From NCBI RefSeq assembly GCF_014652535.1, contig NZ_BMYZ01000002.1, forward strand, positions 620,001-684,000: 64,000 nt of DNA. The letters are read 5' to 3'. Every line of letters begins with the position of its first letter. The stretch's first letter is position 1. Below, one piece after another: positions 1-64,000 of the stretch. The stretch is from Cellvibrio zantedeschiae. Lineage in GTDB: Bacteria; Pseudomonadota; Gammaproteobacteria; Pseudomonadales; Cellvibrionaceae. The notes under the pieces were generated by a model. That model saw only the letters and a program-made list of their open reading frames with translations. It did no database searches and was not told the origin of the DNA. Both the position numbers and the translations under genes were made by a program.

Positions 1-19
1 GCGGCGTCTCGCAGTTTGA

Positions 20-1255
<1,236 letters not shown>

Positions 1256-1299
1256 GAAAAAGCTGACTGAATATAATAAATTAAATGGAGTAAGCGTTA

Positions 1300-2625
1300 A
1301 TGAGGGGAGAATTTTCTTCGATTGAACATAACTCTTTTTATGTTTCATTCATTATTTTTTTTGCTAGCTTTACGCTTAAGCTTTTTTACTTTATGGCGTT
1401 AGATAATCCAACACCATATCCAGGTGATTCGTTCTATTACATACACTATGCAGATAATCTAATTGAACATGGTGTTTTTTCAAAAGATTTATCTGGTTCA
1501 CCTGTACCGGACTCTTATTGGGCGCCGGGCTATCCTTTCTTTCTAGCCATCTGTTTGAAGGCTGCAAATTTTCTGCATATTTATTTTTATCCCTTTACGT
1601 TATTAGCTCAGGCAGTGTTAAGTGGGGCAACTGTAGCTTTAACTTTTCTTGCGGGTAGATTTTTTTTGCCTGCCTTTTATGCTCTTGCAGCTGCATTGAT
1701 AACAGCTTTTAGTCCTCATCTTATGACACTAGGCGGTGAAATATTATCCGAAACCCTGTTAGGGTTTCTTATCATGTTAGGAATTTATTGTTGTCTTGCA
1801 TGTTTTGAACGGAAGCATTCTTTCATATGTTGGTCGGTTACGGGCGTGGTTTTTGGCTTTGCCTATCTTACCAATCCTACAGTGTTGTTTTTCCCCGTTT
1901 TATTTTTGCTGCGCCAATTATGGTTGTTATACAGTTCAAATATTAGTTTGTTGTCTGCAAAAGCCATAGCTGTACTTGCGATATTCTTTGTGTCCATCGT
2001 TTTGGCTTGGATGGTTCGGGACTGGGTAAATGTTCCTGCGAACCAATCCACAACTACTGATAGGGCTTTTGAAAATTTGGTGATTGGCTCGCATAGCCAA
2101 TACCACAAAATGTGGAGAGAAAACCCCAGAGACCCTAATAACCCCGCAGATATGGATTTGCGGCAATACAAACAGGATCATGCGGGGTTTTATCAAGCTT
2201 TTGGTGGGAGACTCTTATCAGATCCACTTCATTATGCGATATGGTATTTTTATCAGAAACCTCTTGATTTGTGGGGTTGGCAAATTTTTGTGGGGAGAGG
2301 TGGGATTTTTGTATCTGCTCCGAATTCAACTCTCTACGATAAATCTAGCGTTGCATCTACATCTTTAGTTGTAATGAAGTCTATGCATTATTGGTTGTTT
2401 GGATTGGCTCTGGCAGGTTTTGTTTTTGCGTTGAGAGAATCAAGTTTTTTAAAAAAGGAATCAATATTGCTTCTTTATATGGGGCTTATATCAATTAGTG
2501 CAGTATATGTTGTTTTGCATGCGGATGCGCGCTACTCGGTACCCATGCGGCCCGAAATGTATCTTTGTGCTATGTATACTATTTATAAAATAGTAACTAG
2601 TATTAAAAGCAAAATAACTAAATAA
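1300..2625 (+). CDS. GT-C/PMT-like polytopic membrane glycosyltransferase
   Basis: The 441-residue product is very hydrophobic, with many predicted membrane spans from residue 10 onward. An early loop carries acidic and aromatic residues (GDSFYYIHYADN, then YWAPGYPFFLA), the arrangement of dolichyl-phosphate-mannose/ArnT-like GT-C transferases, which use a lipid-linked sugar donor on the periplasmic face; the acceptor cannot be told. GGAG lies about ten bases before the ATG. The gene is visibly more AT-rich than obgE and proB, with many ATA/TTA/TTT codons, suggesting later acquisition. It converges on the esterase gene across a shared terminator. The family call is by motif layout only; exact specificity is unknown. 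Confidence 0.65.
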   Translation: MRGEFSSIEHNSFYVSFIIFFASFTLKLFYFMALDNPTPYPGDSFYYIHYADNLIEHGVFSKDLSGSPVPDSYWAPGYPFFLAICLKAANFLHIYFYPFTLLAQAVLSGATVALTFLAGRFFLPAFYALAAALITAFSPHLMTLGGEILSETLLGFLIMLGIYCCLACFERKHSFICWSVTGVVFGFAYLTNPTVLFFPVLFLLRQLWLLYSSNISLLSAKAIAVLAIFFVSIVLAWMVRDWVNVPANQSTTTDRAFENLVIGSHSQYHKMWRENPRDPNNPADMDLRQYKQDHAGFYQAFGGRLLSDPLHYAIWYFYQKPLDLWGWQIFVGRGGIFVSAPNSTLYDKSSVASTSLVVMKSMHYWLFGLALAGFVFALRESSFLKKESILLLYMGLISISAVYVVLHADARYSVPMRPEMYLCAMYTIYKIVTSIKSKITK

Positions 2626-2654
2626 AATTAGCAGGTGGTTATAATTTAATTTCT

Positions 2655-2690
2655 AAAAATCCCGCTGAAATTTATTTCAGCGGGATTTTT
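2655..2690. terminator. Bidirectional intrinsic terminator
   Basis: A perfect 16-bp stem (AAAAATCCCGCTGAAA at 2655-2670 pairing with 2675-2690) closes a TTTA loop. The A and T tracts flank the GC core on both sides, so it can end transcription of the glycosyltransferase (+) and the esterase (-). Confidence 0.92.
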
Positions 2691-2695
2691 TATTT

Positions 2696-4519
2696 TCAGC
2701 TCGCAAGTAAAGAATCGGCGCTATCGAAATCGGGAGTCACCTGCTCATATTCGCTTTCCCTTACATCGATAATGATGCTGGCACTATTGCTTTGCAATTC
2801 GTTAATTTTTACTTTAAACACAATCTTATCAATACATGTTTTATCGGCGCGATAGATTAAATTGGGTGGTGTTCCGGTTAGGGTTCCGTGTTTAGGCTTT
2901 TCTAAAATGTCATAAATAGCATTCTGTGGAATAGTATTTTTTGCCCATTGAACACCTAAATTAATGGCCAGCTCGTTATGAGTGGTTACTGTAATACGTT
3001 GGTGAGTTGCAACGGGTAATTGCTGAATAGGACGCTTGGGGTTGTTACCTAATGTTGCGCTCCAATCCATAGAAGTGCGAAAAGGCGATGCTGGAAGCAA
3101 TTCGGAATTGCACAAGTTGCAACCTTCCGGATTGCCATTGAACGCGTAGCGCGCTGCTATGGGTTTGGTGATGTTTGGGTTGGATACGAGAATAGTGTCG
3201 CCATCAATAACCGCTGTTGCCGGAAAAAATTTCGCGTTTTTACCTGGAATAGGATTTGTTTCGGCAATTTCAAACCATTTCAATTCTTGACCATCACTGG
3301 TTTGCAAACCTTTGCCAACATGGTCAAAGAAAATTCGGATTTTATCGTCTTCTATTTTAAATTCGCGATACAGCGGACCCGAATAAATTTCACGACGTTT
3401 ATAAAATTTCCCCAGCGCTGCAATTCCCAAACGACGGCCTACCGGTTCTTTGCGGCGTGGATGAATGTCATCTGCTTCTCCAACATCAATGGCGACTGCC
3501 ATGGCGGTATTAGGATGTTGCAAACTATTGAGCTGTGCCTCTTGTAGTTCTGCCCAAGCGCTCCAGGGCTCTGCATGGGTTTTGCCAAAGTTGGCGAGTT
3601 GAACATAAATAAAAGGAAAGCTGCCTTGACCCCAACGTTCGCGCCAATCTTCAATCATGGCCGATTGCTGGGTTTGATAAAGGCCTGCGCCCCAATGATT
3701 TTCCTCTCCTTGATACCAGGCTACGCCGCGAATGGCATAGGGAATTAAGGGTGCAATCATGGTGTTGAACAGGCTGGACGGTTCGTTCTCATTCCACTCT
3801 TCCGGAATTTCATAGGCGTGATGATTATTCACCTCCTGGCTCGTCCACTCCTGAATTTTAGTGGCGCCCAATGCGGACCAAATGATCCCGATAGGTACTT
3901 TAAGCTCTTCGTAAAGTTCTTGTGCAAAATGATAACCAACCGCTGACCAGTGCTGGGTGTGCTCAGGATGGCTCGCTGCCCAGCGACAATCCGGCAGGGC
4001 AGTTTGTGGTTCGCTTGCACGGGCCGAGGGCACAGGGAGCATACGAATGAGGGGATTCTTGGCTTCGGCCAAATGCTTTTCTTTATCTGCAGATAGATCA
4101 ATCGTCCACCCCATATTGGACTGGCCGGAACAAACCCAGACTTCGCCAACCACTACATAGTGCAGGGTGATCATCTTGAAAAAAGTTTTGATATAAAGCT
4201 TTTGTCCCTCGGCATTAGCAGCCATGGGTGCGAGCGTCAGTTTCCAATTGCCCTTGCGATCTGCACGGGTGGTCACGGTCTGTGAGCCAAAAGAGACTTC
4301 CACAAATTCCCCGGGGTCTGTAGTTCCCCATAGCGGCACCGGCATATCGCGCTGCAACACGGCGTAATGGCTAAATACGTTCGCCACGCTAAGCGATGTT
4401 TGAACTTTAAGCCGCCAATAGAGCGATTGTCTTAAGTTATGCCAGAGTCCTTTAGGGAGTTTTGAGTGGGGAACGGCCTGATTTTTTGTTGCGTCGCTGT
4501 TGATCTTATAAGAATCCAT
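2696..4519 (-). CDS. Sialate O-acetylesterase-like SGNH hydrolase
   Basis: The 607-residue product has the block I motif GQSNM (Ser134), the WYQGEEN segment near 268-274 and the C-terminal dyad DIH (Asp351, His353). Together these form the Ser-His-Asp machinery of CE6/sialate 9-O-acetylesterase enzymes, which remove acetyl groups from sugars. Residues 50-120 form the family's N-terminal beta domain (VLQRDMPVPLWGT), and the last ~100 residues resemble an Ig/cadherin-like module (KHGTLTG, then YRA). No signal peptide is visible at the N-terminus, odd for this family; either the enzyme is cytoplasmic or the annotated start is wrong. No good Shine-Dalgarno precedes the ATG at 4519, and no in-frame ATG was found in the stretch checked just upstream. 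Confidence 0.8.
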   Translation of the reverse strand: MDSYKINSDATKNQAVPHSKLPKGLWHNLRQSLYWRLKVQTSLSVANVFSHYAVLQRDMPVPLWGTTDPGEFVEVSFGSQTVTTRADRKGNWKLTLAPMAANAEGQKLYIKTFFKMITLHYVVVGEVWVCSGQSNMGWTIDLSADKEKHLAEAKNPLIRMLPVPSARASEPQTALPDCRWAASHPEHTQHWSAVGYHFAQELYEELKVPIGIIWSALGATKIQEWTSQEVNNHHAYEIPEEWNENEPSSLFNTMIAPLIPYAIRGVAWYQGEENHWGAGLYQTQQSAMIEDWRERWGQGSFPFIYVQLANFGKTHAEPWSAWAELQEAQLNSLQHPNTAMAVAIDVGEADDIHPRRKEPVGRRLGIAALGKFYKRREIYSGPLYREFKIEDDKIRIFFDHVGKGLQTSDGQELKWFEIAETNPIPGKNAKFFPATAVIDGDTILVSNPNITKPIAARYAFNGNPEGCNLCNSELLPASPFRTSMDWSATLGNNPKRPIQQLPVATHQRITVTTHNELAINLGVQWAKNTIPQNAIYDILEKPKHGTLTGTPPNLIYRADKTCIDKIVFKVKINELQSNSASIIIDVRESEYEQVTPDFDSADSLLAS

Positions 4520-4811
4520 GGATGTAAATGTCTGTAAGGAGTTAATGATGTTGCCGAAGTCATTTTTTGTATTTTTCTGTGTAAATGAGTTTACAGAATG
4601 TGCAAAAAATGTGGAAGCGGGCGACAGTCTATAGAAAAGAAATCTTTTTTCTGTATCGATTTGTATGCACTTAACTGGTGCGAATTGCGCTGTAACAACC
4701 TTTATTTGGCTATTAACTTGGGGGATATGTAATAATTCGCGGCTAACTAAGTAGGTATGTTTACCGGATCATGGCTCGCTAGAAGCCGCTGTTTGAGTAA
4801 GTGCAGAATTT
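4520..4811. other. Divergent intergenic region between the esterase and proB
   Basis: These 292 bases separate divergent genes and should hold both promoters. An AT-rich candidate -10 (TAATAAT, near 4730) lies upstream of proB, without a convincing -35 at standard spacing. A 29-codon reading frame (from 4545 on +) is preceded by AAGGAG but has no other support. No RNA gene or repeat was seen. Confidence 0.5.
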
Positions 4812-5936
4812 ATGAGTAAAAGAGACATCATTCCCCAAGCCAGGCGTTGGGTTGTCAAAATCGGCAGCGCTTTGCTGACCAATGACGGGCGTGGGCTGGA
4901 CGCTAAAGCCATCGCGGGCTGGGTGGCGCAAATGGCCAAGTTGCGTTTGCAAGGTATTGAGTTGGTGCTGGTATCTTCCGGTGCAGTTGCTGCGGGTATG
5001 CGTCGTTTGGGCTGGGATTCGCGCCCCACAGAAATTCATCAACTGCAAGCCGCCGCAGCCGTTGGCCAAATGAGTTTGATCCAGACTTATGAAGTGGAAT
5101 TCCAGCGCTACGGTTTGCTTACCGCGCAAGTCTTGCTCGATCACGATGATCTCTCTTCCCGCCAGCGTTATTTAAATGCGCGTTCAACCTTAAAAGCCTT
5201 GATCGGTTTGAATGTTGTTCCCGTCATTAATGAAAACGATACTGTAGTTACCGACGAAATCCGCTTTGGCGATAACGATACTCTGGGTGCATTGGTCGCC
5301 AATTTGATTGAAGCTGATTTGTTGGTGATTCTCACCGACCAAAAAGGCATGTACGACAGTGACCCACGCTCAAATCCCGATGCAAAATTACTCAGCGAAA
5401 TTGCAGCAGATGACACTCGACTTGAACAAATGGCGGGTGGTACCGGCGGTGCATTGGGTCGCGGTGGAATGATTACCAAAGTGCGCGCCTCACGCGTGGC
5501 AGCGCGCTCAGGTGCAGATACGGTTATCGTCGGTGGTCGGATTGAAGATGCATTGTTAAAAATTGCTGCCGGTGAAAATATCGGAACATTTTTGTGGGCA
5601 GACCAACAGCCACAAGCGGCGCGCAAGCGTTGGCTATCCGGTCAATTACAAACGCGCGGAACGCTTGTTCTGGATGACGGTGCTGTGCGTGTTGTGCGCG
5701 AACTCGGCAAAAGTTTATTGCCTGTTGGTGTAAAAGAAGTACGCGGCGATTTTACGCGCGGCGATATGGTGATTTGCGCTGATGCAGACGGCCGCGAAAT
5801 TGCGCGTGGTCTAGTGAATTACCATGCAGATGAAGCGCGTAAAATTATTGGCAAACCCAGCAGTCAAATCGTAAGCATTTTGGGTTACCAGGACGATAAC
5901 GAATTAATCCATCGCGATAATTTAGTGTTGAGTTAA
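4812..5936 (+). CDS. proB: Glutamate 5-kinase
   Basis: Catalyses ATP-dependent phosphorylation of glutamate, the first and feedback-inhibited step of proline synthesis. The 374-residue product has the amino-acid-kinase fold with [11 protein letters not shown] at the N-terminus, the SSGAVAAG loop, NENDTV and the [12 protein letters not shown] loop. A PUA domain occupies roughly residues 275-370, so the length matches the full ProB-PUA form of E. coli and Pseudomonas. The start at 4812 gives the expected N-terminus. proA is not in the window. Its place after obgE is the pseudomonad order, interrupted here by about 3.5 kb. Confidence 0.97.
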
Positions 5937-5981
5937 TTTATCGCTATAACAATAAATCAATAATGAAGGCGAGGATGCGTA

Positions 5982-6497
5982 GTGGAAAGTTTGTCATTGG
6001 ATACATCATCAAGCGATTGGATTCCAGTCGATAAAGCTTACCTTACCGCTTTGCGTATTCGGTTTGCGATTATTCATGGTATTGGTTTGGCAGTCGCTAC
6101 ATTGTTTATTGTACTGCTGCCAAAACCTGCGCATATAGTTCCTTCCATAGTGGCCGCAATTCTTGCGTGCAGTTTTCTCTTCTTGTTTTTTGTATGGGCT
6201 CCGCGTACGAGTCGACGTATGTTTTATTTATTGCGTGAACAAGATATTAATTTGCAACGCGGCTTTCTGTTTTGGAAACTCGTCTCTGTTTCTACCAATC
6301 GCATCCAGCATTTAGAAGTTAGCCAGGGACCAGTTGAACGCTCATATGGTTTGGCGACTTTGGTTATTTACACTGCGGGCACCCAAGGGTCAGATTTAAA
6401 AATTCCAGGTTTGAATATCGTTAAGGCTCAACAACTCAAATCGCAATTGTTGAATAGCATCAACGCTGAAGAAGCTGACCTTGAAGAGTCGCTCTAA
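5982..6497 (+). CDS. YdbS-like bacterial PH-domain (bPH2) membrane protein
   Basis: The 171-residue protein has two N-terminal hydrophobic spans (about residues 28-50 and 55-75), then a bPH2 domain with the signature LLREQDINLQRGF followed by VSTNRIQHLEVSQGP and GLATLVIYTAG. Paired YdbS/YdbT proteins of Bacillus are linked to antimicrobial-peptide resistance, but the biochemical role is unclear. The start is a GTG at 5982, eight bases after GGCGAGG. The stop (TAA) sits one base from the ATG of the next gene, so the two form an operon and probably a complex. Confidence 0.82.
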   Translation: MESLSLDTSSSDWIPVDKAYLTALRIRFAIIHGIGLAVATLFIVLLPKPAHIVPSIVAAILACSFLFLFFVWAPRTSRRMFYLLREQDINLQRGFLFWKLVSVSTNRIQHLEVSQGPVERSYGLATLVIYTAGTQGSDLKIPGLNIVKAQQLKSQLLNSINAEEADLEESL

Positions 6498-6498
6498 T

Positions 6499-8007
6499 AT
6501 GGATATTGAGCAAGAAAATTCATCCACTATCAATAAAGCTGAATGGCATCGCGTTTCGCCTATAGCCGTATTTTATTTTCTGATTCAAAACATCCAGCAC
6601 GCCCTGAATTTTTGGCCGATGTTAGTAGGTGCGCTTGCTAACCAGAATGCTCGTGTGTGGTTATTCGGTGTGGGCATTCCCGTGTTGGCGTTACTGGTTC
6701 TGAGTTTCGCTTTTCTGAGTTATTGGTTTTTCCGTTATCAATTCGATGCAGATAAAATACAGATTCGCAGTGGCATTTTCAAAAAGCGTCGGTTGACATT
6801 AAATTTTGAGCGGGTGCAAGAAGCAAATTTGGAGCAAGCCATTTATTTTCGTCCGTTTGAATTGTGGACACTAAGACTTGAAAGCGCGGGCAGTTCAAAA
6901 GAAGAAATTGCCTTGCCAGGTATTAGAGAAGCTTTGGCGACCGAGATTAAACAGCGAGTATTGTTTAACAAACAAACTTCTTCCAGTTCTGAAAAAACAG
7001 CTGAGCCTGAATCTTCTGCTGATTTTACTGTTAAGCTCTCGGTTACTGATTTAATTCGTTACGGCCTTATGCACAATACCCTGGTGTATTTGGTTGCCAT
7101 TCTTGCGCCGCTACTCACACAAAATGATTCGCTTTGGCGAGCTATAGGCAATTTTGTGGAAAATATGGGATTGCGGCAATGGGCAATGAATTATTTGTCG
7201 TCCCATAGTATTTGGGTAGATGTAGCGTTATTAGTGTTGCTACTGTTGTCCAGCTTTATTGTGATTTACAGCCTTTCAATTGTGCTTGCGATTATTAAAT
7301 ATTGGAATTACACCTTGCGCGTCCAAGGTGAGCGTTTTCAGTACGAAGCGGGTTTGTTTAATCGTGTTGCCTGCGGCTTTCGGAAACATAAATTGCAAAC
7401 TGTGATTATTCGACAAAGTTTTATGGCTGGTTTGTTGAAACGTTATTCGCTGGAAATAAAACAAACCAACGAAGCGGCAGTAAAACAAGGTGTTCCTATG
7501 CAGGGCTTTATGATCCCCGTGCTGGATCAGATACAACTGGAAGGTGTAATGAAGTTGCTAGGCATAGATGATCCACAATGGCAACGCACGTTGGCGATTC
7601 AAATTTTCTGGCGTACTTTTTGGGTTGGCGGCGTTTTAACATTTATAGTCGCGTTGATTGCTGCCGTGAATCAGAATGTATCATCTGCGTGGATGTTACT
7701 GCCCATACCGCTGATGGGTATATTGTTTTGGAAGTACTGGTATTCAACATTTTATTCGTTGACTGAGAATGGTTTTGCTATCAGGCGCGGTTTCTTGGGG
7801 CATAGCATAACTTATATCCCACAAATTAAAGTGCAAAAGCTTAGCCTTCAACAAGGTCCTTTAGGGCGATTAAGTCAATATGGAAAATTGAGCTTGTGGA
7901 GCGGTGCTACGCGTGAAGCTCTGGATTACATAGATATTACTGAATCTAAAACCTGCCATGAAAGTATTTTAAAGAGAGTTGCGGGTTATCGCGGCCGCTG
8001 GATGTAA
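6499..8007 (+). CDS. YdbT-like protein with repeated bPH2 domains
   Basis: Partner of the preceding gene. The product (502 residues from the ATG at 6499) has several membrane-span pairs and repeated bPH2 units. Examples are FRYQFDADKIQIRSGIFKKRR followed by FERVQEANLEQ, then LRVQGERFQYEAGLFNR, and a C-terminal unit with GFAIRRGFLG, IPQIKVQKLSLQQGPLGR and YGKLSLWSG. This triple arrangement is usual for YdbT. An upstream TTG at 6481 would extend it by six residues and overlap ydbS; the ATG immediately after the ydbS stop is preferred. The molecular function is unknown. Confidence 0.82.
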   Translation: MDIEQENSSTINKAEWHRVSPIAVFYFLIQNIQHALNFWPMLVGALANQNARVWLFGVGIPVLALLVLSFAFLSYWFFRYQFDADKIQIRSGIFKKRRLTLNFERVQEANLEQAIYFRPFELWTLRLESAGSSKEEIALPGIREALATEIKQRVLFNKQTSSSSEKTAEPESSADFTVKLSVTDLIRYGLMHNTLVYLVAILAPLLTQNDSLWRAIGNFVENMGLRQWAMNYLSSHSIWVDVALLVLLLLSSFIVIYSLSIVLAIIKYWNYTLRVQGERFQYEAGLFNRVACGFRKHKLQTVIIRQSFMAGLLKRYSLEIKQTNEAAVKQGVPMQGFMIPVLDQIQLEGVMKLLGIDDPQWQRTLAIQIFWRTFWVGGVLTFIVALIAAVNQNVSSAWMLLPIPLMGILFWKYWYSTFYSLTENGFAIRRGFLGHSITYIPQIKVQKLSLQQGPLGRLSQYGKLSLWSGATREALDYIDITESKTCHESILKRVAGYRGRWM

Positions 8008-8026
8008 TAAAATTACTTCCCATAAT

Positions 8027-8060
8027 AAAAAAAGCCCACCTATTTACGTGGGCTTTTTTT
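8027..8060. terminator. Bidirectional intrinsic terminator
   Basis: An A7-GCCCAC arm (8027-8039) pairs with GTGGGC-T7 (8048-8060) around an 8-base loop. It lies between the convergent ydbT-like gene (+) and the PEP-CTERM gene (-) and can serve both. Confidence 0.92.
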
Positions 8061-8075
8061 ATTTCCGATGAGCGC

Positions 8076-8678
8076 TTATTTGTCTGATGGTTTAACTCGC
8101 GCTAATCCCAAGGCAATCAAGCCAATTAACATCAGCATATTGGTTGCCGGTTCTGGAACTGAAGCCGCTTTTACAGTTACGCGTGCATCGGTTGTTGAGG
8201 TAAGTGCAAGGTTATTGCCGTAAGCATCACCTAAAGCATTAGCATCAAGATGAAACACACCTGTACCCGGCGCAATGCTGGAAAATACCAAGCTAAATAA
8301 AATAAAACTATTTGCTTGTAAGTTTTCCAGGCTCCATACGTCATCAAAAGATAATTCGAATAAATTTATCCAGCCGGAATTGCTGCTATCGCTTATCTGC
8401 AGGCTACCAAAATGATTTAAATCCAGTTGGTTGCCTTTAACACTGTCGCCCCAGTTAATGCTATTAAAAGCAAAGCGGCTGCTATCGAAATTGACATTCA
8501 CATCATAAACTCCCAGCGATGTTGCACCTGAAGTCTTGAGTCCAGAAATTTTTGCGTCAATTTGTACTGTGTTGCCAGCGCTTATTTGTGAGGCGGCAGG
8601 TACCAAGTCAATCGTCAATGCATGTGAGTTGAGCGAAAAGCTCAGCCCCAATGCGAATATAAATAAAAACTTTTTCAT
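8076..8678 (-). CDS. PEP-CTERM protein with a cohesin-like body
   Basis: The 200-residue exported protein has a signal peptide (residues 1-20, ending NSHA), a beta-rich body and a C-terminal PEP-CTERM sorting signal: VPEPAT, a hydrophobic stretch, then a basic end (RVKPSDK). Exosortase-type enzymes recognise such tails and anchor or process proteins at the surface in EPS-producing Gram-negatives. The body has the pattern of the cohesin fold (ISAGNTVQIDAKISG, then GVYDVNVNFDSSRFAF, later APGTGVFHLDA). AAGGAG precedes the ATG and overlaps the stop of the upstream nuclease gene, so the two are translated from one message. The PEP-CTERM call is firm; cohesin is inferred from pattern, not alignment. 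Confidence 0.85.
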   Translation of the reverse strand: MKKFLFIFALGLSFSLNSHALTIDLVPAASQISAGNTVQIDAKISGLKTSGATSLGVYDVNVNFDSSRFAFNSINWGDSVKGNQLDLNHFGSLQISDSSNSGWINLFELSFDDVWSLENLQANSFILFSLVFSSIAPGTGVFHLDANALGDAYGNNLALTSTTDARVTVKAASVPEPATNMLMLIGLIALGLARVKPSDK

Positions 8679-8688
8679 TCTAAACTCC

Positions 8689-11202
8689 TTATTTGGTTGC
8701 GCAGGCAGTGCGAGTGCATTGCAAGGTTAGTGCGCGGGCATCGTTAGCGTTGATGATTCCATCGCCGTTTACATCGCGTTGATCCAATGGTGATGCAGTA
8801 GTATTCAGTGCATTTGTGACAATTTTGATATCGTCGCTGTCAACATCGCCGTCACCGTCCAGATCAATAATTAATTTCAGCGAAATCACTAAAGGATCGT
8901 GGTCGGATGAACGATAAGCATCGTTAGCATAGAAACTGTTGATCTGCGCCGCTGATTTAAATTCAGTGTTGTAATCAAGGCTAATGGGTTCATCGGCGTT
9001 AATATGCCAATCCGCCGCTTCCAATACTTGCGCGGTAAGTGATTTGGTGGCGAGGCCATGATCGAGATAGCCTGCTTGCCCATCAAACACATAAGAGTAC
9101 GCGTTAGCGCTGCCGAATTTGTTAATTAAATCTGTGTAGCCTGCGTTAATAATTTTGGTAATCGGTTCCTCTTTTGCGTAAGAGTTGAGGTCACCGATGA
9201 TCAGGAAATCACCATCGTTAACACCAGTGGGTTTGCGTGAAAGCCAATTCACCAGGGCTTGTGCTGCATTAGTGCGGGTGATGTTGCAATTGCCTTGGCC
9301 ATCGCCGGTATCCAAATCACCAAGGTCATTACAATCTGAACCTTTTGATTTCAAATGGTTGATCGCAATAGTAATTACGCCGCGACCTTGGGTTGCGCGG
9401 AAACTTTGCGCAAGTGTTGGGCGATTTTTATTGTCGATAAATAATGGTTCTACAGACGAATCTAAAATTGCAGTTTGTCCAATTGCTGTCGCGCGATCTT
9501 TGCGATAAATAATGCCAACGGCAATTTCGTCTGTACCCACTTTGCTCAAACCCGGATTAATGTAAGTCCATTGATTAGTGCTTGTTGCAGTGTTGAGTGC
9601 AGCGGTTAATTCAGCGATGGCAGAATAAGTATCGTAACCATCGTTTTCCAATTCCAGTAAACCAATAACGTCAGCATTTAATCCCACTAATGCGTTAACA
9701 ATCTTTGCTTTTTGGCGAGCAAATTCTGTCGCTGTGTTTGCACCGCGTGCTGTTGGGAAACCACCACCAAGGCCGTTGCCATTAAAGAAATTAAGCACGT
9801 TAAAGCTGGCCACTTTTAAATTTGCATTTGCAGCCATTTTTGGCGCAGTTGGGCGTGCGTTAGTTTTTACAAAATTGGGTGTGACTGTGGGGAGCAAACG
9901 ATAGGCACCGAAATCATAAGTCATAACTCCTGTTAAGCCGGTTACTGTATCGCCGCTGCGCAATGGATTAGCTGCAGATAAACCAGGAGCAGGGAATATA
10001 ACGGGATCAGGATTTTGCAAATTACTGCTGTCATCCAACATTAATTTATTTAAATTATTTTGTGTTTGTTGCGCAATAGCTGCAGCGCCTGGGCTCACTA
10101 GATTCGTTGGTTGTGACAAGCGACCATCGGCCAACAATACTTGTCCGTAGCGACCAAGGCCGTAGGTTTCGTTTACGGTTAAGGTTTGCGGTGCGGTGAC
10201 CAGCATGCCTTCTACCGCTTCAAAATCAGTAAGCGTAGCTAAAGGCAGGGCAATACCTGTAACAATGGGTAAGGTTTGATTGCTGGCGCAAACGCTAACA
10301 CTCGTCGGAGTAATTTGGGTCAGGTTAAATGTTTCTGCCACGCTGCCACTTACGCGTACTTTATCTCCTACGGATACTGGCGTGGTGCTTGTTACGTAAA
10401 TGCCTTCCGATGTTGCGGGATTATTGTCGTCAAGATTGTCTGGCTCTTGTAAAAAAAATCCACCGATTTGACCGCTGCCTTGAAAACTCGCTACAACAAT
10501 AGCTTCAACACTAACACCGCTACCTACTAATGGGCTTGCACTGCCGCTGCCCTGAATGGCAGAAATTAATGTGCTGGCTGCGCCGCAACTGCTGGATTGA
10601 TTGCCGCCGTTTCCATTTCCATTACCGTTGTTGCTGCTGCCTTGATAAGTGCCCAGATTATCGAAAGTATCTGTTGCAAAACCATCCCACTCAACACTTG
10701 GATCAAAGGCCAAATTGGCAGATGTTTTTCCACTAGTGACAGAAGCTTTACGGCGCAAAGTATTATCTGCAGTGCTGGTTAATCCAGTGCCCCATTCAAT
10801 ACCTGGGTCTACACCTACTTGGCCAATGGAGTCGATAATTATGGAGCCATTTTTTAATAGGATTGCATCGTCACCGTTGTACCAACCTGCGGCGTTGGTT
10901 TGATTGGCACTCGTTATAATTGTGCCAGTGGCGCTGGCGTGCGCGAGTACGAATGTGCCTTGCGCAGGCACAGATCCGCTTAAATTAATCGTTAAGCCAG
11001 CACTGTTGCTGCCGTTGAAATACATTTCTACTTTGTAACCGCTGAGATTCACAGGGCTATTGCTACTGTTATAAATTTCCAGCGCTTTGTTGTTACTTGA
11101 GCCTTCAACATATTCAGAAAAATACAGATCTGCAGATGCACCAACACTGGTGGCGAGGCAGGCGAGTGCTAGCGCTGATTTTTTAAAGCCTAAAAATTCC
11201 AT
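8689..11202 (-). CDS. ExeM/NucH-type extracellular nuclease with C-terminal dockerin-like module
   Basis: The 837-residue secreted protein starts with a signal peptide (cleavage near SVGASA). A lamin-tail-like domain follows (LYFSEYVEGSSNNKALEIYN), then a short N/G-rich linker and an OB-fold-like region (about 205-330). The endonuclease/exonuclease/phosphatase domain carries SFNVLNFF, ELENDGYD, NHLKSKG, GDLNSY and a terminal SDHDP, the metal and catalytic motifs of ExeM/NucH nucleases that degrade extracellular DNA. The last 60 residues contain two calcium-loop repeats (DLDGDGDVDSDD and DVNGDGIINAND), the pattern of a type I dockerin. GGGAGA precedes the ATG. It is first in a two-gene operon with the cohesin-like PEP-CTERM gene, suggesting surface tethering. 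Confidence 0.9.
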   Translation of the reverse strand: MEFLGFKKSALALACLATSVGASADLYFSEYVEGSSNNKALEIYNSSNSPVNLSGYKVEMYFNGSNSAGLTINLSGSVPAQGTFVLAHASATGTIITSANQTNAAGWYNGDDAILLKNGSIIIDSIGQVGVDPGIEWGTGLTSTADNTLRRKASVTSGKTSANLAFDPSVEWDGFATDTFDNLGTYQGSSNNGNGNGNGGNQSSSCGAASTLISAIQGSGSASPLVGSGVSVEAIVVASFQGSGQIGGFFLQEPDNLDDNNPATSEGIYVTSTTPVSVGDKVRVSGSVAETFNLTQITPTSVSVCASNQTLPIVTGIALPLATLTDFEAVEGMLVTAPQTLTVNETYGLGRYGQVLLADGRLSQPTNLVSPGAAAIAQQTQNNLNKLMLDDSSNLQNPDPVIFPAPGLSAANPLRSGDTVTGLTGVMTYDFGAYRLLPTVTPNFVKTNARPTAPKMAANANLKVASFNVLNFFNGNGLGGGFPTARGANTATEFARQKAKIVNALVGLNADVIGLLELENDGYDTYSAIAELTAALNTATSTNQWTYINPGLSKVGTDEIAVGIIYRKDRATAIGQTAILDSSVEPLFIDNKNRPTLAQSFRATQGRGVITIAINHLKSKGSDCNDLGDLDTGDGQGNCNITRTNAAQALVNWLSRKPTGVNDGDFLIIGDLNSYAKEEPITKIINAGYTDLINKFGSANAYSYVFDGQAGYLDHGLATKSLTAQVLEAADWHINADEPISLDYNTEFKSAAQINSFYANDAYRSSDHDPLVISLKLIIDLDGDGDVDSDDIKIVTNALNTTASPLDQRDVNGDGIINANDARALTLQCTRTACATK

Positions 11203-11330
11203 GTGAATCTCCCGGTTATGGTTTAAGTCGGGAGCATCTTAGGTAGCGGTTGTTACTAAAAAGTGGCGGGAATTAGACGATTTGATGATGCTTTTGTTAC
11301 GAACACATTTGCGCGTCAAAAAATAACCCG

Positions 11331-11355
11331 AAAAAAAGCCCGGTAAATACCGGGC
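11331..11355 (-). terminator. Intrinsic terminator of the cio operon
   Basis: On the minus strand, GCCCGGTA/TACCGGGC (11338-11355) forms an 8-bp stem followed by seven T residues. It lies about 80 bases beyond the cioB stop. No other gene on that strand ends nearby. Confidence 0.85.
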
Positions 11356-11432
11356 GCAAGGTTTGAACGAATACGTAAGGTTTGAGCGAATAGGTGTTGA
11401 AATAAAAATGAAACTTAATACTGAGATAAAAC

Positions 11433-12449
11433 TTAGTAGTAACGCAGTTGTGTTGCCTTGCCAGAAAAAACCGAATAGGAATAAATGGTGTAGGCAATAA
11501 TGGTTGGCAGCACAATAGCAACGCCATACAAAATAAAGCGCAGTGATTCAGGCGCACTAGCTGATTGCCAAATATCCATAGTGTTAGGGACGACATAGGG
11601 AAAAAAGCTGTAAGCCAAGCCGATAAAGCACAATAAGAAAATCATGGCGATGCACACAATAGGAATCCACGAGCCAAAATCTTTGTCGTGTGGAAAATGC
11701 GCGAGGTAGCGATCCACGATAAAAAATAATACCGCGCAAAACACCGGAATAAACAACAATAAAATAACCATGGCGCTGCCAAACCATTTATCGAAAATAG
11801 CATGGCTAATTAGCGGGTTCACAATAGAGACAGCTGCAATCCCCAATGCAGTCAGCCAGCCGCATTTACGCGCCCAACGCGCAGCGCGCAGTTGTAATTC
11901 ACCTTCGGTTTTAAATACTAACCATGCGGCGCCGATAAAGCTGTAACCTGCAGTGACGCACACTGCGCTTAACGCAGAAAACAAATAAGCAGGCAAGCTC
12001 TGTTCAAAGCCCATTACATAACTGCCGAGCATGTAGCCCTGTGCGAGCGTGGCGATAATTGATCCGGCTTTAAAAGTGTGGTCCCAAACAGCTTTATGGT
12101 CTTCCGGCGCTTTTGCGCGAAAGTCGAAAGAAACACCGCGCAAAATTAATCCAATCAGCATGGCAGCAATCGGCAAATATAAATTGTATAAAACCAAACT
12201 GTGCGCTTGCGGGAAGGCAATTAATAAAATGCCGGCGCCGAGAACCAACCAGGTTTCATTCGCATCCCAAAATGGGCCTATGGATGCAATCATCATATCG
12301 CGCTGTGGATCAGAATCTGCAGGTAATAAAATACCTACGCCTAAATCGTAGCCATCCAGGATTGCATAAAGAAAAAATGCCAAGCCCATAAGCCCAATAA
12401 AAATTACTGGCAACCAGTAGGCTTCTCCAGTTAACATAGTTGATGTCAT
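11433..12449 (-). CDS. cioB: bd-type quinol oxidase subunit II (CioB/CydB)
   Basis: Subunit II of the cytochrome bd-type terminal oxidase in the inner membrane, partner of CioA. The N-terminus LPVIFIGLMGLAFFLYAILDGYDLGVGILLP is characteristic (quoted in part: AILDGYDLGVG), followed by DANETWLVLGAG and many spans. With the ATG at 12449 the protein has 338 residues, close to Pseudomonas CioB and shorter than E. coli CydB. A longer frame begins at 12554 but overlaps cioA; the 12449 ATG has GGAGGA upstream. It lies 16 bases after cioA. Confidence 0.93.
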   Translation of the reverse strand: MTSTMLTGEAYWLPVIFIGLMGLAFFLYAILDGYDLGVGILLPADSDPQRDMMIASIGPFWDANETWLVLGAGILLIAFPQAHSLVLYNLYLPIAAMLIGLILRGVSFDFRAKAPEDHKAVWDHTFKAGSIIATLAQGYMLGSYVMGFEQSLPAYLFSALSAVCVTAGYSFIGAAWLVFKTEGELQLRAARWARKCGWLTALGIAAVSIVNPLISHAIFDKWFGSAMVILLLFIPVFCAVLFFIVDRYLAHFPHDKDFGSWIPIVCIAMIFLLCFIGLAYSFFPYVVPNTMDIWQSASAPESLRFILYGVAIVLPTIIAYTIYSYSVFSGKATQLRYY

Positions 12450-12465
12450 CGAAAAATCCTCCGGG

Positions 12466-13833
12466 TTATAAAGGTGCGTCTTCTGCGTCGTGAATTTTTT
12501 CTTGCAAGCTTTTGATTTCTTCTGGTCGGTCAACCAGAATCGCTTTGCGCGCAATCACGAATAAAGTGCGGATATAGGCGATCAATAAAAACGCGTAGAG
12601 TAATAAATACAGCGTTAATGATGTGCCTACATTGTGTGCAGGCAGTTGGGTTACCGCATCTGCAGTTTTTAAGATGCCGGTGACCAAATAAGGTTGGCGA
12701 CCAATTTCTGTAACGTACCATCCCGCTAAAGTTGCAATCCAGCCTGAGAAAGTCATGGCTAAAAAAACTTTCAGCATAAAAAGCGATAACTCTTTTTGGT
12801 GCCAGTATTGCCAAGCGGCAGCCCAAGCAACCAACAACATTAATAAGCCCATGCCCACCATAATCCTGAAACCATAGAAAAGTGGTTTTACGGGTGGATG
12901 GGCATCTTTAAATTCATTTAATCCTTTAATTTCCGCATCCATATCGTGGCCCAAAATTAAACTGGCGCCGCGTGGAATTTCAATTGAATACAAGTTGCTT
13001 TTGGTTTTTTCGTCAGGGATTGCAAATAAAATTAAAGGCGCGCCTTTTTCGGTGTGCCACACGCTTTCCATGGCGGCAATTTTGGCGGGTTGATGATGCA
13101 AGGTATTTAATCCATGCATATCACCCAGCAATGCTTGCAAGGGAACCAAAAATGCCAATGCAAAAACCGATGCTTTTAATGCGCGGCGCGGCGCTGGCTT
13201 ATGGTCGTCATTTAAAATTCGATAGGCGGAAATACCAGCAATTAAAAAGCCTGCAGTAATGCCGGATGCCGTCAGCATATGTGCCAAACGATAGGGCATG
13301 GATGGATTAAAAATAATGGCTAGCCAATCGACAGGGTGCGCAACACCATCGCGCATTTCATAACCTGTTGGAGTTTGCATCCATGAATTAAGTGCAATAA
13401 TCCAAAAGGCCGACATGCTGGTGCCGAATGCCACTAAAAAAGTCGCCAGTGTATGTATGCGATTTGAAACACGGTTGATACCGAACAGCATAATCCCTAA
13501 AAAAGTCGCTTCCAGAAAAAATGCAGTGAGCACTTCGTAACCCAACAATGGCCCTGCGATATTGCCAACCGTTTTCATATAGCCAGGCCAGTTGGTACCA
13601 AATTGAAAACTCATGGTGATGCCGCTGACAACACCCAGTGCAAAAGTCAGCGCAAAGATTTTTACCCAGAAACGATAGATGCGCATCCAAACTTCGTCGT
13701 TGGTGCGGTTGTATTGCACTTTAAAGAATAATAAAAACCAACAGAGCGCAATAGTGATGGTGGGAAATAAAATATGAAACGAAATGTTTGCGGCAAATTG
13801 AATACGGGAGAGAACCAGTGTATCCATGAGCAT
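12466..13833 (-). CDS. cioA: bd-type quinol oxidase subunit I (CioA/CydA)
   Basis: Haem-bearing, quinol-oxidising subunit of a bd-type oxidase that reduces O2 to water without pumping protons. Motifs include LSRIQFAANISFHILFP (haem ligand His), the GTNWPGYM loop, EATFLGIMLFG and the MHGLNTLHHQPAK segment, followed by MESVWHTEKGAP. The quinol loop is short, and with 455 residues it fits the cyanide-insensitive CioA branch rather than long-loop CydA. The ATG at 13833 has GAGGTAA upstream; a 27-residue longer frame from 13914 lacks conserved character. The gene follows a small membrane protein and a GbsR-type regulator on the same strand. Confidence 0.93.
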   Translation of the reverse strand: MLMDTLVLSRIQFAANISFHILFPTITIALCWFLLFFKVQYNRTNDEVWMRIYRFWVKIFALTFALGVVSGITMSFQFGTNWPGYMKTVGNIAGPLLGYEVLTAFFLEATFLGIMLFGINRVSNRIHTLATFLVAFGTSMSAFWIIALNSWMQTPTGYEMRDGVAHPVDWLAIIFNPSMPYRLAHMLTASGITAGFLIAGISAYRILNDDHKPAPRRALKASVFALAFLVPLQALLGDMHGLNTLHHQPAKIAAMESVWHTEKGAPLILFAIPDEKTKSNLYSIEIPRGASLILGHDMDAEIKGLNEFKDAHPPVKPLFYGFRIMVGMGLLMLLVAWAAAWQYWHQKELSLFMLKVFLAMTFSGWIATLAGWYVTEIGRQPYLVTGILKTADAVTQLPAHNVGTSLTLYLLLYAFLLIAYIRTLFVIARKAILVDRPEEIKSLQEKIHDAEDAPL

Positions 13834-13861
13834 GTGAGTTACCTCATCGGTAAAAAATAAA

Positions 13862-14263
13862 TCAACTTTCTGACATTCGCAGGCGTGCACAGCCCCACAA
13901 TCCCAAAACACCAATAGGGATGAGTAAAATCCATTGCGGTAATTTCAATAACATGGGCAAGCCTGAGTAGGTGATATCGACCACGATAAAAACCAAACCA
14001 AACGCTATCCACATAAACGAAATAAAAAGAGCCATATAATGTGACTGCACAGTGTGTTTTGGTTTTGCTGAAATAAAAAGCCCAATCGCCGAGAGCGTTA
14101 AGGCTGCTGTTACTAAATGCCAACAGGTGTAGAGCAACAAACTAATCTCTTGCGGCAGCGGTGCTTGCAGCAATGGCGCTTCAATTTCAGGTGTGCCGCC
14201 AAATGTGTGTAACGCGGCGGTGAAAGCTGCCAAGCCAGCTGCGGTTGCCAAAATTTTATTCAT
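13862..14263 (-). CDS. Four-span membrane protein in the cio operon
   Basis: The 133-residue protein has an N-terminal hydrophobic segment (residues 2-22) and three further spans (about 40-65, 77-97, 104-125), with little soluble sequence. The family is not recognised. It lies 28 bases upstream of cioA and 34 bases downstream of the GbsR-type gene, all on one strand, so it is almost certainly co-transcribed with the oxidase. A role in oxidase assembly or regulator sensing is inference from position only. Confidence 0.75.
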   Translation of the reverse strand: MNKILATAAGLAAFTAALHTFGGTPEIEAPLLQAPLPQEISLLLYTCWHLVTAALTLSAIGLFISAKPKHTVQSHYMALFISFMWIAFGLVFIVVDITYSGLPMLLKLPQWILLIPIGVLGLWGCARLRMSES

Positions 14264-14297
14264 TCCTTCGCGCTCCTGTTTTGGTTAACTAACTTTT

Positions 14298-14846
14298 CTA
14301 ACGATTTAACAATTTATCTTTTAAATCCAAAACCTTGCCGATGCTGCTGCCCAACTTGAGTAGCTTGCCTAATTTCGCAGAATCCAAGCGTTGGATTTCT
14401 GTCGTCCAAAGCGTGAGCATTTCCATCAAGTCATGCATTTCGCGCATGCGTTCCTGTGCGTATTCTTCTTCGCTATTGGCGGGGCTTTCTATCAAAAGGT
14501 TGCGTAGGGTTGTAAGAGTAGGGCCGATCTCGCGCTTGCTGCGCTGTTCAATCAAGGTTTTGGCGATATCCCAAATATCGCCGGGTGCGGAATAAAATTC
14601 GCGGCGGTCACCAGGTAAGTGCTGGAGTTTAATTAGCTCCCACGATAGTAATTCTTTGATCCCCATGCTCACATTGGAGCGTGAAAACCCCAACGCTTCA
14701 GTAATGTCATCTGCACACATGGGCGTTTTATTCAGAACGATAAGAGCATACATTTGCCCAACAGTGCGGTTGATTCCCCAGCGGCTTCCCATCTCGCCAA
14801 AATGAATCACGCAGGACTGGATCATAGGGGTGAGGCTTTTAGTCAT
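14298..14846 (-). CDS. GbsR/MarR-family transcriptional regulator
   Basis: The 182-residue protein has a MarR-type winged helix typical of GbsR relatives: GINRTVGQMYALIVLNKTPM, then ADDITEALGFSRSNVSMGIKEL and a wing (HLPGDRREFY), followed by a helical C-terminal dimerisation half. It heads the cioAB operon on the minus strand and probably controls it in response to an unknown signal. A perfect 17-bp inverted repeat lies directly before its ATG and covers the ribosome-binding site, a strong hint of autoregulation. Confidence 0.88.
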   Translation of the reverse strand: MTKSLTPMIQSCVIHFGEMGSRWGINRTVGQMYALIVLNKTPMCADDITEALGFSRSNVSMGIKELLSWELIKLQHLPGDRREFYSAPGDIWDIAKTLIEQRSKREIGPTLTTLRNLLIESPANSEEEYAQERMREMHDLMEMLTLWTTEIQRLDSAKLGKLLKLGSSIGKVLDLKDKLLNR

Positions 14847-14850
14847 CTCA

Positions 14851-14890
14851 ATTTCCTGTAATTTCAGTATTTTCTGAAATTACAGGAAAT
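14851..14890 (-). promoter_or_regulatory. Perfect inverted repeat, likely GbsR-type operator
   Basis: Arms ATTTCCTGTAATTTCAG (14851-14867) and its exact complement (14874-14890) flank six bases (TATTTT). Each arm contains a near-palindrome of its own (CTGTAATTTCAG and CTGAAATTACAG, 18 bp centre to centre), as expected for two dimers. The inner edge is four bases from the regulator's ATG, so the only purine-rich Shine-Dalgarno candidate (CAGGA) is within the repeat; an RNA hairpin here would hide it. Confidence 0.75.
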
Positions 14891-14931
14891 ATTGATTTTG
14901 GTCAAGTTTTAAGCTTATTAGAGGTGGGTGG

Positions 14932-15870
14932 CTATTGATGATTAGTCTTTTCGACGTTAGGGATGTTGGAGGTCGTTGAGTCGGAAGTCGATATGGCAAA
15001 TTCAAGCGGCTTAACGTGGGTGCCATGGCGATCTGCATGAATGCGGGTGAATTCTGCTCCAAAAAGAACTATAGATCCGGCGTAGGAAACCCAGAGCATA
15101 ATCAATATTACCGTGCCCGCTGCACCATAAGCCGAGGCGGGGTTGCTGTGGCCAAAATAAAATCCCAATGCGAATTTTGCAACCACGAATAATAAAGCAG
15201 TGACAAACGCGCCAATCCAAACATCTCTCCAGGGTACTTTAGCATCGGGGAGAAATTTAAAAATAGCAGCAAATAAAAATGTCACCACGCTGAGTGACAA
15301 GGAAAAATCAAGGATGCGGAAAAGAATATTAAAGGTTTCAGAAAAATAGAATGATACCCATTCGCTGAGTAAGCTTAATAGGGCAGAGAGGACGAGAGAA
15401 ACTAACAATAAAAAACCTACAGCGAGTATTAACCCAAAGGAAAATATACGGTCCAAAATCATTTTTATTATTTTACGCTTTGGTTCTGGTTTTACTTCCC
15501 AAATTAAATTTAAGGTTTGTTGTAATTGATAAAAAACCCCGGTAGCACCAAAAATTAAAGTAGCAATACCCACGACAGACGCAAAAGTAAAATCCTGGTT
15601 CACACTGGCGTTAGCGATAATCGCTTCAATATCTTTAGCAGTATTGCCGCCAATCATGCCTTCAATTTCTGAACTTATGCGACGCGTGACCGCTTCTTGC
15701 CCGTAAAAATAACCTGCCAGATTAATAATAATGACAAGCAAGCCCGGCAGCGAAAATATGGTGTAGAACGCGATAACTGCGGTGCTACGGAAGGGGTCTC
15801 TATCTAGCCATTGGATAAAGGTATCGCGAAAGATTAATACAAAATCGCGAATATTTTTAATCAGTGTCAT
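14932..15870 (-). CDS. YihY/BrkB-family inner membrane protein
   Basis: The 312-residue protein has about six membrane spans and the family's landmarks: STAVIAFYTIFSLPGLLVI near residue 28, the GVFYQLQQTLNLIWEV segment, LPDAKVPWRDVWIGA and SAYGAAGTVILIMLWVSYAG, then FGAEFTRIHA. The family was once mislabelled RNase BN; its function is unresolved, with envelope or transport roles suggested. It stands alone on the minus strand, with regulators on either side. Confidence 0.9.
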   Translation of the reverse strand: MTLIKNIRDFVLIFRDTFIQWLDRDPFRSTAVIAFYTIFSLPGLLVIIINLAGYFYGQEAVTRRISSEIEGMIGGNTAKDIEAIIANASVNQDFTFASVVGIATLIFGATGVFYQLQQTLNLIWEVKPEPKRKIIKMILDRIFSFGLILAVGFLLLVSLVLSALLSLLSEWVSFYFSETFNILFRILDFSLSLSVVTFLFAAIFKFLPDAKVPWRDVWIGAFVTALLFVVAKFALGFYFGHSNPASAYGAAGTVILIMLWVSYAGSIVLFGAEFTRIHADRHGTHVKPLEFAISTSDSTTSNIPNVEKTNHQ

Positions 15871-15994
15871 CTGATTTTTCCTTCTTGCGGAAATAGAAAT
15901 ATGAACTTATCTATTACCACGAGAAGTATTTAGAGTATGTGCGTTCGCACACTCTCTGTTATAGGCAACTTAGGATTCTACTCGCGTTCCGGTG

Positions 15995-16393
15995 TTAAGC
16001 TTTCAGATTTTCAATGTAGCTAATTCCCAAAATTTTAAGTAAGAGTGTGCGGAAGGCTTTGCCGATTGGATAAAAAATATTCGCGCCAATTTTTGTGCTG
16101 AACACGTAATAATTAATGCGATTGAAAATGCCAGAGGGTGTGCTCAGTAGGGTGAGCATGTGAATGGCGTCTGGCCCGTAATAGATCACATCTTTAAATT
16201 TCAAAACCATTCCCTGATCAATATCGAGTCCTGCTGCGGTAATCTCGTCCATTAATGGGCTTGGCTGGCGGGCGTCAACGAGTTGTAAGTCTCCAACGGC
16301 TTCGCGGATGCGGATGTACTTGCAATAGGTTTTACAAACCGGGCATTCGCCGTCATAGACCAGCCAGGCATCTGCTCGCGTGGGGTTGTTCAT
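15995..16393 (-). CDS. DCC (DUF393) thiol-disulfide oxidoreductase-like protein
   Basis: The 132-residue protein has the motif YDGECPVC at residues 13-20, where two cysteines in a CxxC resemble a thioredoxin active site, followed by VDARQPSP and a hydrophobic C-terminus. DCC proteins are presumed redox proteins, but no reaction is established. It is transcribed away from the ArsR-type gene, sharing the intergenic region with its dyad. A second DCC protein closes the ArsR operon at 20798-21223, so both flanks carry this family. Confidence 0.87.
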   Translation of the reverse strand: MNNPTRADAWLVYDGECPVCKTYCKYIRIREAVGDLQLVDARQPSPLMDEITAAGLDIDQGMVLKFKDVIYYGPDAIHMLTLLSTPSGIFNRINYYVFSTKIGANIFYPIGKAFRTLLLKILGISYIENLKA

Positions 16394-16456
16394 GACCTGC
16401 TCCTCGTAGATTTCTGATGGGGTGCTTTTCTTGCTAACCGCTTAATGCTAGTCTAT

Positions 16457-16483
16457 ACATTAATTAACTAATTAGCTAAATGT
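16457..16483. promoter_or_regulatory. AT-rich dyad between divergent DCC and arsR-like genes
   Basis: ACATT (16457-16461) and AATGT (16479-16483) flank an AT-rich core containing the palindromes TTAATTAA-like and CTAATTAG (16468-16475). The position, 20 bases before the regulator start and between divergent genes, suits an ArsR-family operator. The symmetry is imperfect. Confidence 0.4.
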
Positions 16484-16503
16484 TTTTACGGTATGTCTGG
16501 CTT

Positions 16504-16824
16504 ATGAATATAGATCGCGTCTTTGAAGCCCTGGCTTCTACCCCCCGCCGGCAGATTCTGGCGTACTTATCTGAAACATCCATGACTGCCGGTGAAATTG
16601 CCGACCGCTTTGATATGAGCAAACCTGCGTTGTCCAAGCATTTAAAAATCCTGGAGAACGCAGGTTTGGTTGTGAATGAAAAAAAAGGGCAGTTTGTTCA
16701 CTACAGCATTGCCGATGACAATCTCACTGCAAAACTCCACAACCTGCTGGCTACCTTTTGTCCTGTGGGTAGCAAGTTGAAAAAAGAAAGTAAGGCAAAG
16801 GCTAAAGAAATTAAAAACGATTAG
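16504..16824 (+). CDS. ArsR-family winged-helix repressor
   Basis: The 106-residue protein from the ATG at 16504 (MNIDRVFEALAS) has the ArsR recognition helix region: ALASTPRRQILAYLSE, TAGEIADRFDMSKPALSKHLKIL and the wing NEKKGQFVHYSI. The C-terminus is lysine-rich. No CxC metal-binding motif is present in the recognition helix, and only one cysteine is visible (FCPVG), so a classical metal sensor is unlikely; it more resembles the autorepressor or redox-type branch. An ATG at 16480 would add eight residues. It leads a co-directional cluster of six genes. Confidence 0.88.
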   Translation: MNIDRVFEALASTPRRQILAYLSETSMTAGEIADRFDMSKPALSKHLKILENAGLVVNEKKGQFVHYSIADDNLTAKLHNLLATFCPVGSKLKKESKAKAKEIKND

Positions 16825-16839
16825 TTATCAGGAGGCACC

Positions 16840-17619
16840 ATGGAAGTCGTTGATAATCAAATTTACGATAAGGTCAGTAATACTTGGTGGAATGAAGATG
16901 GATTTATGGCGATCCTGCGAACTGCGGTAAACCCACCACGATTTAATTATTTTCAAAAAATATTGAATGAGTTGCAGCTTAACCCTAAGCAATTACGGGT
17001 GCTTGATGTGGGTTGTGGTGGTGGCTTACTTTCAGAACAATTTGCAGCCTTGGGTTGCCAGGTTACAGGCATAGATCAATCTGTTCCCAGTTTGGATGCA
17101 GCAAAAGCACATGCGAGCGCAATGGATTTGCAGATTGAATATTTGCAAGGCAATGCAGAGCGACTTCCTTTTCCTGATCAGTCTTTCGATGTGGTGTGCT
17201 GTTGCGATGTACTTGAACATCTCGATTCTGTTGATACTGTCATTCAAGAATTGTCACGTGTACTCAAACCCGGTGGTTTGTTTTTCTTCGATACTATTAA
17301 TCGCACTCTCGCCAGCAGGTTATTTGTTGTAAAGCTTGCACAGGATTGCGTTTTAACACGTTTTGTTCCGCGCAATGTGCATGTATGGGAAAAGTTTATT
17401 AAACCCCACGAATTAGCAAGCACCTTGCGTCAATTCAGTTTTCCTCAATCTTCTTTTGTAGGTTTGGCTCCGCGTAGCAATCCATTTCCTGCATTGGTTG
17501 CATTTGCTCGACGCAAGTTCGGACAAATCAGTTTTGCTGAGCTGGGTGAGAATATAAGGTTACAAGAAAGTAAAAGCCTTGCTATTTCGTATATGGGTTT
17601 TAGCGTAAAAGCACTTTAA
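16840..17619 (+). CDS. UbiG-like SAM-dependent methyltransferase
   Basis: The 259-residue class I methyltransferase has the SAM-binding loop LDVGCGGGLLSEQFA (motif I), GIDQS (motif II) and VCCCDVLEHL, plus the WWNEDG element near residue 16 that UbiG proteins share as WWD. The C-terminal half differs from UbiG, and the substrate is unknown. CAGGAGG lies upstream of the ATG, 15 bases after the arsR-like stop, so the two are co-transcribed. The neighbours (two DUF4166 proteins, an epimerase, a DCC protein) suggest a lipid or small-molecule modification pathway, which is inference. Confidence 0.85.
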   Translation: MEVVDNQIYDKVSNTWWNEDGFMAILRTAVNPPRFNYFQKILNELQLNPKQLRVLDVGCGGGLLSEQFAALGCQVTGIDQSVPSLDAAKAHASAMDLQIEYLQGNAERLPFPDQSFDVVCCCDVLEHLDSVDTVIQELSRVLKPGGLFFFDTINRTLASRLFVVKLAQDCVLTRFVPRNVHVWEKFIKPHELASTLRQFSFPQSSFVGLAPRSNPFPALVAFARRKFGQISFAELGENIRLQESKSLAISYMGFSVKAL

Positions 17620-17649
17620 TTTGAGCAACTACGTTTTTGGAAATGGACT

Positions 17650-18201
17650 ATGAGCAGTAGTTTGGTAAGTGATTGGTTTTGCGAGTCCTTTGGTGAGTTG
17701 CACCCGCAATTGCAGCAGCTTCATAAAATTGGCGGAATCCTGGCGGGTAAAGTGCATGTGAAAAGTGCTCGTGGTTTCGCTGGATATTTTGGGCGAGCTA
17801 TAGCAAAAAAATTTTCGATTCCAATCGATGCTCAGCAACAGTTGTTTTCAGTCACCATTACTCATCAGTCAGATGGCCTGCATTGGGATAGAACATTTAA
17901 TGCAAGGCAAATGAAGTCGGTGTTTTTACCTGTTGGCAATAAACCTGGTGGATATTGGTTAGAAACTACAGGTGATGTTCAGCTATATCTGACTGTTGAT
18001 GTTAAAGATGGCGGCTGGTACTGGCGTTGTTTGAGTGTGAAATATAAAGGGATTACTTTTCCTCTCTGGTTGTTTCCTCGCGTTAATGCCTACAAAAAAA
18101 TTGAAAATGAGAAATACAGTTTCTATGTTGGATTCAACCTTCCAGTTCTGGGGGAGGTTCTTTCCTATGGTGGTTTATTGGAATTAAGGATGCCGCAGTG
18201 A
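17650..18201 (+). CDS. DUF4166 domain protein (first copy)
   Basis: The 183-residue soluble protein has the DUF4166 pattern: SFGELHPQLQQLHKIGG near the start, a GKVHVKSARGFAGYFGRAI segment, LHWDRTFNARQMKS and a C-terminal VGFNLPVLGEVLSYGGLLEL. The function of the family is unknown; it is often found with epimerases and DCC proteins. Its stop overlaps the GTG start of the next gene (GTGA), so they are translationally coupled. Confidence 0.78.
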   Translation: MSSSLVSDWFCESFGELHPQLQQLHKIGGILAGKVHVKSARGFAGYFGRAIAKKFSIPIDAQQQLFSVTITHQSDGLHWDRTFNARQMKSVFLPVGNKPGGYWLETTGDVQLYLTVDVKDGGWYWRCLSVKYKGITFPLWLFPRVNAYKKIENEKYSFYVGFNLPVLGEVLSYGGLLELRMPQ

Positions 18202-18650
18202 ATAAGAAAACTTTTAGATCTTGGTTAATTTATTGGATCTACTTCGTTAGTTTTGGGCATTTTGCTGTTGGTTTTTTGGTGGCTTGGTTTTCAAATCTCA
18301 GTACGTTTTATGCTTATCATCATTCTATTTTGGAGCGATTTGGTGATTTGTCAGCGCAGGCTTATCAGTTACAAATCTGGTGGATAAGTTTGTTTGGTGC
18401 GACTGTGCAGAATCTTGCAATTTTTATGGGGGTATTAACCTATGTGGCGAGTAAGTATCGAATTTCATTAGTATGGAATTCGATGGTCATTGGATTAATT
18501 GTGTGGGCGCCGCAAGATATTTTAATTTCGCTACAAGTAGATATGTGGCTGCATGTTTGGGTGGATGCAATAGTACTTGCGGTAATGCTTCCACCTTTGA
18601 TGATGTTGTCGTGGTTAGATCGCAATCAAAACGTTCCAATAAAAGGATGA
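18198..18650 (+). CDS. Four-span membrane protein
   Basis: The 150-residue protein has four hydrophobic segments (about 10-32, 60-80, 92-112, 118-138) separated by short loops. No family is recognised. The start is a GTG overlapping the stop of the DUF4166 gene by four bases. The next gene follows after four bases, so it lies in the middle of the ArsR operon. Confidence 0.75.
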   Translation: MNKKTFRSWLIYWIYFVSFGHFAVGFLVAWFSNLSTFYAYHHSILERFGDLSAQAYQLQIWWISLFGATVQNLAIFMGVLTYVASKYRISLVWNSMVIGLIVWAPQDILISLQVDMWLHVWVDAIVLAVMLPPLMMLSWLDRNQNVPIKG

Positions 18651-18654
18651 ATCT

Positions 18655-19323
18655 ATGCTGGAAATAACTCCTTCTGAAGGTGAACTGTTTAGAAAGATTC
18701 TTGGTGATGAATGGAAAAAACTGCACATGGATATTCAAGCTCGTTTTGCTAAGAATCCTGGTGTAGGTGCGCCTTTGTATTACACAGGTTTTTTAAGCGA
18801 GCTGAGTTGCTCTCGCTTGGGTAAGTTTTTAGGGTTAATTACTATGCCTTTTATTAAAGGTGCATTGATTCCTTATAGCGACAAAAATTTCCCTGTCGAT
18901 ATTCAAGTTTACTCAAAAGAAAACTGTCCGTTTATTTTTAAGCAACGTATTTACCGATTGCGCAATCGCAAACCTATTCAATTTACCTCCTATATGCGTG
19001 AAAGTGAAAAGGGTGAAGTCCTGGAGTATGTAGGTGCTGGTTTGGGAATGAAGTTGGTGCTTCATGTTCATGAAGGTAATTTGTACTTCACGAGTGATGG
19101 TTACTTTTGGGATGTATTTGGCTTCCGCATTCCTTTGCCGGGAATTTTAACGCCGGGGAAAACCTTTTTGTGTCACCGCAATGACAGCCCTGAACAATTT
19201 AATATTCGCATTGAAATTAAGCATTGTTTATTTGGTACGACTTTCACGCAAGTGGGTGTTTTTCACGAGCTGCCTGCTAAAAAAATTGAGGAAAAAGCAG
19301 TAGAAGAAATGGAGTTAGCATGA
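18655..19323 (+). CDS. DUF4166 domain protein (second copy)
   Basis: The 222-residue protein resembles the first DUF4166 protein in layout: an N-terminal FRKILGDEWKKLHMDIQARF segment, then GFLSELSCSRLGKFLGLI, FKQRIYRLRNRKPIQF, and a C-terminal GYFWDVFGFRIPLPGILTPG. The two copies are diverged, so the duplication is old or they arrived separately. It overlaps the next gene by ATGA. Function unknown. Confidence 0.75.
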   Translation: MLEITPSEGELFRKILGDEWKKLHMDIQARFAKNPGVGAPLYYTGFLSELSCSRLGKFLGLITMPFIKGALIPYSDKNFPVDIQVYSKENCPFIFKQRIYRLRNRKPIQFTSYMRESEKGEVLEYVGAGLGMKLVLHVHEGNLYFTSDGYFWDVFGFRIPLPGILTPGKTFLCHRNDSPEQFNIRIEIKHCLFGTTFTQVGVFHELPAKKIEEKAVEEMELA

Positions 19324-20792
19324 ATACTCATCTGCTTGCATTGCAGTTAATGGCTGCGCAGGGTTTGCTGGGCGCTTTCGACACTTTATACCATCACGAA
19401 CTTACAGAGGCTTTGCCAAGTCGCCCAAGTGCGCGCAAGGAGTTGTGGATTCACGCAACCCGTGCCAGTTTTTATAGCCTCTTATTTATTGGTTTGTCTG
19501 CATGGCAGTGGCATGGTATTTGGGCTCTTGTATTGATGTTTATTTTCACAGTCGAAATTGTGTTAACGCTTTGGGATTTTATTATTGAGGATCGAACTCG
19601 ATTATTGCCTGCAACGGAGCGAGTCACTCATACAGTTCTTGCAATAAATGGCGGCGCATTTATCACCTTGCTTGCATTGACGTTTCCCGCATGGTTCTCG
19701 CAGTCAACAGAATTACAATGGGCGCCGCAAGGCTGGCTAAGTGTATTTCTATTTGCGTGTGGAATTGGAGTGGGTTTGTCGGGTATACGCGATGGATTTG
19801 CAGCTTATGCTTTAGGTAAAGTAAAAAATCGTGAGGAACTGAAGATGCCTTTACATTTTAGTGATAAAAGTGAAAGTGTTTTAGTAACGGGTGCTACAGG
19901 TTTTATTGGCCAATTGTTAGTGAATGCATTGATTGCCGATGGCCAACGTGTAACTGTGTTGACGCGCAATGCAAAAAAAGCGGCCTGGACGTTTGATGGA
20001 AAAGTTACTTGCGTTGAGTCTATGAACGAGCTGCCTGCGAATTATCCTATCGATACCATTATTAATTTAGCTGGCGCGCGCGTGTTAGGTTGGTGGTGGA
20101 CTTCGTCGCGCCAAGTTGCGTTGAGAAAAAGCCGTATTGGTTTGACGCAATCGCTAATTGATTGGATCGCTAAAGCAGAAGTTAAACCCGCACTTTTATT
20201 GAATGCGTCAGCTATAGGTTATTACGGAATTCAAGCAATTGGCGATAATACTGAATTAACCGAAGATAGCCCCACCCAAAATATTTTTATGGCAAAACTC
20301 TGTCACGATTGGGAGGTAGTGGCGCAGTCTGCGCGACAATATGGTGTGCAGGTATCGGCTATGCGATTTGGTATGGTGCTGGGGCATCAAGGTCCATTGC
20401 CTATGTTGCTCTTGCCGATTAAATTAGGTTTGGGCGGAAAACTGGGCAGTGGCAAGCAATGGATGTCGTGGATACATGTAGATGATTTGCTGCGAGCCTT
20501 GGCGCATATTTGGCAATTGGCAGAAAATCCAGAAACAAAAGAACAACTAAAACCTGAATACAATTTCACGGCACCGGAAACTTTAACGCAATTGGATTTT
20601 AGTAAAGTCGCTGCCAAGGTTTTGCATCGCCCGTGCTTTTTTCCGACGCCGGCATGGCCAATGCGTTTAGGTTTAGGTGAGCAAGCGGATTTGTTGCTGG
20701 AAGGACAGAGGGTGGTGCCGAAAAATTTATTAGCCAGTGGTTTTGAATTTACTTACCCCGATGCGCAAAGTGCTTTGCGTAGTTTGGTGTAG
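19320..20792 (+). CDS. TIGR01777-type epimerase fused to an N-terminal membrane domain
   Basis: The 490-residue protein has about four membrane spans in residues 1-165, then a Rossmann-fold SDR domain: SVLVTGATGFIGQLL (NAD(P) loop), NLAGARVLGWWW, NASAIGYYG, SAMRFGMVLG and SWIHVDDLLRAL, ending with the DUF1731-like tail. Ordinary TIGR01777 proteins are about 300 residues without membrane spans, so the fusion is the odd point; it should place the nucleotide-sugar-epimerase-like domain at the membrane. The start codon overlaps the previous stop (ATGA). The substrate is unknown. Confidence 0.88.
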   Translation: MNTHLLALQLMAAQGLLGAFDTLYHHELTEALPSRPSARKELWIHATRASFYSLLFIGLSAWQWHGIWALVLMFIFTVEIVLTLWDFIIEDRTRLLPATERVTHTVLAINGGAFITLLALTFPAWFSQSTELQWAPQGWLSVFLFACGIGVGLSGIRDGFAAYALGKVKNREELKMPLHFSDKSESVLVTGATGFIGQLLVNALIADGQRVTVLTRNAKKAAWTFDGKVTCVESMNELPANYPIDTIINLAGARVLGWWWTSSRQVALRKSRIGLTQSLIDWIAKAEVKPALLLNASAIGYYGIQAIGDNTELTEDSPTQNIFMAKLCHDWEVVAQSARQYGVQVSAMRFGMVLGHQGPLPMLLLPIKLGLGGKLGSGKQWMSWIHVDDLLRALAHIWQLAENPETKEQLKPEYNFTAPETLTQLDFSKVAAKVLHRPCFFPTPAWPMRLGLGEQADLLLEGQRVVPKNLLASGFEFTYPDAQSALRSLV

Positions 20793-20797
20793 CAATA

Positions 20798-21223
20798 GTG
20801 AGCACTTCTTTTCCTCCACACGTTAAACCCGGCGATCAAATTATTATGTTTGATGGTGTGTGCAAACTCTGTAATGCCTGGAGCCGCTTTATTATCCGCT
20901 TCGATACGCACAAAAAATTTAAACTTTGCGCAGTGCAGTCAGATGAAGGGCGTGCGATTTTGCAGTGGTTTGGCTACCCAATGGATTATTATGAAACCAT
21001 GCTGTTGGTACAGGGGAGTCGAGCGCTGGAAAAATCAGATTCATTTATTGCGGTGATAGGACAGTTGCCTTTTCCATGGTCGTTAATTCGAGTGGTAAAA
21101 ATTTTTCCTAAGGGTTTGCGCGATTGGTGCTATGACCGTATTGCATTAAATCGCTACAGCTTATTTGGCCGATATGATGTTTGTGTTCTGGCGAATCCAG
21201 ATCACGAAGAACGGTTTATTTAA
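20798..21223 (+). CDS. DCC (DUF393) protein closing the ArsR operon
   Basis: The 141-residue protein has the motif FDGVCKLCNAW with the CxxC pair, then VQSDEGRAILQWFG and a conserved LRDWCYDRIALNRYSLFGR tail. It starts at a GTG five bases after the epimerase stop, so it belongs to the operon. It is a diverged relative of the DCC protein at 15995-16393. A redox role is presumed from the CxxC motif. Confidence 0.85.
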   Translation: MSTSFPPHVKPGDQIIMFDGVCKLCNAWSRFIIRFDTHKKFKLCAVQSDEGRAILQWFGYPMDYYETMLLVQGSRALEKSDSFIAVIGQLPFPWSLIRVVKIFPKGLRDWCYDRIALNRYSLFGRYDVCVLANPDHEERFI

Positions 21224-21449
21224 ATTCTTGTCTGCGAGGGTCACAATAGAAAAAAACCACCGCACCCGTTGAGGCAAGTACAGTGGTGAAAACAGAAGGG
21301 GTATTGTGGATATACCCCCGAATGCAGTCGCTAATGTGGTGTTTTAGGTTCTGCATTTTGTATCAGGCGTGTGGACACCTGATTTATACATGCGAAGCTG
21401 CCTAAATGCTCCCTACTTATCCTTAAGACTGTCTTTAAGCTTTTTGGCT
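21224..21449. other. Intergenic stretch with several weak hairpins
   Basis: This region lies between the convergent DCC and yebG genes. It contains a weak stem ACCAC/GTGGT (21256-21287) with six T residues on the minus strand, a 7-bp stem GGGGTAT/ATACCCC (21298-21318), and ATCAGG/CCTGAT around 21362-21383. The first could be a yebG terminator; none is convincing. Confidence 0.35.
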
Positions 21450-21740
21450 TTAGGTTTTGGCAGCTACGCTAGCATTGAGTGTTACAGGCTTTTCGTAGGT
21501 GAAAGGCTGTAGCAATTCATCAGGTTTGCCTTTGCAGGCTTTAGCTAAGAGTTCGCGGCGTTGGGCTAGCAACAGGCCAATGGCTTCGCTCTGTTGCTCA
21601 TCAATGCCGGGAATATTTTCTTCAATGAGTTGAGTGATGTTGGCGGCAAGTTCTAAATACTTGTCGTGTTCTTCTGCAAGTTTTCTGTCTTCAAACATAC
21701 TGCCATCCCGATCACAGAGCCATACGGCGACTACCGACAT
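21450..21740 (-). CDS. yebG: YebG-family SOS-induced protein
   Basis: The 96-residue protein resembles E. coli YebG, a LexA-controlled protein of unknown function: VVAVWLCDRDGSMFEDRKLAEEHDKYLELAANI, then an EEQQSEAIG-like segment and a lysine-poor tail. GAGGTAAT lies just before the ATG. A near-consensus LexA box sits 19 bases upstream, which supports both the gene and its DNA-damage control. Confidence 0.85.
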   Translation of the reverse strand: MSVVAVWLCDRDGSMFEDRKLAEEHDKYLELAANITQLIEENIPGIDEQQSEAIGLLLAQRRELLAKACKGKPDELLQPFTYEKPVTLNASVAAKT

Positions 21741-21758
21741 AAAATTACCTCGTGGTTA

Positions 21759-21778
21759 TACTGTTTTTTTATACAGTA
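21759..21778 (-). promoter_or_regulatory. LexA (SOS) box upstream of yebG
   Basis: TACTGT-N8-ACAGTA, matching the E. coli consensus TACTG(TA)5CAGTA at both conserved half-sites, with an AT-only spacer. It lies 19-38 bases upstream of the yebG ATG, where LexA would block transcription. Confidence 0.92.
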
Positions 21779-21943
21779 ATGGTGGGAGCCCCGTTTGTCA
21801 ATGAGTTTTAGTGTGGCGGGTTACAGTCTTTAACAATTGCGTGCAAATATCGCCTATTTTTCAATAGGTTGGGGTTTCTATACTGCAATCATTCCCAAGC
21901 ATTCAGTGGGATGAACTTTCAACCAGTAATCAGGGATAACCCT

Positions 21944-22579
21944 ATGAGCAAAATGAAATCCTTAAAAGTATTGAGTTTATGTGCCGGTGTTGCGCTTGCA
22001 TCCCAGCAAACGCTAGCGGCCGATGCAGGTAAGTTTTATGTGGGGGCAGATGTGGGCTCGACACAATTTTCGGGCGATGGCCCCGCCAAAGATTCGGTAT
22101 TCGTACCGGGTCAAAAGTTTAAAGATTCCGATACCAGTTATGGCTTGCATGTTGGCTTTCAATTTAACGATTGGTTTGCGGCTGAGTTGGGTTATACCGA
22201 TTTTGGCAGTGCGACTGATGGGTTCAAGATCAGGCCTGATATCGCTTTTATTGTTGCGCCTAACGATACTCAAACGGTTGAGGCGAAAGGTGTGTCTTTG
22301 AGCGGTGTGTTCAGTTACAAGCTGACAAGCGATTTTGCGCTCCTGGGTATTCTGGGCGTTTCGTCCATGGATTACGAAAATACCCTGTCCGGGGGATTTT
22401 CTCCGGTTACCGGCAGTCTGTTAGAGAAGCGTAGTTTTTCTGATCAGGGGCTGATTTACGGTTTGGGCGCCAAATATGCCCTCAACGACTCCCTCGCTGC
22501 GCGCGTAGAGCTTCGCCGTAATGATGTAGGTGATTTCAGCCTGGATACCACCAGCCTAGGGTTTGAGTATTCGTTTTAA
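21944..22579 (+). CDS. Outer-membrane beta-barrel protein (OmpA-like barrel)
   Basis: The 211-residue protein has a signal peptide (cleavage near TLAADA), then alternating hydrophobic strands (KFYVGADVGS, SYGLHVGFQFNDWFAAELGYTDFGS) and a C-terminal aromatic end, LGFEYSF, recognised by the Bam machinery. It is an eight-strand barrel of the OmpA-N/Opacity class without a periplasmic domain. The start at 21944 (MSKMKS) is chosen over an upstream ATG at 21869, which would put 25 residues before the signal peptide. The physiological role cannot be read from sequence. Confidence 0.85.
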   Translation: MSKMKSLKVLSLCAGVALASQQTLAADAGKFYVGADVGSTQFSGDGPAKDSVFVPGQKFKDSDTSYGLHVGFQFNDWFAAELGYTDFGSATDGFKIRPDIAFIVAPNDTQTVEAKGVSLSGVFSYKLTSDFALLGILGVSSMDYENTLSGGFSPVTGSLLEKRSFSDQGLIYGLGAKYALNDSLAARVELRRNDVGDFSLDTTSLGFEYSF

Positions 22580-22623
22580 TTGACCCGTTGGTCTTTCTTT
22601 TCTGGTCTTCAAAATCGCAAAAG

Positions 22624-22648
22624 CCTACTGACATAAGTTGTCAGTAGG
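22624..22648. repeat. Hairpin after the outer-membrane barrel gene
   Basis: CCTACTGACA (22624-22633) pairs perfectly with TGTCAGTAGG (22639-22648) around a five-base loop. There is no T run after it on the plus strand, so it may be a Rho-dependent or RNA-stabilising hairpin rather than an intrinsic terminator. Confidence 0.55.
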
Positions 22649-22704
22649 TAGGTGCAAGCTGGCAGGGTGTTAATCAATACCCACATCTTTAGAGGAGCTT
22701 GGAA

Positions 22705-23109
22705 ATGGAAAAGACTTATCACGGTAGTTGCCATTGTGGCGCAGTTAAAATTGAAGCGCGGATTGATCTGACACAGGGAACGAGCAAATGTAATTGCTCA
22801 ATGTGTACTAAAGCGCGTAATTGGAGTGTCAGCGTTAAGCCCGATGCGTTCCGCTTGCTGTCAGGTAAAGATGACCTCAGCGATTACCAATTCAGTTCCC
22901 ACTCCATTCATCACCTGTTTTGCAGGCACTGCGGTATGCGCCCATTTGGGCATGGAAGCCTGGAGCAGTTGGGTGGCGAGTTTTATACGATCGCACTTGC
23001 ATGCCTTGATGATGTCGACCCGCAAGAACTGATAGATGCGCCGATCAATTATTGCGATGGTTTGCATAATAACTGGTGGAATTCCCCCGCAGAGGTTCGT
23101 CATTTATAA
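22705..23109 (+). CDS. GFA-family zinc protein (CENP-V/formaldehyde-activating type)
   Basis: The 134-residue protein has the zinc ligands of the GFA family: SCHCGAVKIEA, CNCSMCTKA and FCRHCGMRPFGHG. Members include glutathione-dependent formaldehyde-activating enzymes, but most have no known substrate, and this one should be called only by family. AGAGGAG lies seven bases upstream of the ATG at 22705; a TTG at 22699 is a less likely start. Single gene between the barrel gene and murJ. Confidence 0.85.
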   Translation: MEKTYHGSCHCGAVKIEARIDLTQGTSKCNCSMCTKARNWSVSVKPDAFRLLSGKDDLSDYQFSSHSIHHLFCRHCGMRPFGHGSLEQLGGEFYTIALACLDDVDPQELIDAPINYCDGLHNNWWNSPAEVRHL

Positions 23110-23243
23110 ACTGGTAATATCAACCGGTAATAGGCGGTCGATAAACTGACTGCCTTCACCGCTGTATCTTCCCCTTCAGACCATGGATAATGCGCGCTCT
23201 TTATTGCTATTAATTGATCGCCATTTTTTGTTAAGGATTTCGT

Positions 23244-24821
23244 GTGTCTGAACCTGCCCCAGCGCCTAAACGCAATATGCTGCGCTCCAGTTTAATTACT
23301 GGCTCTATGACAATGATGTCCCGCATCACGGGTTTGGCGCGCGATCAATTGCAGGCCTATTTTTTGGGGGCGGGTGCTGATGCTGATGCCTTCAACGCTG
23401 CTTTTCGCATCCCCAATTTCTTTCGCCGCCTCTTTTCCGAAGGCGCGTTTTCGCAAGCCTTCATTCCGGTTCTCTCAGAATATCGCGCAAAAGGTTCGCA
23501 AGAAGCACTGAAAAGCTTGATTGATCGCGTGGCGGGTTGCCTGGGCTCAGTCTTGATTCTGGTTACTGTGTTGGGTGTGCTTGGTGCGCCGGTATTGGGG
23601 GCGATTTTCGCTTCCGGCTTTATGGAAGACCAAGCCAAGTTTGACCATTACATCTCGCTGATTCGCATCATGTTCCCCTACTTGATGTTGATTTCCCTGA
23701 GCGGATTTATGGGGGCGATTCTCAACAGTTATGACCGTTTTGCCGTTTCTGCGTTTACGCCGGTTCTGCTCAATATTGTGTCGATTTTCGCCATGTTGGT
23801 GATCGCGCCCATTATGGGTTCAGTGACTTTCGCGCTCGCCTGGAGTGTGTTGCTCGCGGGTGTTTTGTCGATTGCATTCCAAGCCCCGCACCTCAAACGT
23901 TTACATCTTTTGCCTGCGCCCAAAATGGATTGGAAGGATCCCGGCGTGCGCCGCATTTTGGCGCTAATGGCACCGGCGATTTTTGGGGTTTCCATCGCTC
24001 AGATTAATACGCTTTTCGATTCCATCGCCGCCTCCTGGTTGCCCGAGGGTAGCATTACCTGGCTTTACTATTCCGATCGTTTGGTGGAGCTACCCTTGGG
24101 GATTTTCGCAGTGGCTATTAGCACGGTGATCATGCCCAACTTGTCGCGCCTACATGCCACTGAATCCTCAGAGGATTTTAGTAAAACCCTGGATTGGGCG
24201 GTGCGCTTTATTATCCTGATCGCGCTGCCAGCAACTTTGGCCTTGGTGATTCTTGCCAAGCCGGTGATTTTTACCCTGTTTCAACACGGCAAATTCAATC
24301 CTGAAGATGCGCTTATGTCGTCCTACAGTCTGAAAACCTACGCATTGGGGCTGCTGGCCTTTATGTTGATCAAAGTGCTTGCGCCTGGCTATTTCGCGCG
24401 TCAGGACATCAAAACTCCGGTCAAAGTCGGGATGATTGCTATAGGTGTGGGAATCGCACTTAAAGTTGCGATGGTGGCTCCGCTAAATATCTATTGGCAG
24501 ATCGGTCATGTGGGCTTGGCTCTGTCTACCGCGCTGGCGGCATACGTCAATGTCATCTTGCTGTATCGCGGTCTGCGTAAACGTGGGGTTTATATGCCCG
24601 CTGCAGGCTGGGCAAAAACCTGGCTGCGTTATGGATTAGCAAACGTCTTGATGGTGGCGGTTTTACTGATTGGAACCCATTACCTGAACGATTGGGCGGT
24701 ATGGGGAGTTCTGGAGCGCATCGTCTATCTGGCTGTGCTTTGTGTGGGTGGTGGTTTGGTCTACTTGATCGGTTTAAGTGTTGCCGGCTTCCGCCCCAAA
24801 GATTTTCGCGCGCCACATTAA
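23244..24821 (+). CDS. murJ: Lipid II flippase MurJ
   Basis: The inner-membrane MOP-superfamily protein flips lipid II to the periplasm for peptidoglycan synthesis. The 525-residue product has about 14 spans and the family's N-terminal signature SSLITGSMTMMSRITGLARDQ (in part) followed by DADAFNAAFRIPNFFRRLFSEGAFSQAFIPV, plus YYSDRLVELPLGIFAVAI and GYFARQDIKTPVK. The start is a GTG at 23244 with TAAGGA upstream. In pseudomonads murJ precedes ribF and ileS exactly as here; rpsT, normally next to it, is not present in the window. Confidence 0.97.
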   Translation: MSEPAPAPKRNMLRSSLITGSMTMMSRITGLARDQLQAYFLGAGADADAFNAAFRIPNFFRRLFSEGAFSQAFIPVLSEYRAKGSQEALKSLIDRVAGCLGSVLILVTVLGVLGAPVLGAIFASGFMEDQAKFDHYISLIRIMFPYLMLISLSGFMGAILNSYDRFAVSAFTPVLLNIVSIFAMLVIAPIMGSVTFALAWSVLLAGVLSIAFQAPHLKRLHLLPAPKMDWKDPGVRRILALMAPAIFGVSIAQINTLFDSIAASWLPEGSITWLYYSDRLVELPLGIFAVAISTVIMPNLSRLHATESSEDFSKTLDWAVRFIILIALPATLALVILAKPVIFTLFQHGKFNPEDALMSSYSLKTYALGLLAFMLIKVLAPGYFARQDIKTPVKVGMIAIGVGIALKVAMVAPLNIYWQIGHVGLALSTALAAYVNVILLYRGLRKRGVYMPAAGWAKTWLRYGLANVLMVAVLLIGTHYLNDWAVWGVLERIVYLAVLCVGGGLVYLIGLSVAGFRPKDFRAPH

Positions 24822-24886
24822 CAGCAGGGCGCGCAGCTCCTGTATACTTCTCGCCCTTTAAACGGCAAATCAGGTATCGGCAACCC

Positions 24887-25831
24887 GTGCAGTTAGCGAA
24901 ACACGAATTTATCCGCGGATTACACAATCTTGGCCCCGAGCACAAAGGCTGCGTGGCTACGATTGGTTCGTTTGACGGTGTCCACCTTGGCCACCAGGCA
25001 ATTCTGCAGCAATTGAAAAAGGTTGCGCAGGCGTTGGGTTTACCCGCCGTTGCCATCGTCTTTGAACCCCAGCCCACTGAGTTCTTTGCGGGTGATAAAG
25101 CCCCCGCGCGCTTAATGCGCATGCGTGAAAAACTGGAAGCCTTGTGGGCTGCCGGGATTGATAAAGTGCTGTGCCTGAATTTCAATCAGACGCTTCGTAG
25201 TCTTTCTGCAGAACAATTTATTGACCGCGTGTTGGTGCAGGGTTTGGGGATTAAACACCTTGTCGTTGGCGATGATTTTCGCTTTGGTTGCGATCGCAAA
25301 GGCGATTTTCATTTGTTGCAAGCCAAGGGCAAAGAATTAGGTTTTGAAGTAAGTGATACCCATACCTTGGAAATGGATGGTGATCGCATTAGCAGTACGC
25401 GTATTCGTAATTTGTTAGAAGCAGGTGACTTTGCCGAAGCGGAAAAATTATTAGGCAAGCCTTACGGCGTTTATGGCCGTGTGGTTTACGGCAAACAACT
25501 CGGTCGCCAATTGGGCGTGCCGACAGCGAACGTTGAATTGCGTCGCTATCGTTCGCCACTGCACGGAGTGTTTGCCGTGACTGCGGTATTTACTGATGGC
25601 AGCCAGGTCAAGGGTGTTGCGAACATAGGTGTGCGTCCAACGGTCAACGGTTTGAAGAAGCCGCTGTTGGAAGTTCATTTATTTAATTTTTCGCGTGACA
25701 TTTACGGCCAGGTAATTGACGTTGTGTTTCATCACAAATTGCGCGATGAGAAAAAATTCGCCTCCTTGGATGAATTGAAAGCACAACTGCAAACTGATAT
25801 TAGCGAAGCAAAAGCTTTTTTTAATATCTAA
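24887..25831 (+). CDS. ribF: Bifunctional riboflavin kinase/FAD synthetase
   Basis: Makes FMN and then FAD from riboflavin. The N-terminal FAD-synthetase half has TIGSFDGVHLGHQAILQQ and the C-terminal kinase half has GRQLGVPTANVELRR followed by HGVFAV and GVANIGVRPT. Starting at the GTG at 24887 gives 314 residues, matching RibF; the longer frame from 24692 overlaps murJ and adds no conserved sequence. A TATACT box (24843-24848) is a possible -10. Next in the conserved murJ-ribF-ileS order. Confidence 0.95.
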   Translation: MQLAKHEFIRGLHNLGPEHKGCVATIGSFDGVHLGHQAILQQLKKVAQALGLPAVAIVFEPQPTEFFAGDKAPARLMRMREKLEALWAAGIDKVLCLNFNQTLRSLSAEQFIDRVLVQGLGIKHLVVGDDFRFGCDRKGDFHLLQAKGKELGFEVSDTHTLEMDGDRISSTRIRNLLEAGDFAEAEKLLGKPYGVYGRVVYGKQLGRQLGVPTANVELRRYRSPLHGVFAVTAVFTDGSQVKGVANIGVRPTVNGLKKPLLEVHLFNFSRDIYGQVIDVVFHHKLRDEKKFASLDELKAQLQTDISEAKAFFNI

Positions 25832-25861
25832 CCCGATTCCAGTTTTACCTGAAGGTTTTGT

Positions 25862-26362
25862 ATGGGCCGAATTTGGGAGCAAGTCAGTTCGACAATTGTC
25901 GCCGAGTTTTCTGATTTAAACGACGTGACAGAATTAACGCGCGTTAGTGTGCGATTGCTAATTGCAGCACTGCTTGGTGGCCTTTTAGGTTTTGAGCGCG
26001 AGCAGCGTGGTAAATCAGCAGGAATTAAAACTCACATGTTGGTCTGCATAGGTGCAGCATTGTTTGTGTTGATTCCGCAGCAAGCAGGGCTTGTTTCAGA
26101 AGCAGATTTAAGCCGCGTGATGCAAGGCATAATTTCTGGTATAGGTTTTTTAGGTGCGGGCGCCATCTTGAAAAAAGGTGATGACGAAAAAGACCTTAAA
26201 GGATTAACCACAGCAGCAGGAATTTGGTTAACAGCCGCTATAGGTGTGGCAGCAGGATTAGGGCGCGAATCATCCGCCATACTCTGTACCTTGTTGGCCT
26301 TGATGGTGCTGATCATTATTCCGCACCTTGCAAGTTTAATTGGCCGTAAAGATAACCCTTAA
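25862..26362 (+). CDS. MgtC/SapB-family membrane protein
   Basis: The 166-residue protein has the family core LLGGLLGFEREQRGKSAGIKTHMLVCIGAALFVL (quoted in part) and a GIGFLGAGAIL segment with four or five spans. MgtC proteins are membrane proteins linked to magnesium limitation and virulence, with unclear mechanism. It sits between ribF and ileS, an insertion relative to the pseudomonad order. Confidence 0.88.
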   Translation: MGRIWEQVSSTIVAEFSDLNDVTELTRVSVRLLIAALLGGLLGFEREQRGKSAGIKTHMLVCIGAALFVLIPQQAGLVSEADLSRVMQGIISGIGFLGAGAILKKGDDEKDLKGLTTAAGIWLTAAIGVAAGLGRESSAILCTLLALMVLIIIPHLASLIGRKDNP

Positions 26363-26406
26363 ATTTTTAATATTTTTAAACACATATTGTTAATAAGTTG
26401 ACCGTG

Positions 26407-29205
26407 ATGACTGATTACAAAGCAACATTGAATTTACCTAACACCGATTTCGCCATGAAAGCGAACCTCGCCCAGCGCGAGCCGGAAATGCTGAAACAAT
26501 GGCAAGCGAATAATCTTTACCAAAAAATTCGCACTGCACGTGCTGGCCGTGAACAATATATTTTGCATGATGGCCCACCTTACGCAAACGGTGATATTCA
26601 TATTGGTCACGCGGTTAACAAAATCCTGAAAGACATTATCGTTAAGAGCAAAACGCTCAGCGGTTTCGATTCGCCCTATGTTCCCGGTTGGGATTGTCAC
26701 GGCTTGCCTATCGAACACAATGTTGAGAAAAAAATCGGCAAAGCGGGCGATAAGGTCGATGTAAAAACCTTTCGCCAAAAATGTCGCGAATACGCCGCCA
26801 AACAAGTTGACGGCCAGCGTACTGATTTTGTGCGTATGGGTGTTTTGGGCGATTGGAATAATCCTTATCTCACCATGGATTATAAATTTGAAGCCGACAT
26901 TATTCGTTCGCTTGGAAAAATTGTTGATAACGGCCACCTTCACAAAGGTTTTAAACCTGTGTATTGGAGTGTAGTGGGCGGTTCTGCATTGGCGGAAGCT
27001 GAAGTTGAATATCAAGATAAAACCTCATTCTCCATCGACGTAAAATTTACATTTGTTGATCAAGCTGCTGTTGCCAACAAAATTGAAAATTTGAATGGCA
27101 ATGGCCAAATCGCGTTAGTAATTTGGACAACGACTCCGTGGACTTTGCCTGCAAACCAAGCTGTTTCTGCGAACGCAGAAGTGGACTATGTGTTGGTACA
27201 GGTTGGCGATACACGTTTGCTGGTTGCTGAAGCATTGGTTACTAATGTGCTTGGCCGTGCGCAAGCTGGTGAGCATACAATTGTTGGTCGTGTAAAAGGC
27301 GCAGCGCTTGAAGGCTTGTTATTACAGCATCCTTTCTATAATCGTCAGGTTCCGATTTTGTTGGGCGAGCACGTCACGACAGATGCGGGTACAGGCTTTG
27401 TTCATACCGCACCTGATCACGGTGCAGACGACTTTAATGTGGGCGTGAAATATGGAATCGGCACGCTCAATTACATCGATGACAATGGTTACTATCGTCC
27501 TAACGTAGAAATTTTTGCAGGTGATCACGTTTACAAAGTTGATGAAAAAGTTATCAATTTGTTAATCGAAAAAAATGCATTGCTTGCGCAAGGCAAAATT
27601 ACGCACAGTTTTCCGCACTGCTGGAGAACCAAAACGCCGCTGATTTTCCGCGCGACTCCGCAGTGGTTTGTAAGCATGAGCAAAAACAATTTGCGTGACC
27701 AAGTTGCGAAAGCAGTTGATGGCGTTAATTGGGTTCCGGATTGGGGCAAAGCGCGTATCGACGCTATGCTCGCAACATCGCCAGATTGGTGTATTTCCCG
27801 TCAGCGCACATGGGGTGTTCCTATTGCATTGTTTGTGCACAAAGAAACCCAAGAGTTGCATCCAGAAACTGCAAAATTGATTGAAGCTGTTGCACAAAAA
27901 GTTGAGCAAAGCGGAATGGATGCCTGGTTTGATTTGGATGCAGCTGAGTTGCTTGGCGCTGAAGCAGAAAACTACACCAAAGTTACAGACACTTTGGATG
28001 TATGGTTTGATTCTGGCGTAACGCATTACGCTGTGTTGGAGAAACGTGCCGGTTTGCGTTTCCCTGCAGATTTGTATTTAGAAGGTTCAGATCAGCATCG
28101 CGGTTGGTTCCAATCATCATTGAAAACCTCAATGGCCATGAACGGTGTCCCACCCTACAAAACCGTGCTGACTCACGGTTTCGTGGTGGATGCACAAGGC
28201 CGCAAAATGTCGAAATCAATCGGCAATGTCATGTCACCACAAAAAGTGATGAATGACTTGGGTGCAGACGTATTGCGCTTGTGGGTGGCTGCCACTGATT
28301 TCAGTACCGAGATGAGTGTGTCTGACGAAATTTTAAAACGTACAGCAGATTCCTATCGTCGTATCCGCAATACCGCGCGTTTTATTTTGTCGAACCTGAC
28401 TGGTTTTAATCCGGCAACAGATGCAGTACCAATGGAAAATATGTTGCAGTTGGATCGCTGGATTGTTGGCCGCACGGCTGCATTGCAGCAGGAAATTATT
28501 GAAGCATACGACAATTTCCATCTGCATTTGATTTATCAAAAGTTACACAACTTCTGCGTAGTGGAGTTGGGTGGTTTTTATCTCGATATCATTAAAGATC
28601 GCCAATACACTACCAAAGGTGATTCACTTGCGCGTCGCTCTGCACAAACTGCATTGCAGCACGTAATTGAAGCTATGGTACGTTGGATCGCTCCGATTAT
28701 GAGTTTCACTGCTGACGAGATCTGGAAAGAAATCGCCGGCGAGCGCGACACTCATGTCTTTACTGCGGAGTGGTATGCATTGCCTGCAATTCCGGCTGGT
28801 TCATTTGATGATGAGTATTGGAATTTAATTGCGGATGTAAAAACAGCCGTCAATAAAGTGCTGGAGGCCAAGCGCACTGCCGGTGAAGTAGGCGGTTCTT
28901 TAGGTGCAGAAGTTATTTTGTATTGCGAAGACAAGCTGCAAATTGAACTTCAAAAACTCGCTAACGAATTGCGTTTTGTGTTGATTACTTCAACGGCAGA
29001 AGTTCGCTCTGCTAATGAAGCAAAAGATGCAGAAGCGACTGATGTAGCTGGTTTGTTTGTCGCGGTGAAAAAATCTGAGCACGTGAAGTGCGAGCGCTGC
29101 TGGCATCACCGCGCAGATGTTGGTGCACATGCTGCACATCCAACTATTTGTTTGCGCTGTGTAGAAAACGTGGACGGCAAAGGTGAAGCGAGAAGTTTTG
29201 CTTAA
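26407..29205 (+). CDS. ileS: Isoleucyl-tRNA synthetase
   Basis: Charges tRNA-Ile with isoleucine and edits misactivated valine. From the ATG at 26407 the product has about 932 residues. It has the HIGH motif (DIHIGHA, residues 63-69), the editing insert with [19 protein letters not shown] (residues 600-604) and a C-terminal zinc site (CERCWHH and CLRC). TTG and GTG codons three and one positions upstream are possible starts, but the ATG matches E. coli. No strong Shine-Dalgarno precedes it. It is translated into lspA through a one-base overlap. Confidence 0.97.
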
Positions 29206-29702
29206 TGCCAATTAAGATTTCGCGTCAGGCTTGTGCTTGGTATTTGGTTGCGCTCATTGTAGTTACGTTAGATTTGCTGAGTAAGGTTTGGGTATCTGCC
29301 CACCTTGCTTATGGTGAGCCAGTTGTTTTTACCTCGTTCTTTAATTTTACCTTGCTGCACAATCACGGCGCTGCATTTAGTGTTTTGGCGCAGCAGGGTG
29401 GTTGGCAGCGATGGTTTTTTGCTGCACTTGCATTGATTGTAAGTATTGCTCTCGTGATTTGGATTGCACGAGTTGCTAGCGTTAATAAGCGTGAAAGCTT
29501 TGCGTTGGCATTTATTTTAGGCGGCGCCCTTGGAAATTTATACGACCGCATCCAATTAGGTTATGTAGTCGATTTTATTGTGGTTCATTATCAAGAGCAT
29601 TATTGGCCTGCATTCAATCTTGCAGATTCAGCTATCACATTAGGTGCTTTAGTTTTGATTGCCGATATGTTGTTTAAGAAAGAGAAACAAGTTCATGCGT
29701 AA
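29205..29702 (+). CDS. lspA: Lipoprotein signal peptidase
   Basis: Inner-membrane aspartyl protease that removes the signal peptide of lipid-modified prolipoproteins. The 165-residue product has four spans and the catalytic blocks NLYDRIQLGYVVDFI and FNLADSAITLG, with the two active aspartates, plus HNHGAAFSVL. TAATG overlap with ileS and an eight-base overlap with fkpB make the three a coupled operon, the usual ileS-lspA-fkpB arrangement. Confidence 0.96.
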   Translation: MPIKISRQACAWYLVALIVVTLDLLSKVWVSAHLAYGEPVVFTSFFNFTLLHNHGAAFSVLAQQGGWQRWFFAALALIVSIALVIWIARVASVNKRESFALAFILGGALGNLYDRIQLGYVVDFIVVHYQEHYWPAFNLADSAITLGALVLIADMLFKKEKQVHA

Positions 29703-30144
29703 TTTAGCTCTTGGCCCTGGTACACGCGTTACTTTGCATTTTTCCCTGCGTTTACCCGATGGCGAATTAATCGATTCCAATTTTGAGCGTGACCCCGCTA
29801 CTTTTACGGTAGGTGATGGAAATTTATTGCAAGGTTTTGAACAGGCAATTTTCGGTTTGCAAGAAGGTGACCGCAAAACAGTAGTGATTAAACCCGAGCA
29901 TGGTTTTGGTCAACGCAATCCCAACAATATCCAGGAGATTCCGCGCGGCCAGTTTGATGCCGGCTTACAGTTGGAAGAGGGCTTGGTGTTGTCATTTGCG
30001 GACGCACAAAAAACTGAGTTGCCTGGAGTGGTAAAGCGTTTTAATGACGATGTGGTGACGATCGATTTTAATCACCCACTTGCAGGGCGCGATATTGTTT
30101 TTGAAGTTGCCATCTTAAAAATCGAACCCGCTCAAGTTCACTAA
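29695..30144 (+). CDS. fkpB: FKBP-type peptidyl-prolyl isomerase (SlpA-like)
   Basis: A cytoplasmic prolyl isomerase of the SlpA/FkpB group. The product starts at the ATG at 29695, inside the end of lspA, and has about 149 residues: [20 protein letters not shown], a [16 protein letters not shown] segment, [17 protein letters not shown] and the IF domain before a C-terminal [14 protein letters not shown] block, all typical of this family. The longer frame from 29659 is an artefact of the overlap. Confidence 0.93.
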
Positions 30145-30155
30145 TTCCCTCTCAG

Positions 30156-30179
30156 CCTCCCCCTTAAAAAGGGGAGGGG
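30156..30179. repeat. GC-rich hairpin between fkpB and ispH
   Basis: CCTCCCCCTT and AAGGGGAGGG form a stem with one bulged C and a short A loop. There is no T run, so it may be an RNA-stabilising or dispersed-repeat hairpin. No second copy was searched for across the window. Confidence 0.45.
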
Positions 30180-30196
30180 TAAAAATAGGTATCCGC

Positions 30197-31153
30197 ATGA
30201 CAGAAATTAAACTCGCCAATCCCCGTGGATTTTGTGCTGGAGTTGATCGCGCTATTGATATTGTGAATCGCGCGTTAGATGTTTTTGGTGCGCCTATCTA
30301 TGTGCGTCACGAAGTTGTACATAATAAATTTGTTGTGGACTCCCTGCGCGAGCGCGGAGCTATTTTTGTTGAAGAAGTTGACCAGGTTCCCGACGACGTT
30401 ATTTTAATTTTCAGCGCACACGGTGTGTCCCAAGCGGTACGCAAAGAGGCTGAAAATCGCGGTCTGCAAATTTTCGATGCCACTTGTCCCTTGGTAACCA
30501 AAGTTCATATTGAAGTGACTCGCTACAGTCGCCAAGGTCGCGAATGTATTTTAATTGGTCACGAAGGTCACCCCGAAGTTGAAGGGACCATGGGTCAATA
30601 CAATAATGCCAAAGGTGGTGAAATTTATTTGGTTGAAGATGAAGCTGATGTGGATGCTTTGGTGGTGAAAAATCCAAATGAGCTCGCTTACGTAACCCAA
30701 ACGACTTTATCCATGGATGACACTGCAAAAGTCATTGATGCCTTGCGCAAAAAATTCCCCAATATCCAGGGACCGCGCAAAGACGATATCTGCTACGCAA
30801 CCACCAATCGCCAGGACGCCGTGCGCCAATTAGCTCTCGAATGCGATTTAGTTTTAGTTGTGGGCTCACCAAACTCATCCAACTCAAATCGCTTGCGCGA
30901 ACTGGCCGAGCGCTGTGGTACAGAGGCTTATTTAATTGATGGCCCAGATGATATTAATCCGGATTGGATTAAAGCAAAAAATTCAATTGGAATCACCGCA
31001 GGCGCATCCGCGCCCGAGGTATTAGTAAAACAAGTGATTGAAAAATTGCAAGCATGTGGCGCGACTATTCCGCAAGAAATGGATGGCACTCCAGAAACGA
31101 TTAGTTTTTCGTTACCGAAAGCATTGCGTCAAAATCAAAAGGCTGATGTATAA
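30197..31153 (+). CDS. ispH: 4-hydroxy-3-methylbut-2-enyl diphosphate reductase
   Basis: Last enzyme of the MEP isoprenoid pathway, making IPP and DMAPP with a 4Fe-4S cluster. The 318-residue product has the N-terminal cluster ligand region [15 protein letters not shown], the [10 protein letters not shown] and SAHGVS segments, [11 protein letters not shown] and [13 protein letters not shown], and [10 protein letters not shown]. Length is typical. It follows fkpB as in Pseudomonas, where the pilin genes come next, as here. Confidence 0.97.
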
Positions 31154-31165
31154 CAAGCCTTTTGA

Positions 31166-31690
31166 TTAAATAGCTGCGCAATCTTGGGCACTTATTTCGT
31201 GCGTCCTTACTCTACCTCCCCTTGCCAGAATTAATTCGTATCCTTTTCCTTTTGTCTGAGGGCAAACGGTAAATGCACCCGCTTGAAAAGCTCCTGCGTT
31301 GCTTGTTCCGTTGGCATATCTTCCTTCGCCTGAGCCAACAAAAGACACGTAATTGCTCACTGGTCTATTTGCGATAATCCGAATCCCTTTCAGTTTTTCG
31401 TATTTCTTAACAGTTTGTTCATTGTTATTGGGCAGGCCATCATTATTCGCATCAATAAAAACCTCCCAGCCTTCTTCCCATTGCACTTGTTTACGAATGG
31501 TAATTCTTTTGTTGGAAAAGACTGCTTGGCTGCGGGTTAATTCAAGCGATTCAAATAAATTTTGAGTGGCGACTTTAACTCGGGAGTTTTGAATATGGCC
31601 AAATAAGTTGGGAAGCCCAAAGCCTAAGAGAATGGAAACAATCGAGAGTGTGATAACAAGTTCAATAAGGGTAAAACCGAAAGATCGCAT
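31166..31690 (-). CDS. fimT: FimT/GspH-type minor pseudopilin, inverted
   Basis: The 174-residue protein has a class III pilin signal (GFTLIELVITLSIVSIL), cut by PilD before the phenylalanine, and a GspH/FimT-like C-terminal domain ending TFTVCPQ-like and ILARGGRVR segments. FimT proteins have been linked to DNA uptake. GGGAGGGA lies before the ATG. It is on the minus strand, divergent from the pilus operon, rather than the head of it as in Pseudomonas. FimT/GspH identity is supported by layout, not alignment. Confidence 0.85.
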   Translation of the reverse strand: MRSFGFTLIELVITLSIVSILLGFGLPNLFGHIQNSRVKVATQNLFESLELTRSQAVFSNKRITIRKQVQWEEGWEVFIDANNDGLPNNNEQTVKKYEKLKGIRIIANRPVSNYVSFVGSGEGRYANGTSNAGAFQAGAFTVCPQTKGKGYELILARGGRVRTHEISAQDCAAI

Positions 31691-31813
31691 AATAATCCCT
31701 CCCTGGGATATTTTCTGTTGAGCTTGGCGCCAATGAGCCGCTCATTCATCCTTGTTGACCGCGTATCTGGCGATAGCCGCAGTCCTAAATCACCTGTGTT
31801 AAGGTGTGGTTAA

Positions 31814-31838
31814 TATAATCGCTAGATATACGTTCGTC
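31814..31838 (+). promoter_or_regulatory. Possible fimU promoter -10 with AlgR-like site
   Basis: TATAAT at 31814-31819 (TAATATAAT context) has no good -35 at 17 bp. Eleven bases downstream, ACGTTCGTC (31830-31838) matches the AlgR consensus CCGTTCGTC at eight of nine bases. In Pseudomonas AlgR activates the fimU operon, so its position is suggestive. A positive-strand match by eye only. Confidence 0.4.
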
Positions 31839-31871
31839 TAGGCCTTAACCAGAATTCAAAGAGCGATAATC

Positions 31872-32432
31872 ATGTTAAAGAACCAGAAGGCGTTTACCTT
31901 AATCGAGTTGTTGGTAACCGTGAGTGTTGTTGCCGTGGGACTTGCATTATTTGTCCCTAGTTACAACAAGCAAGTTTTAGGTAGCAGATCAATTACCCTG
32001 GGAGAGGATCTAATAAGTGCTCTTAATTTGGCGCGCTATGAAGCTGTGAAGCGTGCAAACCGCGTAAGCCTATGCGCTAGCTCGGATAGTACTACTTCTA
32101 CACCGACATGTACCGGGGCATGGGAAGATGGTTTTATTATCTTTGTCGATGAAGCCACTTCGGATGGTGCTACGGCACCTGTGTTGGGTACTACTCCTGT
32201 GATTATCAAGGCATACGGTAAGTCCGCAACCGGTGCGTCTGTCGTGGTAAAAAATGGTTCAACTGCAATCACTTTTATTCGTTACACCGCATTAGGCAGC
32301 TTGGCTCGTATTTCGAACAGTACTGCAAGCACAACTATAGAAAGTAAAGTTCAAGGTTGTTCAGGCGAGAAAGCGAGAACAATTACGATCAACTTGTCGG
32401 GTTTGGTTTCAATGGCGAAAAAGGGTTGCTAA
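31872..32432 (+). CDS. fimU: Minor pilin FimU-like (GspH family)
   Basis: The 186-residue protein has the pilin start KAFTLIELLVTVSVVAVGLALFVP and the GspH-type layout with LNLARYEAVKRANRVSLC, a W-D-GFIIFVD segment and a C-terminal Cys pair region (VQGCSGE, MAKKGC). It is the first gene of the minor-pilin operon and, by analogy, part of the tip complex that primes type IV pilus assembly. Confidence 0.87.
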   Translation: MLKNQKAFTLIELLVTVSVVAVGLALFVPSYNKQVLGSRSITLGEDLISALNLARYEAVKRANRVSLCASSDSTTSTPTCTGAWEDGFIIFVDEATSDGATAPVLGTTPVIIKAYGKSATGASVVVKNGSTAITFIRYTALGSLARISNSTASTTIESKVQGCSGEKARTITINLSGLVSMAKKGC

Positions 32433-32471
32433 CTGCAGCTCTTTTAACAATTTGATCCCTTTGAGGTATCC

Positions 32472-32945
32472 ATGAACGGGACAACACTAAAAAAATCGCA
32501 AGGCGTTGGGCTGATCGAAGTGCTGATTACAATGCTTATTTTATCGACCACGCTAATTACATTGGCGGCGTTGCAAACTCGTTCTTTGCAATATAATCAC
32601 GGAACCTACCTGGGTTCACAAGCTAACATCCTTGCTGCAGATATTTTGGATCGCATAAGGGCCAATAAAAGAAGCCCGGCACATGCAGTTCAAATTGCTA
32701 GCTACAACACCACCGCTGCTGTATTCACAGCCAGCTCGGTGCCCACTTCATCCCGAGCCGCAGCCGATATATATATCTGGCGTCAAAATATTGAATCATA
32801 CATGCCTGGAGGAACAGGCGGCATTAGTTGCAGTAATTCAACGATGCTGTGCACCATAACTATTACCTGGAATGAGGTTAATAATATTAATAGTTTGTCC
32901 TCGCGCGATACTTTAGTTTCATTTTCATATACGACCAGACTGTAG
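32472..32945 (+). CDS. pilV: Minor pilin PilV-like
   Basis: The 157-residue protein has a leader GVGLIEVLITMLILSTTLITLAALQTRSL (quoted in part), where the prepilin glutamate follows GLI, and a LDRIRANKR segment typical of PilV. GAGGT precedes the ATG. It belongs with fimU, pilW and pilX as the priming complex at the pilus tip. Confidence 0.87.
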   Translation: MNGTTLKKSQGVGLIEVLITMLILSTTLITLAALQTRSLQYNHGTYLGSQANILAADILDRIRANKRSPAHAVQIASYNTTAAVFTASSVPTSSRAAADIYIWRQNIESYMPGGTGGISCSNSTMLCTITITWNEVNNINSLSSRDTLVSFSYTTRL

Positions 32946-32957
32946 GAGCTCAAGAAA

Positions 32958-34025
32958 ATGCGTAATCAGTTTGGTTTGTCTTTAGTGGAATTGATGATCT
33001 CTGTCACATTGGGTCTTCTGCTAATGGCGGGTGTTGTTCAAATGTTTATTTCGAGTAATAGAGTATTTGGGACGCAACAAGACTTGTCTCGGATTCAAGA
33101 AACAGGCCGTTTGGGTGTAGAGTTTATTGGTCGTGATTTGCGGATGGCATCCTTTTCTGGGTGTAGAAATACCGTGATAGAGCAAGGAACATCTCGCATA
33201 GCAGATCCTCTGACTAACCCCCCGGGTAACTCGCTTGGCTTGGTTGGGCTGCATAGAAACTTTACTGAAGGTTTACACGGCTATTCAATCGATTCGAGCG
33301 GTGGACATGATTTACCTACTGGCATAAGTACCGATTTAGGATCAAGTTTTACTGTGGCAAGAGATAGCGACATTATTGTGATTCGCGGTGGTAATGAGCG
33401 CGGTATGTTGGTTAAAAAAGTTAATACCGCTACCGAAGTTTACGGATATTCAGATCAAAGTTTGGATACAAATAATTGCATTGAGGGCTTGTGTAACAAT
33501 AGCATTGCGGTTGTATCTAACTGCAGAAATGGGCGCGTTTTTAAATTAAGTACATCTCCAACTATTACTAGCGGTGAAGTTACGCTTACACACGCTGATT
33601 CATGGATAGTTACCGACCCCTCTAATGATATATATACGCAAGGTAGTATTACTCCCATACATACCATTGCTTATTTTGTAGCAACATCTGCTACACCTCT
33701 TGGCAACACAACACCTAGCTTGTGGCAAAAAATTGATAATGAACCCGCCGTAGAAATACTCCAGGGTGTGGAAAGGTTAGGGTTGCTTTACATGGTTAAG
33801 CCTACAGCTTCCAAACCTAATCCTCCTTATGAAGTTGCCGCGGACGTTGATACGTGGGATTTAATTAGCTCGGTTCAGGCTGAGATTGTTGTCCGTGGCG
33901 ATAAACCATTTGAGCTGGATAGCCCCCAAAGCTATCCATTTCGCACAGGAACTATTACACCTACAGATCGTTATATGAGAAAAGTCTTTAAAGCCACTTT
34001 TTCACTTAGGTCTAGAAATCCCTAG
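32958..34025 (+). CDS. pilW: Minor pilin PilW-like
   Basis: The 355-residue protein begins GLSLVELMISVTLGLLLMAGVVQMF (quoted in part), a class III prepilin leader, followed by SRIQETGRLGVEFIGRDLRMASFSGC, a hallmark of PilW, and a long beta-rich domain ending AGT-like and DRYMRKVFKATFSLR. AGGAG precedes the ATG. Member of the minor-pilin operon. Confidence 0.9.
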   Translation: MRNQFGLSLVELMISVTLGLLLMAGVVQMFISSNRVFGTQQDLSRIQETGRLGVEFIGRDLRMASFSGCRNTVIEQGTSRIADPLTNPPGNSLGLVGLHRNFTEGLHGYSIDSSGGHDLPTGISTDLGSSFTVARDSDIIVIRGGNERGMLVKKVNTATEVYGYSDQSLDTNNCIEGLCNNSIAVVSNCRNGRVFKLSTSPTITSGEVTLTHADSWIVTDPSNDIYTQGSITPIHTIAYFVATSATPLGNTTPSLWQKIDNEPAVEILQGVERLGLLYMVKPTASKPNPPYEVAADVDTWDLISSVQAEIVVRGDKPFELDSPQSYPFRTGTITPTDRYMRKVFKATFSLRSRNP

Positions 34026-34039
34026 TTTTTGGAGTTGTT

Positions 34040-34591
34040 ATGACTGTTTCCGTTGTTAAATTGCCTCCGCTCAATGCCCAAAAAGGTGTGGTATTGATTG
34101 TAGGTTTAGTGATGGTTCTGCTTATTTCAATAATCGCGCTGGCTGCGATTAGAGGGAGCGGGATGCAAGAGGCTATGCTCGGTAATACGCGAGATCGGAA
34201 TATTGCATTCCAATCGGCAGAAGCCGGTTTGTCTGCTGGAGAATCTATAGTAGATGAGGATCTTGTTGCTATTGCTCCTGCATGTCCTACTGCGGGTGTA
34301 TGTTCTGGCGATAGAGAAGCTACCCCTGCGAACTCTGTTATGTATTTCACTGATGCGCTATGGACATCTGAAGGCGTAACTACAACGGCTTTAAATTTAC
34401 CAACCAAAAGCCAGCCTATTTATATAGTAGAAGAGCTCGCCATGTACCGTCCAGATGATGGTTCCAGTGTGGATGGCATAGGTGGAGTGACTCAAATTGT
34501 ACCTTATCGTATTACGTCCAAAGGCGTCGGCTTAACTGCTGAGTCTACGGCTATTGTTCAATCTTATTATCATCGCAGCGCACCTAATTAG
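34040..34591 (+). CDS. pilX: Minor pilin PilX-like
   Basis: The 183-residue protein has the PilX start NAQKGVVLIVGLVMVLLISIIALAAIRGSGMQE (quoted in part) followed by NTRDRNIAFQSAEAGL. The usual prepilin Glu5 is absent in the aligned place, as is common in PilX. GGAGTT precedes the ATG. It is adjacent to pilY1, its partner at the pilus tip. Confidence 0.9.
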   Translation: MTVSVVKLPPLNAQKGVVLIVGLVMVLLISIIALAAIRGSGMQEAMLGNTRDRNIAFQSAEAGLSAGESIVDEDLVAIAPACPTAGVCSGDREATPANSVMYFTDALWTSEGVTTTALNLPTKSQPIYIVEELAMYRPDDGSSVDGIGGVTQIVPYRITSKGVGLTAESTAIVQSYYHRSAPN

Positions 34592-34602
34592 CGGAGATTG
34601 CC

Positions 34603-37600
34603 ATGAATTTTTTTAATCATTTTCAAAAAGAATCTGTGAAGGCATGGTTTGATTCTCATGCATTTATGGCGCTGTCGAGTTCAAAAATAAATCTCGGATT
34701 AAGAGATATTTTATTGACCACTGCGTTGTGTTTTCTTGTAATGGAGGCTCAAGCTCAATCTGGAGTCAATTGTTCCGCATATCCGACATGGGTTGCGGGG
34801 ACAAATTATGCACAAAATGCTTTTGTGCAATATCAAGGCAGGGCTTATCAATGTGCTGATGCTGCAAAATGTAAGAGCAGTAATCAGGGTAAATACAATC
34901 CTTTGAATGGCACTGATAGATTTGGTGTGTGGAATGATGTTGGTGCTTGTAGTGTGGCTTCAAGCTCGTCATCGTCTTCAAGCTCATCATCTTCTAGTTC
35001 ATCGTCATCTTCTTCAAGATCATCATCGTCTTCAAGCTCATCATCTTCTAGTTCATCGTCATCTTCTTCAAGATCATCATCGTCTTCAAGTTCATCATCT
35101 TCAAGGTCATCATCGTCTTCGAGCTCGTCATCTTCTAGTTCATCGTCTTCAAGCTCGTCATCTTCTAGTTCATCGTCCTCGAGCTCGTCCACAGGGCCTG
35201 CACAATCACCTTTGTTTTTGGCAGCAGCAGTCAAGCCACACATTGCTTTAGTAATGTCAATGGATCAAGAGCTAAGTAAGAAGGCTTATACGGATTACAG
35301 TAATCTTGATGGCAACGATCTTTCAATGGACGATACTACCTACAGAAATAACTTTTCTTATTACGGCTATTTTGATCCCGACTGGTGTTACACATACAAC
35401 TCCACTATCACTACTGTAAGCCTTCGTTATTTTGCTCCAAGTGTTGCTGCAAGCAATCACCAATGTGCCTCAGGAACAGCGTGGAGTGGCAACTTTTTGA
35501 ATTGGATATCCATGACTCGTATGGATATTTTGCGCAAGGTATTGTTTGGTGGTAAGAGGTCTGTGGATTCGACCACCCAAACGGTACTTGAGCGTGCTTA
35601 CATACCTTCGGATGTCCATGCGTACGTTAAGGTTTATGGAGGTTCTGATATTGCTTATTACACCCCATACACTTACACAGCTGGAACCAAGAGAAGTTTC
35701 TGTAACGTGTCCACAGACTCAACTACCAACGGTTATCCTGTAATACGGACGTCTGCTCCCAATACTGATGGATATTATTATTGGGCCTCTACTGAGGGGG
35801 CGCAATGTCAATTTGGAGCTGCGAGCGCTCCAGGCTCAGGAGATGAATACACTGCCAAGGTAAGTGTTTGCGAGACAGGCAAAGATTCAAACCGGTGTAA
35901 GGAGTACAGCAGCACAACTGTTAAAAAGCCCATTGGTTTGCTGCAAAAGCACGGGGAGAGCGGAACTATTGATTTCAGTCTTACATCAGGTACCTATAAG
36001 GCACATATAAAAGGCGGGGTCTTGCGTAAAGCAGCGAGCCCATTGGTCGATACTGATGGTATCAAACATAGTGATCCGAACGATGAGATTAATTTAGATG
36101 ACGGTACTTTCAATACGATAGTAGCGGGCATTATTCAAAATATTAATAGCTTTAGGGTTGCGGGCTACAGTTCAAGTGCCAAAAATTATTCAGATTGCAA
36201 TACTCACAGTATTTCCATTGCGACTGTAGTCGGCGGAACAACGAGCGGACAAACATGTACCGATTGGGGTAATCCAATCGCAGAAACCTATTTGGAAATG
36301 CTCCGATATATATCAGGTAATCACGTATCTGGTGCAGGTACAGTTCAAAATCAGCCTACGACCGGGTTTGATGTTGATGATACCACTTCATCTTCTTATG
36401 GCTTTAACGGTGTAACAGGTCTTACTCGTGTATCTACCTGGACTGATCCTTGGGCGGATTGGTGTGCAAAATGTGCTGCTATTGTGATTTCCACTGGTAG
36501 CAACTCATTTGACAGTGATGACTTAAGTTCGGCCAGCGATATTGTTGGTTTGAGCTCTGGTGCTTCCGCCGTAAAAGCTAAAACTGATGACGTTGGTGAA
36601 AAGCAATATGGCGGTGCTTTTGCGGGCGATTATTACATGGGATTAAACGCTTCAGCTTACGCTCCTACTACCACGGTTGCTCGCCCAGCCTCACGAAACT
36701 GTGTTTCAACCACCGTTAGTAGATTATCGGATGTTTTGGGGATTTGCCCTGAATTGCCTGCGCTAGAGGGTTCTTACAACATCGCTGGTCTGGCTTATCA
36801 TGCACACACTACTGATCTTCGAACCAACCTTCCCGGCGATCAAAAATTAAATACCTATGCTGTGGATTTGGCTGAGAGTATGCCGGTATTTCGTATTCCC
36901 GTGGATGGTAAAACAGTGACCTTTTCCCCAGCTTGTGAAGCGTCCCCTGGCACTAACTATCAAAGTTGTACGTTGACTAATGCCACCATAGAAGCTCTAA
37001 ATTATTCCAATGGCAAATTAGTTTCCGGTCAGATCTATTTGAGTTGGGAGGATTCTACCTGGGGTAATGACTATGACTTGGATGCTGCGCAACGTTTAAG
37101 TTTTTGTGTGGGTGCCGCATGTTCACCTGCTATCGCAGCAGATCGAATCCAAATTATTAGTACGACTCCATACGCTGCTGCAGGGAATACCATGCATCTT
37201 AGCTACAATATATACGGGGTTGCGGGAGTATGGGGTAGTTATTATCAGGGTGCTACGAGCGTAACAGCCGGTGGCGATTTTTATCGAAGTGCTACTTTGT
37301 TGACGGCCTCGGCAACCAAGGCAGACGCAAGTTTTACCGGTGGTTTAGTGACACCTTGGGCAGTTCGTCCGGGAGGGCAAAACTACACCAGCCTAAGTGG
37401 TTCTGGTGCAGGGGTTGAAAGCACTAAGCTTGTTTATGTGGCTGCGGCTTCGACAACCAAAACCTTGGAAAAACCGCTTTGGTTGGCTGCAAAGTTTGGT
37501 GGTTTTAACGATACCAATAACAATGGGGTGTTTGACTCAGGTGATACGTGGGATTTACACGGCAAGGCGGCTAATTCGGCACCCGATGGTGAGCCTGATA

Positions 37601-39624
37601 ATTTCTTCAGTGTAAAAAACCCTGCAAATCTTGAGGATAGTTTGAACGATATTATCGTTAAAATTATCGAAACAAGTGGTTCTGCATCTGCGGTGGCAAC
37701 CGCATCAACCAGACTAAGTACCGATGGATTTGTGTATCAGGCGGCATTTAATAGTAAAACCTGGAATGGTGAGCTGCGTGGTTACCAGCCTGACCAATAT
37801 GGTACTTTGCCAGCAACACCAACAAAAACGACTACCAGTATAACGGCAACACCAAGCCCTTATAATATGCAAACTACGGACGCCAATCGTAAGATTTATA
37901 CTAATGTAAACGGCACTATCACTGAGTTTACCTGGGCAAATTTAACTGCGACCATGCAAACAAGTTTAACCCTAAGTGGCGATGGGACGTCAACACCGTC
38001 AGATAGGGTTGACTGGATAAGAGGTAGTGGTACCAACGAAAATAACACGACCGGGTTTAGAGAGAGAAAAAATAAACATCCTAACGGAATTGAGTACCGT
38101 AATATCTTGGGGGACATTGTTAACTCTAGCCCCGTATATGAAGGTGTTTATGATTTCAGATATTCAAATTTGCCAACTATAGGCGCAGGTTATAAAACCT
38201 TCCTGGCACAAAAACGTGCGCGTATGCCTCTTGTGTTGGTGGGGGCTAATGACGGTATGCTTCATGCCTTCAAAGCCAAGGATACGTCTGCCTCACAACC
38301 TGATGCTCTTAAAGAAGTGTTTGCTTATATTCCGTCTTTTGTTATTGATAAATTAGCCGCTTTGAGTAAACCAAATTACGGTACTTCTGCTAACCCTCAT
38401 CAATATTCGGTTGATGGAAACCTTGCTGTAGGCGATGTATATATCAATGGCAATTGGAAGACTATAGTGGTAGGAGCGCTAGGTGCAGGTGGTAAAGGTA
38501 TTTACGCCCTTGATTTAACAGAATTTAATGATCCAACTAATGCTAACCCTAAGCCTCAGATCTTGTTTGAGTACACGAACGCGAGTATGGGCTATGTCAT
38601 GGGGCAGTTGTATATATTGCCAACTAAGGAAGGGCGCTGGGCGGCTATATTTGGTAATGGCGACTTCACGGGCACTACTTCTAAATTGTTTATGGTTGAT
38701 ATTGAAAACCCAACCTCTAACACCAGGATTATAGATACCGCTGGTGGTACGGGATTATCCACTCCTGCAGTACTATTAAATTCCCTGGGTCAATTTGACA
38801 GTGCGTATGCTGGAGACGTTGATGGCAATATGTGGCGCTTCTATTACAATGGCACATCAATCACCAGCTATAAAGTGTTCACAACATTAAGCGGTCAACC
38901 TATTACAGCTGCACCAACGATTGGATACAACGATCTTTTAACCAAATACATGGTTTATTTCGGTACTGGTCGTTATTACAAAATTGGCGACAACTTAGTC
39001 GGTGCGCAGCAACAAAGTTTCTATGCGGTTCCAGACAACGGGCCGGGTGGAACACCCGAGACACGTAGTACTTTGTTGCCTAAAACAATGACGACTAGTT
39101 ATACGACTGGAGCAGAAAGCAGAACTGTTTCAAAAGTAAATCCTGACTGGTCAACAAAACGAGGTTGGTATATAGATTTAGATCATAGTGGTTCGATTAA
39201 TGAGCGTGTGATTTCTAAGGCGTTACTCTTGCAGGATAAGTTGCTTATAACGACTCTTATGCCCACTACAATCCCTTGTGATGTAGGTGGTAAGAGCTGG
39301 TTTATGGAGGTTGCTGCAGTGGGTGACAAACCGCCAGAGTGTGTGTTGTGTGGACCAAATGAATTTGAGGATCAAATTTTCCTTGGGGCCACTAACGTGT
39401 CTATCTTACCTCCAGGTTCGGGTAGCTCAGCTAGCTCGACTAGTGCGGCAAGCTCAACAAGCTCCACTGCTTCATCAGCAGCGAGCAGTATTGAACCGAC
39501 TTGCGGTAAAAAAACTAATTTGGCCCTGATAAAGTCCGGTACGAGCGGCGGCTCTTTAACAGTGAATAGCGGTCAGTTGGATGCCTGTGGTACCGGTAGG
39601 CAATCGTGGCGGCAATTGCGCTAA
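34603..39624 (+). CDS. pilY1: PilY1-type pilus-tip adhesin with CBM-like domain and poly-serine linkers
   Basis: The 1673-residue exported protein (GGAG before the ATG) has a signal region ending near MEAQAQ (residue 52). A module at 57-116 follows (YPTWVAGTNYAQNAFVQYQG, W110), with the spacing of a chitin/cellulose-binding CBM5/12-like fold. A ~76-residue serine tract (about 120-195) comes next. The PilY1 body then holds a calcium-loop-like DTNNNGVFD (970-978), a beta-propeller with VVGANDGMLHAFKA and YAGDVDGNMWRF, and a DHSGSINERV segment. A second short Ser-rich linker precedes the tail GRQSWRQLR. The N-terminal MIDAS DxSxS motif is not seen. PilY1 primes pili and acts as adhesin and sensor; the CBM suggests binding to polysaccharide. 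Confidence 0.9.
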   Translation: MNFFNHFQKESVKAWFDSHAFMALSSSKINLGLRDILLTTALCFLVMEAQAQSGVNCSAYPTWVAGTNYAQNAFVQYQGRAYQCADAAKCKSSNQGKYNPLNGTDRFGVWNDVGACSVASSSSSSSSSSSSSSSSSSSRSSSSSSSSSSSSSSSSSRSSSSSSSSSSRSSSSSSSSSSSSSSSSSSSSSSSSSSSSTGPAQSPLFLAAAVKPHIALVMSMDQELSKKAYTDYSNLDGNDLSMDDTTYRNNFSYYGYFDPDWCYTYNSTITTVSLRYFAPSVAASNHQCASGTAWSGNFLNWISMTRMDILRKVLFGGKRSVDSTTQTVLERAYIPSDVHAYVKVYGGSDIAYYTPYTYTAGTKRSFCNVSTDSTTNGYPVIRTSAPNTDGYYYWASTEGAQCQFGAASAPGSGDEYTAKVSVCETGKDSNRCKEYSSTTVKKPIGLLQKHGESGTIDFSLTSGTYKAHIKGGVLRKAASPLVDTDGIKHSDPNDEINLDDGTFNTIVAGIIQNINSFRVAGYSSSAKNYSDCNTHSISIATVVGGTTSGQTCTDWGNPIAETYLEMLRYISGNHVSGAGTVQNQPTTGFDVDDTTSSSYGFNGVTGLTRVSTWTDPWADWCAKCAAIVISTGSNSFDSDDLSSASDIVGLSSGASAVKAKTDDVGEKQYGGAFAGDYYMGLNASAYAPTTTVARPASRNCVSTTVSRLSDVLGICPELPALEGSYNIAGLAYHAHTTDLRTNLPGDQKLNTYAVDLAESMPVFRIPVDGKTVTFSPACEASPGTNYQSCTLTNATIEALNYSNGKLVSGQIYLSWEDSTWGNDYDLDAAQRLSFCVGAACSPAIAADRIQIISTTPYAAAGNTMHLSYNIYGVAGVWGSYYQGATSVTAGGDFYRSATLLTASATKADASFTGGLVTPWAVRPGGQNYTSLSGSGAGVESTKLVYVAAASTTKTLEKPLWLAAKFGGFNDTNNNGVFDSGDTWDLHGKAANSAPDGEPDNFFSVKNPANLEDSLNDIIVKIIETSGSASAVATASTRLSTDGFVYQAAFNSKTWNGELRGYQPDQYGTLPATPTKTTTSITATPSPYNMQTTDANRKIYTNVNGTITEFTWANLTATMQTSLTLSGDGTSTPSDRVDWIRGSGTNENNTTGFRERKNKHPNGIEYRNILGDIVNSSPVYEGVYDFRYSNLPTIGAGYKTFLAQKRARMPLVLVGANDGMLHAFKAKDTSASQPDALKEVFAYIPSFVIDKLAALSKPNYGTSANPHQYSVDGNLAVGDVYINGNWKTIVVGALGAGGKGIYALDLTEFNDPTNANPKPQILFEYTNASMGYVMGQLYILPTKEGRWAAIFGNGDFTGTTSKLFMVDIENPTSNTRIIDTAGGTGLSTPAVLLNSLGQFDSAYAGDVDGNMWRFYYNGTSITSYKVFTTLSGQPITAAPTIGYNDLLTKYMVYFGTGRYYKIGDNLVGAQQQSFYAVPDNGPGGTPETRSTLLPKTMTTSYTTGAESRTVSKVNPDWSTKRGWYIDLDHSGSINERVISKALLLQDKLLITTLMPTTIPCDVGGKSWFMEVAAVGDKPPECVLCGPNEFEDQIFLGATNVSILPPGSGSSASSTSAASSTSSTASSAASSIEPTCGKKTNLALIKSGTSGGSLTVNSGQLDACGTGRQSWRQLR
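34969..35130 (+). repeat. Imperfect 54-bp tandem repeat encoding the poly-serine tract
   Basis: Starting at 34969, a unit beginning TCATCGTCTTCAAG recurs at 35023 and 35077, exactly 54 bases (18 codons) apart, encoding serines with an occasional arginine. The third copy degenerates. It lies in frame in pilY1; copy changes would alter linker length without a frameshift. Confidence 0.75.
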
Positions 39625-39640
39625 CTCAATAGGTGATTAA

Positions 39641-40069
39641 ATGATTAAGATGAAGACACCACGAGGATTCACTCTGGTTGAATTGATGGCTGTGATTGCA
39701 ATTGTGGCGGTTCTTGGGGCTGTGGCTTACCCCTCATACTTGCAATCTGTACGCAAATCCAATCGCGCAGAAGCTAAAAGTGAATTATCAGACGCTATAC
39801 AGCGCTTTCAGCGATGTTACACGGTGTTTGGAACTTTTAAGCCTGCTTCAGGTTGTCCGATTTACGAAGATTTAAAAAATGGAGGGGCTTATGTCAGCCA
39901 TGGAAAAGGTTTTTATCAAATTAAGTTGGACACCGTTACTGCTATCTCGGATACAACAGTTAAATTAGTTGCTACTGCAATAAAAGCTCCGCAAACTTCG
40001 GATACCGCAAGTTGTAGAACTTTAACGCTTAATCAGGTTGGTTTAAAAACACCTACTGATTGTTGGTAA
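39641..40069 (+). CDS. pilE: Minor pilin PilE-like
   Basis: The 142-residue protein has the leader RGFTLVELMAVIAIVAVLGAVAYPSY (quoted in part) with Glu5, then a soluble C-terminal domain with paired cysteines (CYTVFG, SGCPIY; SCRTL, DCW). It closes the minor-pilin operon. AGGTGAT lies before the ATG at 39641; an in-frame ATG at 39650 is an alternative. No pilY2 gene was seen between pilY1 and pilE. Confidence 0.9.
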   Translation: MIKMKTPRGFTLVELMAVIAIVAVLGAVAYPSYLQSVRKSNRAEAKSELSDAIQRFQRCYTVFGTFKPASGCPIYEDLKNGGAYVSHGKGFYQIKLDTVTAISDTTVKLVATAIKAPQTSDTASCRTLTLNQVGLKTPTDCW

Positions 40070-40096
40070 AAAAATCCCGCTTCGGCGGGATTTTTT
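40069..40096. terminator. Bidirectional intrinsic terminator with TTCG loop
   Basis: An AAAAAATCCCGC arm (40069-40080) pairs with GCGGGATTTTTT (40085-40096) around a TTCG tetraloop. It lies between convergent pilE and pilR and can terminate both. Confidence 0.93.
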
Positions 40097-40098
40097 AT

Positions 40099-41511
40099 TT
40101 ATTCATCATCCAATCCAAGTTTTTGCAATCGATAACGCAAAGATCTAAAAGTGATCCCTAATTTTTTTGCGGCAAGGGTTTTATTCCAGCGTACTTTCTC
40201 AAGTGCGTCACACAAAATCTCTTTTTCAACATCTAACAAATAATCGTCCAGTGACGGATACTCCGCACAGCGCGAGGGGTAGTCTATGCGGCTATTTTTA
40301 TCCTGTGGTATTGGAGTGGGGCGAGTGCTTTCATTTTCTGGTTTTGAAAATATCTGATGTGAATCGCCGTTAGCTTGGAGTTGCAAATCGTCTGCATCAA
40401 TTACATCGTTTTCACAAAGCGTAAAGGCGCGTTCCAGGATGTTTTCAAGTTCGCGAACATTTCCGGGAAATGCGTACTCATTTAGTGTTTGCAGTGCAGC
40501 GGCTGAGAGTTTAGGTGCTGGCAGCTGCATTTCATGAGCAATTTTCTCCAATAAATGTTTTGCTAATAATGGAATATCCTCTCGACGTTGGCGTAAAGGT
40601 GCAACGCTGAGTTGGATTACATTTAAGCGGTAAAACAAATCTTGTCGAAAACGACCTTCCTTGACTTCTGTTTCCAGTGACTTATGGGTTGCACACAGAA
40701 TGCGAACGTCGGTTACTAATTCCTCTGCAGCACCTACTGGGCGAACAGATTTTTCCTGAATTGCGCGTAGTAGCTTTACTTGCATATCGAGTGGCAAGTC
40801 GGCAACTTCGTCAAAAAATAATGTGCCGCCTTCTGCTGCCTGGAATAAACCTAGTTTGTCTTGATGTGCTCCAGTAAAGCTACCTTTTTTATGGCCAAAA
40901 AATTCGCTCTCCATTAATTCGCGAGGAATCGCACCGCAGTTAACGGCAATAAAAGGTTTGGCTGCTCGAGGACCCAGTTCGTGAATTGAACGCGCAACCA
41001 ACTCTTTGCCTGAACCTGATTCGCCGCTGATATAAATGGGTGCCTGCGAACGAGCTAGTTTTTGTATGCTGCGGGTTAAATCTTGAATAGCTTTTGATTG
41101 ACCAATAATAAAACTTTCGCTGGGCAATTTAGCGGTAGGTAATTGGCTGGATTGAATCGCTGTATTAACCAATTTTCGCAATACATTTAAATCGACTGGT
41201 TTTGAAATAAAATCAAAAGCGCCTGCCTTCATGGATTCAATAGCTGTATCTATACTGCCATGGGCAGTAATAACGGCAACCGGTAGGCGTGGAAAGTTTT
41301 GTTGGATAAATTCTACCAAGTCCAAACCTTTTCCATCAGGTAAATGCATGTCGGTTAAACACAGGTCGTAGGTTTGTTGCAACAAAAGCTGTTTTGCACG
41401 CGTGATATTTTCCGCGCTGTCTGTGTCCAGATGCATGCGCCCTAAAGTAATTTCCACCAGCTCGCGGATATCTGGTTCATCATCAATAATCAGTACGCGT
41501 TTATTGCTCAT
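40099..41511 (-). CDS. pilR: PilR-type sigma-54 response regulator
   Basis: NtrC-family activator that turns on pilin genes with RpoN in pseudomonads. The 470-residue product has a receiver domain with Asp54 (CLTDMHLPDG), an AAA+ domain with GESGSGKE (163-170), GSFTGA (210-215), the sigma-54 contact loop, and a C-terminal Fis-type helix-turn-helix (TLAAKKLGITFRSLRYRLQKL). The close match to PilR, including REC-linker phrases, supports the name over other NtrC proteins. Unlike in Pseudomonas, no pilS histidine-kinase gene precedes it; DUF2288 does. Confidence 0.9.
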   Translation of the reverse strand: MSNKRVLIIDDEPDIRELVEITLGRMHLDTDSAENITRAKQLLLQQTYDLCLTDMHLPDGKGLDLVEFIQQNFPRLPVAVITAHGSIDTAIESMKAGAFDFISKPVDLNVLRKLVNTAIQSSQLPTAKLPSESFIIGQSKAIQDLTRSIQKLARSQAPIYISGESGSGKELVARSIHELGPRAAKPFIAVNCGAIPRELMESEFFGHKKGSFTGAHQDKLGLFQAAEGGTLFFDEVADLPLDMQVKLLRAIQEKSVRPVGAAEELVTDVRILCATHKSLETEVKEGRFRQDLFYRLNVIQLSVAPLRQRREDIPLLAKHLLEKIAHEMQLPAPKLSAAALQTLNEYAFPGNVRELENILERAFTLCENDVIDADDLQLQANGDSHQIFSKPENESTRPTPIPQDKNSRIDYPSRCAEYPSLDDYLLDVEKEILCDALEKVRWNKTLAAKKLGITFRSLRYRLQKLGLDDE

Positions 41512-41550
41512 GGATTAAAATCTCAGTTCTTGCGCCACAATTTATATACA

Positions 41551-41856
41551 TTATTTAGGTGGTAATTTTTTATACTGCACTAGAACCCAGGGCTTAATAA
41601 CCAGCGCCCAGACGGTTGCATTTTGATCGTACCATTCCTGTGCTTGTGAATCTTTGACAGCATCTACTAAACCGGCTTCCATCCACTCTTTGACTTGTGT
41701 GGCATTATCTTGAGTGATTTGAGTCGCGACATAAATTAAATCAAGCGATTCATCAACGGCAATAGCATTGCCGCTTGCAAAAAAACGCTGCAATTCATGC
41801 CAATGAATTTGCGCAGTCTCCAATACTAATTCTGAGGCTAAATCTTTTTCGTTCAT
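41551..41856 (-). CDS. DUF2288 protein
   Basis: The 101-residue soluble protein has the DUF2288 pattern: TAQIHWHELQRFFASGNAIAV, VATQITQDNATQVKEWMEAG and WALVIKPWVLVQ. The family is found mainly in aquatic gammaproteobacteria and cyanobacteria and has no known function. It follows the HMG-CoA lyase gene by 12 bases and may be co-transcribed with it. Unrelated to pilR apart from position. Confidence 0.82.
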   Translation of the reverse strand: MNEKDLASELVLETAQIHWHELQRFFASGNAIAVDESLDLIYVATQITQDNATQVKEWMEAGLVDAVKDSQAQEWYDQNATVWALVIKPWVLVQYKKLPPK

Positions 41857-41868
41857 GATCTTCCGTAG

Positions 41869-42774
41869 TTAAAGAGATTTATTTTTAAAAGCTTGGGCTG
41901 CTTTGGATTGATTGGGTTTGTTCAGTGCGCTGCTAATAAAATTTCCAGCTTGGATTAGCTTGTTCAAATCAACACCGTGTTCAATCTTTAAGCCGTTGAG
42001 TAAATAGACCAAGTCTTCTGTAGCTACATTGCCAGACGCACCTGCCGCGTAAGGACACCCGCCGAGGCCAGCGATTGAGCTATCAACAACATTCACGCCC
42101 ATTTCTAAGGAAGCATAAATATTAGTGAGCGCCTGACCATAGGTGTCGTGCATATGCACTGCAATTTTTTCCGTGGGAATTTCTTTTGCTACTGCCTCGA
42201 TAAGCGTTTTGATTTGGCGTGCAGTACCAACACCTATAGTGTCACCCAATGAAATTTCATAGCAGCCCATGGCGAGTAAATCGCGAGCAATAGCCGAAAC
42301 TGTGTTGGGATTAACATCGCCAGAATAGGGGCAGCCTGCAACGCAAGAGATATAGCCTCGTACTGGAATTTTTTGTGCTTTTGCTGCGGCAATTAAAGTC
42401 TCGAAGCGTTTGATACTTTCATCGATGGAACAATTAATATTTTTTTGGCTGAATGCTTCCGATGCGGCGGCAAAAATGGCCACTTCATTTGCATCTACGT
42501 TAATGGCGCGCTCATAGCCTTGCAGGTTGGGCACCAGTGCAGCATAGGTTACACCAACTTTTCGCTTGATCCCCGAAAAAACCTCTGCGCTGTCCGCCAT
42601 TTGCGGAACCCATTTTGGGTTCACAAAACTACCTGCTTCAATGTAAGTGAGCCCGGCATCAACCAGCATTTCAATCAATTGGATTTTTGTAGTCGTTGGA
42701 ATAGCTTGTTTTTCATTTTGTAAGCCATCGCGCGGGCCGACTTCGACTATTCGAACTTTTCTTGGCAAGTTCAT
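41869..42774 (-). CDS. mvaB: Hydroxymethylglutaryl-CoA lyase
   Basis: Splits HMG-CoA to acetyl-CoA and acetoacetate, the last step of leucine degradation. The product (301 residues from the ATG at 42774) has the active-site start VEVGPRDGLQNE, an AGSFVNPKWVPQMAD segment, HMHDTYGQ and the conserved GLGGCPYAAGASGN with its catalytic Cys. A GTG at 42786 is an alternative start overlapping the ubiX stop. The rest of the leucine pathway is not present. It sits in a minus-strand run mpl-ubiX-mvaB-DUF2288. Confidence 0.92.
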   Translation of the reverse strand: MNLPRKVRIVEVGPRDGLQNEKQAIPTTTKIQLIEMLVDAGLTYIEAGSFVNPKWVPQMADSAEVFSGIKRKVGVTYAALVPNLQGYERAINVDANEVAIFAAASEAFSQKNINCSIDESIKRFETLIAAAKAQKIPVRGYISCVAGCPYSGDVNPNTVSAIARDLLAMGCYEISLGDTIGVGTARQIKTLIEAVAKEIPTEKIAVHMHDTYGQALTNIYASLEMGVNVVDSSIAGLGGCPYAAGASGNVATEDLVYLLNGLKIEHGVDLNKLIQAGNFISSALNKPNQSKAAQAFKNKSL

Positions 42775-42775
42775 T

Positions 42776-43387
42776 TTAGTCTTCACCCCAGCGCGGCATT
42801 AAATCTTGCTCTATACCTAGCTGATCTAAAATGCGCGCCACAATAAAATCAATAAGTTCATTGATAGTTTGTGGTTGCATGTAAAAGCCGGGGCTGGCTG
42901 GAATAATCACGGCGCCTAATTGAGTTAACTTGAGCATATTTTCTAAATGAATCGCGGAGTAGGGTGCTTCGCGTGGCACCAGAATTAATTGTCGACGTTC
43001 CTTTAAAGCAACGTCCGCAGCGCGTTCAATCAAATTATTGCTGGCACCGTGCGCAATAGCAGACAAGGTTCCGCCACTGGCAGGGCAAATAACCATTGAA
43101 CTAGGTGAGCTTGAGCCAGAAGCAACAGGAGAAAACCAATCATCTTTTGCAAGCAGTTGTAATTGATCGTCATCGGCAGTAAATATATTGCTTAAGAATA
43201 ATTGCTGTTGTTCAAATGTCTCCGGAAGATCCAAATCTGTCTCAGTGCGAATCACAACCTCAGCTGCACTTGAAAGCAGTAGATAAACTTTACAGTTAGC
43301 AGCCAGCAAACATTGCAACAAACGCAATCCGTATTGCGCTCCTGATGCACCAGTGATGGCGAGAGTAATGCTGCGTTGTTTGATCAT
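42776..43387 (-). CDS. ubiX: Flavin prenyltransferase UbiX
   Basis: Makes prenylated FMN, cofactor of UbiD decarboxylase in ubiquinone synthesis. The 203-residue product has the [14 protein letters not shown] loop, a [39 protein letters not shown] block and PASPGFY at the C-terminal end. ubiD is not in the window. mpl precedes it, the order found in Pseudomonas. Confidence 0.95.
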
Positions 43388-43423
43388 TGATTCACTCCGC
43401 GTATCTACAGCTAGATTTATTTG

Positions 43424-44815
43424 TTAAAGCGCATGCTTTTTTAATTGCTCAATTAACTTCTGATGTACGCCACCAAATCCGCCATTGCTCATAATCACTA
43501 TATGCGTATTTTTTTCGCAGAGTGAAATGGCGCAGTGAATCAATTCATCCAAATCGCGCAATAGTTTGGCGGGTACAGGACTTTTATTAACGACTTCATC
43601 CATTGCCCAATCAACATTGGCGGGTTGATACCAAAGCACGTCGTCCGCATCTGTACAGCTTTGGTTGAGCGCATTTTTGTGAACGCCCATGCGCATGGTG
43701 TTTGAGCGTGGTTCAATGATAGCAATAATTTTTTCAGCACCAACTTTTGCGCGTAAACCCGCGAGTGTTGTTTTGATTGCGGTAGGGTGATGCGCAAAAT
43801 CGTCGTACACTTTTACGCTGTGCACATCTGCCAATATTTCCATGCGTCGCTTAACGCCAGCGAATTGTTCCAGCGCTTTTGCGGAGTGCTCGGGAGTTAC
43901 CCCCACGTGGCGAGCGGCAATCATTGCAGCCAATCCGTTATTGACGTTATGTATGCCAGTTTGCGACCAATTTACTTGCGCCACTTGCTTGCCATTTTGT
44001 AATACTTCAAATGAAGATCCGTCAGGTGTTAACAATTGGGCTTGCCATTCTGCATTTTTTTCATCAGACGAGTTTTTATCTGAAGCGAAACCGAATTGTT
44101 GTTGCGGTGTCCAGCAACCTTGCGCAATAACCTCAGCGAGTGCACGGTCATTAATGGGGGATATTAATAAACCATTGTTAGGTACAGTGCGCACCAAATG
44201 ATGGAATTGTTTTTGAATGGCTGCGAGATCGGGGAAAATATCTGCGTGATCAAATTCCAGATTGTTGAGGATAACAGTGCGTGCATTGTAGTGAACAAAT
44301 TTGGAGCGCTTATCGAAAAACGCGCTGTCGTATTCATCGGCTTCAACAACAAAAAAAGGTGTATCGCCCAAACGAGCAGACGTTGGAAAATTTTTTGTTA
44401 CACCGCCAATTAAATAACCCGGAGCCATGCCCGCGTATTCCAAAATCCACGCCAGCATTGAACTGGTGGTGGTTTTGCCGTGAGTTCCGGCAACGGCTAA
44501 TACCCACTTGCCTTGCAATACGTGATCGCGCAGCCATTGTGGTCCGGAGGTATAGGGGATGCCTTGGTTGAGCACGTACTCCACCGCCGCATTGCCGCGG
44601 CTCATGGCGTTGCCGATAACGACTAAATCCGGTGCGGGTTGCAAGTGCGCAGGATCAAAGCCTTGCATTAATTCTATGCCGGCTTGTTCGAGCTGGGTGC
44701 TCATGGGTGGGTAAACATTGGTGTCACTGCCGGTAACCCGGTGGCCAAGATCTTTAGCGAGTTGCGCGAGGCTCCCCATGAAGGTGCCGCAGACGCCGAG
44801 GATATGAATATGCAT
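43424..44815 (-). CDS. mpl: UDP-N-acetylmuramate:tripeptide ligase Mpl
   Basis: Recycles peptidoglycan by joining the L-Ala-gamma-D-Glu-meso-DAP tripeptide to UDP-MurNAc. The 463-residue product (ATG at 44815, MHIHILGVCGTFMG) has the ATP loop VAGTHGKTTTSSML and the Mur-ligase central and C-terminal domains, with DDFAHHPTAIKTTL and EPRSNTMRMGVHKN. A longer frame from 44854 adds 13 residues of no conserved character. It complements the AmgK/MurU route encoded later in this window. Confidence 0.95.
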   Translation of the reverse strand: MHIHILGVCGTFMGSLAQLAKDLGHRVTGSDTNVYPPMSTQLEQAGIELMQGFDPAHLQPAPDLVVIGNAMSRGNAAVEYVLNQGIPYTSGPQWLRDHVLQGKWVLAVAGTHGKTTTSSMLAWILEYAGMAPGYLIGGVTKNFPTSARLGDTPFFVVEADEYDSAFFDKRSKFVHYNARTVILNNLEFDHADIFPDLAAIQKQFHHLVRTVPNNGLLISPINDRALAEVIAQGCWTPQQQFGFASDKNSSDEKNAEWQAQLLTPDGSSFEVLQNGKQVAQVNWSQTGIHNVNNGLAAMIAARHVGVTPEHSAKALEQFAGVKRRMEILADVHSVKVYDDFAHHPTAIKTTLAGLRAKVGAEKIIAIIEPRSNTMRMGVHKNALNQSCTDADDVLWYQPANVDWAMDEVVNKSPVPAKLLRDLDELIHCAISLCEKNTHIVIMSNGGFGGVHQKLIEQLKKHAL

Positions 44816-44899
44816 GGGTAAACTCGTATCGTTTTGATGATGCGAGCTTACCACGAAGTCACTTGTGACAGAAATTCTGTTGCGTTTTTTGGCGTCGAC

Positions 44900-46642
44900 T
44901 TATGCGGTGGTGTTGCGAGATAAAGCGAGATAACGTGCGCGCTTTGCCGGCTTCATAAAGGTTAAGTCGGCCATGAATAAACCATCAACGCAGTTGCCAA
45001 ATTCCGAATCCACACTGAAGGCGAGCAAATGGTAACCACCGTCTTCATAAAGCGCAGCGTATTGTTTAAAAAGAATGGGCATTTTATGTCCCTGGGCAAA
45101 AAACTTTTGTTGCAAAACCTCGAATGCTTGCTCTCGATTTAATCCGGAAAATTGTTTCTGCAAATAAATTAATTCATCTTCATCGGTTTCGTGTGGATGT
45201 TTTCCATCTGCAAACGTTTCAAACTGCGAATCAATCTGGCTGTAATAACGTTGATAATAAAATACCAGGGCATCGCGTAAATTTTTTGGATATTGTGCAC
45301 TCATGCTTACGGGGCCAAGAACATAACGAATTTCCGGGTGGTGCTGCAAATAGGCACCTAAACCTTGCCATAAATAATCCAGGCTGGCTTTGCCCCAATA
45401 ATGTGGATGCACAAAACTGCGGCCTAATTCCAAAGCATGTTCGAGATAGGATAGGGCCGATGGCTGATAATCGAACAAATCTGCAGTGTATAAACCTTTT
45501 ACGCCTTTTTTGTGGAGAATTTTATTCACCTCTCCCAAACGATAAGCGCCAGCGATAGTGAGCCTATCCTCATCCCACAAGACTAGATGACGGTAATAAT
45601 GGTCGTACTTATCAAGATCGCGGCGGCTTCCTGTGCCTTCGCCAACTTTGCGGAAAGTGTGTTCACGCAGGCGGCCAATTTCCCGTAAAACGGTTGGGTG
45701 ATTTTCATAAGTACACAAAAATATTTTGTGATTGTCGCGTGTGCTACCTATAAGCTTCGCACTTTGTAATTCTTTTTTTATTGTGCTGCTATCTTCCGGG
45801 TGGGCGATTGTTTTTTCTGTAACGAAAATTGATTTTTTGCCTTTGCCAACTTTATAAAGATGTTTTTTTAAACGTTTGATAAGTGCTTTATCGGCAAGTT
45901 GATTTGATTCGAGTGAATGATGCGGAATGGCTTCACCAACACGAAATTTAATTTCTGCCGAGCGTTTGTTAAACATCTCGTGGGCGAGTAATGCGGTTGC
46001 CAAGGGTTTAAAAATCATTGATGTGGTGTAAAACAGCCACGAATTTTTAGCCGCTACAAAAATTGGCAAAATCGGTGCTTTGGCTTTGCGTGCAAAATGT
46101 AAAAAGCCAGCCTGCCACTTGCCATCGCGAATACCTTGTGCGCTGGCACGCGACACTTCACCTGCAGGGAAAATAATAATGGCTTGTTCGTCAGTGAGCG
46201 CTTGTAAGATATTTTTGTAGCTTTGTTTATAGGCACCGCGGGTCATGTTGTCGAGCGGCAGTAATAGCTCGTGCAGTGGTTCAAAAGCCATCAACATATC
46301 GTTCGCAACAATTTTTACATCGCTACGTACCTCACTGACTAAACGGATTAAGGCCAAGCCATCGAGTGAACCAATCGGGTGATTAGCAATAATAATTAAA
46401 CGTCCAAGCGCTGGAATATTGTCACGGTCACGCTGCGAAACACTGTAGCTAAAATTAAAATAATCAAAAATACGGTCTATAAAATCTATACCGGTAACGC
46501 CCTGGTTTTCGCGCAGGAAATTATTAACTTCTTGTTCGCGCGTGAGCTTGCGCAAGATAGATAAGGTGGAGTTTCGAATTAGGGGTGCTTGATCGGCGAA
46601 GCCAGGAAATTTGTCAGTAACTGATTGTTCAATGTTGAGCAT
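44900..46642 (-). CDS. OlsF-like bifunctional acyltransferase
   Basis: The 580-residue protein has an N-terminal PlsC-type acyltransferase half with NHPIGSLDG (NHx4D) and IFPAGEVSRAS, and a C-terminal half resembling OlsB-type N-acyltransferases: EIGRLREHTFRKVGEGTGSRRDLDKYD, LFDYQPSALSYLEHALELGRSFVHP, LRYVLGPVSMS-like. This is the OlsF layout of Serratia, in which one protein makes ornithine lipids, a phosphorus-free membrane lipid. Ornithine lipid synthesis here is inferred from architecture. No partner gene lies adjacent. Confidence 0.78.
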   Translation of the reverse strand: MLNIEQSVTDKFPGFADQAPLIRNSTLSILRKLTREQEVNNFLRENQGVTGIDFIDRIFDYFNFSYSVSQRDRDNIPALGRLIIIANHPIGSLDGLALIRLVSEVRSDVKIVANDMLMAFEPLHELLLPLDNMTRGAYKQSYKNILQALTDEQAIIIFPAGEVSRASAQGIRDGKWQAGFLHFARKAKAPILPIFVAAKNSWLFYTTSMIFKPLATALLAHEMFNKRSAEIKFRVGEAIPHHSLESNQLADKALIKRLKKHLYKVGKGKKSIFVTEKTIAHPEDSSTIKKELQSAKLIGSTRDNHKIFLCTYENHPTVLREIGRLREHTFRKVGEGTGSRRDLDKYDHYYRHLVLWDEDRLTIAGAYRLGEVNKILHKKGVKGLYTADLFDYQPSALSYLEHALELGRSFVHPHYWGKASLDYLWQGLGAYLQHHPEIRYVLGPVSMSAQYPKNLRDALVFYYQRYYSQIDSQFETFADGKHPHETDEDELIYLQKQFSGLNREQAFEVLQQKFFAQGHKMPILFKQYAALYEDGGYHLLAFSVDSEFGNCVDGLFMADLTFMKPAKRARYLALSRNTTA

Positions 46643-46749
46643 GAAGTCACACCTTGTAGGCTGAATTTCCTACAAGGCTATGACTAAAAAATGACAGGCA
46701 GATGATGGGAGTGTTACAGATTTGTTGCGGGTACGAATTAAAGTAAAAG

Positions 46750-47907
46750 TTACTGACGTAACAACAATTGCTCTTCTTGTTTGTTCACGTATTCGCTGTA
46801 AGGCGCTTTAATGTGTAGCAGCTTGCCAGTGTTGAGATCAAATTCTGCATGATGTTGCAGGACAGTATCGAGCAAACTTCCGTTAACCAAAATAACGTTT
46901 TTCTCTGGCTTAAGGCTATTGTTGTGCTGAACTAAAAACTCTTTCACTAAAGCGCAGCCTGCTGATTGTGGTGGTTCAGGCAATGGTTGAATTGCTGCAG
47001 CAAGCTGTAATCTTGGGCTTGGGTTGCGCGCTGCCATATTCATTAAGATTTGTGCACAACATACGGCGCGAAAGCTGCATTCGTGAAACTCTTCGCCAGA
47101 GAAATCAATCAACAAAGTGTCATCGGTTAAGAGTTGGCGTTGGCCGTTGTAAAGACTTAGTAAACCTTGCAGTTGCTTTTCAAAACGGCGCACAACACCA
47201 TTAAAACCTTCGTTGTTGAGTTGCTGGTAAAGCTTGCTGAGATTCACTATGTGCAAGCTCAAACGCACTGAAACTTGTTTTGGTGCGGCTGGGGCAAGAG
47301 GTTCTGGTTCTGCGGGCACTTCTGCTTCGGCGATGGTTGGAATTTTATCAACCACAGCAGTGACAATTTGATCTGCGCTTGGAATTTTATCGCGCAGCGC
47401 GCTCCACCAGCGGCGATGAATCGACCACCAAATCATTAACAAACAACTGGTCACTGCGGCTGACCAGCACATTAAAAAGATTTCGTCATGCGCTGTGCGC
47501 CGTGGTACTTCAAGAGTCACTTCCAAATAACCCGCAACGTTATTGTGCAGGGCAACAGGAGCGGTGAAGTTGTAGCGCTTGCCGGCTACAGGTTGATTGG
47601 GGCGGTAACCGCTTTGAACCAATAATTTATTGTCGACATTGCGCAAGGTTGCGCCAATCACATTTGGGTATTGCCCAACTTCTTGCAAAATCGCCTGCAA
47701 ACTGACCATATCTTGATTAAGGGTTGCATCTACAGCTTGGCGCGCTGTGCTTGAGGCCAGGATTTGACCATAGCGTTCAATGTTTGCCTGTTGATTTTTA
47801 TCGGCGTTATAAAGGTAAAAAAACGCGCCCATCAAGCCTAATACCAATAACAGGACGCTGCATAAGCTGAGTTGGGGATAGGTGCGGTAGTTGCTGAACA
47901 GTGACAT
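46750..47907 (-). CDS. AhpA/YtjB-family membrane protein
   Basis: The 385-residue protein has two spans (about 13-33 and 145-163) bracketing a periplasmic domain and a long cytoplasmic C-terminal domain. It resembles the AhpA/YtjB (SMP) group, which lies beside serB in many gammaproteobacteria and is divergent from it here as well; the 283-base gap between them should hold both promoters. The function is unknown. Identification rests on layout and position more than on a specific motif. Confidence 0.7.
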   Translation of the reverse strand: MSLFSNYRTYPQLSLCSVLLLVLGLMGAFFYLYNADKNQQANIERYGQILASSTARQAVDATLNQDMVSLQAILQEVGQYPNVIGATLRNVDNKLLVQSGYRPNQPVAGKRYNFTAPVALHNNVAGYLEVTLEVPRRTAHDEIFLMCWSAAVTSCLLMIWWSIHRRWWSALRDKIPSADQIVTAVVDKIPTIAEAEVPAEPEPLAPAAPKQVSVRLSLHIVNLSKLYQQLNNEGFNGVVRRFEKQLQGLLSLYNGQRQLLTDDTLLIDFSGEEFHECSFRAVCCAQILMNMAARNPSPRLQLAAAIQPLPEPPQSAGCALVKEFLVQHNNSLKPEKNVILVNGSLLDTVLQHHAEFDLNTGKLLHIKAPYSEYVNKQEEQLLLRQ

Positions 47908-48190
47908 GTATCTCTCAAGTAAACAGTATTATTGGAACCAGTCCGTGATTTTCAGATGCCTGGATGGCAGGTAATGCTAATGGGGCGTCATTCTAGCCTA
48001 ATTGCCCCTGTTTCTGTAGGTATTTAGGGGCGCGCAGGCTTCCAGTAAAAATGGGTCTTGTTAAGTGCTTTAGCTGACAATTTGAGTAGGTGCCGGGAGG
48101 CGACTTAGGCTAGAATGCCGCGCATTAAAACCAATTCTTTCAGCTGCCACTCGCTTTTGAGAATGCTGGGAGCACGGCTGTGGAGTTACT

Positions 48191-49420
48191 GTGAATAGTA
48201 TTTTATTGATTAATGCATCTGGAGTAGACAAGCCGGGTGTCACGCGTGCCATCACCAAAGTCTTGGCGACACATAATGCTAATGTCCTCGATATCGGCCA
48301 GGCCGTTATTCACGATACGCTCGCCTTGGGGATTTTGGTTGAACTCCAATTGAATGGCGATACTCGTGCCCACTTGGAGAATGAGATTGAGCAATGTACC
48401 GCACCACTCGGCATTCAAGTGCGCTTTCAAACCATCAGTCATGATAATTACGCTCACTGGGTTGAACAGCAAGGTAAGACTCGCCACATAGTGACTTTGC
48501 TTGCGCGTCAGGTTTCTGCTGCGCAGATTGCGGAATTGACGGCGGTAACCTCGTTGCACGGGTTAAATATCGACAGTATCAATCGTCTCTCAGGGCGCGT
48601 CGGTTTGGATGTGGTCAAAGGCGAGGCTGAGAATACAGGTAATGCATGCGTAGAATTTTCTGTGCGCGGAACGCCAAATAATATGGCCGCTTTGCGTGCA
48701 GATTTTATGGATTTGTCAGTGCGATTAAATGTGGATATCGCCTTCCAGCGCGACACAGTTTATCGCCGCAACCGTCGCTTGGTATGTTTCGATATGGACT
48801 CAACCCTTATCGATGCCGAAGTAATTGATGAGTTGGCAAAAGCGGCAGGTGTAGGTGAACAAGTTTCAGAAATTACCGAAGCTGCGATGCGCGGTGAGTT
48901 GGATTTCAAACAAAGTTTTGCAGCGCGTATGGCGCTTTTGAAAGGCCTTGATGAAAGTGTACTGGCTGGCATCGCAGCAAATTTGCGTTTAAACGAAGGT
49001 GCCGAAAAATTAATTTCATCGCTTAAAAAATTGGGTTACAAAACTGCGATCCTTTCCGGCGGCTTTAATTATTTTGGTCGCTACCTGCAAAATAAACTCG
49101 GCATCGATTATGTCTACGCCAACGAACTGGACATTGTCGACGGCAAAGTCACCGGCAATGTTGTAGGCACAGTCGTAGACGGCCAGCGCAAAGCCGAGTT
49201 GCTCGCAATGCTTGCTCAACAAGAAGGTATTGCGCTTGAACAAGTAATCGCCGTGGGTGATGGCGCAAATGATTTGCCGATGTTAAGTGTTGCCGGTTTG
49301 GGCGTGGCATTCCGTGCGAAACCTTTAGTGAAAGCCTCAGCAGAACATTCTATTTCTACGCTTGGCTTGGATGGTATTTTGTATTTGTTAGGATTTAGAG
49401 AGCGCGATAAGTTGTTATAA
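48191..49420 (+). CDS. serB: Phosphoserine phosphatase
   Basis: Removes phosphate from phosphoserine, the last step of serine synthesis. The 409-residue product has N-terminal ACT-like regulatory domains (ILLINASGVDKPGVTRAITKVL) and a HAD phosphatase domain with DMDSTLIDAEVIDELA, SGGFNYFG and VGDGANDLPML. This long form with regulatory domains is typical of pseudomonads. The start is a GTG with GGAGTT upstream. In Pseudomonas it lies next to fimX, as it nearly does here. Confidence 0.96.
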   Translation: MNSILLINASGVDKPGVTRAITKVLATHNANVLDIGQAVIHDTLALGILVELQLNGDTRAHLENEIEQCTAPLGIQVRFQTISHDNYAHWVEQQGKTRHIVTLLARQVSAAQIAELTAVTSLHGLNIDSINRLSGRVGLDVVKGEAENTGNACVEFSVRGTPNNMAALRADFMDLSVRLNVDIAFQRDTVYRRNRRLVCFDMDSTLIDAEVIDELAKAAGVGEQVSEITEAAMRGELDFKQSFAARMALLKGLDESVLAGIAANLRLNEGAEKLISSLKKLGYKTAILSGGFNYFGRYLQNKLGIDYVYANELDIVDGKVTGNVVGTVVDGQRKAELLAMLAQQEGIALEQVIAVGDGANDLPMLSVAGLGVAFRAKPLVKASAEHSISTLGLDGILYLLGFRERDKLL

Positions 49421-49460
49421 AATTTAAAAATATTTAATAAAGGATATAAAGGAGCTTGCT

Positions 49461-50909
49461 ATGAAAAAAATAATTACGCTTGTAATGCTTGGTTGTACTC
49501 TATTTTCGGGACTGGTGTTTGCGGCTGATCCAGATCCCAACACTTATGCTGATTCCCTACCTAATATTCCAAAAAATGCTCGGATAGCCATTTTGCCGAT
49601 GGCTTCTGATTTTCAAGCTGTTCCACAAGAAATACCTATTATTCAAGAAGCTCTCATCAGCCAAATAAAAACCTTGGGTTTTACGCCGATTAAAGTAGTT
49701 CTCGATCCCGCATCAACTTCTAAAGAAGTTGTCCGGACATTTGCAATAAGTAACGAGGCTCATAAGGATATTCGTCCAGCTAAACAAGGTTTTTTAGCAA
49801 ACTTAAAAAAACAAACTCCTTATGAAATTGCTTTCATTCCTGCGGTAATTTCACGCAAAGCAACCTTAACCAGGCAAATCGTCATTTGGGATAATGTGAG
49901 AGTTGGTTTGGTCGTAAAAGGGGGCGGTTATGGCGGTGATATGGAGTGGTCGGGCAGCAAAATGGCATTGAGTCTTGAGTTGGATGCTTATGATGCGGAA
50001 GGCAATTGGTTGTTTACTTCTTATGGTGGTATCAGTGTCCCCTATGTTGTGAATCTTGATAATTCCACTAACGAATTAAAGCCGCGTTTATTTGAAGCCG
50101 AAAGAGATCAAACCTATTTGCAAAAAGGGGTAGAAGCTGCACTTAAACCTTTAACGAAAAAACTAAAAGTTTCAAAAGATCTAATCGCAGCGGAGTCGAT
50201 AAGTTCGACACCCACAGAGATTAATTTAAATGCAGAGCCTTCTGACGCGGCCATGCAGTTAAGAACGGCATTTAAATATGTTAAAGGCGATGGGGTAGCG
50301 CAAGATTATAAGCAGGCTATTCACTGGTTTACTAAAGCTGCTGAACAGGGAAATGTTATTGCTCAAACCAGCTTGGGTTATATATACCAAAAAGGTGAAG
50401 GTGTACCTCAGGATTTTAACCAAGCTATCCAGTGGTATACGAAAGCAGCAGAGCAGGGAAGTGTTGATGCGCAGCGCAATCTGGGGATTATGTATTTTAA
50501 TCCAGAGGGGACACCTAGAGATTACCAGAAGGCCAAGCTTTTTTTCACCAAGGCCGCAGAACAAGGTGATCTTTCAGCCCAACATAATTTGGGTATCATG
50601 AGTGAGCGTGGCAATGGAGCCGCAGTGCCTAAAGATCTTAAGCAAGCTTTTTCTTTATATAGCAAAGTTGCAAACCAAGGTTTTGCTCCTGCGCAATTTT
50701 CTTTGGGGCGTATGTATGTTAAGGGTGAAGGCGCACCGCAAGACTATAAGCAAGGCTATATTTGGTTCGCATTGGCTGCTACAAATGGTATGAATTCAAG
50801 TGCTCGAGATGCGGCAGCTGCCCAATTAACTCCTCAGGTTTTGGAGCAAGCACAACGGGAAGCTAAAGCTCTTTTTGAAAAGATTGAAGCAAGCAAACCT
50901 AAAAAATAG
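49461..50909 (+). CDS. Secreted Sel1-like repeat protein
   Basis: The 482-residue protein has a signal peptide (MKKIITLVMLGCTLFSGLVFA), an N-terminal domain of unknown type (about 30-240), and five Sel1 repeats from residue about 255 on, recognisable as AFKYVKGDGVAQDYKQA, WFTKAAEQG and SLGYIYQKGEGVPQDF. Sel1 proteins scaffold complexes, often in the periplasm. AAAGGAG lies before the ATG. It is inserted between serB and fimX relative to Pseudomonas. A specific partner cannot be named. Confidence 0.87.
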   Translation: MKKIITLVMLGCTLFSGLVFAADPDPNTYADSLPNIPKNARIAILPMASDFQAVPQEIPIIQEALISQIKTLGFTPIKVVLDPASTSKEVVRTFAISNEAHKDIRPAKQGFLANLKKQTPYEIAFIPAVISRKATLTRQIVIWDNVRVGLVVKGGGYGGDMEWSGSKMALSLELDAYDAEGNWLFTSYGGISVPYVVNLDNSTNELKPRLFEAERDQTYLQKGVEAALKPLTKKLKVSKDLIAAESISSTPTEINLNAEPSDAAMQLRTAFKYVKGDGVAQDYKQAIHWFTKAAEQGNVIAQTSLGYIYQKGEGVPQDFNQAIQWYTKAAEQGSVDAQRNLGIMYFNPEGTPRDYQKAKLFFTKAAEQGDLSAQHNLGIMSERGNGAAVPKDLKQAFSLYSKVANQGFAPAQFSLGRMYVKGEGAPQDYKQGYIWFALAATNGMNSSARDAAAAQLTPQVLEQAQREAKALFEKIEASKPKK

Positions 50910-50923
50910 ATTATCGTATGAGC

Positions 50924-50961
50924 AAAAAAGGCCGCCTGGATACACCAAGGCGGCCTTTTTT
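50924..50961. terminator. Bidirectional intrinsic terminator
   Basis: AAAAAAGGCCGCCT (50924-50937) pairs with AGGCGGCC plus a T6 run (50948-50961) around a ten-base loop. It lies between the Sel1 gene (+) and the fimX gene (-), serving both. Confidence 0.92.
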
Positions 50962-50982
50962 TATTAAAGGTTTTTTAAAAAA

Positions 50983-53076
50983 TTAAGACTCCATATTGAA
51001 ATCGTAATTCAAACCTTGTGTAGGTTCTTGCAAATAATGACCTTGGATATAGTGTGCACCGGCCTGCCACAGGGTTGAAAGTACGCTGGCGTTTTCTACG
51101 AAGGGGACTATGGTCACTTTATTTTCGGCGTGCAGTTTTTCGATCAGTTCGATTAAAGCAGCAGAGCTTTCATTTTTGTGTTGAATATCGCTGGTGAAGG
51201 AACCGTCTATTTTAATCATGCCGGCTGATACATGTTTAAGTGCATTAAATGGGTTTAAAGAGCAGCCAAAATTGGTGATCGACAATTGAGTTTTCATCTT
51301 TTCCAAACCATCTGCAAAGCTCTTGGCTGCGTTTAAATGATTTGTCACGTCAACTTCGTTAGCTTGGAAGGTAATGGTTTCAGCTGCTAATTTTGCTGCT
51401 TTAAAGGCTACCGCAAGCCAGGGTAATAAGGTTTCATCGCACAGTGACTGACGCCCCAAATTCACAATCAATTTGGTTTTGTTGCCTTTACTGCGATGTT
51501 GCGACAGCATTTTGATGGATTCCAAAATTACCCAGCGATCAATCTTAATACTGAGGTTAATTTTATTGGCAGCTTCCAAAAAGTCATCCGGTTCTATTTC
51601 TACACCCGCATCATTAATCATGCGTAAATAAACTTCGTAGTACTCTTCTTCCGAGCCACGCAAGCTAATAATAGGCTGGAACAATAAACGGAATCTGTCG
51701 TTGTCGAGTGCATGTTGAATTTCTGCTGCTATATCGCGTACTGCATCGGTGACGGCAACTTCGGGTTCGAACAAGCTGGCATTGTTGCCTTGTGCTGCGC
51801 CCACTTTTTCCATTGCGGAACGTGCTTGTTCAATCACGGTGCTGGCATTGGTTGAGGTTTCATTAATAATGGAAACACCGATACTACATGTCAGCTGAAT
51901 TGTTTTTCCGTCGACTTCAATAATATGTTGCTCGATAGTTTTGCACAGTTGGACTGCGCGGTTTACTGCAGCGTCGGCTTTAATGTTGGGAATGAGCAAG
52001 GTGAAAGTGCTGTCACCAAAGCGTGCGAGTATGTCAGTGGTGCTGCTTTTTTCACGCAAGACAGTAGATATGTCGCCCAGCACCAAATCTGAACCTGCAA
52101 CACCATAGGCCGATGAAACACGTTCGTTAAATTTATCCAGCTCGATATAAAGCAAACTCAAGGACTGTTGGTCGCCAATATGATCAATCGTGTGTTCCAG
52201 GGTTTGAATCATGTGCTGGCGATTGTAGAGGCCAGTTACCAGATCTTGCGATTTAATTTGATCAATTTGCGCTTGTAGCTCTTCACTATTTGACGAAGCT
52301 TCATTACGTGTAGCGCGCGCTAAAAATTGAATGCAGGGTTCTTCATCGTAAGTAACGTGGGAAACTTCCAAATTAATTGCAGTGGGTGTTCCGTCTTGCA
52401 TAACGCCGCCAAACGCGAGTTGGCTGGAGCCCACATCTTCACCTTTGAGTGAAAATTCTTTCAGGAAGTTTTTGAGTTTATTTTGCTCGTTGTCGGCCAC
52501 CATATCCATGATGGGAAGCGCTTCAATTTCATCGCGATTTTCAAAGCCGAACAGCTCTGCAAAAGATTCGTTTGCGTAGAGATAAAGTCCGTCTTGAACG
52601 TAGGCGATAGCATCGCGCGATGAATCCAGTAATTGTTGGCTGCGGCGTTCTGCTTCGCGAAAGCGGCGGTCTGCCGCACGGCGCGCCTGGCGATCCATGC
52701 GGTTGGTCATTTCGCGCTGGATAACCATCAACAAATGCTGGTCGTCATCCAGATTCACCACATCTACCGCACCCATTTTCATGCCTTCAACTTGGGCGAA
52801 AGGTTCTTCATCTTCATGCAGCAAAATAACCGGAACGTCTTTGTTCAGGCGGCGGATATGTTTGAGCGCAATTTGTGGCGTTGGGTTGGTGGTGTTGTCG
52901 TTGCCAATCAACAGGTCCCAGGTTTGTTCCTGTAATAATTTAACCAGCGCTTCTTCGCTATCGACATGTTGCGCACGGCTAGGGCGACCAGCGTTGTGCA
53001 GCATACTAATTAGCCGCTCTGCTTCCGTGCGAGAGTTGTTGAGAATGATAAGGCGAATGGTGTCTATGGATGTCAT
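50983..53076 (-). CDS. fimX: FimX-like c-di-GMP effector (REC-like, PAS, degenerate GGDEF and EAL)
   Basis: The 697-residue protein has a REC-like domain (1-125; no clear phospho-Asp), a PAS domain (about 145-260), a GGDEF domain with GDSTF (354-358), and an EAL domain with EVY (481-483) in place of EAL. FimX of Pseudomonas has the same order and similarly degenerate motifs (GDSIF, EVL), so it binds c-di-GMP in its EAL domain but makes and degrades none; it controls pilus assembly and twitching. Its lengths match (691 in Pseudomonas) and serB is nearby in both. Confidence 0.92.
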   Translation of the reverse strand: MTSIDTIRLIILNNSRTEAERLISMLHNAGRPSRAQHVDSEEALVKLLQEQTWDLLIGNDNTTNPTPQIALKHIRRLNKDVPVILLHEDEEPFAQVEGMKMGAVDVVNLDDDQHLLMVIQREMTNRMDRQARRAADRRFREAERRSQQLLDSSRDAIAYVQDGLYLYANESFAELFGFENRDEIEALPIMDMVADNEQNKLKNFLKEFSLKGEDVGSSQLAFGGVMQDGTPTAINLEVSHVTYDEEPCIQFLARATRNEASSNSEELQAQIDQIKSQDLVTGLYNRQHMIQTLEHTIDHIGDQQSLSLLYIELDKFNERVSSAYGVAGSDLVLGDISTVLREKSSTTDILARFGDSTFTLLIPNIKADAAVNRAVQLCKTIEQHIIEVDGKTIQLTCSIGVSIINETSTNASTVIEQARSAMEKVGAAQGNNASLFEPEVAVTDAVRDIAAEIQHALDNDRFRLLFQPIISLRGSEEEYYEVYLRMINDAGVEIEPDDFLEAANKINLSIKIDRWVILESIKMLSQHRSKGNKTKLIVNLGRQSLCDETLLPWLAVAFKAAKLAAETITFQANEVDVTNHLNAAKSFADGLEKMKTQLSITNFGCSLNPFNALKHVSAGMIKIDGSFTSDIQHKNESSAALIELIEKLHAENKVTIVPFVENASVLSTLWQAGAHYIQGHYLQEPTQGLNYDFNMES

Positions 53077-53320
53077 ATTATGCTTTCTGCGTCGATCCTT
53101 TTAACCGCTAATGGCGGTATCTATTAACCGTTGGGTGCAGCATCTGCGCCAAATGTCGGTAATGAGTTGCGGTGAGGATTCCTGACCTTTCTCAAATTAT
53201 GAAGCTATCTTACTTAAATCTGATATTTGCTCAAGCCGGGCGTTGATTTATGCGACCCAGTTAACTTTGCAAAAGTTTTTTGGTGGTTATCGCCAAGTTT
53301 TCCAATGTGCGCGCTGTTTG

Positions 53321-55168
53321 TTATGAATCCCAAATTGAATCGAAATCATCTTTTTTAACGGTTTCTTTAGGCTTGGTTGTCATGAGCTCACGATAAGTGA
53401 ATTGGCTAAAAGAACCGGTAGCAAATAAACGGCGAGTAAGCTGGATACTATTTTGTTCACCCGTCGATTCATTATTTTTTCGTTGATAGATGCGTGCTTT
53501 GGCATATTCTCGAAACGAAACTGCATTGGTGATCAGGGTGGCCGGTTGGTTGATGGCTTTTAGTGCCGGAATCTCCAGTGCGCGCAAAAACTCTGAAGAA
53601 TCACCGGTTTTGTGAATAATTGCCAAGCCGACAGGCGTAGCGTGCGCTGATAAAATTTGAATCCCCAATTGTGTTGCGCCCTTAGTCTGGTTTGCCCAGC
53701 GCACAACGCCGAGGCTCCAGCGATTGCGCGCAGGATCGCGCAGGCCCAGGAGTTCGCCAGCTTTCACTTGGTTGGGGATTTCGTTGCGCCATTCAATGCA
53801 GTAGCCGCCCGGGCTGCTATCAATCAGCGGTACGTGATAAACCGGGTGAGCATCTTTAAATGCGGTTTGCTCGCGCTTTTTAATTGCAAATTCAATGCTG
53901 TCTGTAGCAACAGTTTTGCCAGCAAGTGAGGTGCCTTTAATATCAAAGGCGCTGTCCCATGGATCTTCGGTTGTCTTGTTTTTTTCACCGTCTTTTAATT
54001 TCACACCGCGCTTTTGGAAAATAGAACCCAGGCTATCCATTGATTGAACGCCGCCCGTTGTTCTGTTTAAAAAGTGTGTGAAAATCGTCTCACCGGCAAG
54101 GTGGTAATGGATGTTTGTTAAACCTACAGCAACATCGAGCGCGCCCTGGCTTTGTTGTCGCTCAAAGTTACGTTGCGCGAGTAAATTCCATGCCTGAATT
54201 AAATGTAATGTTAAGGCAGAGGTTAAATGTAGCTCGTTGCGTAAGCCGGAACCTTCAGCTGATTCGCTGTTTGCAGATGTGTTTATTTCGGTTAGTTTTC
54301 TGCAAATTTGCGAGGTATTTAATTCCAACAACAGAGTGTCATCGTCGGCAGAAAAGCGTGAACGGTAAAGCGGAGGGCGGTTTGAATTAATCGCCACAGC
54401 AAATAAATTATCGTGATTGCCGGCTTGGCTATCTTGCAATTCTGCTAGCGCGCTCAAGTTGTTCAAGGCTTCAAATGTGGAGGCAATTTCTTCCTGTCGC
54501 AATTGATTCGGGCGCGAGCACGCAAGCAATAACGCACGCACATAGGCAAGTGTAATAGTGCGGCAATGTTGTAAATGCGCGTAATCATCTACAACCAGGT
54601 TTTCAGTAATGCCCAAATGCATGGCAATTTGATAAAGCGAATGCAGCTCTGTCCAAAGTTGGCCGGAAATAGGAACGTAGAGTTGGTAATACCTGAGCAG
54701 CAAGAGGCTTAAGCCAGTAATGGCTCTGTGAATGGCGAGCTCTAACAATTCAGTATTGGGCGTGGGTTGGTTGCACAAATCACGAATAGCAACAAGATAG
54801 CCGTTGATCATGTGTTTTTGCAGCGCTTGCGCAATGGTGGCGGTTTTAACGGCTGGGTCCGGCAGTATCAGAGGTTGATTGAGAAAGCTTTGAGTCAGGC
54901 CTTCAATCGACTGCAACGTAGGGCTACGCAAAATTTCTAAAATTTGGATACGGTTAGCCGGTGTTGTTTGATAACGACCTACATCGGGCAAGGCTTGATA
55001 CAACAATCCACTGACAAACTGCACCTGAGTAAGCGGAAGTGATCTAACCCAGGCTTTTACACTGGTTTCCCTGCTGCCATCGCAAAAGCTTAACTGCGCC
55101 AAATCCTGCACGGGCACATTTAATTGCTCCAACAGCTGTTTGATGGGTTGCAGTTCTGTCATTGCCAC
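53321..55168 (-). CDS. PilZ-like protein upstream of fimX
   Basis: The 615-residue soluble protein has a long helical N-terminal region (about 1-370) and a C-terminal PilZ-like domain containing DSSPGGYCIEW (the PilZ D/NxSxxG site) and VKAGELLGLRD, LGVVRWA. Clear RxxxR residues before this site are not seen, so c-di-GMP binding is uncertain. A similar protein neighbours fimX in Pseudomonas. The gap to fimX is about 240 bases, without a recognised motif. Function unknown, but a role with FimX in pilus regulation is plausible. Confidence 0.72.
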   Translation of the reverse strand: MAMTELQPIKQLLEQLNVPVQDLAQLSFCDGSRETSVKAWVRSLPLTQVQFVSGLLYQALPDVGRYQTTPANRIQILEILRSPTLQSIEGLTQSFLNQPLILPDPAVKTATIAQALQKHMINGYLVAIRDLCNQPTPNTELLELAIHRAITGLSLLLLRYYQLYVPISGQLWTELHSLYQIAMHLGITENLVVDDYAHLQHCRTITLAYVRALLLACSRPNQLRQEEIASTFEALNNLSALAELQDSQAGNHDNLFAVAINSNRPPLYRSRFSADDDTLLLELNTSQICRKLTEINTSANSESAEGSGLRNELHLTSALTLHLIQAWNLLAQRNFERQQSQGALDVAVGLTNIHYHLAGETIFTHFLNRTTGGVQSMDSLGSIFQKRGVKLKDGEKNKTTEDPWDSAFDIKGTSLAGKTVATDSIEFAIKKREQTAFKDAHPVYHVPLIDSSPGGYCIEWRNEIPNQVKAGELLGLRDPARNRWSLGVVRWANQTKGATQLGIQILSAHATPVGLAIIHKTGDSSEFLRALEIPALKAINQPATLITNAVSFREYAKARIYQRKNNESTGEQNSIQLTRRLFATGSFSQFTYRELMTTKPKETVKKDDFDSIWDS

Positions 55169-55258
55169 TCAACGATCACTTAAATTAGCTACAAGGTTGT
55201 TATTACACTATAGCCCAATTATTTAGTTTGGCTTAGCTTTGTGATCTAAGATCTTGTG

Positions 55259-55951
55259 TTAATTATTGTTTTTTAGCTCACTGTCTAATAATGCCAGCCG
55301 TTCAGGCGTACCCACATCGCTCCACTTGCCCCGATAAATCTCTGCGCTGATTTGGCTTTGTGCAATTCCCGCGCGTAAAACTTCCCCCAGCGGAAACTTC
55401 ACCCGTTTGTTTGGATAGTCCCTGATCAGGCGGGGATGAATCAGGCTAATGCCTGCAAAGGTGTATTTTTCAAGTTGCGGGTTATCTTCCAGCCTGCCAC
55501 TTGGGTTAGGTGAAAAGTCCCCGGCAGGGTGGAACTCGGGATTGGGAACCAGCACCAGGTGGGCGAGCGTATCTGCATCCAAGTCGCGTGTGGCGAGGGT
55601 GCCTAAGGGATAATCCGTCCATACATCGCCATTAATCAGTAGGAAAGGCTCATCTCCTAACAAGTGCAGGGCATTGAGCAAAGCTCCTGCTGTCTCTAGT
55701 GGCTCAGGCTCTTCTGAATATTTAACGGACAAACCAAAACTTTCTCCCGAGCCAACAAAAGCGCGAATCTTTTCACCCAGATAAGCGAGGTTGATTATTA
55801 CCTCGTTTACACCGGCGTTAGCCAAAGCTTCCAGATGATATTGCAGAAGCGGTTTCCCGCCTGCGGCAAGCATGGGTTTGGGTAAGTTATCTGTTAGCGG
55901 GCGCATACGTTGGCCAAGCCCTGCGGCCAAAATCATGGCTTTAGGGGTCAT
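55259..55951 (-). CDS. murU: N-acetylmuramate 1-phosphate uridylyltransferase MurU
   Basis: The 230-residue nucleotidyltransferase has AMILAAGLGQRMRPLTDNLPKPML and the acidic block INGDVWTDYP, matching MurU, which turns MurNAc-1-P into UDP-MurNAc and so recycles cell-wall sugar without the de novo path that fosfomycin blocks. It overlaps the amgK stop by one base, the usual amgK-murU arrangement, and diverges from lptD. Confidence 0.94.
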   Translation of the reverse strand: MTPKAMILAAGLGQRMRPLTDNLPKPMLAAGGKPLLQYHLEALANAGVNEVIINLAYLGEKIRAFVGSGESFGLSVKYSEEPEPLETAGALLNALHLLGDEPFLLINGDVWTDYPLGTLATRDLDADTLAHLVLVPNPEFHPAGDFSPNPSGRLEDNPQLEKYTFAGISLIHPRLIRDYPNKRVKFPLGEVLRAGIAQSQISAEIYRGKWSDVGTPERLALLDSELKNNN

Positions 55952-57003
55952 TAGTTGTCACCCGCGTGGCTGTAGCCGCTGTACCAAGATTGCTGTTCTG
56001 CCAAAGGGAGTAAGTTGGCGCTAAACCAATCTGCAAAAGGCTCAAGTTCTGGATAGCTATTAGCGATATCGAGGGTGTAGCGAATCACCAAGGGCAAATC
56101 CTTGAGGTAATGGGGCTTGTTATCGCGCAGGTTGAGGCGGGCGAAAATCCCCAAGACTTTGATATGACGTTGCAGTCCTAACCAATCAAACCAACGCAAA
56201 TATTGGGCTTCATCAATAGAATCGTCCAACAGCTGCGCGTTGATAGCTGCCTCTCGATACTCCAGGGCAAGTCCTTTCACAAGCGCGGCAGGCCAGCTGA
56301 TATAACAATCGCGCAGTAGCGATACCAAGTCGTAAGTGCAACCGCCCCAAAGCGCGCCCTGGAAATCTATAACGCCAAGGGTGCCGTCAGCGCGAATGAT
56401 TAAGTTCCGTGAATGGAAATCGCGATGTACCAGAGTTTGCGGTTGCTCCAAAGCCGCGTTTTCAAGCCTTGAAAAGAGGCTGTTTAATAACTCCAGCTCA
56501 GCCGGATTGAGTTGATAGCCAAGAAGCTTTTCCACGAACCACTCGCTAAAAATTTCCAGCTCCCGTCGCAAAAGCGCCCGGTCATAGCGGGGTATAAGCG
56601 TGGTTTGATCAGGACAAGCTTGCAAACTCAACAAGCTTTTAAAGGTTTGGCGATAAAGTTGTGCTGCGGTGCCGGGCGTAAGTTGGCGATGCAAAAGTTC
56701 ATCACCAAAATCTTCCACTAAAAGAAAGCCTTGGGCATCGTCGGCTGCCAGAATCTTGGGGGTGTGAACCTTGTGCTCGCTCAGGTAGCGTGCCAAGGCT
56801 ACAAACTGGCGGCTATCTTCGGTTTGCGGAGGAGCATCAACCGCCAGCCATTGTGATGGTGTTTGAAAACGAAAGTAGCGGCGAAAGCCTGCATCGCTGG
56901 CAATGGATTTAAGCTGGATTGATTCAGGTGCGCATTTGAGTGCTTGTGCTACCCACAAGCTCAATTGTTGTTCGCGCTCTTGGGGCGTAGGGGCCGTGGG
57001 CAT
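55951..57003 (-). CDS. amgK: N-acetylmuramate/N-acetylglucosamine kinase AmgK
   Basis: The 350-residue aminoglycoside-phosphotransferase-fold kinase has TLVHRDFHSRNLIIR (catalytic loop) and LGVIDFQGALWGGCTYDL (DFG-like). AmgK puts phosphate on C1 of MurNAc for MurU. It forms an operon with murU by overlap. ATG at 57003. Confidence 0.94.
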   Translation of the reverse strand: MPTAPTPQEREQQLSLWVAQALKCAPESIQLKSIASDAGFRRYFRFQTPSQWLAVDAPPQTEDSRQFVALARYLSEHKVHTPKILAADDAQGFLLVEDFGDELLHRQLTPGTAAQLYRQTFKSLLSLQACPDQTTLIPRYDRALLRRELEIFSEWFVEKLLGYQLNPAELELLNSLFSRLENAALEQPQTLVHRDFHSRNLIIRADGTLGVIDFQGALWGGCTYDLVSLLRDCYISWPAALVKGLALEYREAAINAQLLDDSIDEAQYLRWFDWLGLQRHIKVLGIFARLNLRDNKPHYLKDLPLVIRYTLDIANSYPELEPFADWFSANLLPLAEQQSWYSGYSHAGDN

Positions 57004-57240
57004 GGTAGCTCCGCTTGTAATAGGGATAATATTTTCTGTTGGGCGGATTCTACTCCAGCTACAAGCTTGGCGGCTAAACCTGATGTTAAAAACTATTGCG
57101 GATTGTTTTGGGCATAATCAGGGTGAATTCATTCCATGCCACGCTTGATTGCAGTAGAATCGCGGCAATTTTTTGTGTGATCTTCAGCATCTAGGGTGCT
57201 GCGATACTAAATTAGATCCTCTCCCACGAGACAGTGTTTG

Positions 57241-59835
57241 ATGGCTTTAGCCCCAGGATTTCCCTTAAAGCAGATGGTAATAGGTTTGCGCGCTGCAGGT
57301 TTTGCAGTAGCCGTACCTGTTTTTCTATGCGCAACTCCTGTGTTTGCCGCTGATTCTGCCAGTGCTCGCCTAACCAAAGAGTTTGAAGATAGCCGCCATT
57401 TAGATTGGGTGCCGGTTGAAAAACTCACCGAGGCTCAAAAACAAACTCTACCCAATGAATGCTGCAAAGGTGCCTATGTGGCCCCCGAGCGAACAGATAC
57501 TGAAGCTAATCTGCAGCCGGAAGACGCCCCCGTGCGTGCGCACTCCGATGAAGAAATTAGCGAGCGCCAAACCCGCCTTGAGTTTCGTGGAAATGTTTCT
57601 ATCACCCAGGGTAATCGCTCCATTACCACGGACAGTGCGTCTTACGACAAAGAAAGCAAACAGGCGAAGTTAACCGGCAGTATCCAGGTGCGCGATCCAG
57701 AAGTTATGGTCCGTGCAGACGTGGCCGAGGTTAATCTTGATTCTGGCGATGCGCATTTTGACAATGCCCGATTCGTACTTTACGAAACACGTGTTCACGG
57801 TGTGGCCCAGCATTTGCGGCGTTTTGGCGATAACGTCATCAACCTTGAGCAAAGCATGATCAGCAGCTGTGAGCCGGGCGATAACGCCTGGTCGATTCGC
57901 GGCTCTGAAATCTCACTGCATCCGGATGAACATTACGGCACTGCCGAAAACATGCGCTTGAATATCAAAAATATTCCCGTGCTTTATGTTCCCTATATTC
58001 GTTTTCCGGTTGGTGAGGAGCGCCTCACCGGGTTCCTCACACCTACGCCGGGTTACAGCAGCCGCAATGGCTTTGAGCTTTCGGTTCCGTTTTATTGGAA
58101 CATAGCGCCAAGCACAGACGCGACCCTCACTGCGCACTACATGTCCAGCCGGGGTTACATGCTGGAACCTGAACTGCGCAATTTGACGTCTTATTTTGAA
58201 ACCAAGCTGAGCGGTAGTTTCATTAATAACGACCACGGTGGCTACAGCAGTTTTGCGGAAAGCCAGATTGCTGCTGGGGTTCCAGAAGAAGTTGCGTACC
58301 CGTATCGTGGTCATGACCGCTGGTTTGCCAAACTTGAACAGGATGGCGGTAAAGGGCGCGATTGGTCTACAACGATTAACTATTCGGACTTGAGCGATAA
58401 AGATTATCTACGTGATATGTACAGCGGTTCAGTTGAATCAAATCGCCAGGCTTACATTCGCCAAATGGTGTCGGCGGATTATCGTTCCGAGCATTGGTTT
58501 AGTGGAATAAAAGTGGATGAATACCGTCTCTTGACCACTACGCAATTGCCTTACCGTGAATTGCCACGGATTCATGTGGACGGCAATTATCAAATTAATG
58601 ACTGGGTGCTACAGCTTAATAATGAGTACGTGAATTTCGTGCAAAACCGTTATTTCGCCAGCTCATTTGATAAGCGGGAAACCTATGAAAATGCCCTCGC
58701 AAACACAATTTACGGTGACCGTATCAATACGGACTACAGTCTCACTTGGGATAAATCTTATTCCTGGGGGTTCGTAAAACCGAGGATTGGTGTTAAAGGT
58801 TTGGCCTACAAATTAGACGATAGAAGTTTAGTGGCAGGTACAGATGACTCGCCGAGCTTTGTTACGCCCCAGGCAAGTGTTGATGCCGGGCTTTATTTTG
58901 AGCGCGATGCCAATGTCTTTGGCGGAAACTATTTGCAAACGCTGGAGCCGCGCGCTTTTTATTTTTACAGCGCTTACCAAAATCAGGATTCGCTTTACAA
59001 ACTTACGCCCAATAATAGTTTCGTAAATTTTGATTTGGGCGATTTAACCTTCAACTACAACCAACTATTCCGTACCACGCGTTTTGCGGGTGGTGATCGT
59101 TTGGATGACGCCAATCAGTTATCGCTGGCTGTTTCTACGGCTTTCTCGTCGCAAGATACGGGCGCCGAGCGGTTGCGTATGAGCATCGGCCAGATTTTTT
59201 ACGGCCGTGATCGCAAGATCATGATTTACGATAAAGACACAGCTACACCCTCCGTGCTGGAAGAAAACCGTCGCGGCACATCCAATTGGGCTGCGCAGGT
59301 AAGTGGCCAAGTGAGTTCGCGTTTCCATGTGAGTGGGGACGCTGCCTACGATCAGCGCAACAACAAGCTGGATAGCGCCAACGTGGGTCTCCACTATATG
59401 GATGACTCTTACCGCATTGCCAACATTACTTACCGCTATACCTTGAAGCCGGTACTTTCCAGTCCATCACAACCCGTACCTGTGGTTGTGCAGTCTATTA
59501 ATCAATTGGATACGTCGATAATTCTGCCGATTAACAGTCGTTGGAGTATTATCGCGCGAAATAACCACGATTTTACCCATGGCGTGGAACTAGATACTTA
59601 CGCCGGGCTCGAATACAACGATTGCTGCTACCGGGTTAGGGTGCTAGGGCGCCGCTGGTTGCGGGTTGACTACACCACGCCGGACTTCCTGGCGAACCTG
59701 ACCAACAAAGACTTTGAACCCGGCATTATGGTTGAATTGGAGCTTAAAGGTTTGGGTAGTATGGATCGACAAATCAGCAACCTGCTGGAACGCACCGTGA
59801 AAGGTTTTAAGGATCGCGAGAAAAATTTACGCTAG
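57241..59835 (+). CDS. lptD: LPS-assembly outer membrane protein LptD
   Basis: The 864-residue outer-membrane barrel inserts LPS into the outer leaflet with LptE. From the ATG at 57241 there is a signal peptide (cleaved near VFAADS). An OstA-like N-terminal domain follows (TRLEFRGNVSITQGNRSITTDSASYD, quoted in part), then beta-strand repeats to a C-terminal EPGIMVELELKGLG. Cysteines at 74-75, SSCEPGD and NDCCYRV supply the two disulfides known in E. coli LptD. A TTG immediately before the ATG is a formal alternative. It heads lptD-surA-pdxA-rsmA-apaG-apaH. Confidence 0.96.
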   Translation: MALAPGFPLKQMVIGLRAAGFAVAVPVFLCATPVFAADSASARLTKEFEDSRHLDWVPVEKLTEAQKQTLPNECCKGAYVAPERTDTEANLQPEDAPVRAHSDEEISERQTRLEFRGNVSITQGNRSITTDSASYDKESKQAKLTGSIQVRDPEVMVRADVAEVNLDSGDAHFDNARFVLYETRVHGVAQHLRRFGDNVINLEQSMISSCEPGDNAWSIRGSEISLHPDEHYGTAENMRLNIKNIPVLYVPYIRFPVGEERLTGFLTPTPGYSSRNGFELSVPFYWNIAPSTDATLTAHYMSSRGYMLEPELRNLTSYFETKLSGSFINNDHGGYSSFAESQIAAGVPEEVAYPYRGHDRWFAKLEQDGGKGRDWSTTINYSDLSDKDYLRDMYSGSVESNRQAYIRQMVSADYRSEHWFSGIKVDEYRLLTTTQLPYRELPRIHVDGNYQINDWVLQLNNEYVNFVQNRYFASSFDKRETYENALANTIYGDRINTDYSLTWDKSYSWGFVKPRIGVKGLAYKLDDRSLVAGTDDSPSFVTPQASVDAGLYFERDANVFGGNYLQTLEPRAFYFYSAYQNQDSLYKLTPNNSFVNFDLGDLTFNYNQLFRTTRFAGGDRLDDANQLSLAVSTAFSSQDTGAERLRMSIGQIFYGRDRKIMIYDKDTATPSVLEENRRGTSNWAAQVSGQVSSRFHVSGDAAYDQRNNKLDSANVGLHYMDDSYRIANITYRYTLKPVLSSPSQPVPVVVQSINQLDTSIILPINSRWSIIARNNHDFTHGVELDTYAGLEYNDCCYRVRVLGRRWLRVDYTTPDFLANLTNKDFEPGIMVELELKGLGSMDRQISNLLERTVKGFKDREKNLR

Positions 59836-59854
59836 CTAACAAGTGAAGACATTT

Positions 59855-61171
59855 ATGCAAATTAGATTAACTAAAAAATATTGTAGCCTTTTTATCACTG
59901 CGCTTTTGCTGGTAGCTCCGCAGGTGATAGTTCCGCAAGCAATGGCTGCTAAATCTGTTGGGTTGGATCGTGTAGTCGCGATTGTCGATGAAGATGTTGT
60001 ATTGGAAAGTGAATTGAATGATCGCTTGCAAGCGGTTTTGTCGCGCTTGAAAGGTCAATACAGCCAACTTCCTGAAGAAGATGTTTTGCGTAAACAAGTG
60101 TTAGAGCAATTAATTGTTGAACGTATTGAATTAGGTTTGGCAAAGCGCTACGAAATTAAAGTGGAAGAGGATGAAGTCGATCAAGCAATTGATCGTATAC
60201 GTGAAAAAAATAAAATGACCAAGGAAGAATTGGCGGTGGATTTAAGACGCCAGGGCTTATCGCTCGCCGGTTTACGTACACAAATTCGCAATGAATTGAC
60301 TATCAATCATTTGCAGCAAGGTGTAGTAAGCAGCCGTATTAAAGTTTCTCCACAAGAAATCGATAATTTCCTTGCCTCTAGCGACGGCAAATTTGCGACT
60401 TCTCCGGATTATCACATTGGCCATATTTTAATTGCTGTTCCCGGCTCTGCTGATGCAGATACCATTGCTGCCGCTGAGAAAAAAGCCAAAGACATTCACC
60501 AAAAGTTACAAGCTGGCGCTGACTTTGCGCAGATGGCAATTGCCAACTCCAACGATCAAGCCGCATTACAAGGTGGCGATATTGGCTGGCGTAAACTGGC
60601 ACAATTGCCTGAACTGTTTGGCAACCAATTGGCCGGTTTGAAAACCGGTGATGTAACGGCGCCTTTCCGCAGTGGTGCGGGTTTTCACATTCTTAAAAAT
60701 ATCGAGCAGCGCGGTGGTGGCCAACAATTAATTGAGCAGACTCACGCTCGCCATATTTTGATTAAAACCTCGGAAATTATGGATGACAACCAGGCGCGCG
60801 AAAAATTATTGGTGTTGAAGGATAAAATTGAGAAGGGTGAAGATTTCGCGAAATTAGCGAAGCAGAACTCTGAGGATACAGGCTCAGTTCTGAGCGGTGG
60901 TGATTTGGGCTGGTCGACTCCTGGTATGTTCGTAGCAGCATTTGAAGAAGCCCTGGCGAACACACCTCTTGGCAAAATAAGCCGCCCATTCAAAAGTCAA
61001 TTTGGCTGGCATATTTTGCAAGTGCTTGAACGCCGCAAAGAAGATATGAGCGAACAAATGAAGCGCAATCAGGCGCAAAATGTCATTCGGTCGCGTCGTT
61101 TTGATGAAGAATTCCAATTGTGGTTAACGCAAATTCGCGAAGAAGCCTTTGTCGAAATTAAACAGAAGTAA
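59855..61171 (+). CDS. surA: Periplasmic chaperone/peptidyl-prolyl isomerase SurA
   Basis: Chaperone for outer-membrane proteins such as LptD. The product (438 residues from ATG 59855) has a signal peptide (ending near PQAMAA), an N-terminal chaperone region and two parvulin domains, the first with YHIGHILIAVP and GGDIGWRKLAQLP and the second with HARHILIKTSEI and GGDLGWSTPGMFV. A GTG at 59843 is possible, but AAGTGAAG lies the right distance before the ATG. It follows lptD by about 19 bases. Confidence 0.95.
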   Translation: MQIRLTKKYCSLFITALLLVAPQVIVPQAMAAKSVGLDRVVAIVDEDVVLESELNDRLQAVLSRLKGQYSQLPEEDVLRKQVLEQLIVERIELGLAKRYEIKVEEDEVDQAIDRIREKNKMTKEELAVDLRRQGLSLAGLRTQIRNELTINHLQQGVVSSRIKVSPQEIDNFLASSDGKFATSPDYHIGHILIAVPGSADADTIAAAEKKAKDIHQKLQAGADFAQMAIANSNDQAALQGGDIGWRKLAQLPELFGNQLAGLKTGDVTAPFRSGAGFHILKNIEQRGGGQQLIEQTHARHILIKTSEIMDDNQAREKLLVLKDKIEKGEDFAKLAKQNSEDTGSVLSGGDLGWSTPGMFVAAFEEALANTPLGKISRPFKSQFGWHILQVLERRKEDMSEQMKRNQAQNVIRSRRFDEEFQLWLTQIREEAFVEIKQK

Positions 61172-61183
61172 TACATAATAATT

Positions 61184-61257
61184 AAAACGCGGCGAAACAA
61201 GTTTTTATTAACGGACTCTGGTTTGTTAAATGAATAACTTTGTTGAAGCCGCGTTTT
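61184..61257. repeat. Inverted repeat between surA and pdxA
   Basis: AAAACGCGGC (61184-61193) and GCCGCGTTTT (61248-61257) form a perfect 10-bp stem with a 54-base loop, and the A- and T-rich flanks resemble a terminator. The large loop makes an efficient terminator unlikely; it may be an attenuator or regulatory dyad. Confidence 0.5.
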
Positions 61258-61309
61258 GATTTTATGGCCCCATAGATAACCCAATAAAATTGATCCAACG
61301 TATAACTGA

Positions 61310-62323
61310 ATGGATAAACGAATGGATAAATGTTTTCGCATAGCGGTAACTCCCGGTGAGCCCGCTGGCATAGGTCCGGATTTAATCGTTACGCTGGCGC
61401 AAGAAGCGCAAGCACACGAAATTGTTGCTATTGCTGATCCTGATTTATTAGCCGCGCGCGCGCAGCAGTTGGGGCTATCTTTGCAAATTCGCATCGTAAA
61501 TCCTGCGGATACTCCCAAGTCTTCTGCCGCAGGTGAGCTTGCCGTGTTGCCCGTGGCTTTGGCCGCTGAAGTGAAAGCTGGCGAATTAAATGTGCGCAAC
61601 GCAGCTTATATTTTAAATACGTTGGATGTTGCGATTAATGGTTGTGTGTCAGGCGAATTCGCAGCGCTGGTGACCGGGCCGGTCCACAAAAGTGTGATCA
61701 ATGATGCAGGCATAACCTTCAGTGGCCACACTGAATATCTCGCTGATAAAACCGCTACTGAAAAAGTGGTGATGATGCTGGCTACCAAAGGTTTGCGCGT
61801 GGCACTGGCCACAACCCATTTGCCATTGAAAGATGTAGCAGCTGCAATTAACGAAAAAGAATTGATGCAAGTGATCCGTATTTTGCAGCGCGACTTGCAA
61901 CAACAATTTGGAATTGCTGAACCCCGAATCTATGTATGCGGTTTAAATCCTCATGCAGGTGAGGGCGGTCATCTCGGCCGTGAAGAGATTGAAATTATTG
62001 AGCCAACGCTGGATAAACTTCGTGCGGAGGGAATCAATTTAATTGGCCCGCTGCCAGCAGATACTTTATTCACGCCCAAATATCTGGATCATGCTGACGC
62101 AGTATTAGCCATGTATCACGACCAGGGCTTGCCGGTGTTGAAGTACAAAGGTTTTGGTCAGGCGGTGAATGTGACTTTGGGCTTGCCGATTATTCGTACC
62201 TCGGTAGATCACGGAACCGCATTGGATTTAGCCGCAACAGGTAAAGCAGATTTGGGTAGCTTACGCACCGCATTAAGTTATGCATTGGATATGGTAGAAG
62301 CGCGTCAACGGGCGCAAAAATAA
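61310..62323 (+). CDS. pdxA: 4-hydroxythreonine-4-phosphate dehydrogenase
   Basis: Makes an intermediate of pyridoxal 5'-phosphate. The 337-residue product has [13 protein letters not shown]-like start ([13 protein letters not shown]), [27 protein letters not shown] and [15 protein letters not shown], with the zinc-binding residues. An in-frame ATG at 61322 ([12 protein letters not shown]) matches relatives better, and neither start has a clear Shine-Dalgarno. It follows surA in the usual order. Confidence 0.94.
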
Positions 62324-62337
62324 TTTAGGCTGTAAGC

Positions 62338-63189
62338 ATGAACAAAAAAAATTCCGGTGACAAACATTCCAATAGCCAAGGCGAGCACAAAGCGCGTAAA
62401 CGTTTTGGCCAAAACTTTTTAATTGATCACGGCATCATTCGCGACATAGTGCGCGCTGTGCATCCGCATAAAGATGATTTGATTGTAGAGATTGGCCCAG
62501 GTAAGGGTGCTATAACCCAATTGTTAGCAGACAGCTGCGATAATCTCAGTGTTATTGAGTTGGACCGCGATTTGGTGCCCTGGTTAAAAGTTAAATTTGA
62601 AAAGCATCCAAACTTCCAACTGTATCAAGCGGACGCTTTGCAATTTGATTTTGCTCAGTTAATTAAAAATGATCAGCCTTTGCGTATTGTAGGTAATTTA
62701 CCTTACAACATTTCAACGCCTTTGATTTTTCATTTGTTGAGCTATTCCACACAAGTTCGCGATATGCACTTTATGCTGCAAAAGGAAGTGGTAAAGCGCA
62801 TGGCCGCCCATGCGGGTGATAGCGCTTACGGTCGATTGGGAATCATGGTGCAATATTATTGTGAGGTGGAAAATTTATTTGAAGTTCCACCAACTTCATT
62901 TGATCCAGCGCCGAAAGTGGATTCTGCCATTGTGCGTTTGGTGCCCTACAAAGACTTGCCACACAAAGCGACCAATATTAAAACCCTTGAAAATTTGGTT
63001 AACGTTGCTTTTCAGCAGCGCCGTAAAACCTTACGCAATGCGTTAAAACAATTACTTGCGCCAGATGTTATTGAACAGTTACCAATTGATACCTCTGCAC
63101 GCGCGGAAGAAATTAGTTTGGCTGACTATGTTGCTACCAGTAATCTATTGGATAGCTTAGCCAGCTCACAGACCCAGGCATCCAGTTGA
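62338..63189 (+). CDS. rsmA: 16S rRNA dimethyladenosine transferase
   Basis: Dimethylates two adjacent adenines near the 3' end of 16S rRNA during 30S maturation. The 283-residue product has KRFGQNFLIDHGI, the SAM motif EIGPGKGAITQLL and the NLPYNIS catalytic motif. Sits after pdxA by 14 bases. Family and order are typical. Confident call. Confidence 0.97.
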   Translation: MNKKNSGDKHSNSQGEHKARKRFGQNFLIDHGIIRDIVRAVHPHKDDLIVEIGPGKGAITQLLADSCDNLSVIELDRDLVPWLKVKFEKHPNFQLYQADALQFDFAQLIKNDQPLRIVGNLPYNISTPLIFHLLSYSTQVRDMHFMLQKEVVKRMAAHAGDSAYGRLGIMVQYYCEVENLFEVPPTSFDPAPKVDSAIVRLVPYKDLPHKATNIKTLENLVNVAFQQRRKTLRNALKQLLAPDVIEQLPIDTSARAEEISLADYVATSNLLDSLASSQTQASS

Positions 63190-63212
63190 TCAAGCATTCA
63201 GTTGATAGAGAT

Positions 63213-63581
63213 ATGGCCAATAAAATTAACGTCAGTGTAAAAACAACCTACATGGCTGACCAAACCTTACCCAGGCAGCGCTATGTATATTCTTATACAA
63301 TCACTATCGCAAACCAGGGTGACGAGGCCGCACAATTAATTAGTCGCCACTGGTATATTCGTGATGCAAAAGATAACTTGCAGGAAGTGCAAGGCGTAGG
63401 TGTTATAGGCGAACAACCCCACATCACGCCAGGTAGTAGCTACACTTATACCAGCGGTGTGGTGCTTGAAACTGAAACAGGCATAATGGAAGGAACATAT
63501 CAAATGCGTGCAGATAGCGGCGAAACTTTCGATGCGCAAATTCCAACTTTTGCCCTAGTGCCGCCGCACGCAATACATTAA
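63213..63581 (+). CDS. apaG: ApaG/DUF525 family protein
   Basis: The 122-residue protein from ATG 63213 has VKTTYMADQTLPRQRYVYSYTITI, LISRHWYIRDA and a MEGTYQMRADSGETF end, the ApaG fold (fibronectin III-like). A longer frame begins at TTG 63186 but overlaps rsmA; the ATG is preferred. Function in vivo is uncertain. Confidence 0.92.
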   Translation: MANKINVSVKTTYMADQTLPRQRYVYSYTITIANQGDEAAQLISRHWYIRDAKDNLQEVQGVGVIGEQPHITPGSSYTYTSGVVLETETGIMEGTYQMRADSGETFDAQIPTFALVPPHAIH

Positions 63582-63648
63582 GAGTGCTCCCGCACGCTAT
63601 TCATTGAAGGTGCCTTTGCACCTAATTTATTAAAGGGTTTCTTCCCCT

Positions 63649-64000
63649 ATGGCGACCTATGCAATTGGTGATATTCAAGGATGCTACGAATCGCTCCAAT
63701 GCCTGTTGGAAAAAATTGCATTTAATCCCGAATTGGATAAATTGTGGCTGGTGGGCGATTTAATTAATCGCGGCCCCGATTCTTTAGCAACACTGCGTTT
63801 TTTATATTCCATTCGCCACTCCGTCGAATTTGTTTTAGGTAATCACGATTTGCATTTTATTGCTGTTGCCTATGGGCTTCGCAAAAAAGGCCAGAGCGAT
63901 ACGCTTGATTCCTTATTAAATGCGTCTGATCGCCAACAACTTATCGATTGGCTTATTCAAGGAAAATTATTGCATACCGATGAGAATCTCGGGTTTACCA
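63649..64000 (+). CDS. apaH: Diadenosine tetraphosphatase ApaH (cut by window end)
   Basis: The frame is open from ATG 63649 to the window edge (117 codons visible), encoding the start of symmetric Ap4A hydrolase: [27 protein letters not shown] and LGNHDLHF, all metal-binding motifs of the calcineurin-like phosphatase family. The C-terminal half is beyond the window. It closes the lptD-apaH run in its common order. Confidence 0.93.

What the first reader, a model, noticed from the sequence alone, without database searches (positions are those of the whole stretch)
8076..11202. A dockerin-tagged secreted nuclease and a cohesin-like PEP-CTERM protein form a two-gene operon
The nuclease ends with two calcium-loop repeats (DLDGDGDVDSDD, DVNGDGIINAND), the pattern of a type I dockerin. 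The next gene, ten bases downstream, encodes a secreted protein with a PEP-CTERM anchor and a body with the cohesin-like sequence pattern. A cohesin-dockerin pair would tether an extracellular DNase to the cell surface via exosortase. That would be a minimal non-cellulosomal tethering module for eDNA use or biofilm control. The dockerin and PEP-CTERM calls are clear from sequence; the cohesin call and the interaction are inference.
Basis: partly seen in the sequence, partly recalled or inferred. Interest (0 to 1): 0.72.

Follow-up and report, generated by a model that had tools for sequence, protein, structure and literature searches.

The report
Exosortase-tagged cohesin paired with dockerin nuclease
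A Cellvibrio-like bacterium appears to hold a secreted DNA-cutting enzyme at its surface with a plug and socket (dockerin and cohesin) whose socket carries an exosortase sorting tag, and similar two-gene pairs with other cargo proteins were found in related bacteria.

Summary
One gene encodes an ExeM/NucH DNase with a C-terminal type I dockerin. The gene 10 bp downstream encodes a signal peptide, a divergent cohesin-fold domain and a PEP-CTERM tail. The cohesin call rests on an AlphaFold model matching PDB cohesins; by sequence the protein is below the Pfam cut-off.

The genome has one exosortase and a second pair, a GH16/CBM protein with dockerin beside a cohesin PEP-CTERM paralogue. In 369 class genomes the two profiles hit 14 and 15, sharing 13; in 200 phylum genomes they hit the same 6. 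The genes lie close together, in either order, and cargo varies.

Most likely the cohesin protein is a dedicated exosortase-processed socket for its neighbour. Binding is untested; a joined-chain model was uninformative. Ten library searches found no paper joining PEP-CTERM with dockerin, though key reviews were not held. I rate it a new variant of a known kind.

The parts
8689..11202 (-). Secreted ExeM/NucH-family endonuclease with C-terminal type I dockerin (837 aa)
   Evidence: LTD 64.5 bits, NF033681 647 bits, Dockerin_1 28.0 bits
11131..11202 (-). N-terminal signal peptide of the nuclease (about aa 1-24, read by eye)
   Evidence: sequence
10816..11139 (-). Lamin tail domain (aa 22-129)
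   Evidence: PF00932 E 1.3e-17
8872..10509 (-). ExeM/NucH nuclease region including the EEP catalytic domain (aa 232-777)
   Evidence: NF033681 E 2.4e-194
8728..8865 (-). Type I dockerin, two calcium-loop repeats (aa 780-825)
   Evidence: PF00404 28.0 bits over cut-off 22.9
8692..8718 (-). C-terminal tail CTRTACATK with a C-x4-C motif, seen in 17 of the 19 dockerins listed (the window's own is not among those 19)
8679..8688 (-). 10-base intergenic gap; AGGAG (8685-8689) overlaps the nuclease stop codon, so translational coupling is plausible
   Evidence: sequence
8076..8678 (-). Secreted cohesin-fold PEP-CTERM protein (200 aa)
8619..8678 (-). Signal peptide (about aa 1-20, read by eye; Ala20 invariant)
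   Evidence: sequence
8169..8618 (-). Cohesin-fold domain (about aa 21-170)
   Evidence: AlphaFold model; Foldseek PDB; PF00963 sub-threshold
8082..8159 (-). PEP-CTERM sorting tail: VPEP, hydrophobic helix, basic end (aa 174-199)
8024..8063 (-). Terminator-like hairpin with T tract just after the cohesin gene
   Evidence: -21.8 kcal/mol, z -7.48; not listed by the consensus scan

Best explanation
The two genes encode a cognate plug and socket. Both proteins leave the cytoplasm by signal peptides. The small protein's cohesin-fold domain binds the dockerin at the end of its neighbour, the DNase, in a calcium-dependent way (the dockerin has two calcium loops). The PEP-CTERM tail of the small protein is processed by the genome's exosortase, so the complex is held at the cell surface or in the exopolysaccharide layer instead of being lost. 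The DNase has no membrane tail of its own, unlike ExeM of Shewanella, so its anchor is supplied in trans by the next gene. Shown here: domain content, cohesin fold by prediction, exosortase gene in the genome, recurrent nearness of the two modules with changing cargo. Inferred: binding, calcium dependence, processing, final location, and use of the DNase on extracellular DNA.
For: Domains. Cohesin fold: AlphaFold model of the window protein (mean pLDDT 73.5, pTM 0.65, 12 rows); in Foldseek against the PDB 45 of the 50 printed rows, and all of the first 26, name a cohesin, best 6kgd_A E 8.3e-9; the A. fulgidus non-cellulosomal cohesin 2xdh is rank 6. A relative beside a dockerin protein passes the Pfam cohesin cut-off (L075, 27.3 against 24.1). 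Exosortase: PF09721 E 3e-37, one match, TIGR02602 110.2 bits over 105.55; 21 PEP-CTERM matches over the cut-off, including both cohesin proteins. Second pair in the own genome, 30 bp apart, on a protein with GH16, CBM6 and CBM56. Class survey: dockerin tail 14 of 369 genomes, cohesin protein 15 of 369, both 13 (Fisher p 4.8e-21). Phylum survey: 6 of 200 and 6 of 200, the same genomes. Of 31 regions mapped, 25 gave 26 dockerin-cohesin rows, all on one strand, 25 of 26 with gaps of at most 212 bp and one of 793 bp. Both orders occur and cargo varies. In the genus, 15 of 15 ExeM orthologues read with the C-x4-C dockerin tail have the cohesin gene beside them. Exosortase: 11 of 13 pair genomes against 116 of 356 others in the class; 18 of 20 cohesin genomes against 57 of 100 others in the family. 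Dockerin and cohesin distance matrices correlate (25 pairs r 0.71; 20 pairs r 0.42, p 0.0016).
Against: No binding was shown. The joined dockerin-cohesin chain model gave the dockerin block pLDDT of 37-65 and pTM 0.52, so it says nothing on the interface. The window cohesin fails the Pfam cohesin cut-off, and five of ten relatives show no Pfam cohesin match at E 0.1. Dockerin_1 over the cut-off also ends ExeM orthologues with no cohesin neighbour seen (L107, L110). Cohesin-type proteins without a detected dockerin exist (G245, G256; a second, tail-only match in G442). Two of 13 pair genomes in the class (G316, G405) and two of 20 in the family (G105, G107, both under 80% complete) show no exosortase. 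In the PDB the dockerin profile scores calmodulin-like EF-hand proteins above dockerins. The correlation of distance matrices, and the Fisher tests, are confounded by shared descent.
Confidence: 0.77

Rival explanations
1. The proteins bind, but the complex is not held at the surface: the cohesin protein is a secretion or folding partner, or the complex is released into the medium or loose exopolysaccharide after exosortase cleavage.
For: What exosortase does to its substrates is proposed from sequence and genome context in PMC1569441 (passages read). Several cohesin proteins have non-canonical tails (L075, L078, L083), and two of 13 pair genomes in the class lack a detected exosortase.
Against: By eye most of the 25 tails printed keep a Pro-containing motif, a hydrophobic stretch and basic residues, and exosortase is enriched in pair genomes.
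Confidence: 0.13
2. The calcium repeats are only a stabilising C-terminal cap of the nuclease and the adjacent PEP-CTERM protein is an independent surface protein.
For: ExeM orthologues in other Cellvibrionaceae carry dockerin-like tails without a cohesin neighbour seen.
Against: A C-x4-C dockerin is found beside a cohesin-type gene on nine different cargo types: ExeM, GH16/CBM, IgGFc-binding-like, RHS/teneurin-like, Ig-repeat, subtilase, GDSL lipase, M9 collagenase-like and PKD-repeat, in L072, L073 and L077 near the N-terminus of the cargo; the two profiles co-occur in 13 of 16 and 6 of 6 genomes with either.
Confidence: 0.07
3. The dockerin binds a different cohesin and the neighbour binds a different dockerin (shared, not dedicated, pairing).
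For: The own genome has two pairs, so crossed binding is possible.
Against: Only two such dockerins and two such cohesins were found in the own genome, each next to the other.
Confidence: 0.1

Closest known systems
Cellulosomal type I cohesin-dockerin and its cell-surface anchoring scaffoldins (OlpA/SdbA, R. flavefaciens ScaE; their biology recalled)
   Same: Dockerin on an enzyme, cohesin on an anchored protein; the predicted fold matches 3ul4 (OlpA, rank 9) and 2zf9 (ScaE, ranks 46-47) among others.
   Different: Single cohesin, no multi-cohesin scaffoldin found, PEP-CTERM instead of SLH or LPXTG anchor, Gram-negative hosts, cargo mostly not cellulases, extra C-x4-C tail on the dockerin.
Non-cellulosomal cohesin and dockerin of Archaeoglobus fulgidus and ANME archaea
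   Same: Non-cellulosomal cohesin and dockerin proteins; 2xdh is Foldseek rank 6; role described as unknown or unclear in PMC5244752 and PMC9012536 (passages read).
   Different: Archaeal; the passages read describe no exosortase-tagged cohesin protein with a dedicated neighbouring dockerin cargo. Neither paper was read whole.
ExeM of Shewanella oneidensis (GlyGly-CTERM/rhombosortase)
   Same: Same nuclease family (NF033681 647 bits), LTD plus EEP domains.
   Different: Shewanella ExeM has its own C-terminal membrane anchor and was found with the inner membrane (PMC6085458, passages read); here the tail is a dockerin and the anchor is on another protein.
PEP-CTERM/exosortase system
   Same: Signal peptide plus PEP-CTERM substrate and an exosortase with Cys, Arg and His motifs.
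   Different: The substrate is a binding module that would carry another protein; the words dockerin and cohesin do not occur in the main text of PMC1569441 (find).

Membership tests
Type I dockerin (PF00404) | Two calcium-loop repeats scoring over the curated cut-off | tested here: met
   28.0 bits against 22.9, aa 780-825
Cohesin (PF00963) | Sequence score over the curated cut-off | tested here: not met
   Window protein 18.9 against 24.1. Of 11 relatives scanned (10, L085) one passes (L075, 27.3), five match below the cut-off and five show no match
Cohesin fold | Cohesin jelly-roll by structure | tested here: met
   Foldseek best 6kgd_A E 8.3e-9, TM by target 0.69; 45 of 50 printed rows name a cohesin, on a model of mean pLDDT 73.5. 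The diverse profile also finds PDB cohesins by sequence, best E 0.0023
Cohesin-dockerin pair | Direct binding, calcium-dependent | not testable with these tools
   Joined-chain model inconclusive
PEP-CTERM protein | Signal peptide and C-terminal PEP motif, hydrophobic helix, basic end | tested here: met
   TIGR02595 16.3 against 16, 20.2 in the genome scan; but PF07589 17.4 below 20.7
Exosortase system | Exosortase gene in the same genome | tested here: met
   PF09721 E 3e-37; TIGR02602 over cut-off, XrtA model 138 below its 208
ExeM/NucH DNase | NF033681 over cut-off | tested here: met
   647.2 against 300
ExeM GlyGly-CTERM form | NF033680 over cut-off and GlyGly-CTERM tail | tested here: not met
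   399.5 against 1300; the tail is a dockerin
Cellulosome | Scaffoldin with several cohesins plus dockerin cellulases | tested here: not met
   No Pfam cohesin match at E 0.001 in the genome; two single-cohesin proteins found with the session queries

The most novel reading that the evidence does not exclude
A widespread Gram-negative surface-display system: a one-cohesin, exosortase-processed socket protein encoded beside a dockerin-tagged cargo, with the cargo freely exchanged (DNase, glucanase, collagenase-like, subtilase, lipase, IgGFc-binding-like, RHS/teneurin-like) and a distinct dockerin class marked by a C-x4-C tail that may lock or specify the pairing.
Probability: 0.62. Interest if true: 0.78.

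Novelty: new variant of a known kind. Interest (0 to 1): 0.68.

Why it matters
Cohesin and dockerin domains outside cellulosomes are described as of unknown function (PMC5244752, passage read), and what exosortase substrates do is largely open. A dedicated, neighbouring, cargo-swapping pair ties both questions to a short experiment: bind, delete, fractionate. It could also give a new orthogonal cohesin-dockerin toolbox for displaying enzymes on Gram-negative cells.

Tried and rejected
Sequence search of the PDB with the single cohesin protein found nothing meaningful; the fold and profile searches did. Pfam cohesin over the own genome found no match at E 0.001, so session profiles were needed. 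The joined-chain model was meant to show an interface and did not. The consensus scan found fewer promoter-like sites than shuffles (4, mean 6.4) and somewhat more terminator-like sites (8, mean 4.6), and did not list the hairpin after the cohesin gene. The idea that every dockerin-like ExeM tail comes with a cohesin was rejected: among the 15 other ExeM loci read (L107-L121), five tails match the dockerin profile at E 0.01 and L111 resembles one by eye, others are PKD-like by eye or short, and no cohesin match was seen downstream, though L108 ends soon after the gene. The idea that the pair is only local synteny was rejected because the neighbours printed differ between families while the pair stays. 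G025 (E 7e-4), L028 and L088 look like PEP-CTERM-tail similarity only; G025 was dropped from the count of 20 cohesin genomes in the family. Alignment A7 left out L083 and L084, which lack the C-x4-C tail, and L062, a near copy of L063.
Full report
WHAT IS IN THE WINDOW. Two minus-strand genes lie 10 bases apart: 8689-11202 (837 aa) and 8076-8678 (200 aa). A Shine-Dalgarno-like AGGAG overlaps the stop of the first, and a strong terminator-like hairpin follows the second (-21.8 kcal/mol, z -7.48, 0 of 200 shuffles as good), so a two-gene transcription unit is likely (inference). The first protein is a lamin-tail plus ExeM/NucH DNase (NF033681 647 bits, cut-off 300) ending in a type I dockerin (28.0 bits, cut-off 22.9) and a short tail CTRTACATK. 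The second has a signal peptide by eye, a body with a weak Pfam cohesin match (18.9 bits, cut-off 24.1) and a PEP-CTERM tail (TIGR02595 16.3 against 16; PF07589 17.4 below 20.7).

THE COHESIN CALL. AlphaFold on the window protein with 11 relatives from named records gave mean pLDDT 73.5 and pTM 0.65. In Foldseek against the PDB, 150 matches had E at most 0.001; 50 rows were printed. All of the first 26 and 45 of the 50 name a cohesin; four more are scaffoldin-complex entries (4fl4, 3kcp) and one, rank 30, is a CLIPPER adhesin domain. The best is 6kgd_A (E 8.3e-9, TM by target 0.69). A profile of 17 diverse members also finds PDB cohesins by sequence, best E 0.0023, with two non-cohesins (9ncf, 1qge) among its 17 weak matches, and one diverse member, beside a dockerin protein, passes the Pfam cut-off (L075, 27.3). 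I therefore call it a divergent cohesin-fold protein, while the window protein itself fails the Pfam cut-off.

THE EXOSORTASE. The genome has one exosortase match (PF09721 E 3e-37; TIGR02602 110.2 bits over 105.55) with GCSGLRY, NWLRI and HE motifs in that order (that Cys, Arg and His are the proposed catalytic residues is from PMC1569441, passages read). It has 21 PEP-CTERM matches over the cut-off in six frames, including both cohesin proteins.

A SECOND PAIR IN THE SAME GENOME. The own-genome search for dockerins gave three matches, one over the cut-off (the window's); the second-best (15.7 bits) lies just upstream of a paralogue of the cohesin protein, the genes 30 bp apart. Its carrier has GH16, CBM6 and CBM56 and ends CTKLSCAR. 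The third match (C4:29 kb, 14.6 bits) was not found by either dockerin profile.

FAMILY SURVEY. The cohesin protein matched 21 of 120 genomes of the family. One match (G025, E 7e-4) is not accepted, leaving 20. In the 22 cohesin loci read, the upstream neighbour ends in a dockerin: 21 seen, and the last (L011) through the same contig held as L067. In three genomes of another genus the neighbour is IgGFc-binding-like (Pfam on L090 and L091; the third, L022, judged by its near-identical tail). ExeM-type nuclease matched 63 of 120 genomes, of which 30 loci were given. Of the 30 tails read, 15 are C-x4-C dockerins, each with the cohesin gene beside it. The other 15 have other tails: five match the dockerin profile at E 0.01, and the two tested pass PF00404 (L107, L110), yet no cohesin match was seen downstream (L108 ends soon after the gene). 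So a dockerin domain alone does not predict the cohesin neighbour; the C-x4-C form does in this sample.

CLASS AND PHYLUM SURVEYS. With profiles built only from the family, the dockerin tail matched 14 of 369 class genomes and the cohesin protein 15 of 369; 13 have both (Fisher p 4.8e-21; genomes are not independent by descent). The one dockerin-only genome, G467, has a cohesin-type gene next to the dockerin below the threshold used (E 5e-9; 3.5e-7). Cohesin-only: G245 and G256. With broader profiles, 6 of 200 phylum-level genomes matched the dockerin and 6 of 200 the cohesin: the same six, two of them new (G546, G596), with two pairs each in G000 and G596; the other four were also in the class sample. 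G442 has a further weak match to the cohesin profile's tail end (7.8e-7). Of 31 regions mapped, 25 gave 26 dockerin-cohesin rows, all on one strand, 25 with gaps of at most 212 bp (some negative through start-codon choice) and one of 793 bp; both gene orders occur. The six regions without a row are L070 (nuclease frame broken in the assembly; the same contig shows the dockerin before the cohesin, L013), L076 (pair present but masked by my gene picking; seen), L085 and L086 (no dockerin found), L088 (the exosortase region) and L089 (the weak third dockerin match).

CARGO. Dockerin carriers outside the genus include IgGFc-binding-like, RHS/teneurin-like, Ig-repeat, subtilase and Endonuclease I fused to ExeM; RHS/PASTA, GDSL lipase, NHL and GSDH-like; further ExeM nucleases in G467 and G596; an M9 collagenase-like and a PKD-repeat protein. 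Four carriers (L074, L075, L078, L080) gave no family over its cut-off. In L072, L073 (second protein) and L077 the dockerin is near the N-terminus. The constant parts are dockerin, cohesin and, in most, a sorting tail.

THE C-x4-C TAIL. Both cysteines are invariant in the 17 rows of A7. Of 19 dockerins listed, 17 have the motif; L083 and L084 lack it and were not put in A7. Against the PDB, calcium-binding EF-hand proteins score best; three dockerin chains were recognised among the 60 rows shown of 218, and they align only to about position 48 of 63, so the tail is extra to those solved dockerins. A disulphide or specificity role is a guess.

EXOSORTASE CO-OCCURRENCE. In the class, exosortase is in 127 of 369 genomes, in 11 of 13 genomes with both parts and 13 of 16 with either (p 2.3e-4 and 1.2e-4). 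In the family, 75 of 120 genomes and 18 of 20 cohesin genomes (p 0.0037); the two misses, G105 and G107, are under 80% complete. G316 is 99% complete and lacks a match; its cohesin tail is also non-canonical, perhaps a plain membrane anchor (guess). Genus members without the cohesin also have an exosortase (G051, G079, G091, G093).

INTERACTION. Distance matrices of the two modules correlate (25 pairs r 0.71, 0 of 20,000 permutations; 20 pairs r 0.42, p 0.0016), but shared descent alone can do this. A single-chain model joining dockerin and cohesin of a close relative gave the cohesin part again but a dockerin of block pLDDT 37-65, pTM 0.52: inconclusive. Binding is inferred from family knowledge and recurrence.

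MECHANISM. ExeM of Shewanella has its own C-terminal membrane anchor with a proposed rhombosortase site and was found with the inner membrane (PMC6085458, passages read). Here that tail is replaced by a dockerin, and the anchor sits on the neighbouring protein. The simplest account is surface or matrix retention in trans through a dedicated cohesin socket sorted by exosortase.

LITERATURE. Ten searches of the open-access library were run. No paper holds PEP-CTERM with dockerin or with cohesin and dockerin. The one paper holding exosortase and dockerin concerns methanotrophic archaea and treats them in separate passages. Listings of 47, 13 and 28 papers on cohesin and dockerin (the first and last shown only in part) were, apart from PMC5244752 and PMC9012536, not opened. 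Peer et al. 2009 and Haft et al. 2012 are not held, so prior mention cannot be excluded.

NAMES.

Noticed in passing
L107, L108, L109, L110, L111, L113 (3' ends of the nuclease ORFs): ExeM orthologues in other Cellvibrionaceae carry dockerin-like calcium repeats followed by another short tail, often basic or Trp-rich, with no cohesin neighbour seen; the partner, if any, is unknown.
   Followed up: partly
L073:5617-12993, L077:1-5538: Very large RHS/teneurin-like proteins with a C-x4-C dockerin near the N-terminus next to the cohesin gene; in L073 one cohesin gene is flanked by two dockerin proteins.
   Followed up: partly
L086:6576-7634: Two cohesin-profile matches in tandem genes (E 1e-9 and 7e-5) in G256, with no dockerin match at E 1e-6 in that genome.
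   Followed up: no
L085:6512-7159: A cohesin-type PEP-CTERM gene in G245 (98% complete) with no dockerin match at E 1e-6 and no exosortase match.
   Followed up: no
L128/L136 (G596): M9 collagenase-like protein with a C-x4-C dockerin (PF00404 20.1 bits, below cut-off) beside a cohesin-type gene.
   Followed up: partly
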